Source of the DNA: Akkermansiaceae bacterium
GTDB lineage: Bacteria > Verrucomicrobiota > Verrucomicrobiia > Verrucomicrobiales > Akkermansiaceae
Assembly (NCBI GenBank): GCA_017798145.1
Contig: CP059069.1
Span: forward strand, 915,226-979,225
Direction: 5' to 3'
Length of the DNA stretch: 64,000 bases
The notes below the pieces were generated by a model, which saw nothing but the letters and a program-made list of their open reading frames with translations, made no database searches and had not been told where the DNA came from. This document shows positions 1-64,000 of this stretch, piece by piece. The position numbers and the translations under genes are program-made. Position 1 is the first letter of the stretch. Each line of letters starts with the position of its first letter.

Positions 1-813
1 GAGGGCGTCCGTTTCCAATCCCACCTCGACGGCTCGAAAATGATGCTCACCCCCGAGCTTTCCATGGACATCCAGGCCGCCCTCGGCTCGGACATCGCCA
101 TGCTCTTCGACGAATGCCCGCCCTACCCCTGCGATGAGATCTATGCTGAAAAATCCCTCTCCCTGACCACCCGCTGGGCGAAGCGCTGCAAGGATTGGGT
201 TTCGGCAAACCAGCCGCTCACCGCCGGGAAACCGCAGCACCACTTCGGCATCGTCCAAGGCTCCATCTACGCCCACCTCCGCGAGCGATCCGCCAAGGAA
301 CTCGTCGCGCTCGGCTTCGACGGCTATGCGATCGGCGGCGTCTCCGTCGGCGAACCGGAGGAGGAGATGTTCCGCGCCATCGACAACACCGTCCCTTTCC
401 TCCCCGCCGACAAGCCCCGCTACGCCATGGGCCTTGGCACACCACCGCAGATCCTGGAAATGATCGGACGCGGCGTGGATATGTTCGATTGTGTCATGCC
501 GACGCGGATCGCCCGCCACGGGGTCGCCTTCACCCTGGACGGCCCCATCCACATCAAGAACCTCGTACACGCCACCGACCCGCGACCGCTCTGCGAATCG
601 AGCCACCCGCACGTCGCGAGGTTTTCCCGATCCTACATCCGGCACCTCTTCCGGGCGGGCGAAATCCTCGCTTTACGGTTGCTTTCCTTCCACAATCTGC
701 ATTTCTACCTGTCCCTCACAAGTCAGGCGCGCCTGGCCATCGGGGCGGGCACATACTCCGCCTTCAAGGAACAATTCACCAAACGCTACAACGCCAACCA
801 TACCGAACCATGA
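1..813 (+). CDS. tgt: Queuine/preQ1 tRNA-guanine transglycosylase (5'-truncated by window edge)
   Basis: The frame is open from base 1, so the true start lies upstream; 270 C-terminal residues are visible. The enzyme exchanges guanine at the wobble position of GUN anticodon tRNAs for preQ1. Family landmarks seen are HHFGIVQGS, the GGVSVGEP loop and GVDMFDCVMPTR, which carries the catalytic Asp. The region that normally holds the structural zinc site (CxCxxC, then His) reads PLCESSHPHVARFSRSY: by alignment to the E. coli enzyme all three zinc cysteines are replaced (Ser, Pro, Ala), while the His of FHNLH remains. The TGA stop overlaps the yajC start codon (ATGA), so the two are co-translated. 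A tgt-yajC-secDF order is common in bacteria. The identity is certain; whether the enzyme binds zinc is open. Confidence 0.95.
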   Translation, partial: EGVRFQSHLDGSKMMLTPELSMDIQAALGSDIAMLFDECPPYPCDEIYAEKSLSLTTRWAKRCKDWVSANQPLTAGKPQHHFGIVQGSIYAHLRERSAKELVALGFDGYAIGGVSVGEPEEEMFRAIDNTVPFLPADKPRYAMGLGTPPQILEMIGRGVDMFDCVMPTRIARHGVAFTLDGPIHIKNLVHATDPRPLCESSHPHVARFSRSYIRHLFRAGEILALRLLSFHNLHFYLSLTSQARLAIGAGTYSAFKEQFTKRYNANHTEP

Positions 814-1145
814 TTTCACTACCCAACATCCTCGCCGCAGCAGGCCAACCCGCACCCGGCGGACTCCAGGGCTTCCTCGGCAGCGGCATGATGCTCCCCA
901 TCCTCATGGTGGTGATGTTCTATTTCCTGCTCATCCGCCCCCAGCAGCGCCAGCGCAAGGAGCAGGCGGCACGCATCGCGTCCCTCGCCAGCGGCGCAAA
1001 GGTCATCACCACGGCAGGCCTCCACGGCATCGTCCACAACGTAAAGGAAAACACCGTCATGGTGAAAGTCGCGGAAGGAACCATCCTTGAGTTCGACAAG
1101 GCCGCCATCGCATCCGTCACCAAAAAGGAATCCAAGGAAGCCTAA
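810..1145 (+). CDS. yajC: Preprotein translocase subunit YajC
   Basis: A 111-residue protein of the normal YajC size. One membrane segment lies at about residues 25-42 (MMLPILMVVMFYFLLIRPQ), ending in the family signature FLLIRPQQRQRKE, followed by a small soluble domain (GAKVITTAGLHGIV). YajC associates with SecDF in the inner membrane and supports Sec-dependent export. The ATG overlaps the tgt stop codon, which fixes the start. secDF follows after 49 bases, matching the usual yajC-secD-secF cluster. Confidence 0.95.
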   Translation: MISLPNILAAAGQPAPGGLQGFLGSGMMLPILMVVMFYFLLIRPQQRQRKEQAARIASLASGAKVITTAGLHGIVHNVKENTVMVKVAEGTILEFDKAAIASVTKKESKEA

Positions 1146-1194
1146 GCGTTTTCCGGCCTGAAAACTGAAACCTTCCATCCAGAAAACTCACCCC

Positions 1195-3612
1195 ATGCTC
1201 GCCATCGTCTTTTTCAAGGATCCGCTCGTCCTATTCCTCACAGGCATCACACTCCTGTTCCTGTTCTTCTGGTATTTCGCCACGGAAATCGAGCGCAGGA
1301 AACGGAACGTCGGAACCCTCCTCATCATCGGTATCGCCGCGCTATGCTCGCTTGCCGTCTATGAGTCCGGACTCAAGGGCGGCATCGACATCGTCGGCGG
1401 ATCATCCTTCCACCTCCGCATCCAGCCAAAGGAAAACGAGCAGGGAGAAAAAATGCCGGTTACCACCGAACAGGTCGAGGAGGCGATGCGCGTCATCGGC
1501 GGGCGCCTCGATCCCATGGGGAAGACCGAACCCCTCATCACCCGCCAGGGCGATGACGGCATCCTTGTCCAGATGCCCGGCGTGGAAACCGAGGAATCAG
1601 AGGAAATCCGCAAGACCCTGGAAACCGTCGCAAAACTCGAACTGCGGGAAGTTTCCCCGAGGAACTCGGAACCCGGCGCCGATGGGAAACCCCTTGCCCA
1701 GCGCGTCCTTGACGGGGATGAGATCGTCCCGGGCTACCGCGCCTACGAACTCACCCAAAAGGACGACGATGGCAATGAGTTCACCACCCCCATCCTGCTG
1801 AACCGCCGCGCCGCCCTGGGTGGCTCGGACATCGTTTTCGCCACCCCCTCCCCTTCCCGTTCCGATGCCGTGGACATCACCCTCAACGGCGAGGGCACCG
1901 ACAAGATGATTGCCCTCACGCAGAACATGCGCCCGAACATCGACCGCATCGCCATCGTCCTTGATGGGGTCGTGCTCAGCGCCCCGGTCGTGCAGAGCGT
2001 CCCTCTCGGCAAGAACTTCGTAATCAACGGCCTGGACAAACCCGGCGAGACCAAGACCCTCGCCAACGCCCTGATGAATCCCCTGGAGAACCCTCTCGTG
2101 GTCGAGCAGGAAAGCAGGGTCTCGCCCACCCTCGGATCCGCCTTCGTGAAACAGGGCATTTTCTCCGGTCTTGCGGGACTCGCCGCCACCGCCCTGTTCA
2201 TCTTCATCTATTACCGCGTCGCCGGCCTTGTCGCCCTGGTGGCCCTTCTCATCAACTCCATCATACTTTTCGGCGTGATGGCCATGTTCGGCTTCACCTT
2301 CTCCCTTCCCGGCATCGCCGGCCTCATCCTCACCATCGGCATGGCCGTGGATGCGAACGTGATCATCTACGAACGGCTGCGCGAGGAAATCGAAAACGGG
2401 AAATCCCTCAAGAACGCCATTAGCACAGCCTACGAGAAAGCCTTTTCCTCCATCCTCGATGCGAACCTCACCACCCTGATCGCCTGCATCATCCTCATCG
2501 CCATGGCCAGCGGAAGCATCAAGGGCTTCGCCATCACGCTCACCATCGGCCTGGTCGCCTCGATGTTCTCCGCCATCCTCGGCACCCGCGTCCTTTTCCG
2601 CTGGGGCATCGACACAGGCCTGCTCCGAAAGCTCTCCTTCCTCAACCTGATCAAGTCTGCGAACTTCGATTTCCTCGGCAAAGCCAAGGCCTGCGCTGTC
2701 TTTTCCGGCATTCTTTTCGCCGTCTCCATCGCGACTTTCGCGGTGAAACGGGATGCCGCACTTGGCATCGACTTCACCGGCGGCACCGTGATCACCTTCC
2801 AGATCGGCGACAAGGAAGTGCCACTCGATGAGGTCAACGCCGCGCTGCAAACCGCCGATCTGACCCGCCAGGCTTTCCCACAGGAGCAGGTCATCCCCGG
2901 CAGCGGCAACCTCCTCACCGTGCGTGCCGACAGCGCGGATACCGACAAGATCATCGCGGCACTCCGCTCGGAAATGCCCCTCCTTGCCGAAATGGGGGAT
3001 GACGGCAAGCACCTCATCGCAGACCCCTCCATCGAGGAGGTTTCCGCATCGCTCGGGGGGAGTTTCCTCAGGGAGGCCATCATCGCCCTGAGCGTCGGCA
3101 TCATCGGCATCTTCGCCTACATCGTGTTGCGCTTCGAGTTCTCCTTCGCCGTAGGCGCGATCGTCGCCGTCCTCCACGACATACTCATCGCGGTAGGTGT
3201 GGTCGTCCTGATCGGCGAGCAGCTCACCCAAATCCATGTCGCGGCCATCCTGACCATCGCCGGCTACTCCATCAACGACACCATCATCGTCTTCGACCGC
3301 ATCCGCGAAACCGTCCTCATTCGCACCGGCGAAATCCGCGACGTGATGAATGATGCGATCAACCAGACCCTCTCTCGCACCATCCTGACCTCATCGACCA
3401 CGATCTTCACGGTCATCATCCTGGCAATCTTCGGCGGCGCAGCGCTGCGCGATTTCTCCATGACCATCCTCGTGGGACTCGGCATCGGAACATATTCCTC
3501 GATCTTCGTCGCCGCACCAATCGTCCTCTGGTGGTCTTCGCGCAAGGGCGGCAACCTCCGCAAGGACGTGTTGGCCACCACCCTCGCCGCAGAAACCATG
3601 AAAGCGGATTGA
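1195..3612 (+). CDS. secDF: Fused protein translocase subunit SecDF
   Basis: An 805-residue single-chain SecD-SecF fusion, the form known from several phyla including Bacteroidota and Verrucomicrobiota. An extra hydrophobic segment near residues 5-25 precedes the usual first SecD helix. The SecD half carries GIDIVGGSSFHLRI and, in its membrane part, DANVIIYERLREE. The SecF half starts near residue 495 with GIDFTGGTVITFQI and later has NDTIIVFDRIRE. Two blocks of five to six membrane helices alternate with two periplasmic domains (about 60-330 and 530-620). The protein uses the proton gradient to pull substrates out of SecYEG. It is the last gene of the tgt-yajC-secDF group and ends facing a convergent gene. 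Confidence 0.96.
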   Translation: MLAIVFFKDPLVLFLTGITLLFLFFWYFATEIERRKRNVGTLLIIGIAALCSLAVYESGLKGGIDIVGGSSFHLRIQPKENEQGEKMPVTTEQVEEAMRVIGGRLDPMGKTEPLITRQGDDGILVQMPGVETEESEEIRKTLETVAKLELREVSPRNSEPGADGKPLAQRVLDGDEIVPGYRAYELTQKDDDGNEFTTPILLNRRAALGGSDIVFATPSPSRSDAVDITLNGEGTDKMIALTQNMRPNIDRIAIVLDGVVLSAPVVQSVPLGKNFVINGLDKPGETKTLANALMNPLENPLVVEQESRVSPTLGSAFVKQGIFSGLAGLAATALFIFIYYRVAGLVALVALLINSIILFGVMAMFGFTFSLPGIAGLILTIGMAVDANVIIYERLREEIENGKSLKNAISTAYEKAFSSILDANLTTLIACIILIAMASGSIKGFAITLTIGLVASMFSAILGTRVLFRWGIDTGLLRKLSFLNLIKSANFDFLGKAKACAVFSGILFAVSIATFAVKRDAALGIDFTGGTVITFQIGDKEVPLDEVNAALQTADLTRQAFPQEQVIPGSGNLLTVRADSADTDKIIAALRSEMPLLAEMGDDGKHLIADPSIEEVSASLGGSFLREAIIALSVGIIGIFAYIVLRFEFSFAVGAIVAVLHDILIAVGVVVLIGEQLTQIHVAAILTIAGYSINDTIIVFDRIRETVLIRTGEIRDVMNDAINQTLSRTILTSSTTIFTVIILAIFGGAALRDFSMTILVGLGIGTYSSIFVAAPIVLWWSSRKGGNLRKDVLATTLAAETMKAD

Positions 3613-3632
3613 TCCGCTGCGATCGTTACCGT

Positions 3633-3669
3633 GAAAGCGCCAGGGCCCGGCTTGCGCGCCCTCGCTTTC
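3633..3669. terminator. Hairpin between convergent secDF and solute-binding protein genes
   Basis: GAAAGCG-cc-AGGGC pairs with GCCCT-CGCTTTC around a short loop, with a 2-base bulge, in the 86-base space where two genes converge. There is no clear T-tract on either side, so a bidirectional intrinsic terminator is plausible but not certain. Confidence 0.4.
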
Positions 3670-3698
3670 TCGGTTGAAACATCAAGCGACTGGGTGCC

Positions 3699-5162
3699 TC
3701 ACCTGCCCGCAGATGCCTCCGCCATGTCCCGCGCCTTGCGGTAGTTTGCACGGAATGCCTCGCCAAGCTCCTGCATCCGCTGTGCCTGCACCATGGAGTC
3801 CCTGCTATCAAGTCCCGGATCGCCCTGACCGGAGATGGAGTAAGAGACCATGGAAACATCAAGGAAAACGGCCAGCGCATCCTCCGGCATCCCCGCCGCA
3901 ATGATCGCCTGCCACGCCAGCTTCATCTCCTCGTGGGAGTCGATGCACATCGCCTTCACCAGCTGCCGCAAGGTGTTGAACACCCTGCCCGTCAGGGCGC
4001 GGTCGTAGGTGAAATTGCCATCGTCCTCATACGGATTGCCAGTGGGCATCGTTGTCAAGGGCAGGATATCGGACACATACATATCGCGTCGTATCGGCGT
4101 GCGGTGGAGGGCGCGCTCCAAGGGGCCGCCTGCGGTGCCGGGTTTCTGGAACCACAGCCGCTGCGCCTCACGGCTGAGGCAGAATTTCACGAATTCCTGC
4201 GCAATCTCCCCATTCGGGGCGCCTTTAAGCACCGCGATGGGATCCGCGCTCATTGTCGTCCCGCCCTTGGGGGCGATCCATACGACCCTTGGCTTGCCAT
4301 CCTTCGTCATGAGTTCATCCGCATAGCTTCTGCCATAGAAATCGATGCACATCCCCGCCGCCGCATTCCCCTGCCCCACATCGTGCGGGATCTTCGATGC
4401 ACTGTCGGTGAAGTAGCGGGCGTTTGCGGCCATGCGCTGGATCAACCGCAACCCTCCTTCCCAGCCCTCCTCGGCAGTCCTCCCTGCCACCATGGATTTC
4501 TGCATCTCGCCCTGGACCAATAGCTCAAACGTCCGCGCCACCGATCCGCTCTTCGTCGGATCCGCCAGTGCCAGGCTGCCCGCATACCTCTCATCCCCCA
4601 GATCCCGCCACTCCTTAGGGGCGGAAATCCCAAGCCGTTCCAGGAAATCCGGATTGTAGCAGATACCGAACTGCGACATGCAGGTCCCAACCCATACCCC
4701 GTCCTCCGCGTAATATCTCTCACCGGTGTACACTTCTGGAATCACGCCATTCGCCCCGAACAGCTCCGGTTGATCTGAAAAGACATCCAGCGGAACAAAT
4801 CTGCCGAGTTTCGCCTGACCCGCGAAATCCGGCTCTCCCCCTCCGAAAAACAGATCCACTCCTATCCCGTCTCGTCCCGTCTCCTCAGCCGCCTTGAAAC
4901 CCGCATCGATCACCATGCGTATCTCGGAAGTCCCGCCCGGCGTCCGCCAATCGACATAGATCGAGCGCCCCCTTTCCTTCTTCCACCAAGCAGCGAAGGC
5001 CTCGCCATACTCCTTGCGTATCGATTCATTGTGCGGGGAAAGGATCACCAGGCTGTCATCGGCGGATGCGGGCGATGCCGTTTCGCTCTCCCGTTTCATC
5101 ACCAGCGGCAGCGCGACGATCAGCCCGAGCAAACCGAGGATACCGATCAATCGCGCTTTCAT
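3699..5162 (-). CDS. Extracellular solute-binding protein, FbpA/family 1 type
   Basis: A 487-residue ABC-transporter-type substrate-binding protein. An N-terminal hydrophobic segment (about residues 5-22, LIGILGLLGLIVALPLVM) without a lipobox serves as signal peptide or membrane anchor. The mature part begins LVILSPHNESIRKEYGEAF, typical of iron(III)- or 2-aminoethylphosphonate-binding family-1 proteins. It continues with a GVDLFFGGGEPDF segment and a CMSQFGICYNPDFL hinge region. No permease or ATPase gene is adjacent, so its transporter partner, if any, is encoded elsewhere. It is convergent with secDF and separate from the ribF operon. The ligand cannot be read from the sequence; iron is only the commonest guess for this family. 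Confidence 0.8.
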   Translation of the reverse strand: MKARLIGILGLLGLIVALPLVMKRESETASPASADDSLVILSPHNESIRKEYGEAFAAWWKKERGRSIYVDWRTPGGTSEIRMVIDAGFKAAEETGRDGIGVDLFFGGGEPDFAGQAKLGRFVPLDVFSDQPELFGANGVIPEVYTGERYYAEDGVWVGTCMSQFGICYNPDFLERLGISAPKEWRDLGDERYAGSLALADPTKSGSVARTFELLVQGEMQKSMVAGRTAEEGWEGGLRLIQRMAANARYFTDSASKIPHDVGQGNAAAGMCIDFYGRSYADELMTKDGKPRVVWIAPKGGTTMSADPIAVLKGAPNGEIAQEFVKFCLSREAQRLWFQKPGTAGGPLERALHRTPIRRDMYVSDILPLTTMPTGNPYEDDGNFTYDRALTGRVFNTLRQLVKAMCIDSHEEMKLAWQAIIAAGMPEDALAVFLDVSMVSYSISGQGDPGLDSRDSMVQAQRMQELGEAFRANYRKARDMAEASAGR

Positions 5163-5253
5163 CCAGAGGAGCGAAAACCCACGAAGCCCTCATGGCAAGT
5201 GCCATCCGTCCGGTAGCGCCGATCCTGCCCGGTCCGCCCCACCACCGCTGAGA

Positions 5254-6150
5254 TCACCTCGCCGCCGCGACATCCAGCGCAATCTGTGCACGCAGCTCAT
5301 CGACCGACGCGAATTTCCTCTCTTCGCGCAGAAATTTCCCAAAACGAACTTTCAGAACGCTCCCATAAAGATCACCGGAAAACCCGAAAAGATGCACTTC
5401 CAGCAGCCGCTCGCCGCCGCCTACGGTCGGCCTGACCCCAAGGTTCGCCACCCCGCGGAGCCCTCCGCACTCCACCGCCCAGACGCCGTCCCGGGGCAGC
5501 TGCTGATCGCCCACACTGATGTTCGCTGTCGGGAAACCCAGCCCCCTGCCGAGCTTTCTCCCCTCGATGACCATACCCGACACCTCATAAGGACGCCCCA
5601 GCATTGTTTCGACCGCATCGAAATTCCCATCGCGCACCGCTTGGCGGATGCGGGTGCTGCTGATTCGTTCGCCATCCCACATGACGGGTGCCACCGCCTC
5701 AAGCTTGAAACCCAATTCCCCACCCATGCGGCGCAGCATCTCCACATCACCGAGCCGCTTGCTACCGAAGCGCCAATCCTCTCCGACCGCGATCGTGGCC
5801 ACATTCCCCGCACAGATGCCTCTCACGAAATGCTCTGCGGACGTCTTCGCGAACTCCTCGTCGAAGCGGATGACCAGCAGCCCGTCCACACCCAGCGCCC
5901 CCAGCACCTCCGCCTTGTCATCCAGCGTGGCCAGCAGCGAGGCCGGTGCTTTGCCCGGCGCGATCACCCGGATGGGGTGCGGCGAGAATGTCACCACAAA
6001 CGATTTCCCGCCACCCTCGCGGGCAGCCTCCACGGCACGCGAAATCACCGCCTGGTGCCCGGCATGAACCCCATCGAAAACCCCAAGCGCCAGATGCAGC
6101 GGGCCTTCAATCCCCGCCAGATCCCCAAGCTTATCGATGCGGGTTTGCAT
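5254..6150 (-). CDS. ribF: Bifunctional riboflavin kinase / FAD synthetase
   Basis: 298 residues, the normal length. The N-terminal FAD synthetase (nucleotidyltransferase) domain has the GVFDGVHAGH motif at about residues 23-32 and later VGEDWRFGSKRLGDV. The C-terminal flavokinase domain has LGRGLGFPTANI at about residue 205. It converts riboflavin to FMN and then FAD in the cytoplasm. It is last in the leftward operon nrnA-truB-ribF, starting 6 bases after the truB stop, an arrangement widely conserved in bacteria. The ATG start gives a family-typical N-terminus. Confidence 0.95.
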   Translation of the reverse strand: MQTRIDKLGDLAGIEGPLHLALGVFDGVHAGHQAVISRAVEAAREGGGKSFVVTFSPHPIRVIAPGKAPASLLATLDDKAEVLGALGVDGLLVIRFDEEFAKTSAEHFVRGICAGNVATIAVGEDWRFGSKRLGDVEMLRRMGGELGFKLEAVAPVMWDGERISSTRIRQAVRDGNFDAVETMLGRPYEVSGMVIEGRKLGRGLGFPTANISVGDQQLPRDGVWAVECGGLRGVANLGVRPTVGGGERLLEVHLFGFSGDLYGSVLKVRFGKFLREERKFASVDELRAQIALDVAAAR

Positions 6151-6156
6151 GGCTTT

Positions 6157-6891
6157 TCACGCCCCCCTCATCAGCGAGATCTCAGCGAGCGATATCAGTG
6201 CCTTCATCAGCACCTCCGGATCGGCCTCCTTGAGCTGTGCGACCGTCACGGAGCGATCCAGCGTGAATTTTCCGGAATTGGTCCGGCGCAACGCGCTCAG
6301 GTGGGCGCCGCAGCCGAGCTTCTCGCCGATGTCGTTTGCGTATGTCCTTACGTAAAAGCCCTTGGAACAATCCACACGGAAGTCGATCTCCGGAAGCGCG
6401 ATGCGCCTCACCTCATAGCCGGTGACACGCACGGGGCGCAGTTTGCGCTCCACTTCCTGCCCCTTGCGGGCGAGCTTGTAGAGTGGCACTCCGTCCATCT
6501 TGATCGCGGAAACCATGGGTGGCATCTGCTCGAAGTCACCGGTGAACGCATCGAACGCAGCCTTGATCTCCGCCTCCGTGTAATCGCCCACCTCCCGCGT
6601 TTCGAGAACCTCGCCCTGCCTGTCCTGGGTGCTGGTGCGCTCACCGAGGGTCAGCGTGCCCTCATAGACCTTGTCCTCGCTCATCAGCAGATCCTGGATC
6701 TTCGTCGCTCGTCCGATCACCAGCATCAGCAGCCCCGTCGCCATCGGATCGAGTGTGCCGCAGTGGCCGATCTTTTTCGTGTTCAGCGCGCGCCTGGCGA
6801 TGGCCACCACATCGTGCGAGGTCATGTCCGGGGCCTTGTCAACGAGCAGCACGCCGCTCGGCCCTGTGTATTCTTCCGGTTTGTTTCTCAT
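6157..6891 (-). CDS. truB: tRNA pseudouridine(55) synthase
   Basis: 244 residues. It contains SGVLLVDKAPDMTSHDVV near the N-terminus and the catalytic motif GHCGTLDPMATGLL, whose Asp is the pseudouridine synthase nucleophile. KGFYVRTYANDIGEKLG, the usual RNA-binding segment, follows. It makes pseudouridine 55 in the T-loop of most tRNAs. It is shorter than the roughly 300-residue proteins that carry a C-terminal PUA domain, so PUA appears absent. It is the middle gene of the nrnA-truB-ribF operon, 15 bases after nrnA. Confidence 0.95.
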   Translation of the reverse strand: MRNKPEEYTGPSGVLLVDKAPDMTSHDVVAIARRALNTKKIGHCGTLDPMATGLLMLVIGRATKIQDLLMSEDKVYEGTLTLGERTSTQDRQGEVLETREVGDYTEAEIKAAFDAFTGDFEQMPPMVSAIKMDGVPLYKLARKGQEVERKLRPVRVTGYEVRRIALPEIDFRVDCSKGFYVRTYANDIGEKLGCGAHLSALRRTNSGKFTLDRSVTVAQLKEADPEVLMKALISLAEISLMRGA

Positions 6892-6906
6892 CGTATCAAA
6901 AAAAAA

Positions 6907-7911
6907 TCAGGCCGCCGCCCCGAGAGCCTCGGAAAGGGCTGCGAGCACCTTGGTCTTCGCGTCTTCCAGCGGCCCGGCCATGCGGATGCCTGCGGCGAGT
7001 GCATGGCCTCCGCCACCGAATTGCAAGGCGACTTCGCAGACATTCACTCCCTTGTCCTTGGAACGCATGGATACGCGGATCTTGCCGCCCTCCAGCTCCT
7101 CGAAGAACGCGGCGACACGCACGCCTTTCACCCCGCGTATCAGATCGATCAAACCCTCGCTGTCATCCGGCTTCAGATTCAGATCCTTCCGGACGGCGTC
7201 CCGCAGCTCCCAGTGGGCGAGTTTCCCGTCTTCGGAAATCTCCAGCGTATTGAGCAGGGTGCGCATCAGCTCGATCTTGCGGAAAGGGCTGTTGTCGTAG
7301 GTGTCTGCGTTGATTTTCCCGACGTCCAGGCCACGGCGTATCAGGTCTGCCGCCATCTCATAGGTGGCGGCCGTCGTCGAACCATACTGGAAGGAACCGG
7401 TATCCGTGGAGACGGCGACGTAGACCGAGTCCCTTGTCTCATCCGGCAGCGGGTATCCGAGCGACTTGATCAGGTCATAGACGATCTGGCCTGTGGCCGG
7501 GCTGCCCGCATCGATGACATTGACATCTCCGTAGGCGGGATTGGAAATGTGATGGTCTATGTTCAGCCAGAGCTTCGCCTTGGATGCGGCGTGCAGGGTG
7601 GCATCGCCGAGCCTCGGCTTGGTCGCCGTGTCGAGGGCGATCGCACAATCCACATCCAGCGGCTCTGCGGGCGGGCGGCTCACCTTTTCCGATCCCCGCA
7701 GGAACTCCAGGCTCTCCGGCACTCCGTCCTCGTTCACCAGGAAAACGGTTTTCCCCATCGCCATGAGAGAAAATCCCAGCGCGATCTGGGAACCGATCGC
7801 ATCCCCGTCCGGGCGCACATGGCTCATGATGATGAAGCTGCCATGCGCGGCGATCACCTCGCCCACTTCGGCAAAGCCTTTGGCTCTCGTTGTTTCATCG
7901 GAATGTTTCAT
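6907..7911 (-). CDS. nrnA: DHH/DHHA1 phosphoesterase, NrnA type (nanoRNase/pAp phosphatase)
   Basis: 334 residues from the ATG at 7911. The frame stays open 138 bases further upstream, but that stretch has no family character, so MKHSDETT is taken as the start. The motifs are SHVRPDGDAIGSQIALG (DHH motif I), LNIDHHISNP (the DHH motif), VSTDTGSF, and GGGGHALAAG in the C-terminal DHHA1 domain. NrnA-type enzymes degrade very short oligoribonucleotides and dephosphorylate 3'-phosphoadenosine 5'-phosphate using Mn2+. It is first in the nrnA-truB-ribF operon, so its promoter must lie in the intergenic region at 7912-8373. The exact substrate preference is inferred from family and context. Confidence 0.92.
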   Translation of the reverse strand: MKHSDETTRAKGFAEVGEVIAAHGSFIIMSHVRPDGDAIGSQIALGFSLMAMGKTVFLVNEDGVPESLEFLRGSEKVSRPPAEPLDVDCAIALDTATKPRLGDATLHAASKAKLWLNIDHHISNPAYGDVNVIDAGSPATGQIVYDLIKSLGYPLPDETRDSVYVAVSTDTGSFQYGSTTAATYEMAADLIRRGLDVGKINADTYDNSPFRKIELMRTLLNTLEISEDGKLAHWELRDAVRKDLNLKPDDSEGLIDLIRGVKGVRVAAFFEELEGGKIRVSMRSKDKGVNVCEVALQFGGGGHALAAGIRMAGPLEDAKTKVLAALSEALGAAA

Positions 7912-8373
7912 GGCAGGTAGGCCCGGCCAGCCGGGGGCGGATTCTCCCCGGCGGCTCATGCGAAGCAAGGACAAACGGAACCTCACCGCATCGGTTTGAG
8001 ATGGCCGGGCTGGTTCGGCTTGATCGCCCTCCTCCTTCACCTCATCCACAAGTTATCCACATACCTTCCGGGGTCGGGAAAACGCCGGAAACCGGGATTC
8101 CCATCCATCCCACAGGAAGCAAAGAACACGCATACAAACCATCCACCCGAATGTGGACAACTTGCGAACAGCTCAGGAAAACCCTTTCGAACCGTCACCA
8201 TCCTTTTATTTTCAATCCGTTACAGAGATATCAACATCTTATTCACATCTCAATGACTGCGAACAAGTCCTGAGTGAACATGGGTATGAATCGACAAACG
8301 GGATTCCCCAAAAGCGCAGGGAACAAGCGCCACGGGCAACTTTCCACAAGTTATCCACATCGCGGGAAAACCC
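7912..8373. other. Intergenic region with DnaA-box cluster (candidate origin or DnaA-binding locus)
   Basis: This 462-base stretch has no supported gene. It contains TTATCCACA at 8053-8061 and 8351-8359, TTATTCACA at 8239-8247, and one-mismatch boxes TCATCCACA at 8042-8050 and TTGTCCACA (minus strand) at 8152-8160. The two outer sites sit in an identical 18-base direct repeat (8045-8062 and 8343-8360), each preceded by a second partial box 11 bases away. Bases around 8200-8255 are clearly AT-rich against the GC-rich surroundings. These are the components expected of oriC (box clusters plus an unwinding element), though neither dnaA nor dnaN is in the window. It also has to contain the nrnA promoter. 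Confidence 0.6.
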
Positions 8374-10218
8374 TCAGCCCATGGCCTTTTCCATGAGGGA
8401 GTTCATGCGGCGTATGGTCTCGCGGGCGTCGTCGAGAAGCCCGGCGGAGATCAGGGCGTTGTCGAGCAACTGGGAGGCGACGAGCTTGGCGATCTCCGGG
8501 TTGCCCTCGCGGGTTTCGGCGAGTTTTTTGATGAGCGTGTGGCGGGGATTGATCTCCAGCTCCACCTTGACCTCGTCTTTGAAATTCTCGTCCATCGCCT
8601 TCATCATCTGGCGAACCTGCGGGGACATGCCGTCCTCGGGCACGAGTGCGATGACCGGGCTGTCCACCAAGCGCTTGCCGCTGGAGACCTTGGTCACACC
8701 GTCGCCTAGCTGCTCTTTCAGGAAATCGCAGAGCGCGGTTACCTGCTCCGCGGAAAGGGCATCGCCCTCCGCATCGAGATCCCCAAGCTCAGCCCCCGCA
8801 TGGCGGATCGACGCGAGCTTCTTGCCGTCGAATTCGCCGAGCGAATCGACCACATACTCGTCCACCGCATCGGTGAAATAGATCACCTCCAGCCCCCGCG
8901 CCTTGAACGCCTCCACATAGGGGCCGCTCTCGATCTGGTCGCGGTTCTGGCCGACGAGATAGTAGATCGTTTCCTGGCCGTCTTTCATGCGACCGGCGTA
9001 ATCCGTGAGGCTGCAAACTTCACCGGCATCGGTCATGGATGTCTCGAAGCGGAGCAGCTTCGCCAGCGCGTCCTTGTTCGCGTAATCGGTGGCGATGCCC
9101 TCCTTGAAGAAGCGCTCGAACTTCGCGTAGAACGCACGGTATTTCGCCGGATCGGACTCCGCTTCCTTCTCGAACATCCTGATGATCCGCTTGCTGATCA
9201 CGCCGTTGAGTTTCCTCACCAGGGCGCTGTCCTGCATGGTCTCGCGTGATATGTTGAGCGGCAGATCCGCGCTATCGACCACGCCTTTCATGAAGCGCAG
9301 CCATTCCGGCAGCAAGCCTTTCGGCTCGGGGTCGATGAGCACCTTCTTGCAGTAGAGGGCGACGCCGCCATCCACTTTCCCGAAGCCCATTTTCTCGGGG
9401 TTCTCGCCGGGCGCGAAAATCAGGGCGTTGATGGCGATCGGCGCATCGGCCGAGAAATGAAGGCGGTAGCTCGGCTCGTCGAAGCCCTTGCAGGCGAACT
9501 GGTAGAAGGCCTTGTATTCCTCATCGGTGACTTCCGATTTGTTTTTCAGCCATAGCGCCTCGACTTCGTTGATCCGCTTGCCGCCAAGCAGGATGGGGAA
9601 TCCGACAAAATTGCTGTATCGCTCGATGAGCCCCTTGACCTTGTATTCCTCGGTGAAATCCGTGCTCTTATCGTTGAGGTGCAGCACGATCTTCACCCCG
9701 CGCGGCAGCTCGCCGACCTCCTCGATCTCATAGCCGGTCTTGCCGTCGCTCTCCCAGCGCAGGTTCTGCGCTCCCGGCTTCCAGGAACGGCTGAACACCT
9801 CCACCTTGTCGGCGACCATGAAGGCCGAGTAGAACCCTACCCCAAACTGCCCGATCAGCCCCGCCGGACTACCGCCTGTTTCCTTGAGCTGCTCCAGGAA
9901 GGCCTTGGTGCCGGAATGGGCGATCGTCCCGAGGTTCTGCACGAGCTCGTCATGGGTCATGCCAACGCCGCGGTCGGTCAGGGTGATGGTCTTCGCCTCC
10001 TTGTCGAGCTGGAGCGTGATGCTCAGCTCCTCGCCGGCATCCTTGATGTCCTTTTCCGTCCCTTCGAGGTGCCGGACTTTCTCCATCGAGTCGGAGGCGT
10101 TGGAGATCAGCTCACGCAGGAAAATTTCCTTGTCAGTGTAAAGCGAGTGGACGACGAGATCGAGAAGCTTCTGGATCTCGGCCTGGAATACGTGTTTTTC
10201 GGTGGTCGGTGCGCTCAT
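8374..10218 (-). CDS. htpG: Molecular chaperone HtpG (Hsp90)
   Basis: 614 residues from the ATG at 10218; a TTG three codons upstream is an alternative start. The N-terminal GHKL ATPase domain has FLRELISNASDSMEKV, LTDRGVGMTHDEL and GQFGVGFYSAFMVADKV, with the ATP-binding Glu and Asn and the lid glycines intact. The middle domain (about 230-500) and the C-terminal dimerisation domain are full length. HtpG is a cytoplasmic ATP-dependent chaperone for folding and stress. It stands alone, preceded by its own candidate sigma-70-like promoter and followed by the DnaA-box region. Confidence 0.96.
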   Translation of the reverse strand: MSAPTTEKHVFQAEIQKLLDLVVHSLYTDKEIFLRELISNASDSMEKVRHLEGTEKDIKDAGEELSITLQLDKEAKTITLTDRGVGMTHDELVQNLGTIAHSGTKAFLEQLKETGGSPAGLIGQFGVGFYSAFMVADKVEVFSRSWKPGAQNLRWESDGKTGYEIEEVGELPRGVKIVLHLNDKSTDFTEEYKVKGLIERYSNFVGFPILLGGKRINEVEALWLKNKSEVTDEEYKAFYQFACKGFDEPSYRLHFSADAPIAINALIFAPGENPEKMGFGKVDGGVALYCKKVLIDPEPKGLLPEWLRFMKGVVDSADLPLNISRETMQDSALVRKLNGVISKRIIRMFEKEAESDPAKYRAFYAKFERFFKEGIATDYANKDALAKLLRFETSMTDAGEVCSLTDYAGRMKDGQETIYYLVGQNRDQIESGPYVEAFKARGLEVIYFTDAVDEYVVDSLGEFDGKKLASIRHAGAELGDLDAEGDALSAEQVTALCDFLKEQLGDGVTKVSSGKRLVDSPVIALVPEDGMSPQVRQMMKAMDENFKDEVKVELEINPRHTLIKKLAETREGNPEIAKLVASQLLDNALISAGLLDDARETIRRMNSLMEKAMG

Positions 10219-10242
10219 GTGATTCAAAGGGGAAATTTCGAG

Positions 10243-10276
10243 CCGCGAGATAGCGCGGAGACCACCGGCTTGTCAA
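10243..10276 (-). promoter_or_regulatory. Candidate htpG promoter with overlapping inverted repeat
   Basis: On the minus strand TTGACA (10271-10276) and TATCTC (10247-10252) are separated by 18 bases, about 29 bases upstream of the htpG ATG. An inverted repeat CCGCG-N6-CGCGG (10243-10258) overlaps the -10 element and could be an operator. Five-base GC arms are common by chance in a genome this rich in G+C, so the operator part is weak. Confidence 0.4.
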
Positions 10277-10328
10277 AAAAAACGCGCTGACAGACCACCG
10301 TGAATCACAGCCCCCTCCTGGGAAAAAA

Positions 10329-10415
10329 TGGTGCGCGCGACAGGACTCGAACCTGAACACCCTTGCGAGTACTAGAACCTGAATCTAGCGCGTCTACCAA
10401 TTCCGCCACGCGCGC
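10329..10415 (-). tRNA. tRNA-Leu (anticodon CAG)
   Basis: An 87-base class II tRNA. The seven-base acceptor stem GCGCGCG pairs with CGCGCGC, followed by the discriminator A and an encoded CCA. The D-arm region has TGGTAGACGCG. The anticodon stem CTAGA/TCTAG encloses the loop TTCAGGT, giving anticodon CAG. There is a leucine-type variable arm and a T-loop GTTCGAGTC. It lies alone between htpG and a TPR gene, both on the same strand. Six T residues follow the CCA directly. Confidence 0.95.
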
Positions 10416-10594
10416 ACACTGAAAACGGTCTTGCGACCGGGCGGAGAAACAACCATGCGGACGAATGCTTGGCAATCACCTTTTTGCCTTCGGTTTTCGA
10501 TATTTCGACCCCGAGCTGCCGGCGCCCAGCACCCTTCACAACTTTTCCTTATCCTAATCCCGCAGATCCTCAGGCACCACAGCATCCTTGAGCG

Positions 10595-12871
10595 TCACCT
10601 GATCTGATCGAGGATGGTCAGGAATTCATTCCGCTTGCGCAACTCGGAGGCTGTCCAGCCATCCAAGGCATCATCTTTCCCCCAGTAATTCCAATGGGTA
10701 AGATAGGAATCCTTGCTACGGACATACTGGGCTGTTTCCGCAGGTGGAGCGCCTGGCGAGAGTGGCGGCAAGTCCAGCGGGCTGGGAGGAAAATTTTCGG
10801 TGAGCACCCAGTAGGCACGCAGTAGGTTCGGCTTGGGTATATAGTTGGGCTTCTCCGGGTAGGGCGCGAACTTGAACATTTCGGTGCGAAGTTCCTCCGC
10901 AGCGGTGAAGTTTTCGGGATCTTTCTCCAGCAATGCCAGCAGGTTTCTTGCTGCGTTGAAGTAGTCGGGATCGAGCTTGAGGGCGCGTCTGTAGGCGAGG
11001 ATTGCTTGGGGGAATTCCTTTCTTTCGGAGAGGATCAGTCCGAGAAGATACGGAGTCCTCGGGTTCTCCGGGTTCTCCTTTTCGAACGCCTCCAGCAGGG
11101 GCAGCGCAATGTCGATGACACGCTGGTCGTCGAAGAGGCCTTCGCAGCCGAAGCAGTGGCTCTCACGGGGGCCGAAACTTACCGGCATGAGTTCAAAGGC
11201 CTTTTTGAAATGCTTCACGGCCTCCTCGAATTTCCCATTGCGGGCCAGGGTCATTGCGAGGCGTGACTGAAGGCAGTAGGCATCCTCGAACTGGCCGAGC
11301 GCCTTATCGTATCTGTCAGTCGCTTCCTTGATGAGCCCGGCATGGAGAAAATCGTCTGCGGCCTCGCCCTGACGAATGGAATCGACGACGGAACGGAAAA
11401 ACCCGGCTTTCTCGGTAAGCCCGGCATCCTCGTCGATCCGCGCCAACACTTCGTAGCAGAACATCCGGGTATCCTTGCCTTGATCTCCGTCGGACGGGTC
11501 GAGGGCAATCGCTTGGTCGATGGTTTCCCGGGCGAGTTCCAGGTTGCCGGCGCGGCGCGCGATTTCCGCAAGCCAGATCAGGGGCCTTTCCTCGTAGGGA
11601 TCGTAGGTGTGCAGGGATTTGATGAACTCCTCAGCCCGTTGCGGACTGAGGTCGATCAGGTATGAGTAAAAGGCATCCTTGCCGGGGTTGCGGGCGAGCA
11701 GATTCAAGGAGTATGCTAGGGTTTTTTCGTCCTCATTGGCCACTTTGAGGGCGTCCATGTAGAGGATTCCAAGCGGAGGCTGTCCGGGAGTCGCATGTTG
11801 CATCATCTCAAAAAATTTCCGCCCATTGTCGTCCCCGGGTTCGAAGGCTTTTTCGATCATGCCACGGAACTCGGAGATCTTATTGAGACGGCAGAGTGCC
11901 GTCAGGTAGGTTGCGTGGCCGGCATCCATCTGGCCGAAACCGAAGTCCTTATGGCCATCACCACGTTTCTGGCAGATTGCGGAATATTTCTCGAAAAAGC
12001 TGGCGATTTCCTGCCACTCCCCGCGAGTCGCCTGGAAGTCGAAAACGCCCCCGAAAGCATAGCTGGAAATCGACTCGTCGGAGGTGGCGGCCTTGAGTAG
12101 TAGGGCTTGCATGTCATTGGTCGCCTTCCTGGCAACAGGCTCTTTTCCCAGGATGATTCCCAGCTTGAGGAGCCTCTGCAGGAGCTCGGGCTTGTCGGAA
12201 TCATTGGCTGCGGAAATGGCCGCCTCAAGCAAAGCGATCCCTTCCCCCACCCTGTTTTCCGCGAGTGCAACCTGCCAACCGGACTTGGGCTGCTCCCTGA
12301 TGCTGGAACTGCCGGACGAGGAACCCAGCAGTGACTGTTGGTTTTCCTTGATCCAACCGAGGGTCGCATCCCGGTTTTTGCTGACCATAAGCAGGGCCTT
12401 GAGGGTCTCCTCTTTCCGATACCCCACCGATTGACTGCCATCAACGAGGCCACGCACGGCGATCTCGTGATCGGATGCATCATCCCTGAGCATGGCGCTA
12501 AAGAGAAGCAGGCGCTCGGCGATGTGATTCGGACTGTTCCATGAGGAAGATGTCTGCATCATTTTTTCCAAGGCAGGGCCATCGTTTGCAATTTTATCGA
12601 TGGATTCGTAAACCGCCGGCCACTTGTCCATGGGAGGAAGCTCAGAGTAGAGCTGGGAGAGCAGATCCTGTGAATACGATTGGCGGACAAGATCGAGTTT
12701 GAGGCGCTCAATCCATTCGGCAGGGCTTTCCGCAGGCGCAAGCTGTTGGCGGACATCAAAACCTGAATCGAATCCGTAGTGATTCTTTCGCTGGCAGGAT
12801 AATTGGCTGAGACAGGCAGCATAGGCGCATGCAATGAGGAGGGGGGGGATGGATTTTTCGATCATTGTCAT
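10595..12871 (-). CDS. Large secreted or lipid-anchored TPR protein, function unknown
   Basis: 758 residues from the ATG at 12871 (another ATG lies two codons later). The reading frame stays open to 13042 and would overlap yraN, but the chosen start places a signal-like sequence first (IPPLLIACAYAACLSQLSC). The Cys after LS might be a lipidation site, though the lipobox is not canonical. Most of the chain is helical repeat. Clear TPR units lie in the last third, such as GNLELARETIDQAIALDP, GKFEEAVKHFKKAFELMP and EFPQAILAYRRALKLDPDYF. A Cys pair sits in SHCFGCEGLF. Its role is unknown; TPR proteins usually scaffold protein complexes. It is 179 bases upstream of tRNA-Leu and has no obvious functional partner. 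Confidence 0.75.
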   Translation of the reverse strand: MTMIEKSIPPLLIACAYAACLSQLSCQRKNHYGFDSGFDVRQQLAPAESPAEWIERLKLDLVRQSYSQDLLSQLYSELPPMDKWPAVYESIDKIANDGPALEKMMQTSSSWNSPNHIAERLLLFSAMLRDDASDHEIAVRGLVDGSQSVGYRKEETLKALLMVSKNRDATLGWIKENQQSLLGSSSGSSSIREQPKSGWQVALAENRVGEGIALLEAAISAANDSDKPELLQRLLKLGIILGKEPVARKATNDMQALLLKAATSDESISSYAFGGVFDFQATRGEWQEIASFFEKYSAICQKRGDGHKDFGFGQMDAGHATYLTALCRLNKISEFRGMIEKAFEPGDDNGRKFFEMMQHATPGQPPLGILYMDALKVANEDEKTLAYSLNLLARNPGKDAFYSYLIDLSPQRAEEFIKSLHTYDPYEERPLIWLAEIARRAGNLELARETIDQAIALDPSDGDQGKDTRMFCYEVLARIDEDAGLTEKAGFFRSVVDSIRQGEAADDFLHAGLIKEATDRYDKALGQFEDAYCLQSRLAMTLARNGKFEEAVKHFKKAFELMPVSFGPRESHCFGCEGLFDDQRVIDIALPLLEAFEKENPENPRTPYLLGLILSERKEFPQAILAYRRALKLDPDYFNAARNLLALLEKDPENFTAAEELRTEMFKFAPYPEKPNYIPKPNLLRAYWVLTENFPPSPLDLPPLSPGAPPAETAQYVRSKDSYLTHWNYWGKDDALDGWTASELRKRNEFLTILDQIR

Positions 12872-13004
12872 TGCCGGACGATTTGCGAAAGGGTGACGAT
12901 GCCGCTTCGCACAGACAAGTTCCATCTCGTCGAATGATTCGGGGGCGGCGGCCATTTCCTGCCACAGGTGCTGGTAACGTGCGGCTCTGGCCGAATCGCC
13001 GTCA

Positions 13005-13373
13005 TCACCTTTTTCCGAGTCGATCCGAATTCCCGAACACATTCTCGATCCGCCTCACCACCGGCTTCTCACCTTCGGAGACCTCTACCTCAATGACATC
13101 GAAACGCCACGGCACCTCCCTGGTGCCCAGGCGGCGCAGCCACTCGTTCGCACCGCGCTCGATGAGCGCTTTCTTTTTCCGGTTCACCGCCGCAAGGCCG
13201 CGCATGGCCCCGCCCTTTTTCCTCGTCTTCACCTCGGTGAAAAGCAAGCGCCCGCCATCCCGCGCAACGATGTCCACCTCACCGCCTTTCCTACCCTTGA
13301 AATTCCGCGCCAGCACCTTGCAGTTGTGCGCCCGCAGCCAATCGGCGGCGACCTTTTCGCCGTAATCCCCCAT
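13005..13373 (-). CDS. yraN: YraN/UPF0102 family endonuclease-like protein
   Basis: 122 residues from the ATG at 13373 (MGDYGEKVAADWLRAHN), the usual length for this family. The restriction-endonuclease-like fold shows as GEVDIVARDGGRLLFTEVKTRKKG, with the D...E-x-K arrangement of PD-(D/E)XK nucleases. The frame is open further upstream, to an ATG at 13466 and beyond, but those starts overlap the conserved 3' end of rnhB. The rnhB stop is 17 bases away, so the genes are probably co-transcribed. The molecular role of YraN is not established. Confidence 0.88.
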   Translation of the reverse strand: MGDYGEKVAADWLRAHNCKVLARNFKGRKGGEVDIVARDGGRLLFTEVKTRKKGGAMRGLAAVNRKKKALIERGANEWLRRLGTREVPWRFDVIEVEVSEGEKPVVRRIENVFGNSDRLGKR

Positions 13374-13389
13374 CCACTTGCGTGCGCCG

Positions 13390-14016
13390 CTAGGCCCCGT
13401 CCCCGAACGGTAGGGAGAGTTGAGATACCGGCTGAAACGAGCGACGATGATGGCGACAAGGCCCATGTTTGCGTAGTGCTTCGAGATGCTGCCGCGTGCC
13501 ATAGCCCTGGTGCCTGGCGAAACCATACGCGGGAAACTCGGAATCGATCCTCTCCATAAAGCGATCCCTTGTCACCTTCGCAATCACGCTCGCGGCGGCG
13601 ATGGAAAGGGAAAGCCCGTCCCCCTTCACAAGCGCCTCATGCGGCATGGAAAGCCCCTTTACGGGCAGCCCGTCGATCAGGGCGATGTCCGGATTTTCCG
13701 AGAGGGCGGCAAGCGCAAGCCCCATCGCCCGGTGGGTGGCGCGGAGGATGTTGATCGCATCGATCTCCTCCGGCCCGACCAATCCCACCGCCCAGATGAC
13801 GGTGGGGTTGCCGGTGATTTCCCCATAGAGGAGCTCGCGGCGATTTTTGGTGAGTTTCTTGGAATCGTTGAGGAATGGGCAGGAAAATGGTCTCGGCAAG
13901 ATGACCGCCGCAGCCACAACCGGGCCGGCCAGGGGACCGCGGCCTGCCTCATCGACACCGGCCACCCGCGCAAAACCGCGGGAGGTGAGGGTGTCTTCGA
14001 AGGCGAAATCAGGCAC
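13390..14016 (-). CDS. rnhB: Ribonuclease HII
   Basis: 208 residues starting at GTG. The N-terminal motif [20 protein letters not shown] carries the first catalytic Asp-Glu. [10 protein letters not shown] supplies another Asp, and the end has [23 protein letters not shown], the conserved type 2 RNase H C-terminus. The enzyme nicks RNA in RNA-DNA hybrids and removes misincorporated ribonucleotides. It is followed closely by yraN and preceded, 3 bases away, by the stop of the CAP-domain lipoprotein gene, suggesting one leftward transcript. Confidence 0.96.
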
Positions 14017-14019
14017 GGC

Positions 14020-14586
14020 TTACCAATCGCGGTTCATGCGCTGCTTGAGCAGCAGATGGGATGAGCTGGGGTTGGTGCCGAAGAGCTGGGTGGAGATGAC
14101 CTTGCCATCGGCCGTGACCGCCGTGGCAATGCCGGTGTGAGCCCAATCGGCTTTCATGTTGTGGTCGTGGCTTTTTGACCCAGCCCAGAGTTTCACGAGG
14201 TGTTTCGCGGAATGAGTTGTGGAGGAAACGACGTTCTCCCCGAGAGAGTCGATCTTGTAGGCCTGGCGCGCAACGACAGCCCTGCCCTCGAATCCGACAT
14301 GGCTGATGTCTTTCCCATAAATCCCGTAACTTCCTGCGGTTTTCGCGAGATGGTCGCAATGCTGTTGGGCGAGCTTGTCGAGCCCGGCATGGCGCTGAAG
14401 CGCCGCTTTGCCCTTCGAGGCGCGGTAGGAATTGACCTCCGCAAAGACCTCTGCCGAAAGCGAGGCATCGCTCCCCAAGGAAACGGATACCGGCATGCGG
14501 GACACGGTGGGTGATGGGGAAGAGCAGGATGTTAGCACAGCCGCTAGGGCGGCTGCGCACAACTTGGCGTATTGGCTGGTTTTCAT
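14020..14586 (-). CDS. CAP-domain (SCP/PR-1-like) lipoprotein
   Basis: 188 residues. The signal peptide ends in a lipobox ([10 protein letters not shown]), so it is probably an outer- or inner-membrane lipoprotein. The CAP fold is recognisable as [31 protein letters not shown], then LGENVVS, then [12 protein letters not shown] and [14 protein letters not shown]. Bacterial CAP proteins are secreted and mostly uncharacterised; proposed roles include lipid or peptidoglycan binding. The upstream 180 bases are AT-rich and probably hold its promoter. Its stop lies 3 bases from rnhB, which it may drive. Confidence 0.85.
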
Positions 14587-14707
14587 AAGGGATAGGATCC
14601 ACTAGCCATTTTCTTGGAAATTTGTAAAGGTCTTTTGATAATAAATTTTAGATTTCTTGATCAATTTCATGAATTCAACGGATTTTCGTGCGTGAAACCC
14701 ATAAAAT

Positions 14708-14745
14708 ACCCAAAAAATAAGGCTGACCCGAATCGGATCAGCCTT
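14708..14745 (-). terminator. Intrinsic terminator of the permease transcript
   Basis: AAGGCTGA (14719-14726) pairs with TCAGCCTT (14738-14745), with an inner CCG/CGG extension. Read leftwards the stem is followed by TTATTTTTTG. It lies 20 bases after the permease stop, so it ends the Gfo/Idh-DUF1080-permease transcript. Confidence 0.8.
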
Positions 14746-14765
14746 ACGGAGCGGTCAAAACCAAC

Positions 14766-16097
14766 TCAAGCATCGCCGGGGTCCACGCTCTTGTCGCGGA
14801 AGGCGAGGAAGAAGAGAACGGCGATGGTGCCAGCCATGCCTGCGGGAAGCAGCCAATAAGCCTTCCAGAGTTCGGATGTCTTGGTGAGGAGTTCCCCATC
14901 CACGGCAGCCGGGATGTCCACGGAGAACATTTTCCCGAACTGCTGGGCGAAGGTCAGCGTCTGCTCGCCACGGGCTGCGGCGATGGCGCCACCAAGCTCC
15001 CCGGAGGAAGCTTTCACCGGAATGAGCATGGCCGCAGCGACCTTGAAGCCGATGAACATGCCAACGCCTTGGGTGAAGAACACCAGCATGCTCTGCACCT
15101 GCCCGCGTATCGCCTTTGGGGCAGCCCCATCCGCATACATGAAGCCGGTGACGAAGAAGAAGTCATAACAGATGCCGTGGAGCGCAATGCCTGCGAAGAG
15201 CATCCAGACCACCTGCTCCGGCGCGCCGAAGGCGAAGAGGAGGTAGCGCAGCACCCATGCCATCATGCCGATGAGGATCATCCATTTCACGCCCAGCTTG
15301 CGGAAGAAAAACGGCACGAGTAGCATGAAGAAAATTTCCGACATCTGGCCTATGCTCATCGCGGAGGCGGCCTGCTCGAAGCCCATGTTGGCGAGAAAAC
15401 CGGAGGTGTTCGCGTAGTAGTAGCCGAGCGGGATGCAGATCAGCATGGAGCAAAGCATGAACACGAAGAAGGACGGCTTGGTGAGCATTCTGAAGGCATC
15501 CAGCATGAGAAGCCCGCGCATGTTGACGGGCTGCCCGGCGGATGGCGGTGGCGTGTTCGGCAGGGTGAAGCTGAAAACCCCGAGCACCACGGAACTGATG
15601 CCCGCCATCCAGAATAGGTTGGTGCTAGAAGACCAGCCGAGGAATCCGGCGACGAGACCCGCCGCGATCCAGCCTATCGTCCCCCAGACGCGGACTTTCG
15701 GGAAAACCTCCTGCGGGAGGTTGGAAAAGACGATGGTGTTGCCCAGGCCGAGAGTCGGCATGTAGCAGAGCATGTGGCCGGTGAAGAGCCAGAAGACGAG
15801 GCTGCCGTTCCCATCCGCCACGGCGCCGGGCACCATCAGCATGAGCGCACCGCCGATCAGGAACAGCACGCCCATGACCCGTTCCGAGGAGAAAAACCGA
15901 TCCGCCACCAGGCCGAGGAACAGCGGTGCGATCATCGCCGCGACGGGTGCGGTGCTGTAGGAATCGCCGATGATAGCTCCGAGCCCGTTGGTATCCAGGA
16001 CGAGATAGAGGGTCACGAACCATGCGCCCCAGATGAAGAACTGGAGGAACATCATCACCGAAAGGCGGATGGCGGCGGAGGATTGGGAGGAGGTCAT
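14766..16097 (-). CDS. MFS permease of the nucleoside:H+ symporter-like family
   Basis: 443 residues with about twelve membrane helices. The ATG at 16097 (MTSSQSSAAIRLSVMMFLQF) is the natural start; sequence upstream in frame is low-complexity and overlaps the space before the DUF1080 gene. The first helix FLQFFIWGAWFVTLYLVL and AAMIAPLFLGLVADRFF match the nucleoside permease family, which in Verrucomicrobiota, Planctomycetota and Bacteroidota often sits beside sugar oxidoreductases. The substrate may be a sugar rather than a nucleoside. It is last in a leftward group of three and is followed by a strong terminator. Confidence 0.85.
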   Translation of the reverse strand: MTSSQSSAAIRLSVMMFLQFFIWGAWFVTLYLVLDTNGLGAIIGDSYSTAPVAAMIAPLFLGLVADRFFSSERVMGVLFLIGGALMLMVPGAVADGNGSLVFWLFTGHMLCYMPTLGLGNTIVFSNLPQEVFPKVRVWGTIGWIAAGLVAGFLGWSSSTNLFWMAGISSVVLGVFSFTLPNTPPPSAGQPVNMRGLLMLDAFRMLTKPSFFVFMLCSMLICIPLGYYYANTSGFLANMGFEQAASAMSIGQMSEIFFMLLVPFFFRKLGVKWMILIGMMAWVLRYLLFAFGAPEQVVWMLFAGIALHGICYDFFFVTGFMYADGAAPKAIRGQVQSMLVFFTQGVGMFIGFKVAAAMLIPVKASSGELGGAIAAARGEQTLTFAQQFGKMFSVDIPAAVDGELLTKTSELWKAYWLLPAGMAGTIAVLFFLAFRDKSVDPGDA

Positions 16098-16128
16098 GGC
16101 TGGGGAATTTTTTAAATGGGTGAACTTA

Positions 16129-17367
16129 TCAGAGCTCCTTGATCCAGACATTCGCGAAGTCGATGGCAGAACCGTGGTGCTGGAAGCCGATGGGGCCCTC
16201 GGCAGGGACGCCTGGGAGCTGGGCATCGGTGATGACCGTCTTGCCGTTGAGCTGGACGCTGAGGCGGTCGCCCTTGATGGTGATCATGGTGCGGTTCCAC
16301 TCGCCCGGCGGCTTGTCGGCTTTCATGTTCGGGGTGACGGCTGCCTTGACCTCGGGAGAGGAATTGTTGTCCATCCGGTAGCCATAGACCTCGCCGGAGC
16401 CGACCGTCCAGTTCCACAGGTTCACCTGGCTCTTGCTGTTGCCGCGCAGATAGATGCCGCTGTCGAGTTCCTCGATTTCTGCGGTACCTTTGTGGGAGCC
16501 GTCCGGCATGACCACTGGCTGGTTTTTCATAGGGCCGCGGCCGCTCCATCTCCAGTCGAGGACGATGGTAACATCTTTGTATGATTTCTCGGACCAGAGA
16601 TCCTTGGTGGGGCCAGGTTTGCCGTTGTGCTTGAGGATACCGTTGTGGGCAGTCCAGTTGGCGATTCCGTCCTCATGCTTCCAGCCGGTCAGCGAGGTTC
16701 CGTCGAAGATTTTCGTGAAACCGGCGGCCTTTACCCCGGCCTCGTTGGCGGCCGGGGGGATCTCGCCGATGTTGATGTTGCGGAAGGAAACCTTGTCGCC
16801 GTGGCCCATCCAGCCGATGTGGCCGGAGCGGCGTTTCACGCCCTCGTGCTTGGGGTTTTTCGCAGAGAGCTCGTCAAGGTTTGCGGTGAGGACGAGGTTG
16901 CCGTTGACCTCCACGGTGACGGATGGGCCATTGACGGTCACACGCTGGAGGTTCCACTCGCCGATGGGCTTGAGGAAGCCCTGCTTGGCGGCCTGGAGGG
17001 TGTAGATCCCGGCGTGGAACTGGTAGTCCTTGAGATCCTTGTATTTCGGATCCGTGCTGTCGAGGATCTGGATTTCCATGCCGGTGTATGCGCCGTCGCC
17101 ATGGCCGGGGTAGTGGATGCCCAGGCCGTTGTTGGCACCGGGGGTGAGCTTGAACTCGAAGTCCAGGACGTAGTTGGAAAAGGTTTCCTCGGTGATGAGG
17201 TTTTTCCCCTTGGCCGTGCAGGCGATGGCTCCGTCCTCGACGATGTAGCCCTCGCCCTTCCAGCCGGTGAGATCCTTGCCGTTGAAGAGCGAGCGCATTT
17301 GCAACTCCTGCTGGGCGAGGCAGGCGGAGGCGCAAACGAGCGCGGTGAGGATGGATAATGTTTTCAT
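16129..17367 (-). CDS. Secreted protein with two DUF1080 (3-keto-disaccharide hydrolase) domains
   Basis: 412 residues with a signal peptide (MKTLSILTALVCASACLAQQ). There are two concanavalin-like DUF1080 domains in tandem. The first is at about 28-195 (SLFNGKDLTGWKGEGY ... GHIGWMGHGDKVSFRNINI). The second is at about 215-410 (KIFDGTSLTGWKHEDG ... GPIGFQHHGSAIDFANVWI). The family is linked to hydrolysis of 3-keto-glycosides. The product would act in the periplasm. It lies between the permease and the Gfo/Idh oxidoreductase (5-base gap), which supports an oxidise-then-hydrolyse route for disaccharides or glycosides. Confidence 0.88.
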   Translation of the reverse strand: MKTLSILTALVCASACLAQQELQMRSLFNGKDLTGWKGEGYIVEDGAIACTAKGKNLITEETFSNYVLDFEFKLTPGANNGLGIHYPGHGDGAYTGMEIQILDSTDPKYKDLKDYQFHAGIYTLQAAKQGFLKPIGEWNLQRVTVNGPSVTVEVNGNLVLTANLDELSAKNPKHEGVKRRSGHIGWMGHGDKVSFRNINIGEIPPAANEAGVKAAGFTKIFDGTSLTGWKHEDGIANWTAHNGILKHNGKPGPTKDLWSEKSYKDVTIVLDWRWSGRGPMKNQPVVMPDGSHKGTAEIEELDSGIYLRGNSKSQVNLWNWTVGSGEVYGYRMDNNSSPEVKAAVTPNMKADKPPGEWNRTMITIKGDRLSVQLNGKTVITDAQLPGVPAEGPIGFQHHGSAIDFANVWIKEL

Positions 17368-17372
17368 GATGT

Positions 17373-18449
17373 TCAGAGATCTACGGTCTTGCCGGTGCGG
17401 AAACTTTCGTCTGCGGCGGCGACGATGCGCATCGAGGCGACGGCATCGTCCATGTGGTCGGAGAGATCCTCGTCGTTGAGGATGGCATTGAGGAAAAACT
17501 CCTGCTCGCGGTGGCAGAGGCCGTCGTGGTCCGGCTCATCGTCGAGGCGTAGCATGTCATCGGCTTTCACGAATTTCCCTCCGGCATCAAGCTCCGAGTG
17601 GTGGAGTTTGAGCGCCTGGGTCTGGGTGTGGGCGTCGACGTTCGCGCTCTGCCCCTCGGCCGCCGCCTTGTCGGCGACGATGGAGACGCAACCCTTCGGG
17701 CCAACGACGTCTTTCACGAAAAATGCAACCTCGCTCATCATCGGGCCCCAGCCGGCCTCGTACCAGCCGACCGAGCCGTCCTCGAAGGTGACCTGGAGTG
17801 CGCCGTAGTTGATTTTCCCCTCGGGCAGCTCGTCGGTCAGGCGGGCACCGATGCCGGAGACGCGGATCGGTTTGGAGCGGGTCATCTGGCACATCACATC
17901 GACGTAGTGCACGCCGCAATCGACGATGGGCGAGATCGACGACATGAGGTTCTTGTGGGTTTTCCAGTTCGCGCCGGAGGATTGCTGGTTGAGGTTCATG
18001 CGCATCACCAGCGGCTTGCCGAGTGTCTGGGCGACCTCGATGAACTTGATCCAGCTGGGGTGGTGGCGGAGGATGTAGCCGATGACGAGCTTGCGGTTCG
18101 TGGCGCGCGCCTTGGCGACGATGCGTTCGGCCTCAACGACGGTTTCCGCGAGCGGTTTCTCGATGAAGACATGGCAGCCGGCATCGAAGGCGGCCTCCGC
18201 ATATTCCGCGTGGGTGTCGGGATAGGTGGAGATGGAAACGGCGTCCGGTTTGGTCGCGCGGAGGGCTTCGTGGAAATCGCCAAACTCCGCATAGCCGCCG
18301 CCAAGCTCCTTGTTTAGCGCGGCTCGGCTCTCCGGGGAGCGGGTGACGATGCCGCAGATTTCAAAGCCGGGGATATTATGATAAGCGAGGGCGTGCGAGC
18401 GGCCCATGTGGCCTGCTCCGGCGCAGAGGATTCGGATCGGTGATGACAT
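17373..18449 (-). CDS. Gfo/Idh/MocA family NAD(P)-dependent oxidoreductase
   Basis: 358 residues. The N-terminal Rossmann fold has the nucleotide-binding motif CAGAGHMGRSHALAY. FIEKPLAETVVEAERIV contains the family EKP signature whose Lys is catalytic. NPIVDCGVHYVD-like sequence occurs as SISPIVDCGVHYVDVM. The C-terminal alpha/beta domain is complete. Members oxidise sugars or inositols, often at C-3. No Tat or Sec signal is seen, so it is cytoplasmic, unlike the neighbouring DUF1080 protein. It is first in the leftward group and diverges from the beta-galactosidase gene across about 160 bases, which may carry both promoters. Confidence 0.9.
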   Translation of the reverse strand: MSSPIRILCAGAGHMGRSHALAYHNIPGFEICGIVTRSPESRAALNKELGGGYAEFGDFHEALRATKPDAVSISTYPDTHAEYAEAAFDAGCHVFIEKPLAETVVEAERIVAKARATNRKLVIGYILRHHPSWIKFIEVAQTLGKPLVMRMNLNQQSSGANWKTHKNLMSSISPIVDCGVHYVDVMCQMTRSKPIRVSGIGARLTDELPEGKINYGALQVTFEDGSVGWYEAGWGPMMSEVAFFVKDVVGPKGCVSIVADKAAAEGQSANVDAHTQTQALKLHHSELDAGGKFVKADDMLRLDDEPDHDGLCHREQEFFLNAILNDEDLSDHMDDAVASMRIVAAADESFRTGKTVDL

Positions 18450-18555
18450 GCGCGGGATGTTTGGCAGTTGCGAAACGGGAAATCAAACGCCGAATTCCCA
18501 CAGACCGCCAAAAGGAATGTATCCGTTGCGGTTTTTTTCCGTGTGCCGTGAGTGA

Positions 18556-21726
<3,171 letters not shown>

Positions 21727-21765
21727 GGATCCCAATGCGATCCCGTGGGCTTGGGGGGATTGCTC

Positions 21766-22053
21766 TCATCTCCTCCAGCGCAGCTCGGCGCGGAGGGCTT
21801 CCAACTCATCGAGCAGGCCGATGATGGTATGGATGGCCGCCCAGTTCATGCGGTGTTGCTGGCGCAGCGTCTCGATGTGGCGGATGCGGATGACGGAATC
21901 CTCATCGAAGCACATCCCGTCCCCATCGCGGCATACGGGCGAGACAATGCCCTTGCGGCAATAGAAAACGATTTTGCGGCGGGAGCAGCCGGTCATGCGG
22001 ATGACAACCTCGATGGGGTGGATTTCGTGGGGGTCGGGGCTTATCATTTTCAT
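21766..22053 (-). CDS. CbpM-like MerR-type HTH co-chaperone modulator
   Basis: 95 residues from the ATG at 22053, one base after the stop of the DnaJ-family gene. The first half is a MerR-like winged helix (EVVIRMTGCSRRKIVFYCRKGIVSPV). The second half (RIRHIETLRQQHRMNWAAIHTIIGLLDELEALRAEL) resembles the C-terminal helices of E. coli CbpM, the specific inhibitor of CbpA. The tight pairing with a CbpA-type DnaJ mirrors the cbpA-cbpM operon. It could instead be a DNA-binding regulator; context favours the chaperone role. It converges on the beta-galactosidase gene, 39 bases apart. Confidence 0.75.
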   Translation of the reverse strand: MKMISPDPHEIHPIEVVIRMTGCSRRKIVFYCRKGIVSPVCRDGDGMCFDEDSVIRIRHIETLRQQHRMNWAAIHTIIGLLDELEALRAELRWRR

Positions 22054-22054
22054 G

Positions 22055-23014
22055 TCAGAGTTCCCTGGGATTGAATTTGGAGAGGTCGCGGAGCTTTTCC
22101 CATAGGGCGCGCTCGCTGGCGTCAATGGATGGAGGGGTCTCGATGGAGATCACGACAAAAAGATCTCCTGGGTCGCCCTTTTTGGGGAGGCCGTAGCCCT
22201 TGAGGCGGAGCTGATCCCCGGAGCCGGTGCCCGCCGGGATTTTGACCTGCACGGATTTACCGCCGGGGATGTCGATGGAAATCGTCGTGCCGAGCACCGC
22301 CTCCCACGGCGCCAGCCCGAGGTCGCGGAAAAGATCGTGCCCTTTCACCCGGAAATCGGGATGGGCGGCGATGCGGACACGGAGGTAAAGGTCGCCTCTC
22401 TCTCCGCCGCCAGCCCCCTCCCCGCCGTGACCGGGAACGCGCAGCCTCTGTCCCTCGCCGATACCCGCCGGGATGCGCACCTGGACTTCGTCGGCGATCA
22501 CCCGGCCTGTCCCGGGCTCGGCCTTGCGGAGGGAAATGGTTCGCATGGAGCCATGGAACGCCTCCTCCAGGGTGACCATGAGGTCGCCCTCGATGTCCTG
22601 CCCGCGCCGTGCACCGCCTTGGCCGGGGAAACCGCCGCCGAAACCCGCCGAGCGCCTCGCACCGCCGCCGGAAAAGTATTGCTCGAAGAAATCGCTGAAG
22701 CCGGTGCCATCGAACTGGAACTCCGCCCCTCCCGGCATCGGGCCGGAAGACCAGCCGCCGCCCGGCGGCGGGGGCGGTGCCTGCTGGTTCCAGTTCGCGC
22801 CGAGCGTGTCGTATTTCTTCCGTTTCTCCGGATCTCCCAGAACCTCGTATGCCTCGTTGATCTCCTTGAATTTTTCCTCCGCCGTGGACTTGTCCTTGGC
22901 CACATCCGGATGGTGGGCGCGCGCCAGCTTGCGGAAGGCCTTTTTCACCTCCGCCTGGGGTGCGTCCTTGGTGATACCGAGGATCTGATAGTAGTCTTTG
23001 AAGTCGGTTGCCAT
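22055..23014 (-). CDS. cbpA: DnaJ-family co-chaperone, CbpA type
   Basis: 319 residues. The N-terminal J-domain (about 5-70) has DYYQILGITKDAPQAEVKKAF and the essential HPD in ARAHHPDV. A Gly/Pro/Phe-rich linker (about 80-130, including GGGWSSGPMPGG) follows, then the C-terminal substrate-binding domains (DIEGDLMVTLEEAFHG ... LGTTISIDIPGGKSVQVKIPAG). The cysteine zinc repeats of true DnaJ are missing, which places it with CbpA. It stimulates DnaK ATPase. It is co-transcribed with the CbpM-like gene. Confidence 0.93.
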   Translation of the reverse strand: MATDFKDYYQILGITKDAPQAEVKKAFRKLARAHHPDVAKDKSTAEEKFKEINEAYEVLGDPEKRKKYDTLGANWNQQAPPPPPGGGWSSGPMPGGAEFQFDGTGFSDFFEQYFSGGGARRSAGFGGGFPGQGGARRGQDIEGDLMVTLEEAFHGSMRTISLRKAEPGTGRVIADEVQVRIPAGIGEGQRLRVPGHGGEGAGGGERGDLYLRVRIAAHPDFRVKGHDLFRDLGLAPWEAVLGTTISIDIPGGKSVQVKIPAGTGSGDQLRLKGYGLPKKGDPGDLFVVISIETPPSIDASERALWEKLRDLSKFNPREL

Positions 23015-23070
23015 TCCTTTGGAATCTCAACGGGTTCTATCATCTGCGTTTCCGAATGTCGAACAGCCGA

Positions 23071-25287
23071 TTATTTTTTCCGGACCAGGACGACCCAGTC
23101 CTTGTCAGGGTCTGACGGCGGCAGGCCCATGGAATTTCCGATGCCGCCTAGCATCGAGTCTTTCGATCCCACCTGAAGTCTGCCGCCGTTGCGGGGATCG
23201 AACCAGCGGATGCTGTAAGCAGATCCGCCTTCAGGCCAGAGATCCCTCTCGCCGCCTTTCGGCAGATAGACGACGTAGGTATCTCCGGGCTTGGAGAAGC
23301 AGTAGCCCGCCTCGTTGCCGTTCGGGCTGTTTCCGACTTGTGCGTTGTCACTTCTCATTTCCTGGAACGGGATCTTGTTATCGGAAAAGAATGTCAGCGC
23401 GTGGCGGCAGGAATCCCACCACTTATCGCGGCTGCGGAAATCCTGTAGGGTGAGGTCGGAGTGATCGAACTTGTATCCGAAATACCACTCGGTGCCCGTG
23501 CCGCCCGCGAGAAGCACGCCCCACAGAGCCTTGTGGCGGGCGTCGGCATAGTTGCCTTTGCCCTGCGGGTTCTTCGCATCCTCGGCGTCGTTCATAAGGC
23601 CTTCCTGGGCGCTGCCTGGTTCGTCGTAGGCGACCACCCACGGCTTGCCCGCTGCGGTGGATTTTTCCACCCACTCCAGCACATCCTTGTGCACGTCTCC
23701 GAACTTCGGATCGCTGCCCTGCATCGACAGGCCGGTGAGTTTCGACTTCTCCCCTAACAGCGGCGTGTGGATCTTGGATTTCTGCGGTGGATACGTGTGG
23801 ATGACGATGTTGTGTCCATAGGGATCGGTCTCGTTGAAATACCTTGCCATTTCCCTGCGCTGCAAGTCGGTCTGCTTGTTGTTCTCCTCTCCGAGATTCC
23901 AGTTCAGCGCGAGGTGGTGGCCGAAGCGTGCGATCAACTCGCGGTAGTAAAGTTTTCGCTCCACGCCCAGATCGCCGTTATCAAGGAGCGTGTCGTTTTC
24001 CGCCTCCTGGGTCTTGAAGTGCAGGTGGAATCCCATGCGATCCGCGTGATCCATCACCACCTCCCACTGGTCCATCCGGGAGACATCGATTCGCACCCGC
24101 TCCCCGTAAGCGGTGTACATGAACACGTTCCGATCATCGCCTTCGATGTTCATGGTCATGAATGAGATCGAGTTCACGCCCTCGGAGGCGAGGTAATTGA
24201 TGGCGCCGATCAGCCCCTTGCCCTTGCCGTCCTGCCAGGTGGGGTCACCGGTCTTCCAATCCTGAACGTGCGGCCCATACGTTTTCACCAACTTGTCCTT
24301 TTGGCCGTCACTCTTGAAATCGCCGTCAAAATCAGCATAGGCGAAGAGGTTCTCCGGGGAATCCGCACCCTGCTTGAGGAAATATTTCCCGGTCTCAGCC
24401 CAGCGGAGATAGCGCTCGCCCACATATTCCAAACGCCCGCGCGCGCGGTTGTCGCGGCCGGTCTTGTCTGTCTGCCCGACGGTGAATTTCCCTTTCACAA
24501 TCCCGTCCGGATTCCCGTCCAAGCGGGCGGGCGCGCCCGCATCTTCGCCATCTTCCACGGCCACGCCCTTTCCCGCCCGGAACCGGGCCTCATAGTTCCA
24601 CTCCCCCGTTTCGGGCGGAGAAAAGTTCACTCTCCAGATCTTTCCGGAACCCTCACCCGTTTCACCCGCCGCCCCATCCGCAGCGAAATATCCCGGCACC
24701 ACCATGCTCCGCCCGGAAGCGGCATGGCGGAAGACAACGTTCAGGCGGTAGTCGAGGAACGGGTTGGGAGTCCCGTTTTCCCAACTCCCCGGCCCCTCGA
24801 AGACAATCCCAACGCGATGCCACTTCTTCAGCTCGCCATGCACCCCCTTGGCAATTTTCGAGGTTGCCACCGGGCCAAGCGGAGCTGGAGCCGCCCCATC
24901 GGTGACCGTGAAGCCGATCTCCATGATCTCACCGCCTGAGGCGGTCGCCCGCAAGCTGTGCTTTCCGACCGATGGAGTCCAGGAAGCAAAATCCCCGCCC
25001 TTGTCCCCGGTCAGCGAATAGGGCGCGCCCCCCTCTGTCCGGAAGTTCGTTTTCCCGTCCAGATCAAAGCGGACTTTCCCGGGCTCCTTTCCTCCGGCCA
25101 CCGCCTCAATGCTGAGATTCCGTGTGGGAAGCTTGCGCAGATCGATCACCGCACCATCTTCCAACGGACTGAAACCTGCGATCGGCCGGTCCTTATCCGC
25201 ATCGATCAACCGGAACTCCTTTAACGCCTCGCCCTTCGCGAACAGGGACAAGGCCAGCAACTTGGGAAGAGATGCAATCACACGCAT
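23071..25287 (-). CDS. Secreted DUF5060-domain glycoside hydrolase-like protein
   Basis: 738 residues with a probable short signal peptide (RVIASLPKLLALSLFAKGEA). A beta domain at about 25-130 precedes a DUF5060 immunoglobulin-like domain (about 150-270: KWHRVGIVFEGPGSWENGTPNPF). A TIM-barrel-like region (about 340-640) follows, with NSISFMTMNIEGDDRNV and HLALNWNLGEENNKQT, where the Glu pair is a candidate catalytic site. The C-terminus (about 650-735) resembles the putative collagen-binding domain that often closes such proteins. The likely role is cleavage of a polysaccharide or glycoconjugate outside the cell; the substrate is unknown. It stands near the beta-galactosidase locus but is separated from it by the co-chaperone pair. 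Confidence 0.8.
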   Translation of the reverse strand: MRVIASLPKLLALSLFAKGEALKEFRLIDADKDRPIAGFSPLEDGAVIDLRKLPTRNLSIEAVAGGKEPGKVRFDLDGKTNFRTEGGAPYSLTGDKGGDFASWTPSVGKHSLRATASGGEIMEIGFTVTDGAAPAPLGPVATSKIAKGVHGELKKWHRVGIVFEGPGSWENGTPNPFLDYRLNVVFRHAASGRSMVVPGYFAADGAAGETGEGSGKIWRVNFSPPETGEWNYEARFRAGKGVAVEDGEDAGAPARLDGNPDGIVKGKFTVGQTDKTGRDNRARGRLEYVGERYLRWAETGKYFLKQGADSPENLFAYADFDGDFKSDGQKDKLVKTYGPHVQDWKTGDPTWQDGKGKGLIGAINYLASEGVNSISFMTMNIEGDDRNVFMYTAYGERVRIDVSRMDQWEVVMDHADRMGFHLHFKTQEAENDTLLDNGDLGVERKLYYRELIARFGHHLALNWNLGEENNKQTDLQRREMARYFNETDPYGHNIVIHTYPPQKSKIHTPLLGEKSKLTGLSMQGSDPKFGDVHKDVLEWVEKSTAAGKPWVVAYDEPGSAQEGLMNDAEDAKNPQGKGNYADARHKALWGVLLAGGTGTEWYFGYKFDHSDLTLQDFRSRDKWWDSCRHALTFFSDNKIPFQEMRSDNAQVGNSPNGNEAGYCFSKPGDTYVVYLPKGGERDLWPEGGSAYSIRWFDPRNGGRLQVGSKDSMLGGIGNSMGLPPSDPDKDWVVLVRKK

Positions 25288-25393
25288 CCATCGACTACGA
25301 AGGGCCGAATGCTACATTTCAAACAAATTCCAGGCAGCTCTGAGGATTTCTTCGTGGTTGAGAAAACGCGCCAGTGGGTGCAAGGTCTGCTCC

Positions 25394-26275
25394 ATGCCCG
25401 CCACCCGCGACCCGGACGAGCCGAAGATCTTCTTCCTCCCGAACCTGATGACCGCCTGCAACCTCGCCTGCGGCTTCTTCGCCGTGCTGATGATTTTCAA
25501 GGGCCAGATCGAGGTGCAGAAAGTCACGGGCGACAGCATTGTGGCCGCCAAGGAATACTACGAGATCTCCCGGAAATTCTACGAATACGCGATCCTTCTC
25601 ATCTTCGGCTCCTGCCTCTTTGATCTGCTCGACGGGCGGCTTGCACGGCTCGGCGGACAGGAATCCCCCTTCGGCCAGGAGTTCGACTCGCTGGCGGACA
25701 TCATCTCCTTCGGCATGGCTCCCGCCCTGCTGATGTCCCGAGCCGTGCTTTTCCCGCTCGGCAACATCGGCTGGGGCATCGCGCTCATCTACCTCGTCTG
25801 CGGGGCGATGCGGCTCGCTCGTTTCAACTGCCTCGCCTCCATGCCGAAAAAGCCCGGCGCGAGCTCCGATTTCCGCGGCATCCCCATCCCCATGGCCGCC
25901 GGTTTCATCGCCTCGATCACCTTCCTCATCATCGACCTCTACAAGAACGACCACGAGGTCGGCCCGTGGAAATACGTGTTGGCGGCTGCGATGCTTTTTC
26001 TCTCCTGGCTAATGATCAGCGATGTCCGCTACCCGTCTTTCAAGACCGTCGGCTGGAAAACGCGCGGCACCTACACCGCCATCCTGCTGGCCGTGGTGCT
26101 GTTGTTCATCACCGTGCAGTTCCGCTATGTCATGCCGGTGGTGCTGTTCAGCGCATACCTTCTCTACGGCTTCATCCGCCCTTGGCTTTCCCAGCGGATG
26201 CGCAAGGAAATCGAGGTCTATTCTCCTCCCGAGGATACACCGGATGATCCCAAGGAAAACCCCACCGAATACTGA
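25394..26275 (+). CDS. pssA: CDP-diacylglycerol--serine O-phosphatidyltransferase
   Basis: 293 residues from the ATG at 25394; the frame is open upstream but overlaps the opposite-strand DUF5060 gene. It contains the complete CDP-alcohol phosphotransferase motif: DGRLARLGGQESPFGQEFD followed by SLAD, i.e. DG-x2-AR-x8-G-x3-D-x3-D. About six to seven membrane helices follow. It makes phosphatidylserine from CDP-diacylglycerol and serine, the first step to phosphatidylethanolamine. No decarboxylase (psd) gene is adjacent. The gene after it starts 6 bases downstream and is probably co-transcribed. Confidence 0.93.
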   Translation: MPATRDPDEPKIFFLPNLMTACNLACGFFAVLMIFKGQIEVQKVTGDSIVAAKEYYEISRKFYEYAILLIFGSCLFDLLDGRLARLGGQESPFGQEFDSLADIISFGMAPALLMSRAVLFPLGNIGWGIALIYLVCGAMRLARFNCLASMPKKPGASSDFRGIPIPMAAGFIASITFLIIDLYKNDHEVGPWKYVLAAAMLFLSWLMISDVRYPSFKTVGWKTRGTYTAILLAVVLLFITVQFRYVMPVVLFSAYLLYGFIRPWLSQRMRKEIEVYSPPEDTPDDPKENPTEY

Positions 26276-26281
26276 CCCACT

Positions 26282-27181
26282 ATGGCCGAAGACGGAAAGA
26301 AATCCCGCATCATCCCCTGGCTGCTCGTTATCCTGCCGGTGTGGGTATTCGTATCCGCAGGCTTCGCGTTGGTGAAATATTTCAAGGATGAGAAAGCGGA
26401 TGCCGCAAAGGAAGAGCAGCGCTTCGCCCGCTCGGTATCGGCGGGGTCCATCGCGGACGATCTCCGGAAAACCATCGAAGTCATCGGCGAGCGCAACACC
26501 GGCATCCCGGAAAAACTCTCCGCCATGGCCTCCATGATCGCAGGATCGCTCGGCCCGTCGAACACCGGATATGAGGTGAAACCCATCGAAGGCCCCGCAG
26601 GCTTCCCCATCCTCCAGGCATCGGTCGGGGCAAAGGACAGGGATGCATCGCCCGTGTGGGTGCTGACCTCCTACGATTCCCCGGCCGGTTCGCGCGGCGC
26701 TGAAAGAAACGCCACCGGCCTGGCCGCGACGATGGCCGCCTCCCAGGCGCTTGCCGATGCCGAACCGTCCCACCCCATCCGTTTCCTGTTCCTTCCCCAC
26801 GCCAACGAAGCCGACTCGCCCATCGCCGAGACAGCCCTCACCGTTGCGAACCTCATGAAGCAGTCACCCGCCCCCAAAGCCATCCTCTGCATCGAGGCCA
26901 TGGGCGATGCGGAAACCCTCATTCTCTCATCCCGCGACACCGCTGCCATTCCGACAAGGGAATTCCAGGGCCTCGGAAAGATCCTGGGAGCCGAAGTCAC
27001 CTGCCTTGGCGACGATTTCGACCTCTCCTCCACTCTCTTCGAGATGGGCCTTCCCGCCATCCGCATCGCCACCCGCCCCACCCTCCTGCCGGACGAAAAG
27101 GACGACAAGATCCCCTTCGCCCCAACCGTCGCCGCATCGGCGGGGCGGCTGGTGGAACTGTTGGAGAGGCTGTCCCGATAG
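26282..27181 (+). CDS. Membrane-anchored peptidase-M28-like protein lacking metal ligands
   Basis: 299 residues. One N-terminal membrane segment (about 11-32, IPWLLVILPVWVFVSAGFAL) is followed by a predicted extracytoplasmic domain. The core VWVLTSYDSPAGSRGAERN and RFLFLPHANEADS follows the M28 aminopeptidase pattern, in which the metal ligands come from HxD, a GAxDN Asp and an EE pair. Here the His is Ser, the GAxDN Asp is Arg, and EE is NE. It therefore looks like a catalytically dead M28 relative. It may share a transcript with pssA (6-base gap). A degenerate copy of its 3' end lies about 4 kb downstream at 31050-31320. Function unknown. Confidence 0.7.
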   Translation: MAEDGKKSRIIPWLLVILPVWVFVSAGFALVKYFKDEKADAAKEEQRFARSVSAGSIADDLRKTIEVIGERNTGIPEKLSAMASMIAGSLGPSNTGYEVKPIEGPAGFPILQASVGAKDRDASPVWVLTSYDSPAGSRGAERNATGLAATMAASQALADAEPSHPIRFLFLPHANEADSPIAETALTVANLMKQSPAPKAILCIEAMGDAETLILSSRDTAAIPTREFQGLGKILGAEVTCLGDDFDLSSTLFEMGLPAIRIATRPTLLPDEKDDKIPFAPTVAASAGRLVELLERLSR

Positions 27182-27333
27182 GAGCGGATGCCTCTCCACC
27201 CGCTGTCACTACCCCGCATATCCACAGGAGGTCGAGACACCACCCCAGTCCAAGGGATCGGAGGCGCCCAATCTCCTTGGGTGAAGTCGTTTGTCCCCGT
27301 GACATTTGAGAACCCAAAATCCGCTGCAAACCC

Positions 27334-27362
27334 TTGTTTTGTCTTGCAAATCTGGATATCCT
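27334..27362 (+). promoter_or_regulatory. Candidate promoter of the large secreted repeat protein
   Basis: TTGTTT (27334-27339) and TATCCT (27357-27362) are separated by 17 bases, 37 bases before the ATG at 27399. The segment is AT-richer than its surroundings. It suggests the secreted protein gene is transcribed separately from the pssA pair. Confidence 0.35.
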
Positions 27363-27398
27363 AACAATGAATCTTACGTCTATGTTACCGCTACGGTT

Positions 27399-30300
27399 AT
27401 GAAAATCATCCTCCGCTCCCTGCCAATCCACCTGAGTTTCATTTCCAGCGCTCTCCTGGCATTGCCAGCCGTCGCGCAATATTCTACGCCGCCCCCACCC
27501 GAGATCGTCTCGGCATGGAAACTCGATTCTGAAAACGTAGTTGTAATATTCAGGCATGACGGCGTTTTCTACTTCATCGATGGCATGACAGGTCATCTGG
27601 GCATGGAGCGCGGCACGTATGAATGGGATAAGGACACAGGTGCATTCTCCGTGGATGTCATCGTCGATACCAATGATGATGCCGGACTATCCCATCCAGG
27701 AGCAGCAACCACGGTATCCATCGTTGGCAACACCCTGAATTATACAGTCGCGGGCGAAGGCACATTTGCCCTTGCGCGCGTGGTCAATACCGCCAACGCC
27801 ATCGTAGGCTCCTGGCATCTTCCGGGCCTGGACGCGAACGTGACTTTCCTCTCCGACGGCACCTACTACCACTCCGAGGAATCCGATAACGAACCGGAGA
27901 GCACAACCGGCATGGAGCGCGGCACATATTCCTGGAACAGCTCAACCGGAGCCCTCAGCGCAACACCCATCACCGACACGAACGGGGACATCGGCCTAAG
28001 CAACCCCACGCCCTCGTTCAATGCGACGATCACGGGAAACATCATGACCCTTGTCGAAGGTGATGAAACGTATGTTCTCCGCCGCATCACACCGATCCTG
28101 GCCCCGCTGGCGCGAAATGATTTTGAGGTGGATAAGTTCGCGAACTATCGGCAATCCAGCGCGGCGGCCCCCTCGCTGTTGCCCGGCCCGCCGAATGATG
28201 ACCAGCCGTTCTGGGGCGAAGCCTACATAGACACTGTTTCAGGCACAGGCGGAACGCTGGGCATCACAGGCCAAGCCGTGCAGAATTTCGTGAATGATGA
28301 CGGATGGTCCATCGCGAAGGAATACACCACCCTCTCCGCCCTCAACGCCGCCAGCGCCTTTCCCAACGGGGCGAACTACACGTTCTCCCGCACCGGCGGC
28401 AGCGCTACGCTGAGCTTTCCGGCCAACGGCGCCTTCCCTCCAGCGCCCGCCATCCTCGGCAACGGCGAAAACGGAGCATGGAACAACGGAGTCTACGTGC
28501 TAGGCCAAAACCAAACCCTGATTTGGAGCGCCCACACGGCATTCGACCCCACCATCCTTGTCACCGTCTTGACCGTCGTCGATCAGGATACCGGTTTTGA
28601 AATCATGAAAGAGGAGGTGATCCAGGGCGACATCGTCTCTTACGACTTCCGCGGCAAGCTCACCCCGGGCGCTACCTACGACGTGATACTCGAGCACGTG
28701 AAAATCGCAGGCTCCACCACATCCGGCACCGGACCCTTCGCGGGAAAGCTCGGATACGCCCTCTACAACTCCAACACCCGGTTCAGCATGGCGACCGAGA
28801 ACCGGCACGTACACACCCTCGTGGCATGGAAGCAGAAAATTTCCGGGCAACAGTCCCCATCCCTTCTTTCGCCGATCGGAGCCGCCTTCAATGCGGGCGT
28901 CGAAGGCTCCGGGATCTCCGCCACGTTTCCCTCATCCAACATAACCCTTACCAAGCCGGACAGCTCCACAGTCCCCTTCCAACTGGATATCGACCGCTGG
29001 GACGCCGGTGCAGAGTTCGCCAGCTTCGCCGAACTCCAAACGGCATTCCCTGACGGAACCTACAACATCAATATCGGCGGCGATCCGACCCCCATCATCG
29101 TCAGCGGCGCGAACTACCCCAACCAGCCGCTCGTGACCTCTTCCGCCGGCACCTGGGTGAACGGAAAACTCCGGATCACCGCCTCGCAAGCGGCTGCGGG
29201 CTTCACCCTCAGCTCGAATCACTCAACGGGCAACGGCTTCGAAACACTCGATGTGCTCGATGTCGCCTTGGATGAGTATGTCGTCAGGGCCGTCAATGAT
29301 TTGGATCCTGCCCCACAGCCTACCGACACATCCGTGAGCGCATCCATCGGCCCCAATCTCCTCACCGTCGGCAAAAGCTACGAGGTGGAAGTGGAGTTCG
29401 ACGAGGTCGTTGATTTCACCGCGCTCCAAGGCAAACCCTGGGGCTTGTCGCCCGACGGCAGCGCCAGCGCCTTCGGTCTCCTTAGCAGCACCACCCTCCT
29501 GACCATCGAGGTCATCGCCGACTCTCCTCCGGTGGTGGAATTCGTCGTCGCCGTCAAGGATGTAAGGCACTTTCAGACCGGTCAGGGCACCGTCATTCTC
29601 GACCCCTCACCGGTGACTCCGACAAATGGCGGGCCGTTTGGATTTGCAGCGGGTGTCCAAGGCCAGAACATGGTTTCGCTCCCCGCACCGACTGTGACGC
29701 CCCCGCCCGGCACGCCGAGCACCATCCAAGATCCTTTCTACAACACCCTCTTCTTTGATGCTGCGGACGATGAACTCTCCTGGCGCTACGGCCCCGATGC
29801 CAACGACTGGGGCGCCACCTCCCAGGCAGGCATCGATAACCGATTCCCCAACGGCACCTACACCTTCCTGGTCAACGGAGTGTCAGTGCCTCTAAGCCTA
29901 ACCGGTGACGCGTATCCGAACATCCCGCAATTGACGCTGACCGGCGGATCATGGATCAACGGCAAATACGCCATGGACGCAGCGAATGCGCTCACCGTCA
30001 CTACGAACACTTTCACCGGATACGGTTCCAACGTCGATGGCCGTGTCTTCCTTGAAATCAATGATACAAGCGTTGAGCATTTCAGAAGCAGCAGTCCGGC
30101 CACAAATTTCGCCACCCTTTCTGTTCCTTCAAATTCCCTTCCGCTCAATGACATCTCGCGGATCGACGCGGAATTCGGCGCGATCGTATCGAAGAGCAAC
30201 GCGATTCCCGGATCGTATAGCGCGGCTCTTTATGCGAGGCAGCTCAAAGCCGAGGTTCACATCCTGCCGAAAATCATCACCCAATCGCCGAGCCGCGTGA

Positions 30301-30932
30301 TGCAGCCCAATACCTCGGTAAATCTGGAAGTCGCGGCAACAGGCAGCCCTATGTCCCCCGGTGGCAGCATGCTCTACCAGTGGAGGAAGAACGGAGTCAT
30401 CCTGCCTGATGAATCATCCTCCACCCTGGCTGTGCTTGCTGATTCCGCCGGCATTTCAGGAACCTACACCTGTACGGTCAGCAACTCCGTCGGCAGCGCG
30501 ACCACCGAGCCAATCATCATCGAGTATGCCGACGCTTACCAAGCCTACGCGACCGGGTTTGCGCTGAACTCCGCCACGGGTGGCGCTCCGGACGGGGATT
30601 TCGATAACGATGGCATCGACAACCTCCTTGAGTTTGTCCTCGGTGGCAGCCCCACAGACTCGAACCCCAACCTTCTGAAAAACGCTACGACCACCCCTGC
30701 GGCCACCGGACGCAACCTCGTGTTTTTCTACGACAGGAAATCCGCCGCAAGCTCCGTCAATGTGGTTCTCGAAACCTCACCCTCGCTCACCGGAATATGG
30801 ACTGCTGCCATCCATGGTGTGAATGGGGTCGTCATATCCACATCCACATTGGACGGCAGCACTCAACGCGTCACCGCGACGATACCGTCCGAGGAAACGA
30901 AACTTTTCGTCCGCCTTCGTGCGACCCGTTGA
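27399..30932 (+). CDS. Large secreted beta-repeat protein (adhesin-like), function unknown
   Basis: 1177 residues from the ATG at 27399, which begins a clean signal peptide (MKIILRSLPIHLSFISSALL ... AVAQ). Two consecutive copies of an 80-residue beta unit follow: MERGTYEWDKDTGAFS ... and MERGTYSWNSSTGALS. Three longer units then each contain a phrase of the form FPNGTYTFLVNG / FPDGTYNINIGG / FPNGANYTFSRTGG with an NGKL or NGKY repeat. An Ig-like domain (about 960-1050, MLYQWRKNGVILPDESSSTL) precedes DGDFDNDGIDNLLEFVLGG, a calcium-binding thrombospondin-3-like segment. The protein ends in a small beta domain typical of Verrucomicrobiota exported proteins. It is probably surface-exposed or secreted. 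It sits between a functional M28-like gene and that gene's relic. Confidence 0.8.
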   Translation: MKIILRSLPIHLSFISSALLALPAVAQYSTPPPPEIVSAWKLDSENVVVIFRHDGVFYFIDGMTGHLGMERGTYEWDKDTGAFSVDVIVDTNDDAGLSHPGAATTVSIVGNTLNYTVAGEGTFALARVVNTANAIVGSWHLPGLDANVTFLSDGTYYHSEESDNEPESTTGMERGTYSWNSSTGALSATPITDTNGDIGLSNPTPSFNATITGNIMTLVEGDETYVLRRITPILAPLARNDFEVDKFANYRQSSAAAPSLLPGPPNDDQPFWGEAYIDTVSGTGGTLGITGQAVQNFVNDDGWSIAKEYTTLSALNAASAFPNGANYTFSRTGGSATLSFPANGAFPPAPAILGNGENGAWNNGVYVLGQNQTLIWSAHTAFDPTILVTVLTVVDQDTGFEIMKEEVIQGDIVSYDFRGKLTPGATYDVILEHVKIAGSTTSGTGPFAGKLGYALYNSNTRFSMATENRHVHTLVAWKQKISGQQSPSLLSPIGAAFNAGVEGSGISATFPSSNITLTKPDSSTVPFQLDIDRWDAGAEFASFAELQTAFPDGTYNINIGGDPTPIIVSGANYPNQPLVTSSAGTWVNGKLRITASQAAAGFTLSSNHSTGNGFETLDVLDVALDEYVVRAVNDLDPAPQPTDTSVSASIGPNLLTVGKSYEVEVEFDEVVDFTALQGKPWGLSPDGSASAFGLLSSTTLLTIEVIADSPPVVEFVVAVKDVRHFQTGQGTVILDPSPVTPTNGGPFGFAAGVQGQNMVSLPAPTVTPPPGTPSTIQDPFYNTLFFDAADDELSWRYGPDANDWGATSQAGIDNRFPNGTYTFLVNGVSVPLSLTGDAYPNIPQLTLTGGSWINGKYAMDAANALTVTTNTFTGYGSNVDGRVFLEINDTSVEHFRSSSPATNFATLSVPSNSLPLNDISRIDAEFGAIVSKSNAIPGSYSAALYARQLKAEVHILPKIITQSPSRVMQPNTSVNLEVAATGSPMSPGGSMLYQWRKNGVILPDESSSTLAVLADSAGISGTYTCTVSNSVGSATTEPIIIEYADAYQAYATGFALNSATGGAPDGDFDNDGIDNLLEFVLGGSPTDSNPNLLKNATTTPAATGRNLVFFYDRKSAASSVNVVLETSPSLTGIWTAAIHGVNGVVISTSTLDGSTQRVTATIPSEETKLFVRLRATR

Positions 30933-31049
30933 GCGTGCGGTGACCTCCATGCATGTCATGATTGGGCATTGCGGCGAATGCTCGATCGTACCCCAATATG
31001 CGTCCTCCGAACAAAGCAGCTGTTGATCGTACGAAGCGCTCTTGAAATT

Positions 31050-31320
31050 CCCGGGCTGAGGGAGCTTGCTGCGGGATTCCGACATTTCGACGAGGCGGAC
31101 AGAAACCAATCGTCTCTGCCCCCCTGGCCTTGGGTGCCGAGATCATATGCTTGGCGACGGCTTCAACCCCGCTTTCAAGCGACTTGAAATGGATCTCCCT
31201 GCCATCCGAATTGCGATGTGTCCCACGCCGCCCCCCAGAAAAAGCCGATGACAAGATCCCCTTCGCCCCCAGCGTTGCGGCATCAACGTGGCGGCTGGTG
31301 GAACTGGTGTAGAGGCTTCC
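31050..31320 (+). pseudogene. Relic of the 3' end of an M28-like gene (paralogue of 26282-27181)
   Basis: The stretch aligns base for base, with small indels, to about 26960-27175. Where the intact gene encodes LGAEVTCLGDDF ... GLPAIRIATRPT, the relic encodes LGAEIICLATAS ... SLPSEL in one frame and DLPAIRIAMCPT in another. It then has ADDKIPFAPSVAAS ... RLVELV against DDKIPFAPTVAAS ... RLVELL. Frameshifts and stops prevent expression. The 5' two-thirds of the gene is missing. The stretch at 30933-31050 before it shows nothing recognisable. Confidence 0.75.
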
Positions 31321-31434
31321 AAGGCAAGGGCGACAGCTTGAAGCCCTCTTGACATCTGTTCTGCAATACAGAAACGTGATCCCTGATCGCAAGATACCGG
31401 GACAAGGAAATCATTAGGCTATAGCAAAATAACA

Positions 31435-31695
31435 AAACGATTTCCCGCCGATCTCCTCCATCGTGCGATTGCCAAGCTCAACCTACTGGATGCCGCCACC
31501 TCACTTGATTCGATGCGAATATCTCCCAGCAACCATCTCGAAACGCCACGTGGCGATCGCCTCGGCCAACACGGCACGTTTTTCAACATCGATACACAGT
31601 TTTGGATCAATCTGCAGAGACGATGCGATCTCCGCCTCGTCCGCCAACGGAAGGAAAAGAAAGCACGCGCCCGGGTTCAGCCGCTTTCCCGATAA
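31435..31695 (+). pseudogene. higB-higA toxin-antitoxin relic, fused in frame by internal deletion
   Basis: One open frame reads KRFPADLLHRAIAKLNLL, DAATSLDSMRISPSNHLE and GDRLGQH, the body of a HigB (RelE-like) toxin. It then passes directly into FFNIDTQFWINLQRRCDL, the C-terminal signature of HigA antitoxins. The HigB N- and C-terminal ends and the HigA helix-turn-helix are missing. No start codon or ribosome-binding site precedes the HigB part; an internal ATG lies at 31513. The simplest reading is a dead HigBA module that lost about 250-300 bases at the junction. No mobile element is visible beside it. Confidence 0.7.
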
Positions 31696-31759
31696 TGCCC
31701 AAATCGACCCTTGACCCTAGACGCTTCCTGCCCGACCGATTTGCCCTCAACAGAAGCGA

Positions 31760-32953
31760 ATGACCACCCCTAGCGATCTCGACACCACCTTCCGCTCCCA
31801 CGCCCCCGGCTATTGGGCAGATTCCGACATGGAGAATTGGGGCGATCCGAAATGGCAGCTCCGCAACCGCATCGATTCGCTCGCGGATCTCGAGGCGCGC
31901 ATCAAGCTCACCGATGAAGAGCGTGCCGGCGTCCTGCTCGCCGGCACGAAGCTTGCGATGTCCATCACCCCGCATTTCTTCAACCTGATCGACAAGGACG
32001 ATCCGGATTGCCCGATCCGCCGCCAGGTGATCCCACGCATCGAGGAAGCCTGGACTGCCCCGGAGGAACTGGCCGATCCCTGCGGCGAGGACTCCCACAT
32101 GCCCGTCCCCGGCCTTGTCCACCGCTACCCTGACCGCGTGCTTTTCCTAGTGACCGACCGCTGCGCCTCCTACTGCCGCTACTGCACCCGCTCGCGGGTC
32201 GTCTCCGGTGTCGGCGAGCAACAGCTGGAGACCCAGTGGGAAGCAGCCTTCCAATACCTTGAGAAACACACCGAAGTCCGTGACGTCCTGCTCTCCGGCG
32301 GCGATCCGCTGCTTTTCTCCGATGCGAAACTGGACAAGATCCTAACCCGCCTGCGAGCCATCCCGCACATCCAGTTCCTCCGCATCGGCTCGCGCATCCC
32401 CATTTTCCTGCCGCAACGGATCACTCCGGAACTCTGCGCGATGCTGAAGAAACACCACCCGCTGTTCATTTCCATCCACAGCAACCACCCGAAGGAACTG
32501 ACCACCGAAGTGCGCGACGGCTTGGTGCGGCTCGCCGAGGCCGGCATCCCGCTCGGCAACCAATCCGTTCTGCTGCGCGGGGTGAACGACTCGCCGGAGA
32601 TCCAGAAAGCCCTGGTCCACAAGCTGCTGATGTGCCGCGTGCGCCCGTATTATCTCTATCAGTGCGATCTTATCACCGGCTCCTCCCACCTCCGCACTTC
32701 CGTATCCGAAGGGGTCGATATCATCGAGCAACTTCGCGGCCACACCACCGGCTACGCCGTCCCACAGTTCGTCATCGACGGCCCCGGCGGCGGCGGGAAA
32801 ATCCCGGTGAACCCGAATTACGTGGTCGATTCAGATCCATCGAAAGTCACCCTCCGCAACTACGAGGGAGGCATCTTCGATTACCCGAATCCATCTACGA
32901 TTTCCGCAGATGAAATGAAAGCGCTCCACGAAAAGGCGCTCTGTGGCAGATGA
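31760..32953 (+). CDS. kamA: Lysine 2,3-aminomutase (radical SAM, PLP)
   Basis: 397 residues. The [4Fe-4S]/SAM motif CASYCRYC is at residues 135-142. LSGGDPLLFSD follows. In the C-terminal part, LYQCDLITGSSH and VIDGPGGGGKIPVNPNYV contain the two substrate-binding Asp and the PLP-binding Lys of clostridial KamA. The C-terminal extension, absent from the shorter EF-P-modifying EpmB, supports KamA. It converts L-alpha-lysine to L-beta-lysine. No beta-lysine acetyltransferase (ablB), lysine-fermentation gene, EF-P or EpmA gene is adjacent, so the purpose of beta-lysine here (compatible solute, EF-P, antibiotic) is open. Confidence 0.92.
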   Translation: MTTPSDLDTTFRSHAPGYWADSDMENWGDPKWQLRNRIDSLADLEARIKLTDEERAGVLLAGTKLAMSITPHFFNLIDKDDPDCPIRRQVIPRIEEAWTAPEELADPCGEDSHMPVPGLVHRYPDRVLFLVTDRCASYCRYCTRSRVVSGVGEQQLETQWEAAFQYLEKHTEVRDVLLSGGDPLLFSDAKLDKILTRLRAIPHIQFLRIGSRIPIFLPQRITPELCAMLKKHHPLFISIHSNHPKELTTEVRDGLVRLAEAGIPLGNQSVLLRGVNDSPEIQKALVHKLLMCRVRPYYLYQCDLITGSSHLRTSVSEGVDIIEQLRGHTTGYAVPQFVIDGPGGGGKIPVNPNYVVDSDPSKVTLRNYEGGIFDYPNPSTISADEMKALHEKALCGR

Positions 32954-33156
32954 GTGGCATCGCCACCTGATTGCGCTAACATCGCGGAAAAGGAACTCAC
33001 CCCATGATCGGAGGCCACCCCGTCACCGCTCTGGTTCATCCTGGCGGAACTTGATTACGCGACCATGCCGTGAGCGAACTGAGCCTCACCCAACCCGTTT
33101 CACCGACCCACGCAATGCGGGGGAAAGCTGGGCGAGGAATGCGAACGCGACACCGT

Positions 33157-34044
33157 TCACGGGTCTTTGACTTTCGCCGGGACAAGCCCCTGTCGCGCCA
33201 GCCATTCTAGAGATCCGCGTTGCCATGCATCCCACATCGGCCCCTTGTAGCCGTTGAGGCCATGGCCTCCGGACGGGAGCTCCAGGTATTCGCTTTCCCG
33301 TCCGTGGGATTTCATCGCCTCGTGGAAAGACATGCTGTTCTCCGGAGGCACCACCTTGTCGTCCTTTGCGTGCGCAAGGTAAACCGGAGGCGTTTCGGCA
33401 TTCACTTGCAGCTCATTGGAAAAAAGTTTCACCATCTCCGGGGACGGTTCCGCACCGAGGAGATTCCTGCGCGACCCGCCGTGCGTGAGCTCTCTCATCG
33501 TGATCACCGGATAAATCAGAATCGCGAAATCCGGACGGCAGCTTATGGCATCCTGCTCCTTGCCCTTTCCGAAATGCGTTGCAACGGTCGATGCGAGATG
33601 TCCGCCTGCGGAAAATCCGATGATGCCGAGCTTCTTTTCGTCGATTGCCCATGGCTTGGCATTTTCGCGAGCCAGTCGGATCGCCCGCTGTGCGTCCAGC
33701 AGCGGCACCTCCGCCCGCCCTTTCGGCAACCGGTATTTCAATACGATCCCGGTGATACCCTGCTTGTTGAGCCACTCCGCAATCCCATTCCCCTCCCCGC
33801 CCATCACCAAGCCGCCATAGCCGCCGCCGGGACAGATCACCATGGCAGCCCCGTTGGGTTTCTCCGGACGGTGAAGCAGGACAAACGCCTCCTCATCCGT
33901 GAAACCGCCTCTCCCATCGGGCGCTTTTCCGGCTTCCCAAAGATTGATTTTTTCAGGTTCCGCGGACAAGGACGTGACCCACAAGGAAAGGAGAAGGCAG
34001 GACAGGTAACGGATGCCGGGAAGCCGGGACGTTGGGATTTTCAT
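33157..34044 (-). CDS. Secreted alpha/beta-hydrolase, acetyl-xylan esterase-like
   Basis: 295 residues from the ATG at 34044, giving a signal peptide (MKIPTSRLPGIRYLSCLLLS ... SLSA). VICPGGGYGGL is the oxyanion-hole region, GFSAGGHLAS the nucleophile elbow with the catalytic Ser, HAKDDKVVPPENS the Asp region and GGHGLNGYKG the His. The layout fits the BD-FAE / acetylesterase group acting on polysaccharide acetyl or feruloyl groups. Export suggests periplasmic or surface action. It has no obvious operon partner; neighbouring genes are over 190 bases away. Confidence 0.88.
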   Translation of the reverse strand: MKIPTSRLPGIRYLSCLLLSLWVTSLSAEPEKINLWEAGKAPDGRGGFTDEEAFVLLHRPEKPNGAAMVICPGGGYGGLVMGGEGNGIAEWLNKQGITGIVLKYRLPKGRAEVPLLDAQRAIRLARENAKPWAIDEKKLGIIGFSAGGHLASTVATHFGKGKEQDAISCRPDFAILIYPVITMRELTHGGSRRNLLGAEPSPEMVKLFSNELQVNAETPPVYLAHAKDDKVVPPENSMSFHEAMKSHGRESEYLELPSGGHGLNGYKGPMWDAWQRGSLEWLARQGLVPAKVKDP

Positions 34045-34241
34045 TTCCCGGATAATCCACGCAGCTCCCGCCATAGGCAAGCCTTCGCAGAATCGCCGGC
34101 ATCCCTGGTTCTCTTCCACTTCCCAAGTTGCCTCCCGCTATGGATTCGACCTTTTGGCTCGGAAGTAGCCTGCGAATTCAACGCGTTCCTCAGGCGAAAT
34201 TCCTCCCCCGGTGTTTTTGGACGCAAGCTCCCAAATCCGCC

Positions 34242-35033
34242 TCACTCCGGCACACCCAGATCCACCGTCCCCTTCGGCAGCCATTTCACACCGGAAACTT
34301 CGGTGAAACGCATCTGCTCCCCAAGCTTGCCGTTCTCCATGGAAAATGTCCGGTGCCCGCCCGCGAGCTTCACACCGCCAACATCCTGCAGGTCATCGAG
34401 AGTGATGAACTTCGGTGGCCCGATCCCGTCCTTGGCAACGAGGTCGCTGGTGACGATGTAATAGGCTCCCCTCGTCAGCTTCGTTTCAGGGTCGATGAGC
34501 AGCACATAGTAATCATCCGGCGTATCGCAAGCCGACATGTCGTAGGTGACTTTCACCTGGGTGGATTCCTTGCCCTCGAATTCCATGGTCTCCGGAAGCA
34601 GCTCGAAGCTGGCCCCGGGATCGTTGAACACAAAAGGGATGCCTAGGAAATAGATCGGGGTGAGCGCCCAGAATCGCGGTGGCGGTGAAAATTCCGCGGC
34701 TTCAGGGCGGATCCAAAACACGCCTCCGTTCATACCAAAACGGATGTCCTTGCCCTCCACCTCATGCATCACCGCCATCGTCCCCGGATCAAAGGTCTGC
34801 ACCGTATCGACAACCGCTTCCGGCCCCTTGTCGGTCATGTGGTATTTCCAGCGGAACTGAAGCTGGCCATTGCCATACCATCTCTCCGTCCCGCCGTGCG
34901 CCTCAATTGACTCCATCACCAGCCGGCGGGCTTCGTCCACAACAAGCGCCGAATTCTCCGCCCGCTTCCCACAACCCGAAAGTGAAACACAGATCGAGGC
35001 CACACATGCCAATGAATGGGATTTGATCGCCAA
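34242..35033 (-). CDS. Putative lipoprotein, DUF6503-like
   Basis: 263 residues from the TTG at 35033; a TTG at 35102 would add 23 residues before the signal sequence, and no clear ribosome-binding site separates the choices. The signal sequence ends in a lipobox (VSLSGCGK). The body ESIEAHGGTERWYGNGQLQF ... TKLTRGAYYIVTSD ... FTEVSGVKWLPKGTVDL is an all-beta protein resembling DUF6503 or LolA-like lipid-carrier folds. Function unknown. The gene diverges from the next one with nearly no space, so at least one promoter must lie inside a coding region. Confidence 0.65.
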   Translation of the reverse strand: MAIKSHSLACVASICVSLSGCGKRAENSALVVDEARRLVMESIEAHGGTERWYGNGQLQFRWKYHMTDKGPEAVVDTVQTFDPGTMAVMHEVEGKDIRFGMNGGVFWIRPEAAEFSPPPRFWALTPIYFLGIPFVFNDPGASFELLPETMEFEGKESTQVKVTYDMSACDTPDDYYVLLIDPETKLTRGAYYIVTSDLVAKDGIGPPKFITLDDLQDVGGVKLAGGHRTFSMENGKLGEQMRFTEVSGVKWLPKGTVDLGVPE

Positions 35034-35104
35034 CCCTCGACCCGGAAGCCATTTTCTCAAGCGGCAATCTGGCCAAGCGAACCAACCCCTGCCATCATCC
35101 AAGC

Positions 35105-35947
35105 ATGAAAGCCGTTTCCATCAGCCTCCTCCTCATCCTTCCGCTCCATGCGGACAAGATCCGCGACCATTGGTTCAGCGGTGCGGAGATCAGCAGCTAC
35201 CGGCTGACCCAATCCCACTATGGTGAGAGCCACCCCGGCCATGCAGAGCTGATCTTCGTCACCGAGCCATTCCTGTTAGGGCAACAGGTCAAGGATGAGA
35301 GCGGTAGGGGCGACTCCGCCGATATCCTCAAGCTCAATGCCCTCACCACCTTCCACACCGGCATCTACTCCTACCGGACGATGACGAGCACCTTCCGCCC
35401 CATCGACCTCGAAAGATTCCCCCACGCCCTGAAATCCACCACCTCCATCCAGGATTGGTGCGGGCAGGCTTTCCAACAATCGAACTTCCGCGAAAACGGT
35501 TGGAGCGTGCAGCTCCGCTCCTACTTCGAGAGCGCAGGAGACAAGGACCTGACGCTTCCCGCCGCCCACCTCGAAGACGCGCTCTGGATCACCCTGCGGC
35601 TCGATCCGAAAAAACTCCCCACCGGAAAAACCGAAATCATCCCCGGTGCCATCTTCACCCGACTGAACCACCAACCCATCGCCGCCGTTTCGGCGATGGC
35701 CTCGCTCACCGAATCCGGGAAAACCAGCACCTACAAAATCAGCTACCCATCGCTCGAACGCACGCTCGCCATCCGCTTTGACACCGTCTTCCCCCATGTC
35801 ATCCGCAACTGGCAGGAAACCACCCCCAAAGGCACCACCACCGCCATACTCAGCAAGCGCTTGGAGAACATCGACTACTGGCGAATGAACAAGCCCGGCG
35901 ACGCGGTGAAACGCAAGGAACTCGGCCTCAGCCCCGTGGCGGATTGA
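35105..35947 (+). CDS. Secreted protein of unknown function
   Basis: 280 residues with a short signal peptide (MKAVSISLLLILPLHADK). The mature part starts HWFSGAEISSYRLTQSHYGE and goes on to AELIFVTEPFLLGQQVKD, TGIYSYRTMTSTFRP and SIQDWCGQAFQQSNF. It contains no cofactor or catalytic motif I can name. Proteins of this pattern occur in Bacteroidota and Verrucomicrobiota, and some databases wrongly label them septum-formation inhibitors. It diverges from the lipoprotein gene and is followed by about 200 bases of non-coding sequence. Confidence 0.7.
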   Translation: MKAVSISLLLILPLHADKIRDHWFSGAEISSYRLTQSHYGESHPGHAELIFVTEPFLLGQQVKDESGRGDSADILKLNALTTFHTGIYSYRTMTSTFRPIDLERFPHALKSTTSIQDWCGQAFQQSNFRENGWSVQLRSYFESAGDKDLTLPAAHLEDALWITLRLDPKKLPTGKTEIIPGAIFTRLNHQPIAAVSAMASLTESGKTSTYKISYPSLERTLAIRFDTVFPHVIRNWQETTPKGTTTAILSKRLENIDYWRMNKPGDAVKRKELGLSPVAD

Positions 35948-36151
35948 GGAGCCCATTCGGCGCTTCCCGCAGGTAGCGCATCAGGCAACTCGATCTCGGT
36001 GTGGTGCCATCCGGGTCAGGTCTGAATGGCAAGGATCAAGTTCGAATCGATTCCCGATCGTTCAATCCTTCCGTGATTTTTCACACTTTTGCGGGATCAC
36101 ACTGATTTGGCATTTGCAGCACTTGATTTCCACAGCAGCAATCCCCTCCCA

Positions 36152-37948
<1,797 letters not shown>

Positions 37949-37954
37949 TTTCTT

Positions 37955-38022
37955 AAATTCTAAATCTCAAATTCTAAATCCTAATTGCTCTTCATTCGCG
38001 GCCATTCGCGGCCATTCGCGGT
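37955..38022. repeat. Composite short tandem repeats between hisS and aspS
   Basis: Two repeat families fill the spacer. AAATTCTAAATC occurs at 37955-37966 and 37969-37980. CATTCGCGGC occurs three times in tandem at 37993-38022, the last copy ending in T. The first family is AT-rich, in sharp contrast to the surrounding coding DNA, and ends 7 bases from the aspS start codon. Confidence 0.8.
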
Positions 38023-38032
38023 CAAAATATGG

Positions 38033-39328
38033 TCATGCCAACAAAGGCGCATCGGGTTCGGTGAGGCGGTTGAGCATCCACTCGACGAGGGCGCTTGCAT
38101 CGCATTGCTCTTCGGTCCGGCTGGCGAGGATCTTGATTTTCACCTGCGGAAACTCCTCGCCAATGATGATGGCGAAGCGCGCCCCGGATTTCTCGGCGGC
38201 CTGGAACTGCTTGGCGACCTTGGCTGCGGAAAGCGGCAAATCCACGGCGATGCCAGCCCGGCGGAGATCGGTGACGAGCCTGAGAGCCTCGCCGCGCATT
38301 CCCTCATCCGGCACGACGATGTAGGCCTCGCATCCGGCGGCGTTGCGCTGCAGCCAGGCTTCCATCTGAATGGCGGCGTGGGTGGTTTCCTCGATGAGGT
38401 TGCGGATCACGTAGTCGCCCATCGCGAATCCGGTGGCAGGCATGTCCACGGCACCATCGGAAATGGTTTTCACCAAGGTGTCGTAGCGCCCTCCCCCGGC
38501 CACGGCACGCATGGATTTCTTGGAATCGAAGACCTCGAAAACCACGCCGGTATAATAAGCTAGGCCACGGACGATCGAAAGATCCAGCTCCACGAAGCCT
38601 CCGAACCCGCGTGCCTTCAGGTCGGCGAGGATTTCGTTGAACGTCCCTTCCGCGTTCTGCGGGTTGGCGACGAAATCTTTCACCTCGGCGAGCGCCGTCC
38701 CGAAAGCGGCCAGCTTCTGCTCGAGCAGCTCGGGCTTTTCGCGCTCCAGTTTGTCCACGAGGTTGAGGAAATCCGGCATCCTCTCATCGCTCACTCCCCG
38801 CGCCTCGGCGAATTTCACCCAGGCATTGCGATCGGAGACGCGAACCACGAAATCCCCCTCTACGAAACCGAAGGAAAGCATCGTTTCGATCGCCAGCGCG
38901 ATGAGTTCCGCATCCGCGCCCGGCCCGGCCTCGCCGAGGATATCGACGTTGAACTGGTGGAACTCCCTGCCGCGCCCTTTCTGGGGCTTTTCGTAGCGGA
39001 AGCACTGGCCGATTTCGAACCACTTGAGCGGCTTCGGATAGGCCCGCTGTTCCGCAGCCGCGATCCGGGCGAGGGAGGCTGTGACCTCGGGGCGCAGGGT
39101 GACATCCCGCCCGCCTTGGTCCTCGAAGCGGAAAAGCTGGGAGGAGAGCTCGCCGCCGGACTTTTTCAGGTAGAGCCCGGTGTCCTCGAGGATGGGTGTT
39201 TCATACTCCACATGTCCGCAGCGGCGTGCGACCCGGCGCCAGGTCTCGAACAGGTAATTGCGCACCGCACACTCACGTGGGGTGAAATCTCGGAATCCTG
39301 GAAGTGCTTGGAATGTGGTGCCAGCCAT
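38033..39328 (-). CDS. hisS: Histidyl-tRNA synthetase
   Basis: 431 residues from the ATG at 39328 (MAGTTFQALPGFRDF), chosen because it directly precedes the family start; an ATG 12 codons upstream is less likely. The class II core has LFRFEDQGGRDVTLRPEVT (motif 1 region), FRYEKPQKGRGREFHQFNVD (motif 2) and LDLSIVRGLAYYTGVVFEV (histidine-specific block). GFAMGDYVI is the motif 3 region. The C-terminal anticodon-binding domain (about 335-425) has YIVVPDEGMRGEALRLV. It charges tRNA-His and probably shares a transcript with aspS. Confidence 0.95.
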   Translation of the reverse strand: MAGTTFQALPGFRDFTPRECAVRNYLFETWRRVARRCGHVEYETPILEDTGLYLKKSGGELSSQLFRFEDQGGRDVTLRPEVTASLARIAAAEQRAYPKPLKWFEIGQCFRYEKPQKGRGREFHQFNVDILGEAGPGADAELIALAIETMLSFGFVEGDFVVRVSDRNAWVKFAEARGVSDERMPDFLNLVDKLEREKPELLEQKLAAFGTALAEVKDFVANPQNAEGTFNEILADLKARGFGGFVELDLSIVRGLAYYTGVVFEVFDSKKSMRAVAGGGRYDTLVKTISDGAVDMPATGFAMGDYVIRNLIEETTHAAIQMEAWLQRNAAGCEAYIVVPDEGMRGEALRLVTDLRRAGIAVDLPLSAAKVAKQFQAAEKSGARFAIIIGEEFPQVKIKILASRTEEQCDASALVEWMLNRLTEPDAPLLA

Positions 39329-39562
39329 TGCGCGGGGCGCGACAATGCACGGCAAGCCCGACATATCAAGTCAAAGTAACCAAACAAAGGCGTTCCGATG
39401 ACACTCCGCCATTCCGGATGGATCAAGCCGTGGCAAGGCCTGACAGTGCGCACGGCTCGCCTCCCCACCCGGACAGCGGAATCCCTCATGACGGGCAAGC
39501 CGCCATGCAGCGGATGGGGCACGGAACCCCAGCAGACCCTTCACAGGGGACTGGCAATCCGG

Positions 39563-40954
39563 TCAATCGTTTCCGTAGGAAGACTCCACGCGCTGTGCGA
39601 CATCGCGGTAGCCGTAATCGACCTCGTAGATCTGCTTGAAAGCATCCAGCGCGGCGACCTTGTCTCCCATCTCGCTGTGGATCAGGCCTTTTTCGTAGAG
39701 GACTTCCTTTTTGGTGCCGTCCATCGCATGAAGATCGGCGAGGGCATCGCTGAGCTGCTTGATGGCGATGTCATACATGTTCTTGGCGCGGAAAGTCCGG
39801 CCGAGGAGAAGCAACACCTTGGTTCGGATGTGCGGGTTGCGAGTAGCCTGCTGCAGGTGGGGGATGGCGGCGGTGTGATCGCCGCTGCGGTAGAGGGCGA
39901 GGCCGAGCTCGTAGCGGATCTGCGGGTCGGTGGGGTTCTGCTCGACGCGTTTTTTCGCCTCCACCACCTGATCCGCGAGGCGCTGGGAGCGTCGCTCCGC
40001 GAGCTGCGCCTTGAGTTCGGCATTGTCCGGATCCGCCTCCACCGCGGCTTCCAGCGCCTTGAGCTCCGCCTCGAGGGCCCGATCGCGCATGAGCGCGGAT
40101 TTCGTGGCGAGGGCGATATCCCCGTTGCTGAGGGAATGCGCCCAGTGGTAGAAGGTGTGGGAACTAGCCCAATCCTCGAGCTGCTCGTAGATGTTGGCGA
40201 GTTCCTTGGCGGTGCCGAGGTGGTTCGGATCGGCGTTGTATTTGTCGATGACCTTGTCGCGGCGCGCCTCGAGCTGGTCGCGGGTCAGGCCGCTGCGGGA
40301 CGCCTTCTCCATTTCCTCGCTGGCCTCGGCATCGCGCATGAGATCCTTCATGCTGGTGTTCTCGTCCCAGCGCGCCTTCTGCATGGAAGCGCGGGCCGAA
40401 GCGTCCTTTGCGCCCTTGATGGCGGCGGAATCGTTGGGGATCTGCTTGATGATGTCGTTGTAAACCTCTGCCGCCTTGGTGGGCATGTCGCGGGAAAGGT
40501 AATGCTCCGCGAGCTTGTGGAGCAGCTTGACATTCTCCGGGCTGTGCTTGCGGATCGTCTCCAGTGCGAAGGCGGCGGTCTCGGGGAGGTCGAGCTTGAG
40601 CGCCGTATCGAAAAGCAGGTCGTTGAGCCCGTCGTTGAGCGGGTCTTTCTCAAGATCCTTCTCGATGAGGGGAATGGCGGCAGCTGGATCCTTCTTGGCC
40701 TGGCTGGCGAGCTTCATGTTGCCCATCCCGCCGCTCATTCCGAAAATGCTTTTCTTCTTCGTATCCTGGCCATTGAGCTGGATCTCGCACTTGCGGAGTA
40801 TCTTGCGTCCCTCGAGGAAGCCGGGCGCATCCTTGAGGACGGCCTGAAGCAGGCTGACAGCATACTCGAGGTTGTTCATCTGCACCGCGCTCAGCGATTT
40901 GAGCCACAGTGGTTTGATGGCTGGTGACAGTTCGTTTTCTGAAATTTCTGGCAT
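39563..40954 (-). CDS. Cytoplasmic TPR-repeat protein, function unknown
   Basis: 463 residues from the ATG at 40954 (MPEISENELSPAIKPLW). There is no signal peptide or membrane helix. Tandem helical repeats span the whole chain, for example MNNLEYAVSLLQAVLKDAPG, DMPTKAAEVYNDIIKQIPND, DPQIRYELGLALYRSGDHTA and KNMYDIAIKQLSDALADLHA. A charged coiled-coil-like stretch (about 300-345, RALEAELKALEAAVEADPDN) is in the middle. A GMSGGMGNMK segment may be a hinge. Such proteins are conserved next to translation genes in Verrucomicrobiota, but the role is unknown. It is divergent from infA and on the same strand as hisS. Confidence 0.8.
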   Translation of the reverse strand: MPEISENELSPAIKPLWLKSLSAVQMNNLEYAVSLLQAVLKDAPGFLEGRKILRKCEIQLNGQDTKKKSIFGMSGGMGNMKLASQAKKDPAAAIPLIEKDLEKDPLNDGLNDLLFDTALKLDLPETAAFALETIRKHSPENVKLLHKLAEHYLSRDMPTKAAEVYNDIIKQIPNDSAAIKGAKDASARASMQKARWDENTSMKDLMRDAEASEEMEKASRSGLTRDQLEARRDKVIDKYNADPNHLGTAKELANIYEQLEDWASSHTFYHWAHSLSNGDIALATKSALMRDRALEAELKALEAAVEADPDNAELKAQLAERRSQRLADQVVEAKKRVEQNPTDPQIRYELGLALYRSGDHTAAIPHLQQATRNPHIRTKVLLLLGRTFRAKNMYDIAIKQLSDALADLHAMDGTKKEVLYEKGLIHSEMGDKVAALDAFKQIYEVDYGYRDVAQRVESSYGND

Positions 40955-41149
40955 GATGGGGATGGATTTTATGGGGCGGATTCCTGAGTGGTATGTCTTC
41001 TCGAAGGCAAATTGCCCGCAGAAGCAGCGGTTGGCAAGCATCCGCTTTCCCGGTGCCGGATCCAAGGGGATATTTTTACCATTGAACCGCCGTTTCGCTC
41101 CTGTTATCCCTTTCCCGCGAGCAATCAGGGTATTGCCCAGCGAACCATT

Positions 41150-41452
41150 ATGCCTCCCAGAAACAACAACAAACGCCGGCCCGGTGGGCGCGGACGCAGA
41201 AGAGACTTCGGACCAAGGAAACAGGGCGATCCGAACGATGAGGAAAAGGCCGTTGAGGTGGAGGGGGAGATCTCATCGGTTCTTGCCGGCACGATGTTCC
41301 GCGTGAAGTTGGCGAGCGGGCATGAGGTTTTGGCGCACATTTCAGGAAAAATGCGCAAGCGTTTCATCCGCCTGGTTGTCGGGGACAGGGTGAAAATGGA
41401 GATGTCGCCCTACGATCTCACCAAGGCGCGCATTGTCTTCCGCCTTGGCTGA
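41150..41452 (+). CDS. infA: Translation initiation factor IF-1 with basic N-terminal extension
   Basis: 100 residues against the usual 71-73. The C-terminal part is a full IF-1 OB-fold: [39 protein letters not shown] and [16 protein letters not shown]. Before it is an extension of about 30 residues rich in Arg, Gly and Asn ([20 protein letters not shown]). The ATG at 41150 is the only suitable start. IF-1 binds the ribosomal A site during initiation; the tail could contact rRNA. The stop is 6 bases from the end of the convergent lgt gene. Confidence 0.93.
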
Positions 41453-41458
41453 GTGCCC

Positions 41459-42481
41459 TCATGCTGCTTGTTTGCGCGGCTTCCTGAAAGCATAGGCCAG
41501 GAAGCCGGCGCAGAAGAGATACATGAAGAGCGAAAGGAACTGGCCCTGGGTCAGGATGCCTTCGATGGCCCATGCCGCGTCGGGTTCGCGGTATTGCTCC
41601 ACGATGATGCGGAAGGTGGCGTAGAGCCCGAAGAAAAGGCCGGTTAGCATCCCTTCGGGGGCCTTGGGGAATTTCACCCTGACTGCCCAGAGGATGGCGA
41701 AGAGCAGCAAGCCTTCGAGCAGGCCCTCGTAGAGCTGGGATGGGTGGCGCGGTTCCAGGTACGGGGCGATCGCGCCGGGGATGGCATCGGAGTTGCGGTT
41801 CGCCTCGACAAGCAGGTGGGAAAGGTATGCCTCGTTGCCGGCGAGGCCGACATCACCGGGGATCTCGCCCAGCGTTTTCAGGAAAGAATCGTCCGCCTTG
41901 GTGGCGGCGGAGAGGGCTTCGTTGAGCCTCCCATATTCCGGGAGCTTGGGGTTCCCGAGGGCTTCCGGGAATTTCACCGCCCATGCCACGCCGTTGGCGA
42001 CGCGCCCGTAGAGTTCGCCGTTGATGAAATTCGCGATCCTGCCGCAAAGCACGCCGATGGGGCCGACGACGCAGAGCCCGTCCGCCAAGCCCGCCCAGGA
42101 GACCTTGTGTTTGCGTGCGTAGAAAAAGGTGAAAACAGCAAGCCCCAGTATGCCGCCGTGGCTGGCCATTCCGCCCTCCCAGACGCGGAATATGACGAGC
42201 GGATCCGCAGCGATGACACCCCAGCCCTCGCGCGGGATCAGGTAGAAAAACACGTAGCCAAGGCGCCCGCCGACGAAGACCCCGAGCATGGCGGCCGCCG
42301 CGATGAAGTCCGCCGTCTTTTCCGGGGCGAGCACCCAGAGCTTTTTTTCCGCCAGCCGCTTGAGCAGGAAATATCCGCCCACAAAGCCCAGCAGATAGGA
42401 GAGGCCGTACCAACGCAGGGCGATCTTTTCGGTAAGTTCGAAGATAACCGGATCTAGCTGATGGACGTATGTGGCGAACAC
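41459..42481 (-). CDS. lgt: Prolipoprotein diacylglyceryl transferase
   Basis: 340 residues, about 60 longer than usual, starting at GTG. The catalytic landmarks are intact: GGMASHGGILG (essential His), GRIANFINGELYGR (Lgt signature), EPRHPSQLYEG and REPD. About seven membrane helices are present. The extra length is a hydrophilic insertion at about residues 178-243, between the signature block and RHPSQLYE, probably a periplasmic loop. The enzyme moves diacylglyceryl from phosphatidylglycerol to the lipobox Cys of prolipoproteins, several of which are encoded in this window. Confidence 0.95.
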   Translation of the reverse strand: MFATYVHQLDPVIFELTEKIALRWYGLSYLLGFVGGYFLLKRLAEKKLWVLAPEKTADFIAAAAMLGVFVGGRLGYVFFYLIPREGWGVIAADPLVIFRVWEGGMASHGGILGLAVFTFFYARKHKVSWAGLADGLCVVGPIGVLCGRIANFINGELYGRVANGVAWAVKFPEALGNPKLPEYGRLNEALSAATKADDSFLKTLGEIPGDVGLAGNEAYLSHLLVEANRNSDAIPGAIAPYLEPRHPSQLYEGLLEGLLLFAILWAVRVKFPKAPEGMLTGLFFGLYATFRIIVEQYREPDAAWAIEGILTQGQFLSLFMYLFCAGFLAYAFRKPRKQAA

Positions 42482-42518
42482 GCCTGGAGCTTGGCCGGGG
42501 CGGTGGAAAGCTCAACCC

Positions 42519-43967
42519 TCAAAATGGCGGCAGCCCGCCGCCGAAGGGATCCTGCCGGGGCTGATCCGGCAGGGTGAAGAGAGGATCGAGCCGATCCAGA
42601 TAGGCCGACATCCCGTCCTTCCGAGGGTTGGGACGATTTTTCAGGCGCGCCTTGAGGTTGAGGTAATCATCAAAAGCGCCGCTCGTTTCCCTCGCCCGGG
42701 TGATCTCGAACCAATCCATGAAATCCCTTCCCCGCTCCGCCTTCGCGACCATGGTGCGGCGTGTCTCCGCTAGAGCGGCCAGGGATTCCTGCATATCGCC
42801 GGTCTTTCCCTTCGTCAGATCAGAAAGCAGTGCCTGATACTCCAGCAGCAACATCCGGTAGGATGGGAAGCTGCGGTAGCTGAGGCGCAGAAGATCGTCC
42901 TGAGCCAGGCGCACCGCCTCCGTGCGTTCCGCATCGGGCAGCGCCGCAACGGACTCCCATTCCAAAACGGGGATTTCTAGAAGCCCACCTTCCGCGTCAT
43001 GCAGGCGGAGCTTGAGCGCCTCATCCAGTGCCTTGTCGGTTTGTGTCACTCCGAGCGATTCCGTCAGCGGTGCCGCCCCCTTGTTGGCAAGCTGCAGCGC
43101 CCACCACTTCGCCAGGCTGGTGGCGGAGAGATTCAGGTCCGGGAAATGGCGGCGTAGGAGCGCAGGCATCTCACCCTCGTAGGAAGCCAGTTCCGCGAGG
43201 AAGGCGCGCATTCCTTCTTTCCCATCCGGCTGCTCCAGCAGAGCCATGACCAGCGCCCCGGAGGAAATGCGGAACGCCGCCTTCGTGGCGGCATCGATGG
43301 ATGCGTAGTCCGCCTCGGAAAGTGAGAACAATCCTTCGAGCCTGAATACCCCCCCGTGCCTGAAAAGCGCATCGTAGAGCCGCCTATCGCTCTGCCCCAG
43401 CCGCCACGCGGAGGCCTCCTGCATCCCTTCCACAAACCACGGCGGAACGGTGAAAACACGGTTCTCCTCATATGGCTTTCCGCTGAGGCCGCTTGCATAC
43501 ACCAAGGCCTCCATCACCGCCCGCCGGAAAGGCTCCGGACGCAGGCCGCGGCTGAGATTTGCGAAAATGATGATCTCATAGCCATCATCGGTATGGTTCA
43601 GCCTGAGCAAGGCATCGCGCATCGGCACCGGATCGCCCGGCTTGCCCATGAGCGTGATGCGCACCGGCACCTTCCATGTTTCCTTCTCCTCGGTCAGGCG
43701 CAGGAACTCATCCTTGGTGTCCTCCGCGAGGTTTGCCGCGGTGCCACGCGTTGCAGCATCCCCGCCGGAAATCCTGAACTGCTCGGAGCGGCTGATGACC
43801 ACCCCATCGTCCTCAAACCTGGGCAAGAGCTCCTCCACCGGCACCGCCCTCGGCGCCGGCTGGCTTTCGATTTCCCCCTGTGCCACAGCGATCCGGGACG
43901 CGAGGAAAAGTAGCGGAAGCCATGTGAATACGACGGCTGCCGGCACTCTGCTGGATGGTGTTCTCAA
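42519..43967 (-). CDS. Secreted protein resembling a gluzincin (peptidase MA) without its HExxH site
   Basis: 482 residues with a signal peptide (SSRVPAAVVFTWLPLLFLAS ... VAQ). The central region reads RRAVMEALVYASGLSG and, about 25 residues on, VPPWFVEGMQEASAW. The second phrase is the usual third-ligand segment (WxxEG) of gluzincin metallopeptidases. The first is where HExxH would be, but both His are replaced (MEALV). The rest is helical with no other motif. It starts where the upstream gene ends (4-base overlap), so the two are probably co-translated. The likely role is binding or scaffolding in the periplasm; function unknown. Confidence 0.65.
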   Translation of the reverse strand: MRTPSSRVPAAVVFTWLPLLFLASRIAVAQGEIESQPAPRAVPVEELLPRFEDDGVVISRSEQFRISGGDAATRGTAANLAEDTKDEFLRLTEEKETWKVPVRITLMGKPGDPVPMRDALLRLNHTDDGYEIIIFANLSRGLRPEPFRRAVMEALVYASGLSGKPYEENRVFTVPPWFVEGMQEASAWRLGQSDRRLYDALFRHGGVFRLEGLFSLSEADYASIDAATKAAFRISSGALVMALLEQPDGKEGMRAFLAELASYEGEMPALLRRHFPDLNLSATSLAKWWALQLANKGAAPLTESLGVTQTDKALDEALKLRLHDAEGGLLEIPVLEWESVAALPDAERTEAVRLAQDDLLRLSYRSFPSYRMLLLEYQALLSDLTKGKTGDMQESLAALAETRRTMVAKAERGRDFMDWFEITRARETSGAFDDYLNLKARLKNRPNPRKDGMSAYLDRLDPLFTLPDQPRQDPFGGGLPPF

Positions 43968-44680
43968 AAGTTCTGCTCGCCGGATTGCTCCGTCCGCGTC
44001 GGCTGCTTCGGGTCAAGGACGATGCGATTGTCCTCGATCGTGATCCGAGCCATCTGCCGGAAGCCAAGGTCGATCTCGGTCTCGAAAAGCTGGGCGATTT
44101 TCTCGAAATCGGGCATCACCATGATGAGGAAACCCTGCGGGACGGTGAGCTGCCCGAAGCGCCCGCCGCGCGTCGGCACCGGCACATCGGCATGGTATCC
44201 GCCGCCATGCAGGTGGATCTGCGTGGTGATGCCCTTGGCCGTCTCGTTCTGCTCCACCTGGAGGAACATGGAGGTCGTGAGCGGATGACCCGCCACATCG
44301 CGCTCGACGATGATTTCCGCGACCTCTCCCCTGAGCCGCACCCAGACGCGCCTCAGGCTGACCCATTTCGCCAGCTCCCCGCCCTGCCTGAGGGTGAGTT
44401 CCCTGGCCAGCCAACTGTTGATCTCCGTTTCCGAAAGCGTGACCGAGTAATCGCCCTCGATGGATTTCTGCAGCACCGCAGCGATATCTCGAGGCGGGCT
44501 GGCGGGCGAGGATGCGGCGGGCGAGTAGCCGCCTATGTCCGAGAGATCCTGGGGCAGGGAAACGAAATACAGAGCCGCACCGAGACCGATGAGCACCGCA
44601 AACACCAGCAGTCCGAAGAGCTTGCCAAGGCAACCGCCCTTCTTCACTTCCTCGCTCTCTTGCTTGTCCTTTTTTGCCAT
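43964..44680 (-). CDS. Single-span membrane protein, YpmS-like, function unknown
   Basis: 238 residues. A charged N-terminus (MAKKDKQESEEVKKGG) precedes one membrane helix (about 20-42, LFGLLVFAVLIGLGAALYFV), and the remainder would be periplasmic. SVTLSETEINSWLARELTLR and RRVWVRLRGEVAEIIVERD resemble the beta-rich domain of YpmS/DUF2140 proteins. The 3' end overlaps the start of the degenerate peptidase gene by 4 bases. A shared envelope role of the two is likely but undefined. Confidence 0.65.
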   Translation of the reverse strand: MAKKDKQESEEVKKGGCLGKLFGLLVFAVLIGLGAALYFVSLPQDLSDIGGYSPAASSPASPPRDIAAVLQKSIEGDYSVTLSETEINSWLARELTLRQGGELAKWVSLRRVWVRLRGEVAEIIVERDVAGHPLTTSMFLQVEQNETAKGITTQIHLHGGGYHADVPVPTRGGRFGQLTVPQGFLIMVMPDFEKIAQLFETEIDLGFRQMARITIEDNRIVLDPKQPTRTEQSGEQNF

Positions 44681-44747
44681 CGGGATGGGTTCTTAGCAGT
44701 TGCCGGGCGGTGTTGGAAGGGCTGGTTTTGGGAAACTTTGCGCGGGA

Positions 44748-45050
44748 TCACTTCGCGGAATCGCCCGCAGGCTTTGGTGCGGCGGGCTCCGCCTTCTTCG
44801 CCTCCGGCTTGGATTCGGATTTCTCCGCTGGCCTGTCCGCCTTCGCGCCCTTCTCATAGGAGGACGAGCGGTAATCCGTCTGGTAGAAACCGGAACCCTT
44901 GAAAATGATCCCGCCGCCGGTTCCCAGCAGCCGCCGCACCTTTCCGGCACAGCCCTCCTGCGGGCAATCGCTCAGCTTCGCGTCGTTCATGCTTTGGAAA
45001 ACCTCGAATCGTTTCCCACACTCCAGGCACTCGTAATCGTAGTTAGGCAT
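44748..45050 (-). CDS. FmdB/CxxC_CxxC_SSSS-type zinc ribbon protein
   Basis: 100 residues. The N-terminal half is an FmdB zinc ribbon: YDYECLECGKRFEVFQSM then CPQEGCAGKVRRLLG, with two Cys pairs. GGGIIFKGSGFYQTDYR is the usual end of the domain. The C-terminal 30 residues are a Lys/Pro/Ala/Glu-rich low-complexity tail. Members are named after a formamidase regulator, but most have no tested function. Acylphosphatase lies 39 bases upstream on the same strand. Confidence 0.88.
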   Translation of the reverse strand: MPNYDYECLECGKRFEVFQSMNDAKLSDCPQEGCAGKVRRLLGTGGGIIFKGSGFYQTDYRSSSYEKGAKADRPAEKSESKPEAKKAEPAAPKPAGDSAK

Positions 45051-45089
45051 CGTTTTGAAATGAAAATCCCTGCAGGGCAGCGCCCCCGG

Positions 45090-45365
45090 TCACGAAACGA
45101 TAGAGAAACCTTTGAGATCTGGCAACGGGGCAATTTCCTCCTCGAAGACCGACATGATGTGGTGCGCCACCGCGGAATCCTCGCGCAAGTCCCGCAGATA
45201 CTCCGCCACCTCGCCTGCCGGGCCGGTGATGAGCAGTTCCACCGAGCCATCGGGCAGATTCCGCACCGTGCCGAGAACATCGTAGCCCCGCGCAAGATCC
45301 TTCGCAGTGTAGCGGAAGCCAACCCCCTGCACCCGGCCCTCGTAAATCACTCGCTTCGTTTCCAT
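45090..45365 (-). CDS. acyP: Acylphosphatase
   Basis: 91 residues from the ATG at 45365, the normal acylphosphatase size. EGRVQGVGFRYTAKDLARGY contains the catalytic Arg and GTVRNLPDGSVELLITG the catalytic Asn. It hydrolyses acyl phosphates such as acetyl phosphate or 1,3-bisphosphoglycerate in the cytoplasm. The frame is open for another 700 bases upstream, but that stretch is antisense to ogt and is not coding. It diverges from ogt and is likely co-transcribed with the zinc ribbon gene. Confidence 0.93.
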   Translation of the reverse strand: METKRVIYEGRVQGVGFRYTAKDLARGYDVLGTVRNLPDGSVELLITGPAGEVAEYLRDLREDSAVAHHIMSVFEEEIAPLPDLKGFSIVS

Positions 45366-45431
45366 GCGGCGGAAGCTGCCAGTGATTTCGGGGATTTTCA
45401 AAGCCCTAATCCCATGCCAAGCATCTTCCCC

Positions 45432-45950
45432 ATGAGCGAGATCCACTGCACACGAATCCCCTCTCCCATCGGCACGCTCACGCTCGTGGCATCGGAAAAA
45501 GGTTTGTGCGGGCTGTATATGGGGACCCACGGGAAAGTCCCCGCCAACTCCACCACATGGAAGGATGACCCATCCCGTTTCACCAGCGCCATCGACCAGC
45601 TCGCCGGATATTTCAACGGGAAGCTGAAGGCCTTCGATCTCCCGCTCGATCTGCAAGGCACCGCTTTCCAGCTCAGGGCATGGCACGCGCTCCTGGGAAT
45701 CCCCTACGGGGAAACCCTCAGCTACGGCGGGCAGGCAGCCCTCATCGGCAGGCCGAAAGCCGTCCGCGCCATCGGCCTTGCGAACGGGAAAAACCCTGTC
45801 TCCATCATCGTCCCCTGCCACCGCGTCATCGGGAAAAACGGCAGCCTCACCGGCTACGGGGGAGGGTTGGAACGAAAAAGGTTTCTCCTGGAGCTGGAGG
45901 CAAAGGTGAAGAAACGGATGCCATCCGCCGACTGTTTTCCTGCGCATTGA
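45432..45950 (+). CDS. ogt: Methylated-DNA--protein-cysteine methyltransferase
   Basis: 172 residues from the ATG at 45432; an ATG six codons earlier is an alternative. The active-site motif NPVSIIVPCHRVIGKNGSLT holds the acceptor Cys, preceded by FQLRAWHALLGIPYGETLSY (the DNA-binding helix region) and RAIGLANGKNP. The N-terminal domain is IHCTRIPSPIGTLTLVASEK. It repairs O6-alkylguanine by irreversible alkyl transfer to Cys. There is no AdaA-like transcription domain. It is monocistronic, with about 150 bases before the next gene. Confidence 0.94.
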   Translation: MSEIHCTRIPSPIGTLTLVASEKGLCGLYMGTHGKVPANSTTWKDDPSRFTSAIDQLAGYFNGKLKAFDLPLDLQGTAFQLRAWHALLGIPYGETLSYGGQAALIGRPKAVRAIGLANGKNPVSIIVPCHRVIGKNGSLTGYGGGLERKRFLLELEAKVKKRMPSADCFPAH

Positions 45951-46102
45951 ACACGCAAGTCTCCGCATCTGCAAAGGGCGAATCACCGCCATGAAATCCC
46001 TACGTTTCCCGGAAAAACGTGAATGGATCGCAAAATGCTTCCCGTAGTGGGGAATGATGCCAGCGGCGGTCTCCAAGGGTGGGCGGCCAATTTCCTTTTC
46101 CA

Positions 46103-48616
46103 ATGAGATCTCTGCTTATAACCACGACGCTGATCCAAGGCGTTTGCAGCTTTGCCGCAGGGCAGGCGGTGCCGGTGGCCGATGCGGCGCACTACGAGTT
46201 CAGGATACCCGCCAAGATGGCGGACCTGCTGGATTTCAACTGCTACGAATGCCATGATTCGGGCACGAAAAAGGGTGGGATCCAGCTCGACAACCTCGCT
46301 GGGCTTGGCCAGCAGGAGCGCCTCGACCTACTGAACAACGTCCTGGAACAGGTTTACAGCGGCGAGATGCCCCCCAAGAAAGCCGACCAGCCGACCGAAA
46401 CCGAGAGGGACGAACTGGCCGCATGGATCTGGGGGGAGCTGAAGATTTTCAACGCCTCGAAGCTGGAGGACAAGCTGCGCTACTACAAATACGCGAACCT
46501 GATCAGCCACGAAAAGCTGTTCGGCGGCGAAATCAAGGAAGCCCCCTACACCCGGTCGCGGCGCTGGCGGGTGAACGAGCTGATCTACCACGAACGGATC
46601 AACGACGTGTTCGAACTCGAGGGCAGGGCGAGGCGGGATTCGTTCTTCGGCGTGGTCAAGCCTTTCAACCTACCCACCTCACCGGGCGTCGCCTACTACG
46701 ACACCGAGATCGTGGAGGGCGGGCAGTTCCTGACTCTGATGTCGAATGCGAAGTGGATCGTTGAAAAGCAGCTCCGCGACGCCCTTGAGAAAAGTGGGAA
46801 ATACCAGTACCCGGCGGAATTCCTCCAGGTGAAAAAGGACAACCCTCGGGGCCTGTTCAAGCGCTTTCCCGACGAAGCATGGAATCCGGGGAAAACCGCC
46901 GAGCCTTTTGCTGCCGTGATCAGATCCAACGGCACCCCGGCGGACGACCTGCTGGAGAACGCCATCACCCACCAGTTCGAGGTCGCCCTCCAGCGTGCCC
47001 CGGACGATGCCGAGATGGCGAAATACCTCGGCTTCATGAAGTCGACCATGTCCCACAGCGACACCGTCAGCGCGCTGAAGAAGATGATGGTTTCCGTGCT
47101 GATGGAGCCGGAATTCCTGTATCGGAACGAATTCGGCGGCGGGGAGCCGGACGAACACGGCCGCACGAAACTCACCCCGCGCGAGGCTAGCTACGCCATC
47201 TCCTACGCCCTGACCGACCGCATCCCGGACGCGGCGCTCGTCGAGGCAGCCAAGACCGGGAAACTCGAAACCCGCGAGGACTACGAGCGCGAGGTGCGCC
47301 GCATCCTTGCGGACGACTTGATCGCCAAGCCCCGCATCCTGCGCTTTTTCCAGGACTACTTCGGCTACAAGGGCATCTTCAACGTTTTCAAGGACGAGGA
47401 GAGGTTCGGCGGCGCCTACAACCCCCACCGGGTGGTATCGACAAGATACATCTACCGCGTCCCCGGCAAGATCTCGGGAGAGGCCGACACCCTCGTGAAG
47501 TGGATCCTGGAACAGGATAAGGACGTGCTGAAAACCCTGCTGACGACCGACCGGTTCTTTGTGGACCACAACGGCAACAACGCTGAGATGGCCGAGAGGG
47601 CGAAGAAGACGACCGCTGAGTTCGCGAGAAACAGGTTGGTCTACAAAACGCTCAAGGATCTCAAGAACCGCGATTGGGGCGATGCGCTGCTGAAGCTGGA
47701 CAAGCAGTATCCGGAAATGAAAGTCACCGAGGGGTTCATCAACAAGGAAGGCAAGCAAAGCCGTCACCTCGGGCTCACCATGAAACAGGCGCGGCTGTAT
47801 TTCGGCGAGGACGGCACCAAGGACGAGAACACCGGCCGGATCTACCCGCCGCGCGACGGTGAGGCGGTGGATCACTCCGCCCAGATGTACAACATCGATC
47901 CCCGCAACTGGAACTACCAACCGGAGCAGCCGTTCAAGGTGGAGAACCGGATCGGGATGCTGACCCATCCGGCATGGCTGACCGCATTTTCCCACAATGC
48001 CGCCACCGATCCCGTCGTGAGGGGGAAATGGGTGCGCGAGAAATTGCTCGGCGGGTTCATCCGCGACGTGCCGATCACGGTGGATGCCAAGGTTCCGGAA
48101 GACCCCCATTCCACCCTGCGGGAAAGGTTCGCCGTCACCGAGGACAAGAAGTGCTGGATGTGCCACGAGAAGATGAACCCGCTCGGATACACCTTCGAAA
48201 GCTACGACGACTTCGGGCGCTTCCGCACCGAGGAGGCCATCGAATATCCGGAGAACATCGTAGGGACGAAAACGGTCACGGCGAAGGACTCGAACGGGAT
48301 CTGGCAGGATTTCAAGCTGCCCGTTTACAAAACCAAACCCGTCAACCCGCTCGGCCATCTCGATGGGACGGGTGACAAAACCCTCGACGGAGAGATCAAG
48401 GACGTCCCCGACCTGATGAACCGCCTCGCCCAATCCGACCGCGTCCGCCAGGTATTTGTCCGCAATGTTTTCCGCTACTTCATGGGCAGAAATGAGACAC
48501 TTTCCGACTCGCCGACCCTCATCGAGGCGGATAGGGTCTACATCAAAAGCGGGGGAAGCTTCCGCGAGCTGATGGTTTCCATCCTCACATCCGATTCGTT
48601 CATCCATCGCAAATAA
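46103..48616 (+). CDS. DUF1592/DUF1588/DUF1585 protein with N-terminal haem-c site
   Basis: 837 residues from the ATG at 46103, which begins a signal peptide (MRSLLITTTLIQGVCSFAAG). A planctomycete-type cytochrome site CYECHDSG lies near residue 46 (CxxCH), with SGEMPPKKADQPT after it (Met as possible second ligand). The DUF1587/1592 blocks follow (about 110-500: LMEPEFLYRNEFG, RILRFFQDYFGYKG). DUF1588 contains a second Cys pair with His, CWMCHEKMNPLGYTFESYDD, and DUF1585 ends the chain (VRNVFRYFMGRNETLSDSPT). It is exported and probably periplasmic or surface-bound. It is paired with a DUF1552 gene 24 bases downstream, a pairing common in Planctomycetota and Verrucomicrobiota but of unknown function; redox chemistry is suggested by the haem sites. 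Confidence 0.88.
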   Translation: MRSLLITTTLIQGVCSFAAGQAVPVADAAHYEFRIPAKMADLLDFNCYECHDSGTKKGGIQLDNLAGLGQQERLDLLNNVLEQVYSGEMPPKKADQPTETERDELAAWIWGELKIFNASKLEDKLRYYKYANLISHEKLFGGEIKEAPYTRSRRWRVNELIYHERINDVFELEGRARRDSFFGVVKPFNLPTSPGVAYYDTEIVEGGQFLTLMSNAKWIVEKQLRDALEKSGKYQYPAEFLQVKKDNPRGLFKRFPDEAWNPGKTAEPFAAVIRSNGTPADDLLENAITHQFEVALQRAPDDAEMAKYLGFMKSTMSHSDTVSALKKMMVSVLMEPEFLYRNEFGGGEPDEHGRTKLTPREASYAISYALTDRIPDAALVEAAKTGKLETREDYEREVRRILADDLIAKPRILRFFQDYFGYKGIFNVFKDEERFGGAYNPHRVVSTRYIYRVPGKISGEADTLVKWILEQDKDVLKTLLTTDRFFVDHNGNNAEMAERAKKTTAEFARNRLVYKTLKDLKNRDWGDALLKLDKQYPEMKVTEGFINKEGKQSRHLGLTMKQARLYFGEDGTKDENTGRIYPPRDGEAVDHSAQMYNIDPRNWNYQPEQPFKVENRIGMLTHPAWLTAFSHNAATDPVVRGKWVREKLLGGFIRDVPITVDAKVPEDPHSTLRERFAVTEDKKCWMCHEKMNPLGYTFESYDDFGRFRTEEAIEYPENIVGTKTVTAKDSNGIWQDFKLPVYKTKPVNPLGHLDGTGDKTLDGEIKDVPDLMNRLAQSDRVRQVFVRNVFRYFMGRNETLSDSPTLIEADRVYIKSGGSFRELMVSILTSDSFIHRK

Positions 48617-48640
48617 GCACCGCAACCGAACACCACGACC

Positions 48641-50023
48641 ATGCACAACCGCAGAGACTTCCTCAGAACCTCCGCCGCCGGACTCTTCGGCATCGCGGGT
48701 CTTTCCTCGCTCCCCCATCTGCAGGCCGCCATGGCGGGTGGAGCCTCGCGGGCAACCGCTCCGGGAACCCCTCGTTTCATCTTCCTGCGCAAGAGCAACG
48801 GAACCTTCCCCTCGGAGCTCGTGCCCGCATCGCTGAGCGCGGCCGACCGGAAAAAGGACGAGAACAAGGAAGCCCTCGACATCGACCTCGACCGCCACGA
48901 ACTCCCCGAATGGATGGAGCCGATCGCCAAGCACAAGGACAACCTCACGCTGCTGCAGGGGCTTTCCGCCAAGATGTGCACGATGGGTCACTCGACCTAC
49001 CAGTCGCCGCTTGCCGTTTCCCGCTCGGCGGAGCGCGTGGCGACCATCACCCGCGCCTCGGTGGACGTGGAGCTCGGCCGCATGTTCCCCTCGCCCTTCG
49101 AGCACATCGAGCTGACCTGCTCGAACAACCAGAGCGGCGTGGTGCGCGGCATGTCATCCATCGGCCCGATGCAGCCGAACTACGCCTTCGCATCCCCCGG
49201 CGCCGCCTACCGCAACCTTTTCGCCGCCGGGATGGAAAAGAACAACGACCAGAGGGCCGACGAGGATCTCTACGGCTTCCTTTCCCGGAACATCGCCTCC
49301 TACGACAACAGGACGCTCGACATGCTGGAATCGCAGAAAATCGGCAACTACGTGAACTCGGTGGACTCGCTGATCGAGCGCAACGCCCTCCTGCAGACCA
49401 TGTCGGCCCGGATCGCGGCGAACGTGCCTAAGATTGAGAAAGCAATCCTCGACGACCAATACACGGTGGTGGAGCAGCAGTATGCCTTCACGGACATCCT
49501 GGTATCCGCGCTGCGCGCAGGGCTTGCCAACGTGGTGACCTACACCCTCGACGACCTCGGCACCCGCTACGACGGCCTGCTGGAAAACACCATCGAGCTG
49601 CACGAGATCGGCCACAACAAGGATCTCAAGGGCATGCCCGCACTGGAAGTCCGCCGCCACCTCCGCAACCACCACATGAAGCTGGTCAACAAGCTGGTGG
49701 AGGATCTCAAGGCCACCCCCGAGGGCACCGGAACGATGTTCGACAACACCATGGTCATGTATCTCCCCGAAAACGGAGAGACGCACCACAGCAACGGCTC
49801 CGAGGTGCCGTTCATGATTTTCGCGGGCGACAGGGTGAAGCTCAGCATGGCCCGCCGCCGTTACATCCGCCTCCCCAACTACAACGAGGAAGGCCACAAG
49901 ACCCTCGGCAACTGGTACACCACCATCCTCAACGCCTACGGCAACGACATCAAGCACTACGGGGACTTCGATGTGGCGCTCAAGGTCAAGCAGGACGGCG
50001 CGATCAGGGAGTTCATCTCGTGA
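48641..50023 (+). CDS. DUF1552 protein with Tat signal
   Basis: 460 residues. The N-terminus NRRDFLRTSAAGLFGIAGLS is a twin-arginine signal, so the protein folds before export. The body has GMSSIGPMQPNYAF-type and MVMYLPENGETHHSNGSEVP segments, reminiscent of the alkaline-phosphatase-like/sulfatase-like DUF1501 and DUF1552 group. It is co-transcribed with the DUF1592 gene, and the two are expected to act together outside the cytoplasm. No metal or substrate has been assigned to the family to my knowledge. Its 3' end is overlapped by the extended reading frame of the TonB receptor, which is probably an artefact of a frameshift there. Confidence 0.88.
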   Translation: MHNRRDFLRTSAAGLFGIAGLSSLPHLQAAMAGGASRATAPGTPRFIFLRKSNGTFPSELVPASLSAADRKKDENKEALDIDLDRHELPEWMEPIAKHKDNLTLLQGLSAKMCTMGHSTYQSPLAVSRSAERVATITRASVDVELGRMFPSPFEHIELTCSNNQSGVVRGMSSIGPMQPNYAFASPGAAYRNLFAAGMEKNNDQRADEDLYGFLSRNIASYDNRTLDMLESQKIGNYVNSVDSLIERNALLQTMSARIAANVPKIEKAILDDQYTVVEQQYAFTDILVSALRAGLANVVTYTLDDLGTRYDGLLENTIELHEIGHNKDLKGMPALEVRRHLRNHHMKLVNKLVEDLKATPEGTGTMFDNTMVMYLPENGETHHSNGSEVPFMIFAGDRVKLSMARRRYIRLPNYNEEGHKTLGNWYTTILNAYGNDIKHYGDFDVALKVKQDGAIREFIS

Positions 50024-52134
50024 AACCCGGCTTCCTGTCCGGACCGGCTTGCTAGAATTCCCATTCGATGCTTAATGAACACGGAACGCCCTTCGCCGGG
50101 TAGGAACTGGCGCTGGTCCAGGCCGCCGGCGTTGTCGATGACACCGTGCGTTGCGGCGTGGGTCTCGTCGGTGAGGTTTTTCAGCTCGACGAACCATGAG
50201 ACGCCTTCCGGGACGCGGCGGCCGAACTTGAAGCCGAGCAGGGCGTAGGGATCCGCGGCGTAGGTGTTGCGGTGGTCGATGAAGGATTTCACGGGAGACC
50301 ACTCGAAGGTGGGGCCCGCGTACCAGCCGCTTGCGTTTTCCCAGAGCAGCTCGCCGCGCATGAGCTGGGGCGGCAGGCCGGCGATGCGGTTGTCCCCGTA
50401 GGTGGGGTCGCCATCGAAGCGGAAGGATCCGTAGGTGTAAACGCTGCGGAGAACTAGGCGATGTTCTGCTGTTTCCTCCAAGTTGGTGCCTAGCAGGTCG
50501 ATTTCCCCGCCGAGTTCAAGGCCGTAGTGGATCGTGTCGTCGGCGTTTCTCGTGGTCGATACCAGGGTGATCGGATCGGTGAGTGTGAGCAGTTCGTCCT
50601 TTATCCTGGAATAGTAGAGGGTGGCGTCCCAGCGCAAGGCGGAGCGGGTGCCACGGGTGCCGATCTCGATGGTGTCGGCCGTCTGCGCGTCGCGGGCGAT
50701 GTTTGCGGTGACCGCTTCGGAAAAGGACGGGGGCTCGAAGGAGCGTGAGTATCCGGCGAACCACTGGATGCCGTCCTTTTCGGAAAGCAGGCCGAGCGCG
50801 GGGGCGATGTTCGCGTAGGAATCGTCGTAGGAAGTGAGGGAGCCGGGCGCGGGCGGGAAGTAGAAGGGCGGGTTTGCGGCTGGGTTTTGGAAATCCCTCC
50901 TGCTCTCGCGGGTCGAATACGCGGCCGCGATGGATGTGGTGAGGCTGATCGAATCGGTCAGATGGTGCCTATTTTCCACGAAAGCCTCTAGGTTGGTGGC
51001 CGTCTGGTCGTCATGGATGCGGCGTGCGCCGCGTTTGCCAAACGCGTTCTCGTAGGCGGTGTGGGCGATGGTTCCATGGTTGTAGGAAATGCCTGCGCGG
51101 AAGCGGTTCTCCCGGCCCAGGAAGTTGTCGGTGTTGGTGAAGGTGGTGCCGAGGATGAGGTCGCGGGAGAGTTGGTCGAGCACTCCGGCGAAGGGGGTGA
51201 TGGGATGATCGAGATCCTTGTAGGTGTAGCCAGCCATGAAATCCCATGTATTGCCGCCGTCACGCAGGGTGGTCTTGTTGGCGAGGCGGAAGAGCTCGAA
51301 ATCACGCCTGTTCCCGTAGCGTTTGGATCCGAAGAACGAGTTGTCCGCCTGGCGCGGGTTCGCCTCCATTTCCGCCTTGGTGAGGGAGCCGGGCAACTCG
51401 GAATCCGTATGGATCGCAGAGAGATAGAAACGTGTTTCGAGGTCGTCGCGGAGCTGGATTCCGAAGTTCCCGAAAAAGCGCTGGGCGCTTTGCTCCGCAT
51501 GGTCGCGGAAGCCGTCCTGCCGGCTTTGCGAAAGGGAGAAGTAGAGATCCGAGGAGCCTGCGGTGAGACCACCGGCAAGGCGCGTGCGGAAGTATCCGTA
51601 TGATCCTGCTTCGGAGCGCAGGGAATATCCGGGGGCGTTGCGGCCGTTGTTGGAAATGTAGTCGATCGCGCCGCCGAGGGTGGTGGAGCCGTTGGCGAGG
51701 GCGTTGCCGCCTCGCCAGATCTTGATGTGGGATGCGGCGAGTGGATCGGCCGATTGCATGTCGAAGCCGCCGTCGGCGAGGTTGAGCGGGATGCCGTCCT
51801 GCATGAAGCGGATGCCGCGCCCGTGGAAGGTGCGCTGGAGGCCGGAGCCGCGGATCGAGATGCGCGCCTCGTCCGAGCCGAAGCGGGATTGGGCGATCAC
51901 GCCCGGGGAGAGGGCGAAGGTGTCCGCCAAGGTGGAGGACCGTCCTGTTAGGTATCGGCCGGAGGAAAAGGCCTCGGTCCCGCCTGGGATCTTGCGCAGC
52001 TCCAGCCTGTCCTGCTCAAGGGTGGGCAGGGTGAGGGATGCGGCGGCGGCGGATTTTACGGTTAGGGTGTCGAGGGTTTCCGGGGCGGCGAGCGCGACGG
52101 AGGCGGACAGGAGAATACAAAGGATTGGTTTCAT
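49957..52134 (-). CDS. TonB-dependent outer-membrane receptor (apparent C-terminal frameshift)
   Basis: 725 residues as read. A signal peptide (MKPILCILLSASVALAAPE) is followed by a TonB-box-like DTLTVKSA. The plug domain at about 50-170 has LADTFALSPGVIAQSRFGSD and a 22-strand barrel follows. The conserved end of the barrel, FLPGEGRSVF, runs into a non-homologous tail that overlaps the convergent DUF1552 gene. Deleting one A of the ATTAAGC sequence (minus strand; plus-strand T at 50072-50073) gives SVFISIEWEF and a stop at 50052-50054, the normal aromatic end required by the BAM complex. The substrate is not readable; the small CxxC protein upstream hints at metal or a redox cofactor. It is last in the leftward set starting at 55655. 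Confidence 0.85.
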   Translation of the reverse strand: MKPILCILLSASVALAAPETLDTLTVKSAAAASLTLPTLEQDRLELRKIPGGTEAFSSGRYLTGRSSTLADTFALSPGVIAQSRFGSDEARISIRGSGLQRTFHGRGIRFMQDGIPLNLADGGFDMQSADPLAASHIKIWRGGNALANGSTTLGGAIDYISNNGRNAPGYSLRSEAGSYGYFRTRLAGGLTAGSSDLYFSLSQSRQDGFRDHAEQSAQRFFGNFGIQLRDDLETRFYLSAIHTDSELPGSLTKAEMEANPRQADNSFFGSKRYGNRRDFELFRLANKTTLRDGGNTWDFMAGYTYKDLDHPITPFAGVLDQLSRDLILGTTFTNTDNFLGRENRFRAGISYNHGTIAHTAYENAFGKRGARRIHDDQTATNLEAFVENRHHLTDSISLTTSIAAAYSTRESRRDFQNPAANPPFYFPPAPGSLTSYDDSYANIAPALGLLSEKDGIQWFAGYSRSFEPPSFSEAVTANIARDAQTADTIEIGTRGTRSALRWDATLYYSRIKDELLTLTDPITLVSTTRNADDTIHYGLELGGEIDLLGTNLEETAEHRLVLRSVYTYGSFRFDGDPTYGDNRIAGLPPQLMRGELLWENASGWYAGPTFEWSPVKSFIDHRNTYAADPYALLGFKFGRRVPEGVSWFVELKNLTDETHAATHGVIDNAGGLDQRQFLPGEGRSVFIKHRMGILASRSGQEAGFHEMNSLIAPSCLTLSATSKSP

Positions 52135-52306
52135 ATGCAGGAAATGGTTTTGGAAGTTGGATGGTCACGGAATGAGCCCGTGGAAATAAGTGGGCACCCC
52201 CTATGGATGGTGGGTGTGGGGATCGCAGCGCGATGGTGCGGCTCACCCCGGGACGGGGTGGCCACGGTCTGCCGCAGTAGGCGGCAGCCACCAACTGCTC
52301 AGCATC

Positions 52307-52708
52307 TCAGCATCTCGGCGGAGGTGCCGGCGGGCCGGTGGCGGGCAAGGATGAGGGATCACCGGGAGCGGCGAAAACCGGACACGCGTAAGGCGCAGGA
52401 AAGCGTCCTTTGAGTGCGACGGTGGAGGGAGGGAAAAGATCCTGGAAAGGTTTTGCCGAAGAGAGCGCGAGGGGTTTGTTTTCCCTGTTTTCCTTTGTAT
52501 CGGATTCCTTCGCCGCTTCGATCTTCTTGCAGAGAGAGCAGGGTTTCTGGCCCGAGAAGGTATCGGCGACAGCATCGCCGATGGGGCCGTCCTGGGAGTA
52601 TGCGAGGATCATGTTCGCCCAGGCATACGCCTGGATCAGGGCATAAGGCCCGCCCACCAGGTGGAGGCAACCGAGGACAAGGAACAAGTATTGGGCGGTC
52701 TTTCTCAA
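52307..52708 (-). CDS. Small CxxC membrane protein, DUF2946-like, upstream of the TonB receptor
   Basis: 133 residues from a TTG at 52708 (reading RKTAQYLFLVLGCLHLVGGP); the frame is open further up but that part overlaps the propeller gene and lacks character. One hydrophobic segment is followed by YAWANMILAYSQDGPIGDAV and FSGQKPCSLCKKIEAAKES, a CxxC that would face the periplasm. The tail is Pro-rich (PPAPPPRC) with an extra terminal Cys. The pattern recalls the small Cys proteins next to copper-related outer-membrane receptors. It lies 172 bases before the receptor and 47 bases after the propeller gene, on the same strand. Start codon uncertain. Confidence 0.6.
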   Translation of the reverse strand: MRKTAQYLFLVLGCLHLVGGPYALIQAYAWANMILAYSQDGPIGDAVADTFSGQKPCSLCKKIEAAKESDTKENRENKPLALSSAKPFQDLFPPSTVALKGRFPAPYACPVFAAPGDPSSLPATGPPAPPPRC

Positions 52709-52755
52709 CGGAAGGTCGTCAAAGTGCCAAGCACGGGAAGAACAGTCAAGCCCGC

Positions 52756-54198
52756 CTACTCCGAAGGGATCTCGTTGAGGGTGTAGAATGCCTCGGGGTG
52801 CCAGAGTCCGGTGCCGGAGGCGGATCTCACGCCGGGGGCTTTCAGATGATGGACGTGGCCGCGCACGAGGCCTTCGATGGTCAGGCGGACGGATTTTTTG
52901 TCGGCGGAGACGCTGGCAGACCTGATGATGGGGGTGGCTTGGTCGACCTCCGGGGAACCGTAGCCTTGCTGCAGGATGTAGGTCCATGCGGCCATCGAGT
53001 AAGAGGCTGGGTCGGCAGCGGATTTTTCATCCACCGGCTCGGTGAAGGTGAGGGTGAATCCGTCCGGCTCGGCAAACATGGTGAGGATTTCGAATGGGGT
53101 TTTCCCGGTGAAGCGGACGCGCTCGAAGGTGAAGGGCTTGGTGCCGCGAGAGGCCCAGCCGCGGTTGGAGCCGCCGACGAAGAGCACTCCTTTTTCCTGG
53201 TCGAGCCGGACGGGGATAGGCCCGGCCTCGAAGCCCTCGATCAGGTGGAAGACTGCACCCTGGTAGAGGCCGTTGACCTTTTCCAGGCAGACGCGCTGGA
53301 CCTGGGAATGTGTCTGCTCCCCGATATAAAGCTGCCTGTCCCATGGGCCGAATTTCCCACCGGAGGTGTCCACCTCGATGCCGGTGGGGGACTGGCCCAT
53401 CTTGGCATGGGGGAGGATGACTGCGGGGGGGATGTATGAAGGGTGCTTGAGGCGCTCGGCAAGGACGCGGGATTTGTCCTGCACATCAGGGGGCGCGGGA
53501 AGCCCGGCGAGCTCGTGATATTTGTTAGCGGTCGGCGCGCCCTGGAAGGAGCCGGGCTTGAGCCATTTCAGGGAGGATGAGCCGTTCCATATCCCCTGGT
53601 TGTCGGTGTAGAACATATCGCCCTCTGCGTTCTGGCCTATGCCGCCGGGTGAGCGGATGCCGGAGCAGGTGGGGATCATTTCGCCCTCCGGGGTGATGCG
53701 GACCGTCCAGCCGCGCCATGGTGCCTTGGCGTGGAATGAGCCGGTGAGGCAAAGGGTGACCCAGACATCGCCGTTGGGATCGGGGCGGCTGCCGAAGGCG
53801 TATTCGTGGTAGTCCCCGGTCATGCCCCAGCCGGAGGAAATGGTCTCGAAGGCGTCCGCCTCGCCATCGCCGTCCGTGTCCTGGATGCGGGAGAACTCGG
53901 GGCGTTGGGTGAGGAAAAGGGAGCCGTCCTTCCAGTACATCCCGAGCGGCTCATGGAGGCCGTGGGCGAATTTTTTCCAAGTCACTCCCGATAGATCATC
54001 CGCATATGCGCCGGAGCAGATCCAGACATCGCCGCGGCGGGTTGCGACGGCGACCTTCTCATCCGGCATCAGGGCGATCGATCCGATCTCCATGACCTCG
54101 CCCTCCGGCAGGGGGATTTCCTCGCGGATGTAGAAATCGGATTGCTGCTGCGAAAAGAGGCAGGATGTGGCGGAGGCAAGAAGGAGGAGCGTGCGCAT
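52756..54198 (-). CDS. Secreted beta-propeller protein, sorbosone-dehydrogenase-like (DUF7133-like)
   Basis: 480 residues with a signal peptide (MRTLLLLASATSCLFSQQ). The residue range 25-370 is a propeller with repeats such as MEIGSIALMPDEKVAVATRR, GLHEPLGMYWKDGSLFLTQR, GGIGQNAEGDMFYTDNQG and LFVGGSNRGWASRG. The end (about 375-480) is an Ig-like or Big-5 domain (FTLTFTEPVDEKSAADPASY). Such proteins from the PVC phyla are usually tagged glucose/sorbosone dehydrogenase-like, but cofactor residues cannot be confirmed by eye. It lies 44 bases after the cytochrome c-PA14 gene, its plausible electron acceptor. Confidence 0.8.
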   Translation of the reverse strand: MRTLLLLASATSCLFSQQQSDFYIREEIPLPEGEVMEIGSIALMPDEKVAVATRRGDVWICSGAYADDLSGVTWKKFAHGLHEPLGMYWKDGSLFLTQRPEFSRIQDTDGDGEADAFETISSGWGMTGDYHEYAFGSRPDPNGDVWVTLCLTGSFHAKAPWRGWTVRITPEGEMIPTCSGIRSPGGIGQNAEGDMFYTDNQGIWNGSSSLKWLKPGSFQGAPTANKYHELAGLPAPPDVQDKSRVLAERLKHPSYIPPAVILPHAKMGQSPTGIEVDTSGGKFGPWDRQLYIGEQTHSQVQRVCLEKVNGLYQGAVFHLIEGFEAGPIPVRLDQEKGVLFVGGSNRGWASRGTKPFTFERVRFTGKTPFEILTMFAEPDGFTLTFTEPVDEKSAADPASYSMAAWTYILQQGYGSPEVDQATPIIRSASVSADKKSVRLTIEGLVRGHVHHLKAPGVRSASGTGLWHPEAFYTLNEIPSE

Positions 54199-54242
54199 CT
54201 GGTTTCAGAATAAATGGATGGGAGGCAGGGATCAGGGGGAGA

Positions 54243-55655
54243 TCACCTGAGGGTGTAAATGATGGTGGCTGGCTGGCCGGGGGTGAGGGTGAGCTTTTCG
54301 GCTCCGGTGACATCGGCGTTGCCGAGGGGGATTTCGATGGGGCTGCCGCCGCTGAGCGTGAGGCTGCGGATGAGGGTGCCGGTCTCGCCGGGCTTCCAAG
54401 CGTCGGCAAGGGTGGCCGCGCCGATGGAAACGTTGAAGGTGGGGTTGCCGCGTTTGTCGAGGGAGTAGCCCTTGAAGCGCGCATCCTTGGGGAGGTAACG
54501 GGCTTTGGTGAGGGTCAGCACATTGTCGCCCGAGGGCTGCTGGTTGCCCTGGCCACGGCCCGTCCAATGGCGGGAGGCGTCGATGAAATCGCCGGCCCAG
54601 ACGAGTTCCGGGGCGAGGTTGTCTGCGGAGTAGGCGAGGTTCACGCCGCCGGGGAAGCCGAAGCCGATGGCGCGCGGGGTGGTCCCGGCGATGAAGTTCC
54701 GGTAGATCACGGTCTTGTCCGAAGCCGGGATCAGGGGGATGGCGGGAATCCCTTTGTTGCCAGTGCTTTCGGGAGCGGGCGTGAGCCATTCCCATTGCTT
54801 GGACTTGGGCCCTTTCCAACCGAGGGTGATTCCCTGGTGACCGCCGCCCTGGAAATACTCGACACGGATATGGTTCGCCCCCTGTTCCAGGGGGGCCTTT
54901 CCGTTCTTCGCACGGGTGCCGTTCATGGGGCCGAGTCCGTTGACCTCGACGACGGCCTTGCCGGCGATGATGAGCCGGGCGCCGTCATCCGCATCGAGGC
55001 GGAACTCGTGCACGCCACCGGTGGCGGCCATGAAATCGCCTTCCCAGACGATCCCGAAATTGACTTTCTCGGCGGCGACGGCGGTGTCGATGATGCCGTT
55101 GTGCTCCTCCTCGATGTTTTCCGCCTGGATCTTGTTGAAATCCGGGAGCTGGTTCCATTGCCCCTTGTAGGTGCGGGAGGTGAGGTTCGCGAGGGCGGTC
55201 TCCTTTTTCTCGAGTGGGAAAAGCTTGAGCAATTCCTTGGCAGTCCATGCCGTTTCGCGGGATTCGAACTCGGCGCGAACAGTGCGTATGAGATCGCCTG
55301 GGATTTCCTGTCCCTTGTTCCCCCAAGAGGAATGGACATGGTTCAGGATGGCCCGGATCTGGTTGTCGCTGAGAGCCGCGCCCTGGGGCGGCATCGCAAG
55401 ATCGTAGGTTTTCCCATTCACCTCCACCGGCCCCTGGAGGCCGTGGAGGACGATGGCGACGCTTCGCTTCGGGTTGCCGACGATCCATTCGCTACCTGCC
55501 AGCGGAGGGAATGCGCCGTCGTTCGCGCCCTTTCCATCGACCCCGTGGCAGGCGCTGCAATAAAGCGAGTAGAGCTGTGCGCCGTCCTCTTGGGCGGGGG
55601 CGGCCTTGGCTATTGCGGGGAGCAGGAGTAAGGGCAGAAGCCGGGAAAATGACAT
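54243..55655 (-). CDS. Secreted cytochrome c fused to a PA14 carbohydrate-binding-like domain
   Basis: 470 residues. The signal peptide (MSFSRLLPLLLLPAIAKAAP) is followed by a class I cytochrome c (about 20-125). Its haem site is YCSACHGVDGKG, and the Met ligand is probably in DLAMPPQGAALSD. A PA14-type beta domain at about 195-290 has VWEGDFMAATGGVHEFRLDA and DDGARLIIAGKAVVEVNG, then QGANHIRVEYFQGGGHQG. A third region (about 310-470) is a beta domain seen in other PVC exported proteins. It is first of the leftward group cytochrome-propeller-CxxC-receptor, so it sets the direction of that operon. Electron transfer from an oxidised sugar or surface substrate is the reasonable guess. Confidence 0.85.
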   Translation of the reverse strand: MSFSRLLPLLLLPAIAKAAPAQEDGAQLYSLYCSACHGVDGKGANDGAFPPLAGSEWIVGNPKRSVAIVLHGLQGPVEVNGKTYDLAMPPQGAALSDNQIRAILNHVHSSWGNKGQEIPGDLIRTVRAEFESRETAWTAKELLKLFPLEKKETALANLTSRTYKGQWNQLPDFNKIQAENIEEEHNGIIDTAVAAEKVNFGIVWEGDFMAATGGVHEFRLDADDGARLIIAGKAVVEVNGLGPMNGTRAKNGKAPLEQGANHIRVEYFQGGGHQGITLGWKGPKSKQWEWLTPAPESTGNKGIPAIPLIPASDKTVIYRNFIAGTTPRAIGFGFPGGVNLAYSADNLAPELVWAGDFIDASRHWTGRGQGNQQPSGDNVLTLTKARYLPKDARFKGYSLDKRGNPTFNVSIGAATLADAWKPGETGTLIRSLTLSGGSPIEIPLGNADVTGAEKLTLTPGQPATIIYTLR

Positions 55656-55783
55656 GTGGCTGTTGAAACGTCGTGCAAGGCGTTAAAATTTCACCGGATT
55701 CATGGCTTTCGGCGGTAATTCACGGCCGGGTTCCTGGCCCGAAACGGGCTTGTGAGCACGGAAACTGCTTTACATGCCCGCGG

Positions 55784-56380
55784 ATGTCATCTGAAACCTA
55801 CGCCGTCGTGACCAGCCACATAACAAAGCGTATCCTTGCATCCGCAGCGGCAACAGGGGTGGTGCTGCTCGTTGCCTGCACCCCCACCCCCCCTCCCCCG
55901 CCTGCCAAGGCGGGCCGAGTGATGTTCCAGTGGTATGATGACAACGGCCCGGGAGCGGTTTCCGTATCGATCGACCTGAGCGAGCAGATCGCGACGATAC
56001 GGCGGGGCGGCCGGGAGATCGGCTGGTGCTTTGTGGCGACAGGCAAGGAAGGCCGCTCGACGAAGCCGGGCTCGTACCGGATCATGGAGAAAATCGTGGA
56101 CAAGTACTCGAACCGGTATGGCTGGATCGAGAACGAATATGGCGAGGTGACGGACGACGATGCCTCGCCGGGGGATCCGCTTGAGCCGGGCGAGCGCTAC
56201 ATGCCCGCACCCATGCCCTATTGGATGCGGCTGACAAGCTATGGCATCGGAATGCATGTCGGAAACATCCCCCGCCCTGGCGAGCCCGCCTCCCACGGCT
56301 GCATCCGCATGCCCAAGGAATTCGTGCCGACGCTTTTCGACAAGGTGAAGGTGGGGACCCCGGTGAAGATCACCTATTGA
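55784..56380 (+). CDS. L,D-transpeptidase (YkuD) lipoprotein
   Basis: 198 residues from the ATG at 55784. The signal peptide ends in a good lipobox (GVVLLVACTP). The YkuD catalytic motif is HVGNIPRPGEPASHGCIRMP, with the nucleophilic Cys and both His. The N-terminal part binds peptidoglycan substrate (VSIDLSEQIATIRRGGREIG). It forms 3-3 cross-links or attaches proteins to peptidoglycan. It faces the RND operon convergently, 16 bases from its end, and diverges from the cytochrome gene across about 130 bases. Confidence 0.92.
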   Translation: MSSETYAVVTSHITKRILASAAATGVVLLVACTPTPPPPPAKAGRVMFQWYDDNGPGAVSVSIDLSEQIATIRRGGREIGWCFVATGKEGRSTKPGSYRIMEKIVDKYSNRYGWIENEYGEVTDDDASPGDPLEPGERYMPAPMPYWMRLTSYGIGMHVGNIPRPGEPASHGCIRMPKEFVPTLFDKVKVGTPVKITY

Positions 56381-56396
56381 AGATTGCAAGCCGCGG

Positions 56397-59300
56397 CTAC
56401 CGCCTGCTCACCCCGCGCCGGACCAGCACGTAGAGATACGGGGCGAATAGTATCCCGAAAAAGGTCACGGCGATCATTCCGAAGAATACAACGGTGCCGA
56501 GCGCCTGGCGCATTTCAGCACCCGGCCCGGTGGCGATGACGAGAGGGACGACTCCGAGGATGAATGCGAGCGAGGTCATCATGATGGGGCGCAGGCGCAG
56601 GCGTGCGGCCTCTGCGGCGGCCTGGAAGCGATCCATGCCTTCCTCCTCGAGCTGCCGTGCGAACTCGACGATGAGGATGGCGTTTTTCGAGGCGAGGGCG
56701 ACTAGCACGACCAGGCCGATCTGGGAGAGGATGTTGTTGTCCATGCCGCGCAGGAAGATGCCCCAGATGGCTCCGGCGAGGCAGAGCGGGACGGTCAGGA
56801 CGACGGCGAGCGGCAGCCCCCAGCTCTCGTACTGGGCGGATAGGAGCAGGAAGACGAAGAGGATGGCGATGAGGAAAATGACGACGGCCGAGCCGGATGT
56901 ATTCACCTCCTGGTAGGCGAGTTCCGTCCATTCGTAGCTGATGCCGGGTGGCAGCACTTTTCCGGCGAGTTCCTCCATTTTCGCGATGGCCTGCCCGGTT
57001 GAGACACCGGGCGCGGCTTCGCCGATGAGGTCTGCGGCCGGGAAAAGGTTGTGCCTGACCACCCGGTCCGGCCCGGTGGATTGCCGGACCCGCATGACGG
57101 AGCCGAGAGGCACCATCTCGCCCGAAGCGTTGCGGGTTTTGAGCTTTGCAATATCCTCCACGTTGTCGCGGAAAGGCGCGTCTGCCTGGGCGGTGACGCG
57201 GTAGGTGCGCCCGTAGAGATTCAGTTCGTTGACAAACGAGGAGCCGAGATAGACTTCAAGTGTCTGGAAAAGGCTTTCCAGCGGAACCCCGAGCATGAGG
57301 GCTTTCTCGCGGTCGATGTCCGCATAGAACTGCGGCCCGGAGGAGGTGAAGGGGGTGAATGCCTGGGCGATTTCCTTTTCCGCAGTGGCGGCGAAAGCCA
57401 GCGCCCAGGTGGCCTGCTCCAGCGCCGGGTAGCCAAGGCCGGCCCTGTCCTGGACTTCCATCTTGAAACCGCCGCCATTGCCTAAGCCCCGGACGGTGGG
57501 CGGCGGGATGACGATCCCGAAGGCGTCCACCTTTCGCACCGCCTCGGTGAGCTTGGCATACATTTCCCGGCCCGAAGGCCTTTCGGCAAAGGGCTTGAAC
57601 ACCGGGAAGATCACGATGGAGTTGGTGGCGTTGGAAAAGGTCGCCCCGTTGAACCCCGCGAAGGCGACGGTGTTTTCCACGCCCTCGACAGCGCCGACGA
57701 GCGCTATGAGCTGCTTGAGGATGTCATCGGTCCTGTCGAGAGAAGTGCCGGAAGGGAGTTGTGCGGCAACGATCGCGTAGCCCTGGTCCTGCGGCGGGAT
57801 GAAACCGCCGGGAACCGCTCTGAAACCGAGGCCTGCGATGGCAAGCAGGCCGATGTAGAGAAGCGCCATCACCAGGCCGCGACGAAGCGAGCGCCTGATG
57901 AGGGCCGTGTAGATCCTGTTCAAGCGGTCGAAGGCGCGGTTGAAGATATTGAAAAACCAACCGAAAAGGAACCCGAGGATGCTGGAGACGAAGTCCTGCT
58001 TGCCGTGCTTTGGGCGCAACAGCAGCACGCCGAGGGCGGGGCTGAGCGTGAGGGATACCAGGGCGGAGATGATCGTGGAGGCGGCGATGGTCAGCGCGAA
58101 CTGCTTGTAGAACTGGCCGGTGATGCCGGAAAGGAAGGCGGTGGGGACGAATACGGCGAGGAGCACCAGCGAAGTGGCGAAGATCGCCCCGCTGACCTCC
58201 GCCATGGAGCGCCGTGCGGCCTCGCGCGGGGCAAGGCCGTCCTCAAGGCTGCGCTCGATGTTTTCCACCACCACGATGGCATCATCGACGACGATGCCGA
58301 TCGCCAGCACCAGGCCGAAGAGAGTCAGGTTGTTGATGGAGAAGCCGAAGCCCTGCATCACCGCGAAGGTGCCGATGAGCGAGACGGGGATGGCCAGCAC
58401 CGGGATCAGGGCGGCGCGCCATGACTGAAGGAAAACGATCATCACCAGCACCACCAGCAACACCGCCTCGAAGAGCGTCATGATCACGGCCTCGATGGAT
58501 TTGTCGATGAACTGTGTGGGGTCATAGACGATATCGTAGTCCAGGCCATCCGGGAAATCCTTCGCCATCTCGTCCATCGCCGCCCGGATGTCGGTGGAGG
58601 TCTGGAGTGCGTTCGAGCCGGGACGCTGGAAGATGGGCATGGCCAGCGTGCGGGTGCCCCCGAGATAGGCGTTCACGTTGTAATCCAGAGAGCCGAGCTC
58701 CACGCGGGCAACGTCTTTCAGGCGCACGATGCGCCCGTCCCCGCCTATTTTGACCACCACTTTCTCGAACTCGCTTTTCTCAGAAAGCCGGCCCTGGGCG
58801 GTGACGTTCACCTGAAAAGGGACGCTCTCGCCGAGGGGTTGCTGGCCTATTGTCCCGGCCGCGATCTGGATGTTCTGTGAGCGCAGGGCGGAGACCACCT
58901 CGCCTGCGGAGAGCTTGTAGAAATCCATGCGCTCGGGATCCATCCAGACGCGCATCGAATACTCGCGCCCGCCGAAGAGCCGCACTTCGCCGACACCGTC
59001 GATGCGGCGCAGCCTCTCGCGCACCTGCAGCAGGGCGTAGTTGGAGACGTAGCCGAGATCGAAGGTGCCGTCCCTGGAAAACATCTGCACCACGAGCAGG
59101 AGATCCGGCGATGACTTCTGGACGGTGACGCCAATGCGGCGGACTGTCTCCGGCAGGCGTGTCTCGGCAAGCGCGACCCGGTTCTGGACAAGCACCTGGG
59201 CCTTGTCGAGATCGGTGCCCAGCTTGAAGGTGACGGTGAGCGAGTAGGCTCCGTCCGCCGTGCTCTGCGAATTCATGTAGAGCATGTCCTCCACGCCGTT

Positions 59301-59516
59301 GACCTCCTGCTCGATGGGCGCAGCGAGGGTTTTCGCAATGGTGTCCGGGGTGGCTCCGGGGTAGGCGGTCGTGACCACGACCGTGGGCGGCGCCACCTCG
59401 GGGAACTGCGCGATGGGCAGGCTGCGATATGCGATCGCCCCGATGATGATGATGAGCAGGGAGATGACCGTGGCGAAGCGGGGGCGGTCGATGAAGAAGA
59501 AGGAGAAATTTTTCAT
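56397..59516 (-). CDS. RND efflux pump inner-membrane transporter, HAE1/AcrB family
   Basis: 1039 residues, full AcrB length with twelve membrane helices and two large periplasmic loops. The proton-relay pair is in GIVVDDAIVVVENIERSL (Asp-Asp in helix 4) and the partner Lys in VALASKNAILIVEFARQ (helix 10). FIDRPRFATVISLLIIIIGA is helix 1. It pumps hydrophobic or amphiphilic compounds out through the adaptor and channel encoded just upstream. It is last in the leftward operon regulator-channel-adaptor-pump. Confidence 0.96.
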   Translation of the reverse strand: MKNFSFFFIDRPRFATVISLLIIIIGAIAYRSLPIAQFPEVAPPTVVVTTAYPGATPDTIAKTLAAPIEQEVNGVEDMLYMNSQSTADGAYSLTVTFKLGTDLDKAQVLVQNRVALAETRLPETVRRIGVTVQKSSPDLLLVVQMFSRDGTFDLGYVSNYALLQVRERLRRIDGVGEVRLFGGREYSMRVWMDPERMDFYKLSAGEVVSALRSQNIQIAAGTIGQQPLGESVPFQVNVTAQGRLSEKSEFEKVVVKIGGDGRIVRLKDVARVELGSLDYNVNAYLGGTRTLAMPIFQRPGSNALQTSTDIRAAMDEMAKDFPDGLDYDIVYDPTQFIDKSIEAVIMTLFEAVLLVVLVMIVFLQSWRAALIPVLAIPVSLIGTFAVMQGFGFSINNLTLFGLVLAIGIVVDDAIVVVENIERSLEDGLAPREAARRSMAEVSGAIFATSLVLLAVFVPTAFLSGITGQFYKQFALTIAASTIISALVSLTLSPALGVLLLRPKHGKQDFVSSILGFLFGWFFNIFNRAFDRLNRIYTALIRRSLRRGLVMALLYIGLLAIAGLGFRAVPGGFIPPQDQGYAIVAAQLPSGTSLDRTDDILKQLIALVGAVEGVENTVAFAGFNGATFSNATNSIVIFPVFKPFAERPSGREMYAKLTEAVRKVDAFGIVIPPPTVRGLGNGGGFKMEVQDRAGLGYPALEQATWALAFAATAEKEIAQAFTPFTSSGPQFYADIDREKALMLGVPLESLFQTLEVYLGSSFVNELNLYGRTYRVTAQADAPFRDNVEDIAKLKTRNASGEMVPLGSVMRVRQSTGPDRVVRHNLFPAADLIGEAAPGVSTGQAIAKMEELAGKVLPPGISYEWTELAYQEVNTSGSAVVIFLIAILFVFLLLSAQYESWGLPLAVVLTVPLCLAGAIWGIFLRGMDNNILSQIGLVVLVALASKNAILIVEFARQLEEEGMDRFQAAAEAARLRLRPIMMTSLAFILGVVPLVIATGPGAEMRQALGTVVFFGMIAVTFFGILFAPYLYVLVRRGVSRR

Positions 59517-59567
59517 GGGACAGGACGATGCGTTTCAGGCCACGGAACAGGGCGCGGGTTTGACGGC

Positions 59568-60713
59568 TTATTGATTGGCCGCATCCGCCGCAAGCATCGG
59601 GACGGTGGTCGGGGCGAAAGGCATGCCGGGACGCAGAAGCTGGATGCCGGAAACGGCGATGAGTTCGTCCTCCCCCACCCCGCCGGTGATGATGCGGAGC
59701 TCGCCTTCCAGCGTGCCGGTCTCCACATAGCGTTTCTCCACGCTGTTATCCTTTTTCAAGACCCATGCGAATCGCTTGTCCTGATCGAAGCCCAGGGCGG
59801 AATCCTTCACGAGAAGCCTCTCCGCCGGCTTGCCGATGGGGACACGCACGCGGGCAAAGAGCCCGGGGGTGAGGAATTCGTTTTCATTGCCCACCTTCGC
59901 GCGGATCCGGAGCGTGGCCGTCTGCCTGTCGAGCTGGTTCTCCGCGAAATCAACGATGCCCTGGAACTCGAACTCCTGCCTGTCGGAGACGGCGATCTCG
60001 ACCTTCAATGGCTCCCCCTCGCGCCCTCCCGTCCCGCCCTCGAAAAACATCCGCGTGAACTGCAGCACGCGTCTCTCATCGACCTCGAAGTTGCAGTAGA
60101 TCGGGTTGTGAGGGACGATGCTGGTGAGCATTGTTGCGGCCGCCGAGCCGCCGCTGACGAAGTTCCCCACGGTGACGTTGAAACGCCCGGCAATCCCGGA
60201 AATCGGGGCATGCACATCCGCGAACTCGCGGTCCAGCCTCGCGCTGCGCAGGTTCGCCTCGGCGGCCAGCAGGTCTGCGTTTGCCTGCGCCAGCTCGCTC
60301 TCGCGGGTGTTGTATTCCTCGCGGGAAACGGCGCTCTGTTTCACCAGCTTCTCGGCGGTTGCGAAATTGCTCTCCGCCAGGCCTAGGCGGGCAAGCGCCT
60401 GCTTCTGTCCCGCTTCCGCACGGGAAAGCGCGGCATCGAAGACGCGCGGATCAATGCGGAACATCAGGTCGCCCTTTTCGATTTTCTGGCCTTCCGTGAA
60501 GTGGACGGACTCAAGGTAGCCGCTTACCCGCGCCTGCAGGTCCACCTCCTCGACCGGTGTGAAGCGGCCGGTATAGACCTCCGTGAGGGCGACCGTCCTG
60601 AGGACAGGGTGCGCCACCATCACCGGCATGGCGGGTGCCGCACCACCGCCCGCCTGCTTGTCGGATTTGCAATGGCAGAGCGCGAGTATTGCGAAAGGGA
60701 TGAGGTGCTTCAT
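59568..60713 (-). CDS. RND efflux periplasmic adaptor (membrane fusion protein)
   Basis: 381 residues with a lipoprotein-like leader (MKHLIPFAILALCHCKSDKQ). The order is a beta-barrel/lipoyl hairpin (VDLQARVSGYLESVHFTEGQ and VHAPISGIAGRFNVTVGNFV) around a coiled-coil hairpin (about 95-170), then the barrel and membrane-proximal domains. The AcrA-type layout bridges the inner-membrane pump and the outer-membrane channel. It lies 51 bases before the pump gene and 26 after the channel gene. Confidence 0.95.
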   Translation of the reverse strand: MKHLIPFAILALCHCKSDKQAGGGAAPAMPVMVAHPVLRTVALTEVYTGRFTPVEEVDLQARVSGYLESVHFTEGQKIEKGDLMFRIDPRVFDAALSRAEAGQKQALARLGLAESNFATAEKLVKQSAVSREEYNTRESELAQANADLLAAEANLRSARLDREFADVHAPISGIAGRFNVTVGNFVSGGSAAATMLTSIVPHNPIYCNFEVDERRVLQFTRMFFEGGTGGREGEPLKVEIAVSDRQEFEFQGIVDFAENQLDRQTATLRIRAKVGNENEFLTPGLFARVRVPIGKPAERLLVKDSALGFDQDKRFAWVLKKDNSVEKRYVETGTLEGELRIITGGVGEDELIAVSGIQLLRPGMPFAPTTVPMLAADAANQ

Positions 60714-60739
60714 GATTCTCTAACGGATAGCTGTTTGGC

Positions 60740-62155
60740 CTAACGGAACCCGCCGCCCATTGCCTGGATGAGTTGCACGGTGGCGGCAAAGGCACGGCCG
60801 CGCGCCTGGACTTCGAGGCGCTGGGCATTGAGGAGCTCCCGCTGGCTATCGACGACATCGAGGTAGCTGGAAACCCCCTCCTTGTAGCGGACATCGGAGA
60901 GATCGTAGGCTTTCCTCGTCGCCGTGATGCTGGCCTGTTGCGCGGCAGCCTCACGGAGCGCCCCGCGCCTTGCCGCAAGGGCGCTTTCCACATCCGCAAA
61001 GGCTGCCAGAACCGTCTGCTGGTAGTTCGCGAGCGCCTCCTCATGCCTTGCCTTTGCCAGCTCCAGATCCGCCTTGCGCCGAAGTCCCTGGAACAGCGGC
61101 AATTGGATATCCGGACCGATGGAAAACTCGCTGCTCGACCATTTCAGGAAATCCGAGGAATTTGCCGAAGCAAGACCGCCGCTGCCGATGAGCGAGACCT
61201 TCGGGTAGAAATTCGCCACCGCCACGCCGATGTTTGCGGAACTGGCGGCGAGGCTTCGCTCCGCCACGAAGACATCCGGACGGCGCCCGAGAAGCGATGC
61301 CGGCGAGCCTGCCGACACAACCGGCGCACTGCGGGTGATGGAAGCCGGGGCGATGGAAAAATTCGCCGCGTTCCGGCCGCAAAGCACGGCGATGGCGTTC
61401 TCCAGGGATGCGCGCGGAGCCTCCAGGCCAACAAGCTGGGCCTTGGTGGAGGCAAGCTCGGACTCGGCGCGGGCGACATCAAGCTCGCCCGTTTTCCCGG
61501 CATCAAAGCGCTCCTTGGCGAGCTTCAGCGATTCCTCCCGGGTGCCCAGCGCCTGTTCAAGCACTGCTGCCTCGGTATCCAGGAAACGCATCGCCAGGTA
61601 GTTCCGCACAAGCTGCGCTTGCAGCGAGAGCCGGACCTGATCCACCGAGACTTCCGCGGATTCCGCACCGGCTCGCCCCGCCTCCACGATGCGGCGGACT
61701 CGCCCCCAGAGATCGATCTCGTATCCCAACGACATGGAAACACGGTAGTTTGAGAAATAGGCCGGAGGGGCTCCACCTCCGGGACCGCCACCGCCGAAAC
61801 GGTCGCTTTCGGTGGCACGGTTGCGGGTCGCGGAAGACTCGCTGAACACCTGCGGGGCAAGCAAGGAGCGGTCGATCCCGAGGGATGCGTATGCCTGGTT
61901 GCGCCGCGCCTCCGCCGCACGGAGATCGAAGTTTTTTCCCTCAAGCGAGCTCATCAGTGTGTTGAGCTGGCTGTCGCCGAAGACAGTCCACCATGTTTTC
62001 CCGAGGCGCGAGGCGTACGCGGAAGAACCGCCCTTGAACGCCGCCGCATACTCCGAGTCCGGCACCATGTGCTCCGGCCCAACGGGCTTGCAGGATGAGG
62101 CCAGGAACAACAGCAAGGCGCCGCTGAAATATTGGATGGTTGTCGTTTTCAACAT
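60740..62155 (-). CDS. Outer-membrane efflux channel lipoprotein, NodT/OprM family
   Basis: 471 residues with a lipobox (LLLFLASSCKPVGPEH). Two TolC-like repeats each form helical hairpins. Family phrases are LRAAEARRNQAYASLGIDRS in the first half and ELDVARAESELASTKAQL near the middle. GRRPDVFVAERSLAASSANI and ADLELAKARHEEALANYQQ follow in the second half. As a trimer it forms the exit duct of the RND pump. It follows the TetR gene by 21 bases, and the whole set is probably one transcript. Confidence 0.95.
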   Translation of the reverse strand: MLKTTTIQYFSGALLLFLASSCKPVGPEHMVPDSEYAAAFKGGSSAYASRLGKTWWTVFGDSQLNTLMSSLEGKNFDLRAAEARRNQAYASLGIDRSLLAPQVFSESSATRNRATESDRFGGGGPGGGAPPAYFSNYRVSMSLGYEIDLWGRVRRIVEAGRAGAESAEVSVDQVRLSLQAQLVRNYLAMRFLDTEAAVLEQALGTREESLKLAKERFDAGKTGELDVARAESELASTKAQLVGLEAPRASLENAIAVLCGRNAANFSIAPASITRSAPVVSAGSPASLLGRRPDVFVAERSLAASSANIGVAVANFYPKVSLIGSGGLASANSSDFLKWSSSEFSIGPDIQLPLFQGLRRKADLELAKARHEEALANYQQTVLAAFADVESALAARRGALREAAAQQASITATRKAYDLSDVRYKEGVSSYLDVVDSQRELLNAQRLEVQARGRAFAATVQLIQAMGGGFR

Positions 62156-62176
62156 ATCTCGGTGGATGGAAAAATC

Positions 62177-62767
62177 TTAGACGCGGGTAAGCCGGGAGCG
62201 GATGTGGGCAAGGGCGGTGACCATCGGCTCGCTGGACTTCATGATCGTGGCGCGTTGCACCGCTCCCGCCCAGAGATCACGCACGAGCTTGGCCTCCGCC
62301 ACGGGATCCGTGCCTGAGGAAAGCTCGCCAAGCTCCCGCGCCTGCCGGAATGCCGTGCTGAGTATCTCCAGCCATTTCTCCATCCCGCGGGCGAGCACCT
62401 CGCGCATCGGCTCGCTCAGGTCGGCCACCTCAAAGGCGAGCTTGAGAACCAGACAGGGACACTTGTGACCTTTTTCCTCAAACTCCACAATACCATCCCC
62501 CAGCATCCCGAGGATGCGCGCGACCGGGCTGGGATTCACATCCGACTCCAGCAGCAATGCGGATTTCTCCCCCGTCCCCTTGGCGATGTAGTGCCTGAGC
62601 ATCTCCACCCCAAAGTCCTCCTTGGATTTGAACCAATGGTAAAACGAGCCTTTCGGGACACCGACAGCACCGAGGATCTCATTCAACCCGGATGCATGGA
62701 AACCCCGAGTCCACATGATGCCCTCGGCGGCATCCAGCATGCGTTCCTTGGTATCCGGTGCGCTCAC
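62177..62767 (-). CDS. TetR-family regulator, NemR-like, of the efflux operon
   Basis: 196 residues starting at GTG. The HTH domain is at about 10-55 (LNEILGAVGVPKGSFYHWFK). The C-terminal part closely parallels E. coli NemR: LKLAFEVADLSEPMREVLAR against its KLSAEVCDLSEDM segment, and a common EPMVTALAHIRSRL-type end. The NemR redox-sensing Cys (C106) corresponds to the second Cys of HKCPCLVLKLA, and here another Cys lies two residues before it. It is first in the operon with its own pump, so it likely represses itself and the efflux genes until modified by an electrophile or oxidant. Confidence 0.9.
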   Translation of the reverse strand: MSAPDTKERMLDAAEGIMWTRGFHASGLNEILGAVGVPKGSFYHWFKSKEDFGVEMLRHYIAKGTGEKSALLLESDVNPSPVARILGMLGDGIVEFEEKGHKCPCLVLKLAFEVADLSEPMREVLARGMEKWLEILSTAFRQARELGELSSGTDPVAEAKLVRDLWAGAVQRATIMKSSEPMVTALAHIRSRLTRV

Positions 62768-62777
62768 GGCGTAGGAA

Positions 62778-62793
62778 TAGACCAGTCGGCTAG
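62778..62793. promoter_or_regulatory. Candidate operator of the NemR-like regulator
   Basis: TAGACC-AGTC-GGCTAG lies 11 bases upstream of the regulator's GTG start. The E. coli NemR box, as I recall it, is TAGACC-N4-GGTCTA. The left half matches fully, while the right half matches only at its GG. Confidence 0.45.
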
Positions 62794-62866
62794 TAACGCA
62801 AGGGATGATTTTCCAGGATCTCCTGATTCACGCCGCCAAGGGAAGACCCTGACAGATGTTGCTGCC

Positions 62867-63358
62867 CTAGGCAGCGAGCTGCGACCGCCTCCTCGTCAAG
62901 GCCCGCACGGCGATGCCCATCCCCCCGGCCACAAAGAGCAAGGGGAACCAGATCGAATAGCCGGGTGCCTTCGAGTCCGGCTTGAGGATGGTGAAATCGG
63001 GATTGTCCGGATTCACATAAACCCTGGTCTTCGCACCGGCGGGGAGATCTTTCACCATCGACTCGATCCTGTCGCGCACCTTATAGCTCGCATTGCCCCT
63101 GAAGTCATACCTATCGCCGCTCTTCGCCTCACCGTTCCACTCGTATCCGTAGAGGATTTTCAAACGATATCCTTTCGGCGAAAATTCATCGTGACGCCAT
63201 TCCTCCACCTCGGACGAAAGCACCAGCCCATCCACCTGCGGCCAGCCCCGCTGCTCCACGGCACGCGCGTAGCTTTTCCACATCAGCACCGTGAAAAGCC
63301 CGCCCAGCGCTGCGGTGCACAAGCCGAGGAAGATCAGGAAAACCGTGGGCGCTCTCAT
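62867..63358 (-). CDS. DUF3592 membrane protein
   Basis: 163 residues from the ATG at 63358 (MRAPTVFLIFLGLCTAALGG); the frame is open upstream but without protein character. Two membrane helices, one at each end (about 3-25 and 135-152), enclose a beta domain. That domain includes VDGLVLSSEVEEWRHDEF and RIESMVKDLPAGAKTRVYVN, then PDNPDFTILKPD, the DUF3592 pattern. The function of the family is unknown. It lies between the efflux regulator and comM with no clear partner. Confidence 0.8.
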   Translation of the reverse strand: MRAPTVFLIFLGLCTAALGGLFTVLMWKSYARAVEQRGWPQVDGLVLSSEVEEWRHDEFSPKGYRLKILYGYEWNGEAKSGDRYDFRGNASYKVRDRIESMVKDLPAGAKTRVYVNPDNPDFTILKPDSKAPGYSIWFPLLFVAGGMGIAVRALTRRRSQLAA

Positions 63359-63544
63359 CTGCGGGCAAGACAATAGGCGGCGCTGGGAAATTGCAAGCGG
63401 GGCGAACGCACCGACACCGCCCGTTACCTGATTGCCATGCGCGGAATCCCGATAAGAAATCTGCAAATCCCGATTCCGGGAAAGCCGTCATGGAAATTTG
63501 CTCTTGTCACAAGCACTTGCGCCCATGAATATTCCCCTGTTCAG

Positions 63545-64000
63545 ATGATTACAAAAATGTATTCCGCCGCCCTCCGTGGTGTCGATGCGCTTGAGGTCGA
63601 GGTGGAAGTCAACGCCCGCAATTCCGAGAGCCCAGGCGTCATCATCGTCGGCCTGCCGGATGCCGCCGTGCGGGAAAGCTCCCAGCGCGTCACCTCCGCC
63701 ATCACCGCCTCCGCTCTGGAACTCGATCTCGGCGTCAAGACCGTGAACCTCGCCCCCGCCGACCTGAAAAAGGAAGGCCCATCCTTCGACCTGCCCATCG
63801 CCCTGGCCATGGTCGGCGCGAGCGGAACGAAGATCCTCGAAACCGACGCGTTCTGCGTCGTCGGCGAGCTGGGTCTCGATGGAGCGGTTCGCCCTGTGAA
63901 AGGCGTGCTTTCCATCGCCCTGGAAGCGAGGAAACGCGGACGCAAAAGCCTCATCGTCCCGGAGGCGAACGCAGCCGAGGCGGCGGTGATCGAAGGCATC
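63545..64000 (+). CDS. comM: Mg-chelatase-like protein ComM/YifB (3'-truncated by window edge)
   Basis: 152 codons are visible and the frame is open at the window end. An ATG at 63557 is a second possible start. The N-terminal ComM domain is clear: MYSAALRGVDALEVEVEVNA, GVIIVGLPDAAVRESSQRV, VNLAPADLKKEGPSFDLPIA and FCVVGELGLDGAVRPVKGVL. The AAA+ domain with Walker motifs would lie beyond the window. ComM is a helicase-like protein that aids branch migration in natural transformation. Confidence 0.94.
   Translation, partial: MITKMYSAALRGVDALEVEVEVNARNSESPGVIIVGLPDAAVRESSQRVTSAITASALELDLGVKTVNLAPADLKKEGPSFDLPIALAMVGASGTKILETDAFCVVGELGLDGAVRPVKGVLSIALEARKRGRKSLIVPEANAAEAAVIEGI

Follow-up and report, generated by a model that had tools for sequence, protein, structure and literature searches.

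A DnaA-box cluster between nrnA and htpG

The window analysed here is a stretch of 64,000 nucleotides that corresponds to bases 915226-979225 of a single-contig 4.39-Mb Akkermansiaceae genome. The locus of interest lies at 0.923 Mb of that genome, in the non-coding DNA bounded by the stop of htpG (8374) and the probable start of nrnA (7911), the latter having been set from homologues (Table 1). An earlier note on this DNA had reported five boxes at this place, three of them perfect TTATNCACA matches and two with a single mismatch, and all five were found, the perfect ones all lying on the + strand. The outer boxes are embedded, as had also been described, in an identical 18-bp repeat, TCCACAAGTTATCCACAT, with exact copies at 8045-8062 and 8343-8360, and they enclose a stretch that is moderately AT-rich. 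A third copy of the repeat core, overlooked as such in the earlier note, occurs as the inverted sequence CAAGTTGTCCACA and is referred to here as box B, the two outer copies being boxes A and C. The one-mismatch box that overlaps box A is probably incidental. The spacer between B and C has a GC content of 46%, compared with 61% for the flanks.

Table 1 Features of the nrnA-htpG locus (positions in the window)
Feature	Position	Strand	Remarks
nrnA (DHH-family oligoribonuclease)	6907-7911	-	neighbour, outside the element; probable ATG at 7911
One-mismatch box TCATCCACA	8042-8050	+	overlaps box A; outside the conserved geometry
Box A, CAAGTTATCCACAT	8049-8062	+	DnaA box TTATCCACA at 8053-8061; copy 1 of the 18-bp repeat
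Box B, CAAGTTGTCCACA	8152-8164	-	one-mismatch DnaA box TTGTCCACA at 8152-8160; A-B distance 99 bp
AT-rich part of the B-C spacer	8195-8250		includes a single match resembling the IHF consensus (8229-8241)
Extra box TTATTCACA, between B and C	8239-8247	+	perfect box; comparable extra box in genome G181 at +198
Box C, CAAGTTATCCACAT	8347-8360	+	DnaA box TTATCCACA at 8351-8359; copy 2 of the 18-bp repeat; B-C distance 199 bp
htpG	8374-10227	-	neighbour, outside the element; stop at 8374

The whole 4.39-Mb genome contains only 14 perfect TTATNCACA boxes including the three at the locus; when 14 sites were placed at random, none of 200,000 placements brought three of them within 306 bp. A genome-wide search with CAAGTTATCCACA, allowing up to two mismatches, returned its three best matches (0, 0 and 1 mismatch) all at the locus. 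Twelve of the 14 perfect boxes of the genome lie on the + strand, which is a strand bias.

Recurrence of the three-box layout in related genomes

Perfect boxes in the same + - + layout were found in one genome of the same genus (G036) and in two of another genus (G048 and G019), and the extended box common to A(+), B(-) and C(+) across the elements is CAAGTTATTCACAA. The Akkermansiaceae were searched with a strict A-B pattern, GTTATYCACA-N75-105-TGTGRAYAAC, which allows A-B distances of 84-114. This pattern matched 49 of 260 genomes of the family, which represent 6 of 16 genera, and in each of them it occurs in one place; the reversed control pattern matched none of the 260. Outside the Akkermansiaceae, a sample of the order yielded a single genome with the pattern. 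Diverged copies will certainly have escaped so strict a pattern, and as most genomes of the family went unmatched, many of them may lack the element or carry an altered form of it.

Flanks and spacings were taken from 30 loci that were read individually, 28 from outside Akkermansia and two from Akkermansia. Box C was present within one mismatch in 26 of the 28 non-Akkermansia loci and was well supported, with its conserved extension, in 25; the one-mismatch search found no box C in G139 and G157, and the candidate TTATTAACA in G158 was not counted because it is at about chance level for a one-mismatch window search. The Akkermansia matches in G084 and G128 were rejected as copies of the element for want of a box C. 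The sequences between the boxes diverge from one element to the next and are mostly lower in GC than the flanks. No conserved IHF site was found in these spacers, the E. coli IHF consensus occurring in two of 26 elements, that of the locus included, with the proviso that this phylum may use other bending proteins. The locus is a member of an apparently undescribed element with three extended boxes, A(+), B(-) and C(+); among open-licence papers, we found none on a DnaA-box element or an oriC of the Akkermansiaceae.

Helical spacing of boxes A and B

Among the 47 non-Akkermansia matches, boxes A and B are 87-92, 98-102 or 107-112 bp apart, and never 93-97 or 103-106. The resulting classes, of approximately 88, 99 and 110 bp, are steps of one helical turn, and the best-fitting period is 10.9 bp. 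In simulation, none of 20,000 sets was as periodic (p < 5e-5 for all 47 matches; p ~5e-5 when only distinct A-B values were used), both figures ignoring kinship among the genomes. Individual genera contain members of all three of these classes. The B-C distance is usually 219-237 bp, with a shorter value at the locus and 244 in G131. Conserved spacing of boxes among relatives, by which datA- or DARS-like loci can be recognised, was found within the set of genomes that the strict pattern had matched. The spacing of the boxes, which recurs in other genera, matters more than their number. From the helical A-B spacing we infer that proteins bound to these boxes have to sit on one side of the DNA, as they would in a loop.

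Gene context and chromosomal position

The genes beside the element change from genome to genome. Whereas the copy in the window is flanked by nrnA and htpG, those in G036 and G161 lie between FBPase and EmrE, that in G146 between a monomeric IDH and DUF6941, and some further copies next to isocitrate dehydrogenase and rho. No box cluster was found upstream of nrnA at any of 29 nrnA loci from the G-numbered genomes or 34 loci from named contigs; what looked like one near nrnA in L162, a close relative, lies inside a coding gene and was put down to chance. The check on conservation that had been proposed in the earlier note gave a divided answer, in that the boxes are conserved at the nrnA position in no relative read but recur with the same geometry elsewhere in related genomes. 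As the element recurs at other places and not at nrnA, a search confined to the same boxes at an unchanged position would have led to its mistaken dismissal. The nrnA loci of relatives retain truB and often ribF, and htpG was found beside nrnA in none of those read. Because the htpG-nrnA adjacency is absent from the nrnA loci of relatives that were read, the present copy sits at a synteny break, and as copies elsewhere lie between other genes, the element may mark rearrangement points.

These observations bear directly on the idea that the boxes form a DnaA-controlled promoter or operator of nrnA or htpG. DnaA is a known transcription factor (B. subtilis, PMC4447404) and the element is placed immediately upstream of nrnA, but the box geometry is kept while the neighbouring genes change, boxes are missing upstream of nrnA in the relatives read, and no sigma-70-like promoter was found in 7950-8420, which is a weak test; we therefore consider such a role unlikely. 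An RNA element was also looked for, and no Rfam match was obtained.

The distance of the element to the mnmG/origin region amounts to 0.38 of the chromosome here and to 0.25-0.48 across six complete genomes, and in all six complete genomes outside Akkermansia it lies mid-arm or further from the origin, at 50-95% of the ori-ter arm, the origin in G048, G019, G143 and G185 having been placed solely by mnmG with 2-4 parS sites. Such a position would suit a site for the organisation of the terminus or of the chromosome arm, in which the boxes only resemble DnaA boxes and are bound by another protein. Since, however, the boxes conform to the DnaA consensus and have the same core as the origins on the mnmG side, and since the position is scattered widely along the arm, this explanation appears to us quite improbable.

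Location of the replication origin

The earlier note had offered the cluster as a candidate oriC at an unusual place, and the presence of DnaA boxes together with an AT-rich stretch is in keeping with this. GC skew was sampled in 60 blocks of 20 kb, equivalent to 27% of the genome, and is noisy between 1.5 and 4.0 Mb. The sampled cumulative skew reaches its maximum near 0.43 Mb, and its minimum is broad, at about 2.5-3.15 Mb; a correction for coding strand left this picture unchanged, with the same 1.5-4.0 Mb region noisy. Between 838 and 1019 kb the skew is mostly negative on either side of the locus, with brief positive stretches but without a sustained change of sign at 0.923 Mb, so that the minimum, with its switch from negative to positive, that would be expected of an oriC lies elsewhere. 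The dnaA gene is found at 3.081 Mb and the sole 16S gene at 3.409 Mb, and hence neither marks the locus. Origins without an adjacent dnaA exist, and the distant dnaA can accordingly be reconciled with an origin beside nrnA and htpG.

Other sequence features point to a different region. Two parS-like sites, GTTCCACGTGGAAC, are located at mnmG (2.5967 and 2.5975 Mb), whereas no parS cluster lies near the locus, the other match closest to it (1.25 Mb) having 3 mismatches. Five further complete genomes have 2-4 sites of this kind at mnmG, and two Akkermansia genomes have a single one each. At a distance of 5 kb from mnmG, the non-coding stretch 2,603,836-2,604,031 contains, at 2,603,836-2,603,856, TTGTCCACA together with a trio-like repeat and GAAGATCTTATGAGGTCAAAA, followed by TTATCCACA at 2,604,023. 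The 21-mer at 2,603,836-2,603,856 is identical in G036, where it lies 6.4 kb from mnmG, and has one mismatch in G161; a search of eight other genomes did not find it. DnaA-trios are a mark of origins (PMC8287927), and no trio-like repeat was seen beside any box of the locus when the boxes were read by eye. On account of its box, trio-like repeat and AT-rich DNA, of mnmG and parS nearby and of its conservation in G036 and G161, we take the 2.60-Mb stretch to be the probable oriC of this genome. In G161 the origin-like 21-mer and the A-B-C element are on separate contigs, and the element of G036 is situated close to the skew maximum.

A DnaA-box cluster is likewise found in Akkermansia G038, 1.6 kb from mnmG at the skew switch, where TAGAAGAAGAAG and AT-rich DNA come after one of the boxes; it is probably an origin and lends the oriC reading some support, in that a cluster of DnaA boxes would serve as such within the family. 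Close-set boxes with TAGAAGAAGAAG near mnmG and a ribD-like gene were seen in G028, G038 and G047. The Akkermansiaceae oriC of the mnmG region and the A-B-C element draw on the same family of boxes (TTATYCACA, TTGTYCACA), but the former has trio-like repeats, AAGAAGAAG, AT-rich DNA beside the box and parS nearby, and the element has none of the three. Taking together the skew, the parS sites and the conserved origin-like sequence at 2.60 Mb, we rejected the locus as oriC and regard an origin at this place as very improbable.

Least probable of all is a second origin, remnant or active, of an integrated plasmid or phage: the boxes do resemble an initiator-binding array and the 18-bp direct repeat is iteron-like, but ordinary housekeeping genes flank the locus, the same geometry with diverged spacers is found across genera in one place per genome, and a search of 72,556 plasmids for similar DNA gave none, on which ground a plasmid source was rejected.

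Two other clusters of DnaA boxes came to light. In the genome of the window, the non-coding DNA at 1354109-1354153, outside oriC, carries TTGTTCACA, TTGTTCACA and TTATCCACA on one strand within 45 bp and is a candidate second DnaA site. In G019, four perfect TTATNCACA boxes occur within 80 bp at 4611826-4611905, apart from the A-B-C element of that genome and far from mnmG.

A putative distal DnaA control site

We consider it most probable, with a probability of roughly 0.6, that the locus is one instance of a conserved DnaA-binding element in non-coding DNA, which would regulate DnaA from afar and is not an origin. The datA- or DARS-like DnaA locus that the earlier note had named as the other possibility fits what was found, since an element of the same geometry is present in relatives, in other gene contexts and away from the mnmG/parS region. 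Judging from its sequence features, the element is probably a DnaA control site comparable to E. coli datA and DARS but with an architecture of its own. DnaA is the predicted binder on the evidence of the box sequence, and the genome encodes one DnaA protein, with an intact AAA+ domain and a putative DnaA-box-binding motif, GGRDHGTVIHA, recognised by inspection.

In E. coli, datA and DARS2 have an IHF site among or next to their boxes and DARS2 has Fis sites as well; datA stimulates the hydrolysis of DnaA-ATP and DARS the release of ADP. Given where oriC lies in E. coli, datA is nearer to it, and the DARS core is compact. The present element, in contrast, is far from oriC and has three core boxes, set 90-240 bp apart in + - + order and in a different phylum; no conserved IHF site accompanies them by the E. 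coli consensus, although the phylum may use other bending proteins. In common with datA, DARS1 and DARS2, the locus is a non-coding cluster of consensus DnaA boxes away from oriC, and spacing matters in datA too (PMC4585315). The E. coli sites alter the availability or nucleotide state of DnaA; datA comprises five boxes and an IHF site, DARS1 has three essential boxes, and both datA and DARS have conserved box spacing and relative position (PMC4585315). datA maps at 94.7 min (PMC5295017). The DnaA-box clusters (DBCs) of B. subtilis also lie outside the origin, and the removal of six is described as leading to early initiation (PMC5295017, citing Okumura 2012); they are several and, to go by the title cited there, oriC-proximal (PMC5295017), whereas the element, by its A-B pattern, occupies one distal place per genome and is helically spaced.

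As a mechanism, we propose that DnaA would occupy boxes A, B and C along a single face of the helix and that the DnaA-bound boxes would be joined into a loop, perhaps with an HU/IHF-like bending protein. The element would be copied in the second half of replication, and the DnaA complex formed on it would alter the amount of free or ATP-bound DnaA. Because of this late replication, DARS-like reactivation or late titration may be a better fit than a role like that of datA, which is exerted next to oriC. It is possible, and we put it forward tentatively, that this is an Akkermansiaceae-specific locus, in one place per genome, where a helically spaced three-box DnaA loop, kept distal to the origin despite changing neighbours, would reset DnaA late in replication.

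The characterisation of DnaA-regulating loci outside oriC has centred on E. coli and B. subtilis. If the proposed role is true, a type of control element familiar chiefly from E. coli would have evolved in another phylum, and a conserved, precisely spaced element in the Verrucomicrobiota would indicate a wider evolution of distal DnaA control sites.
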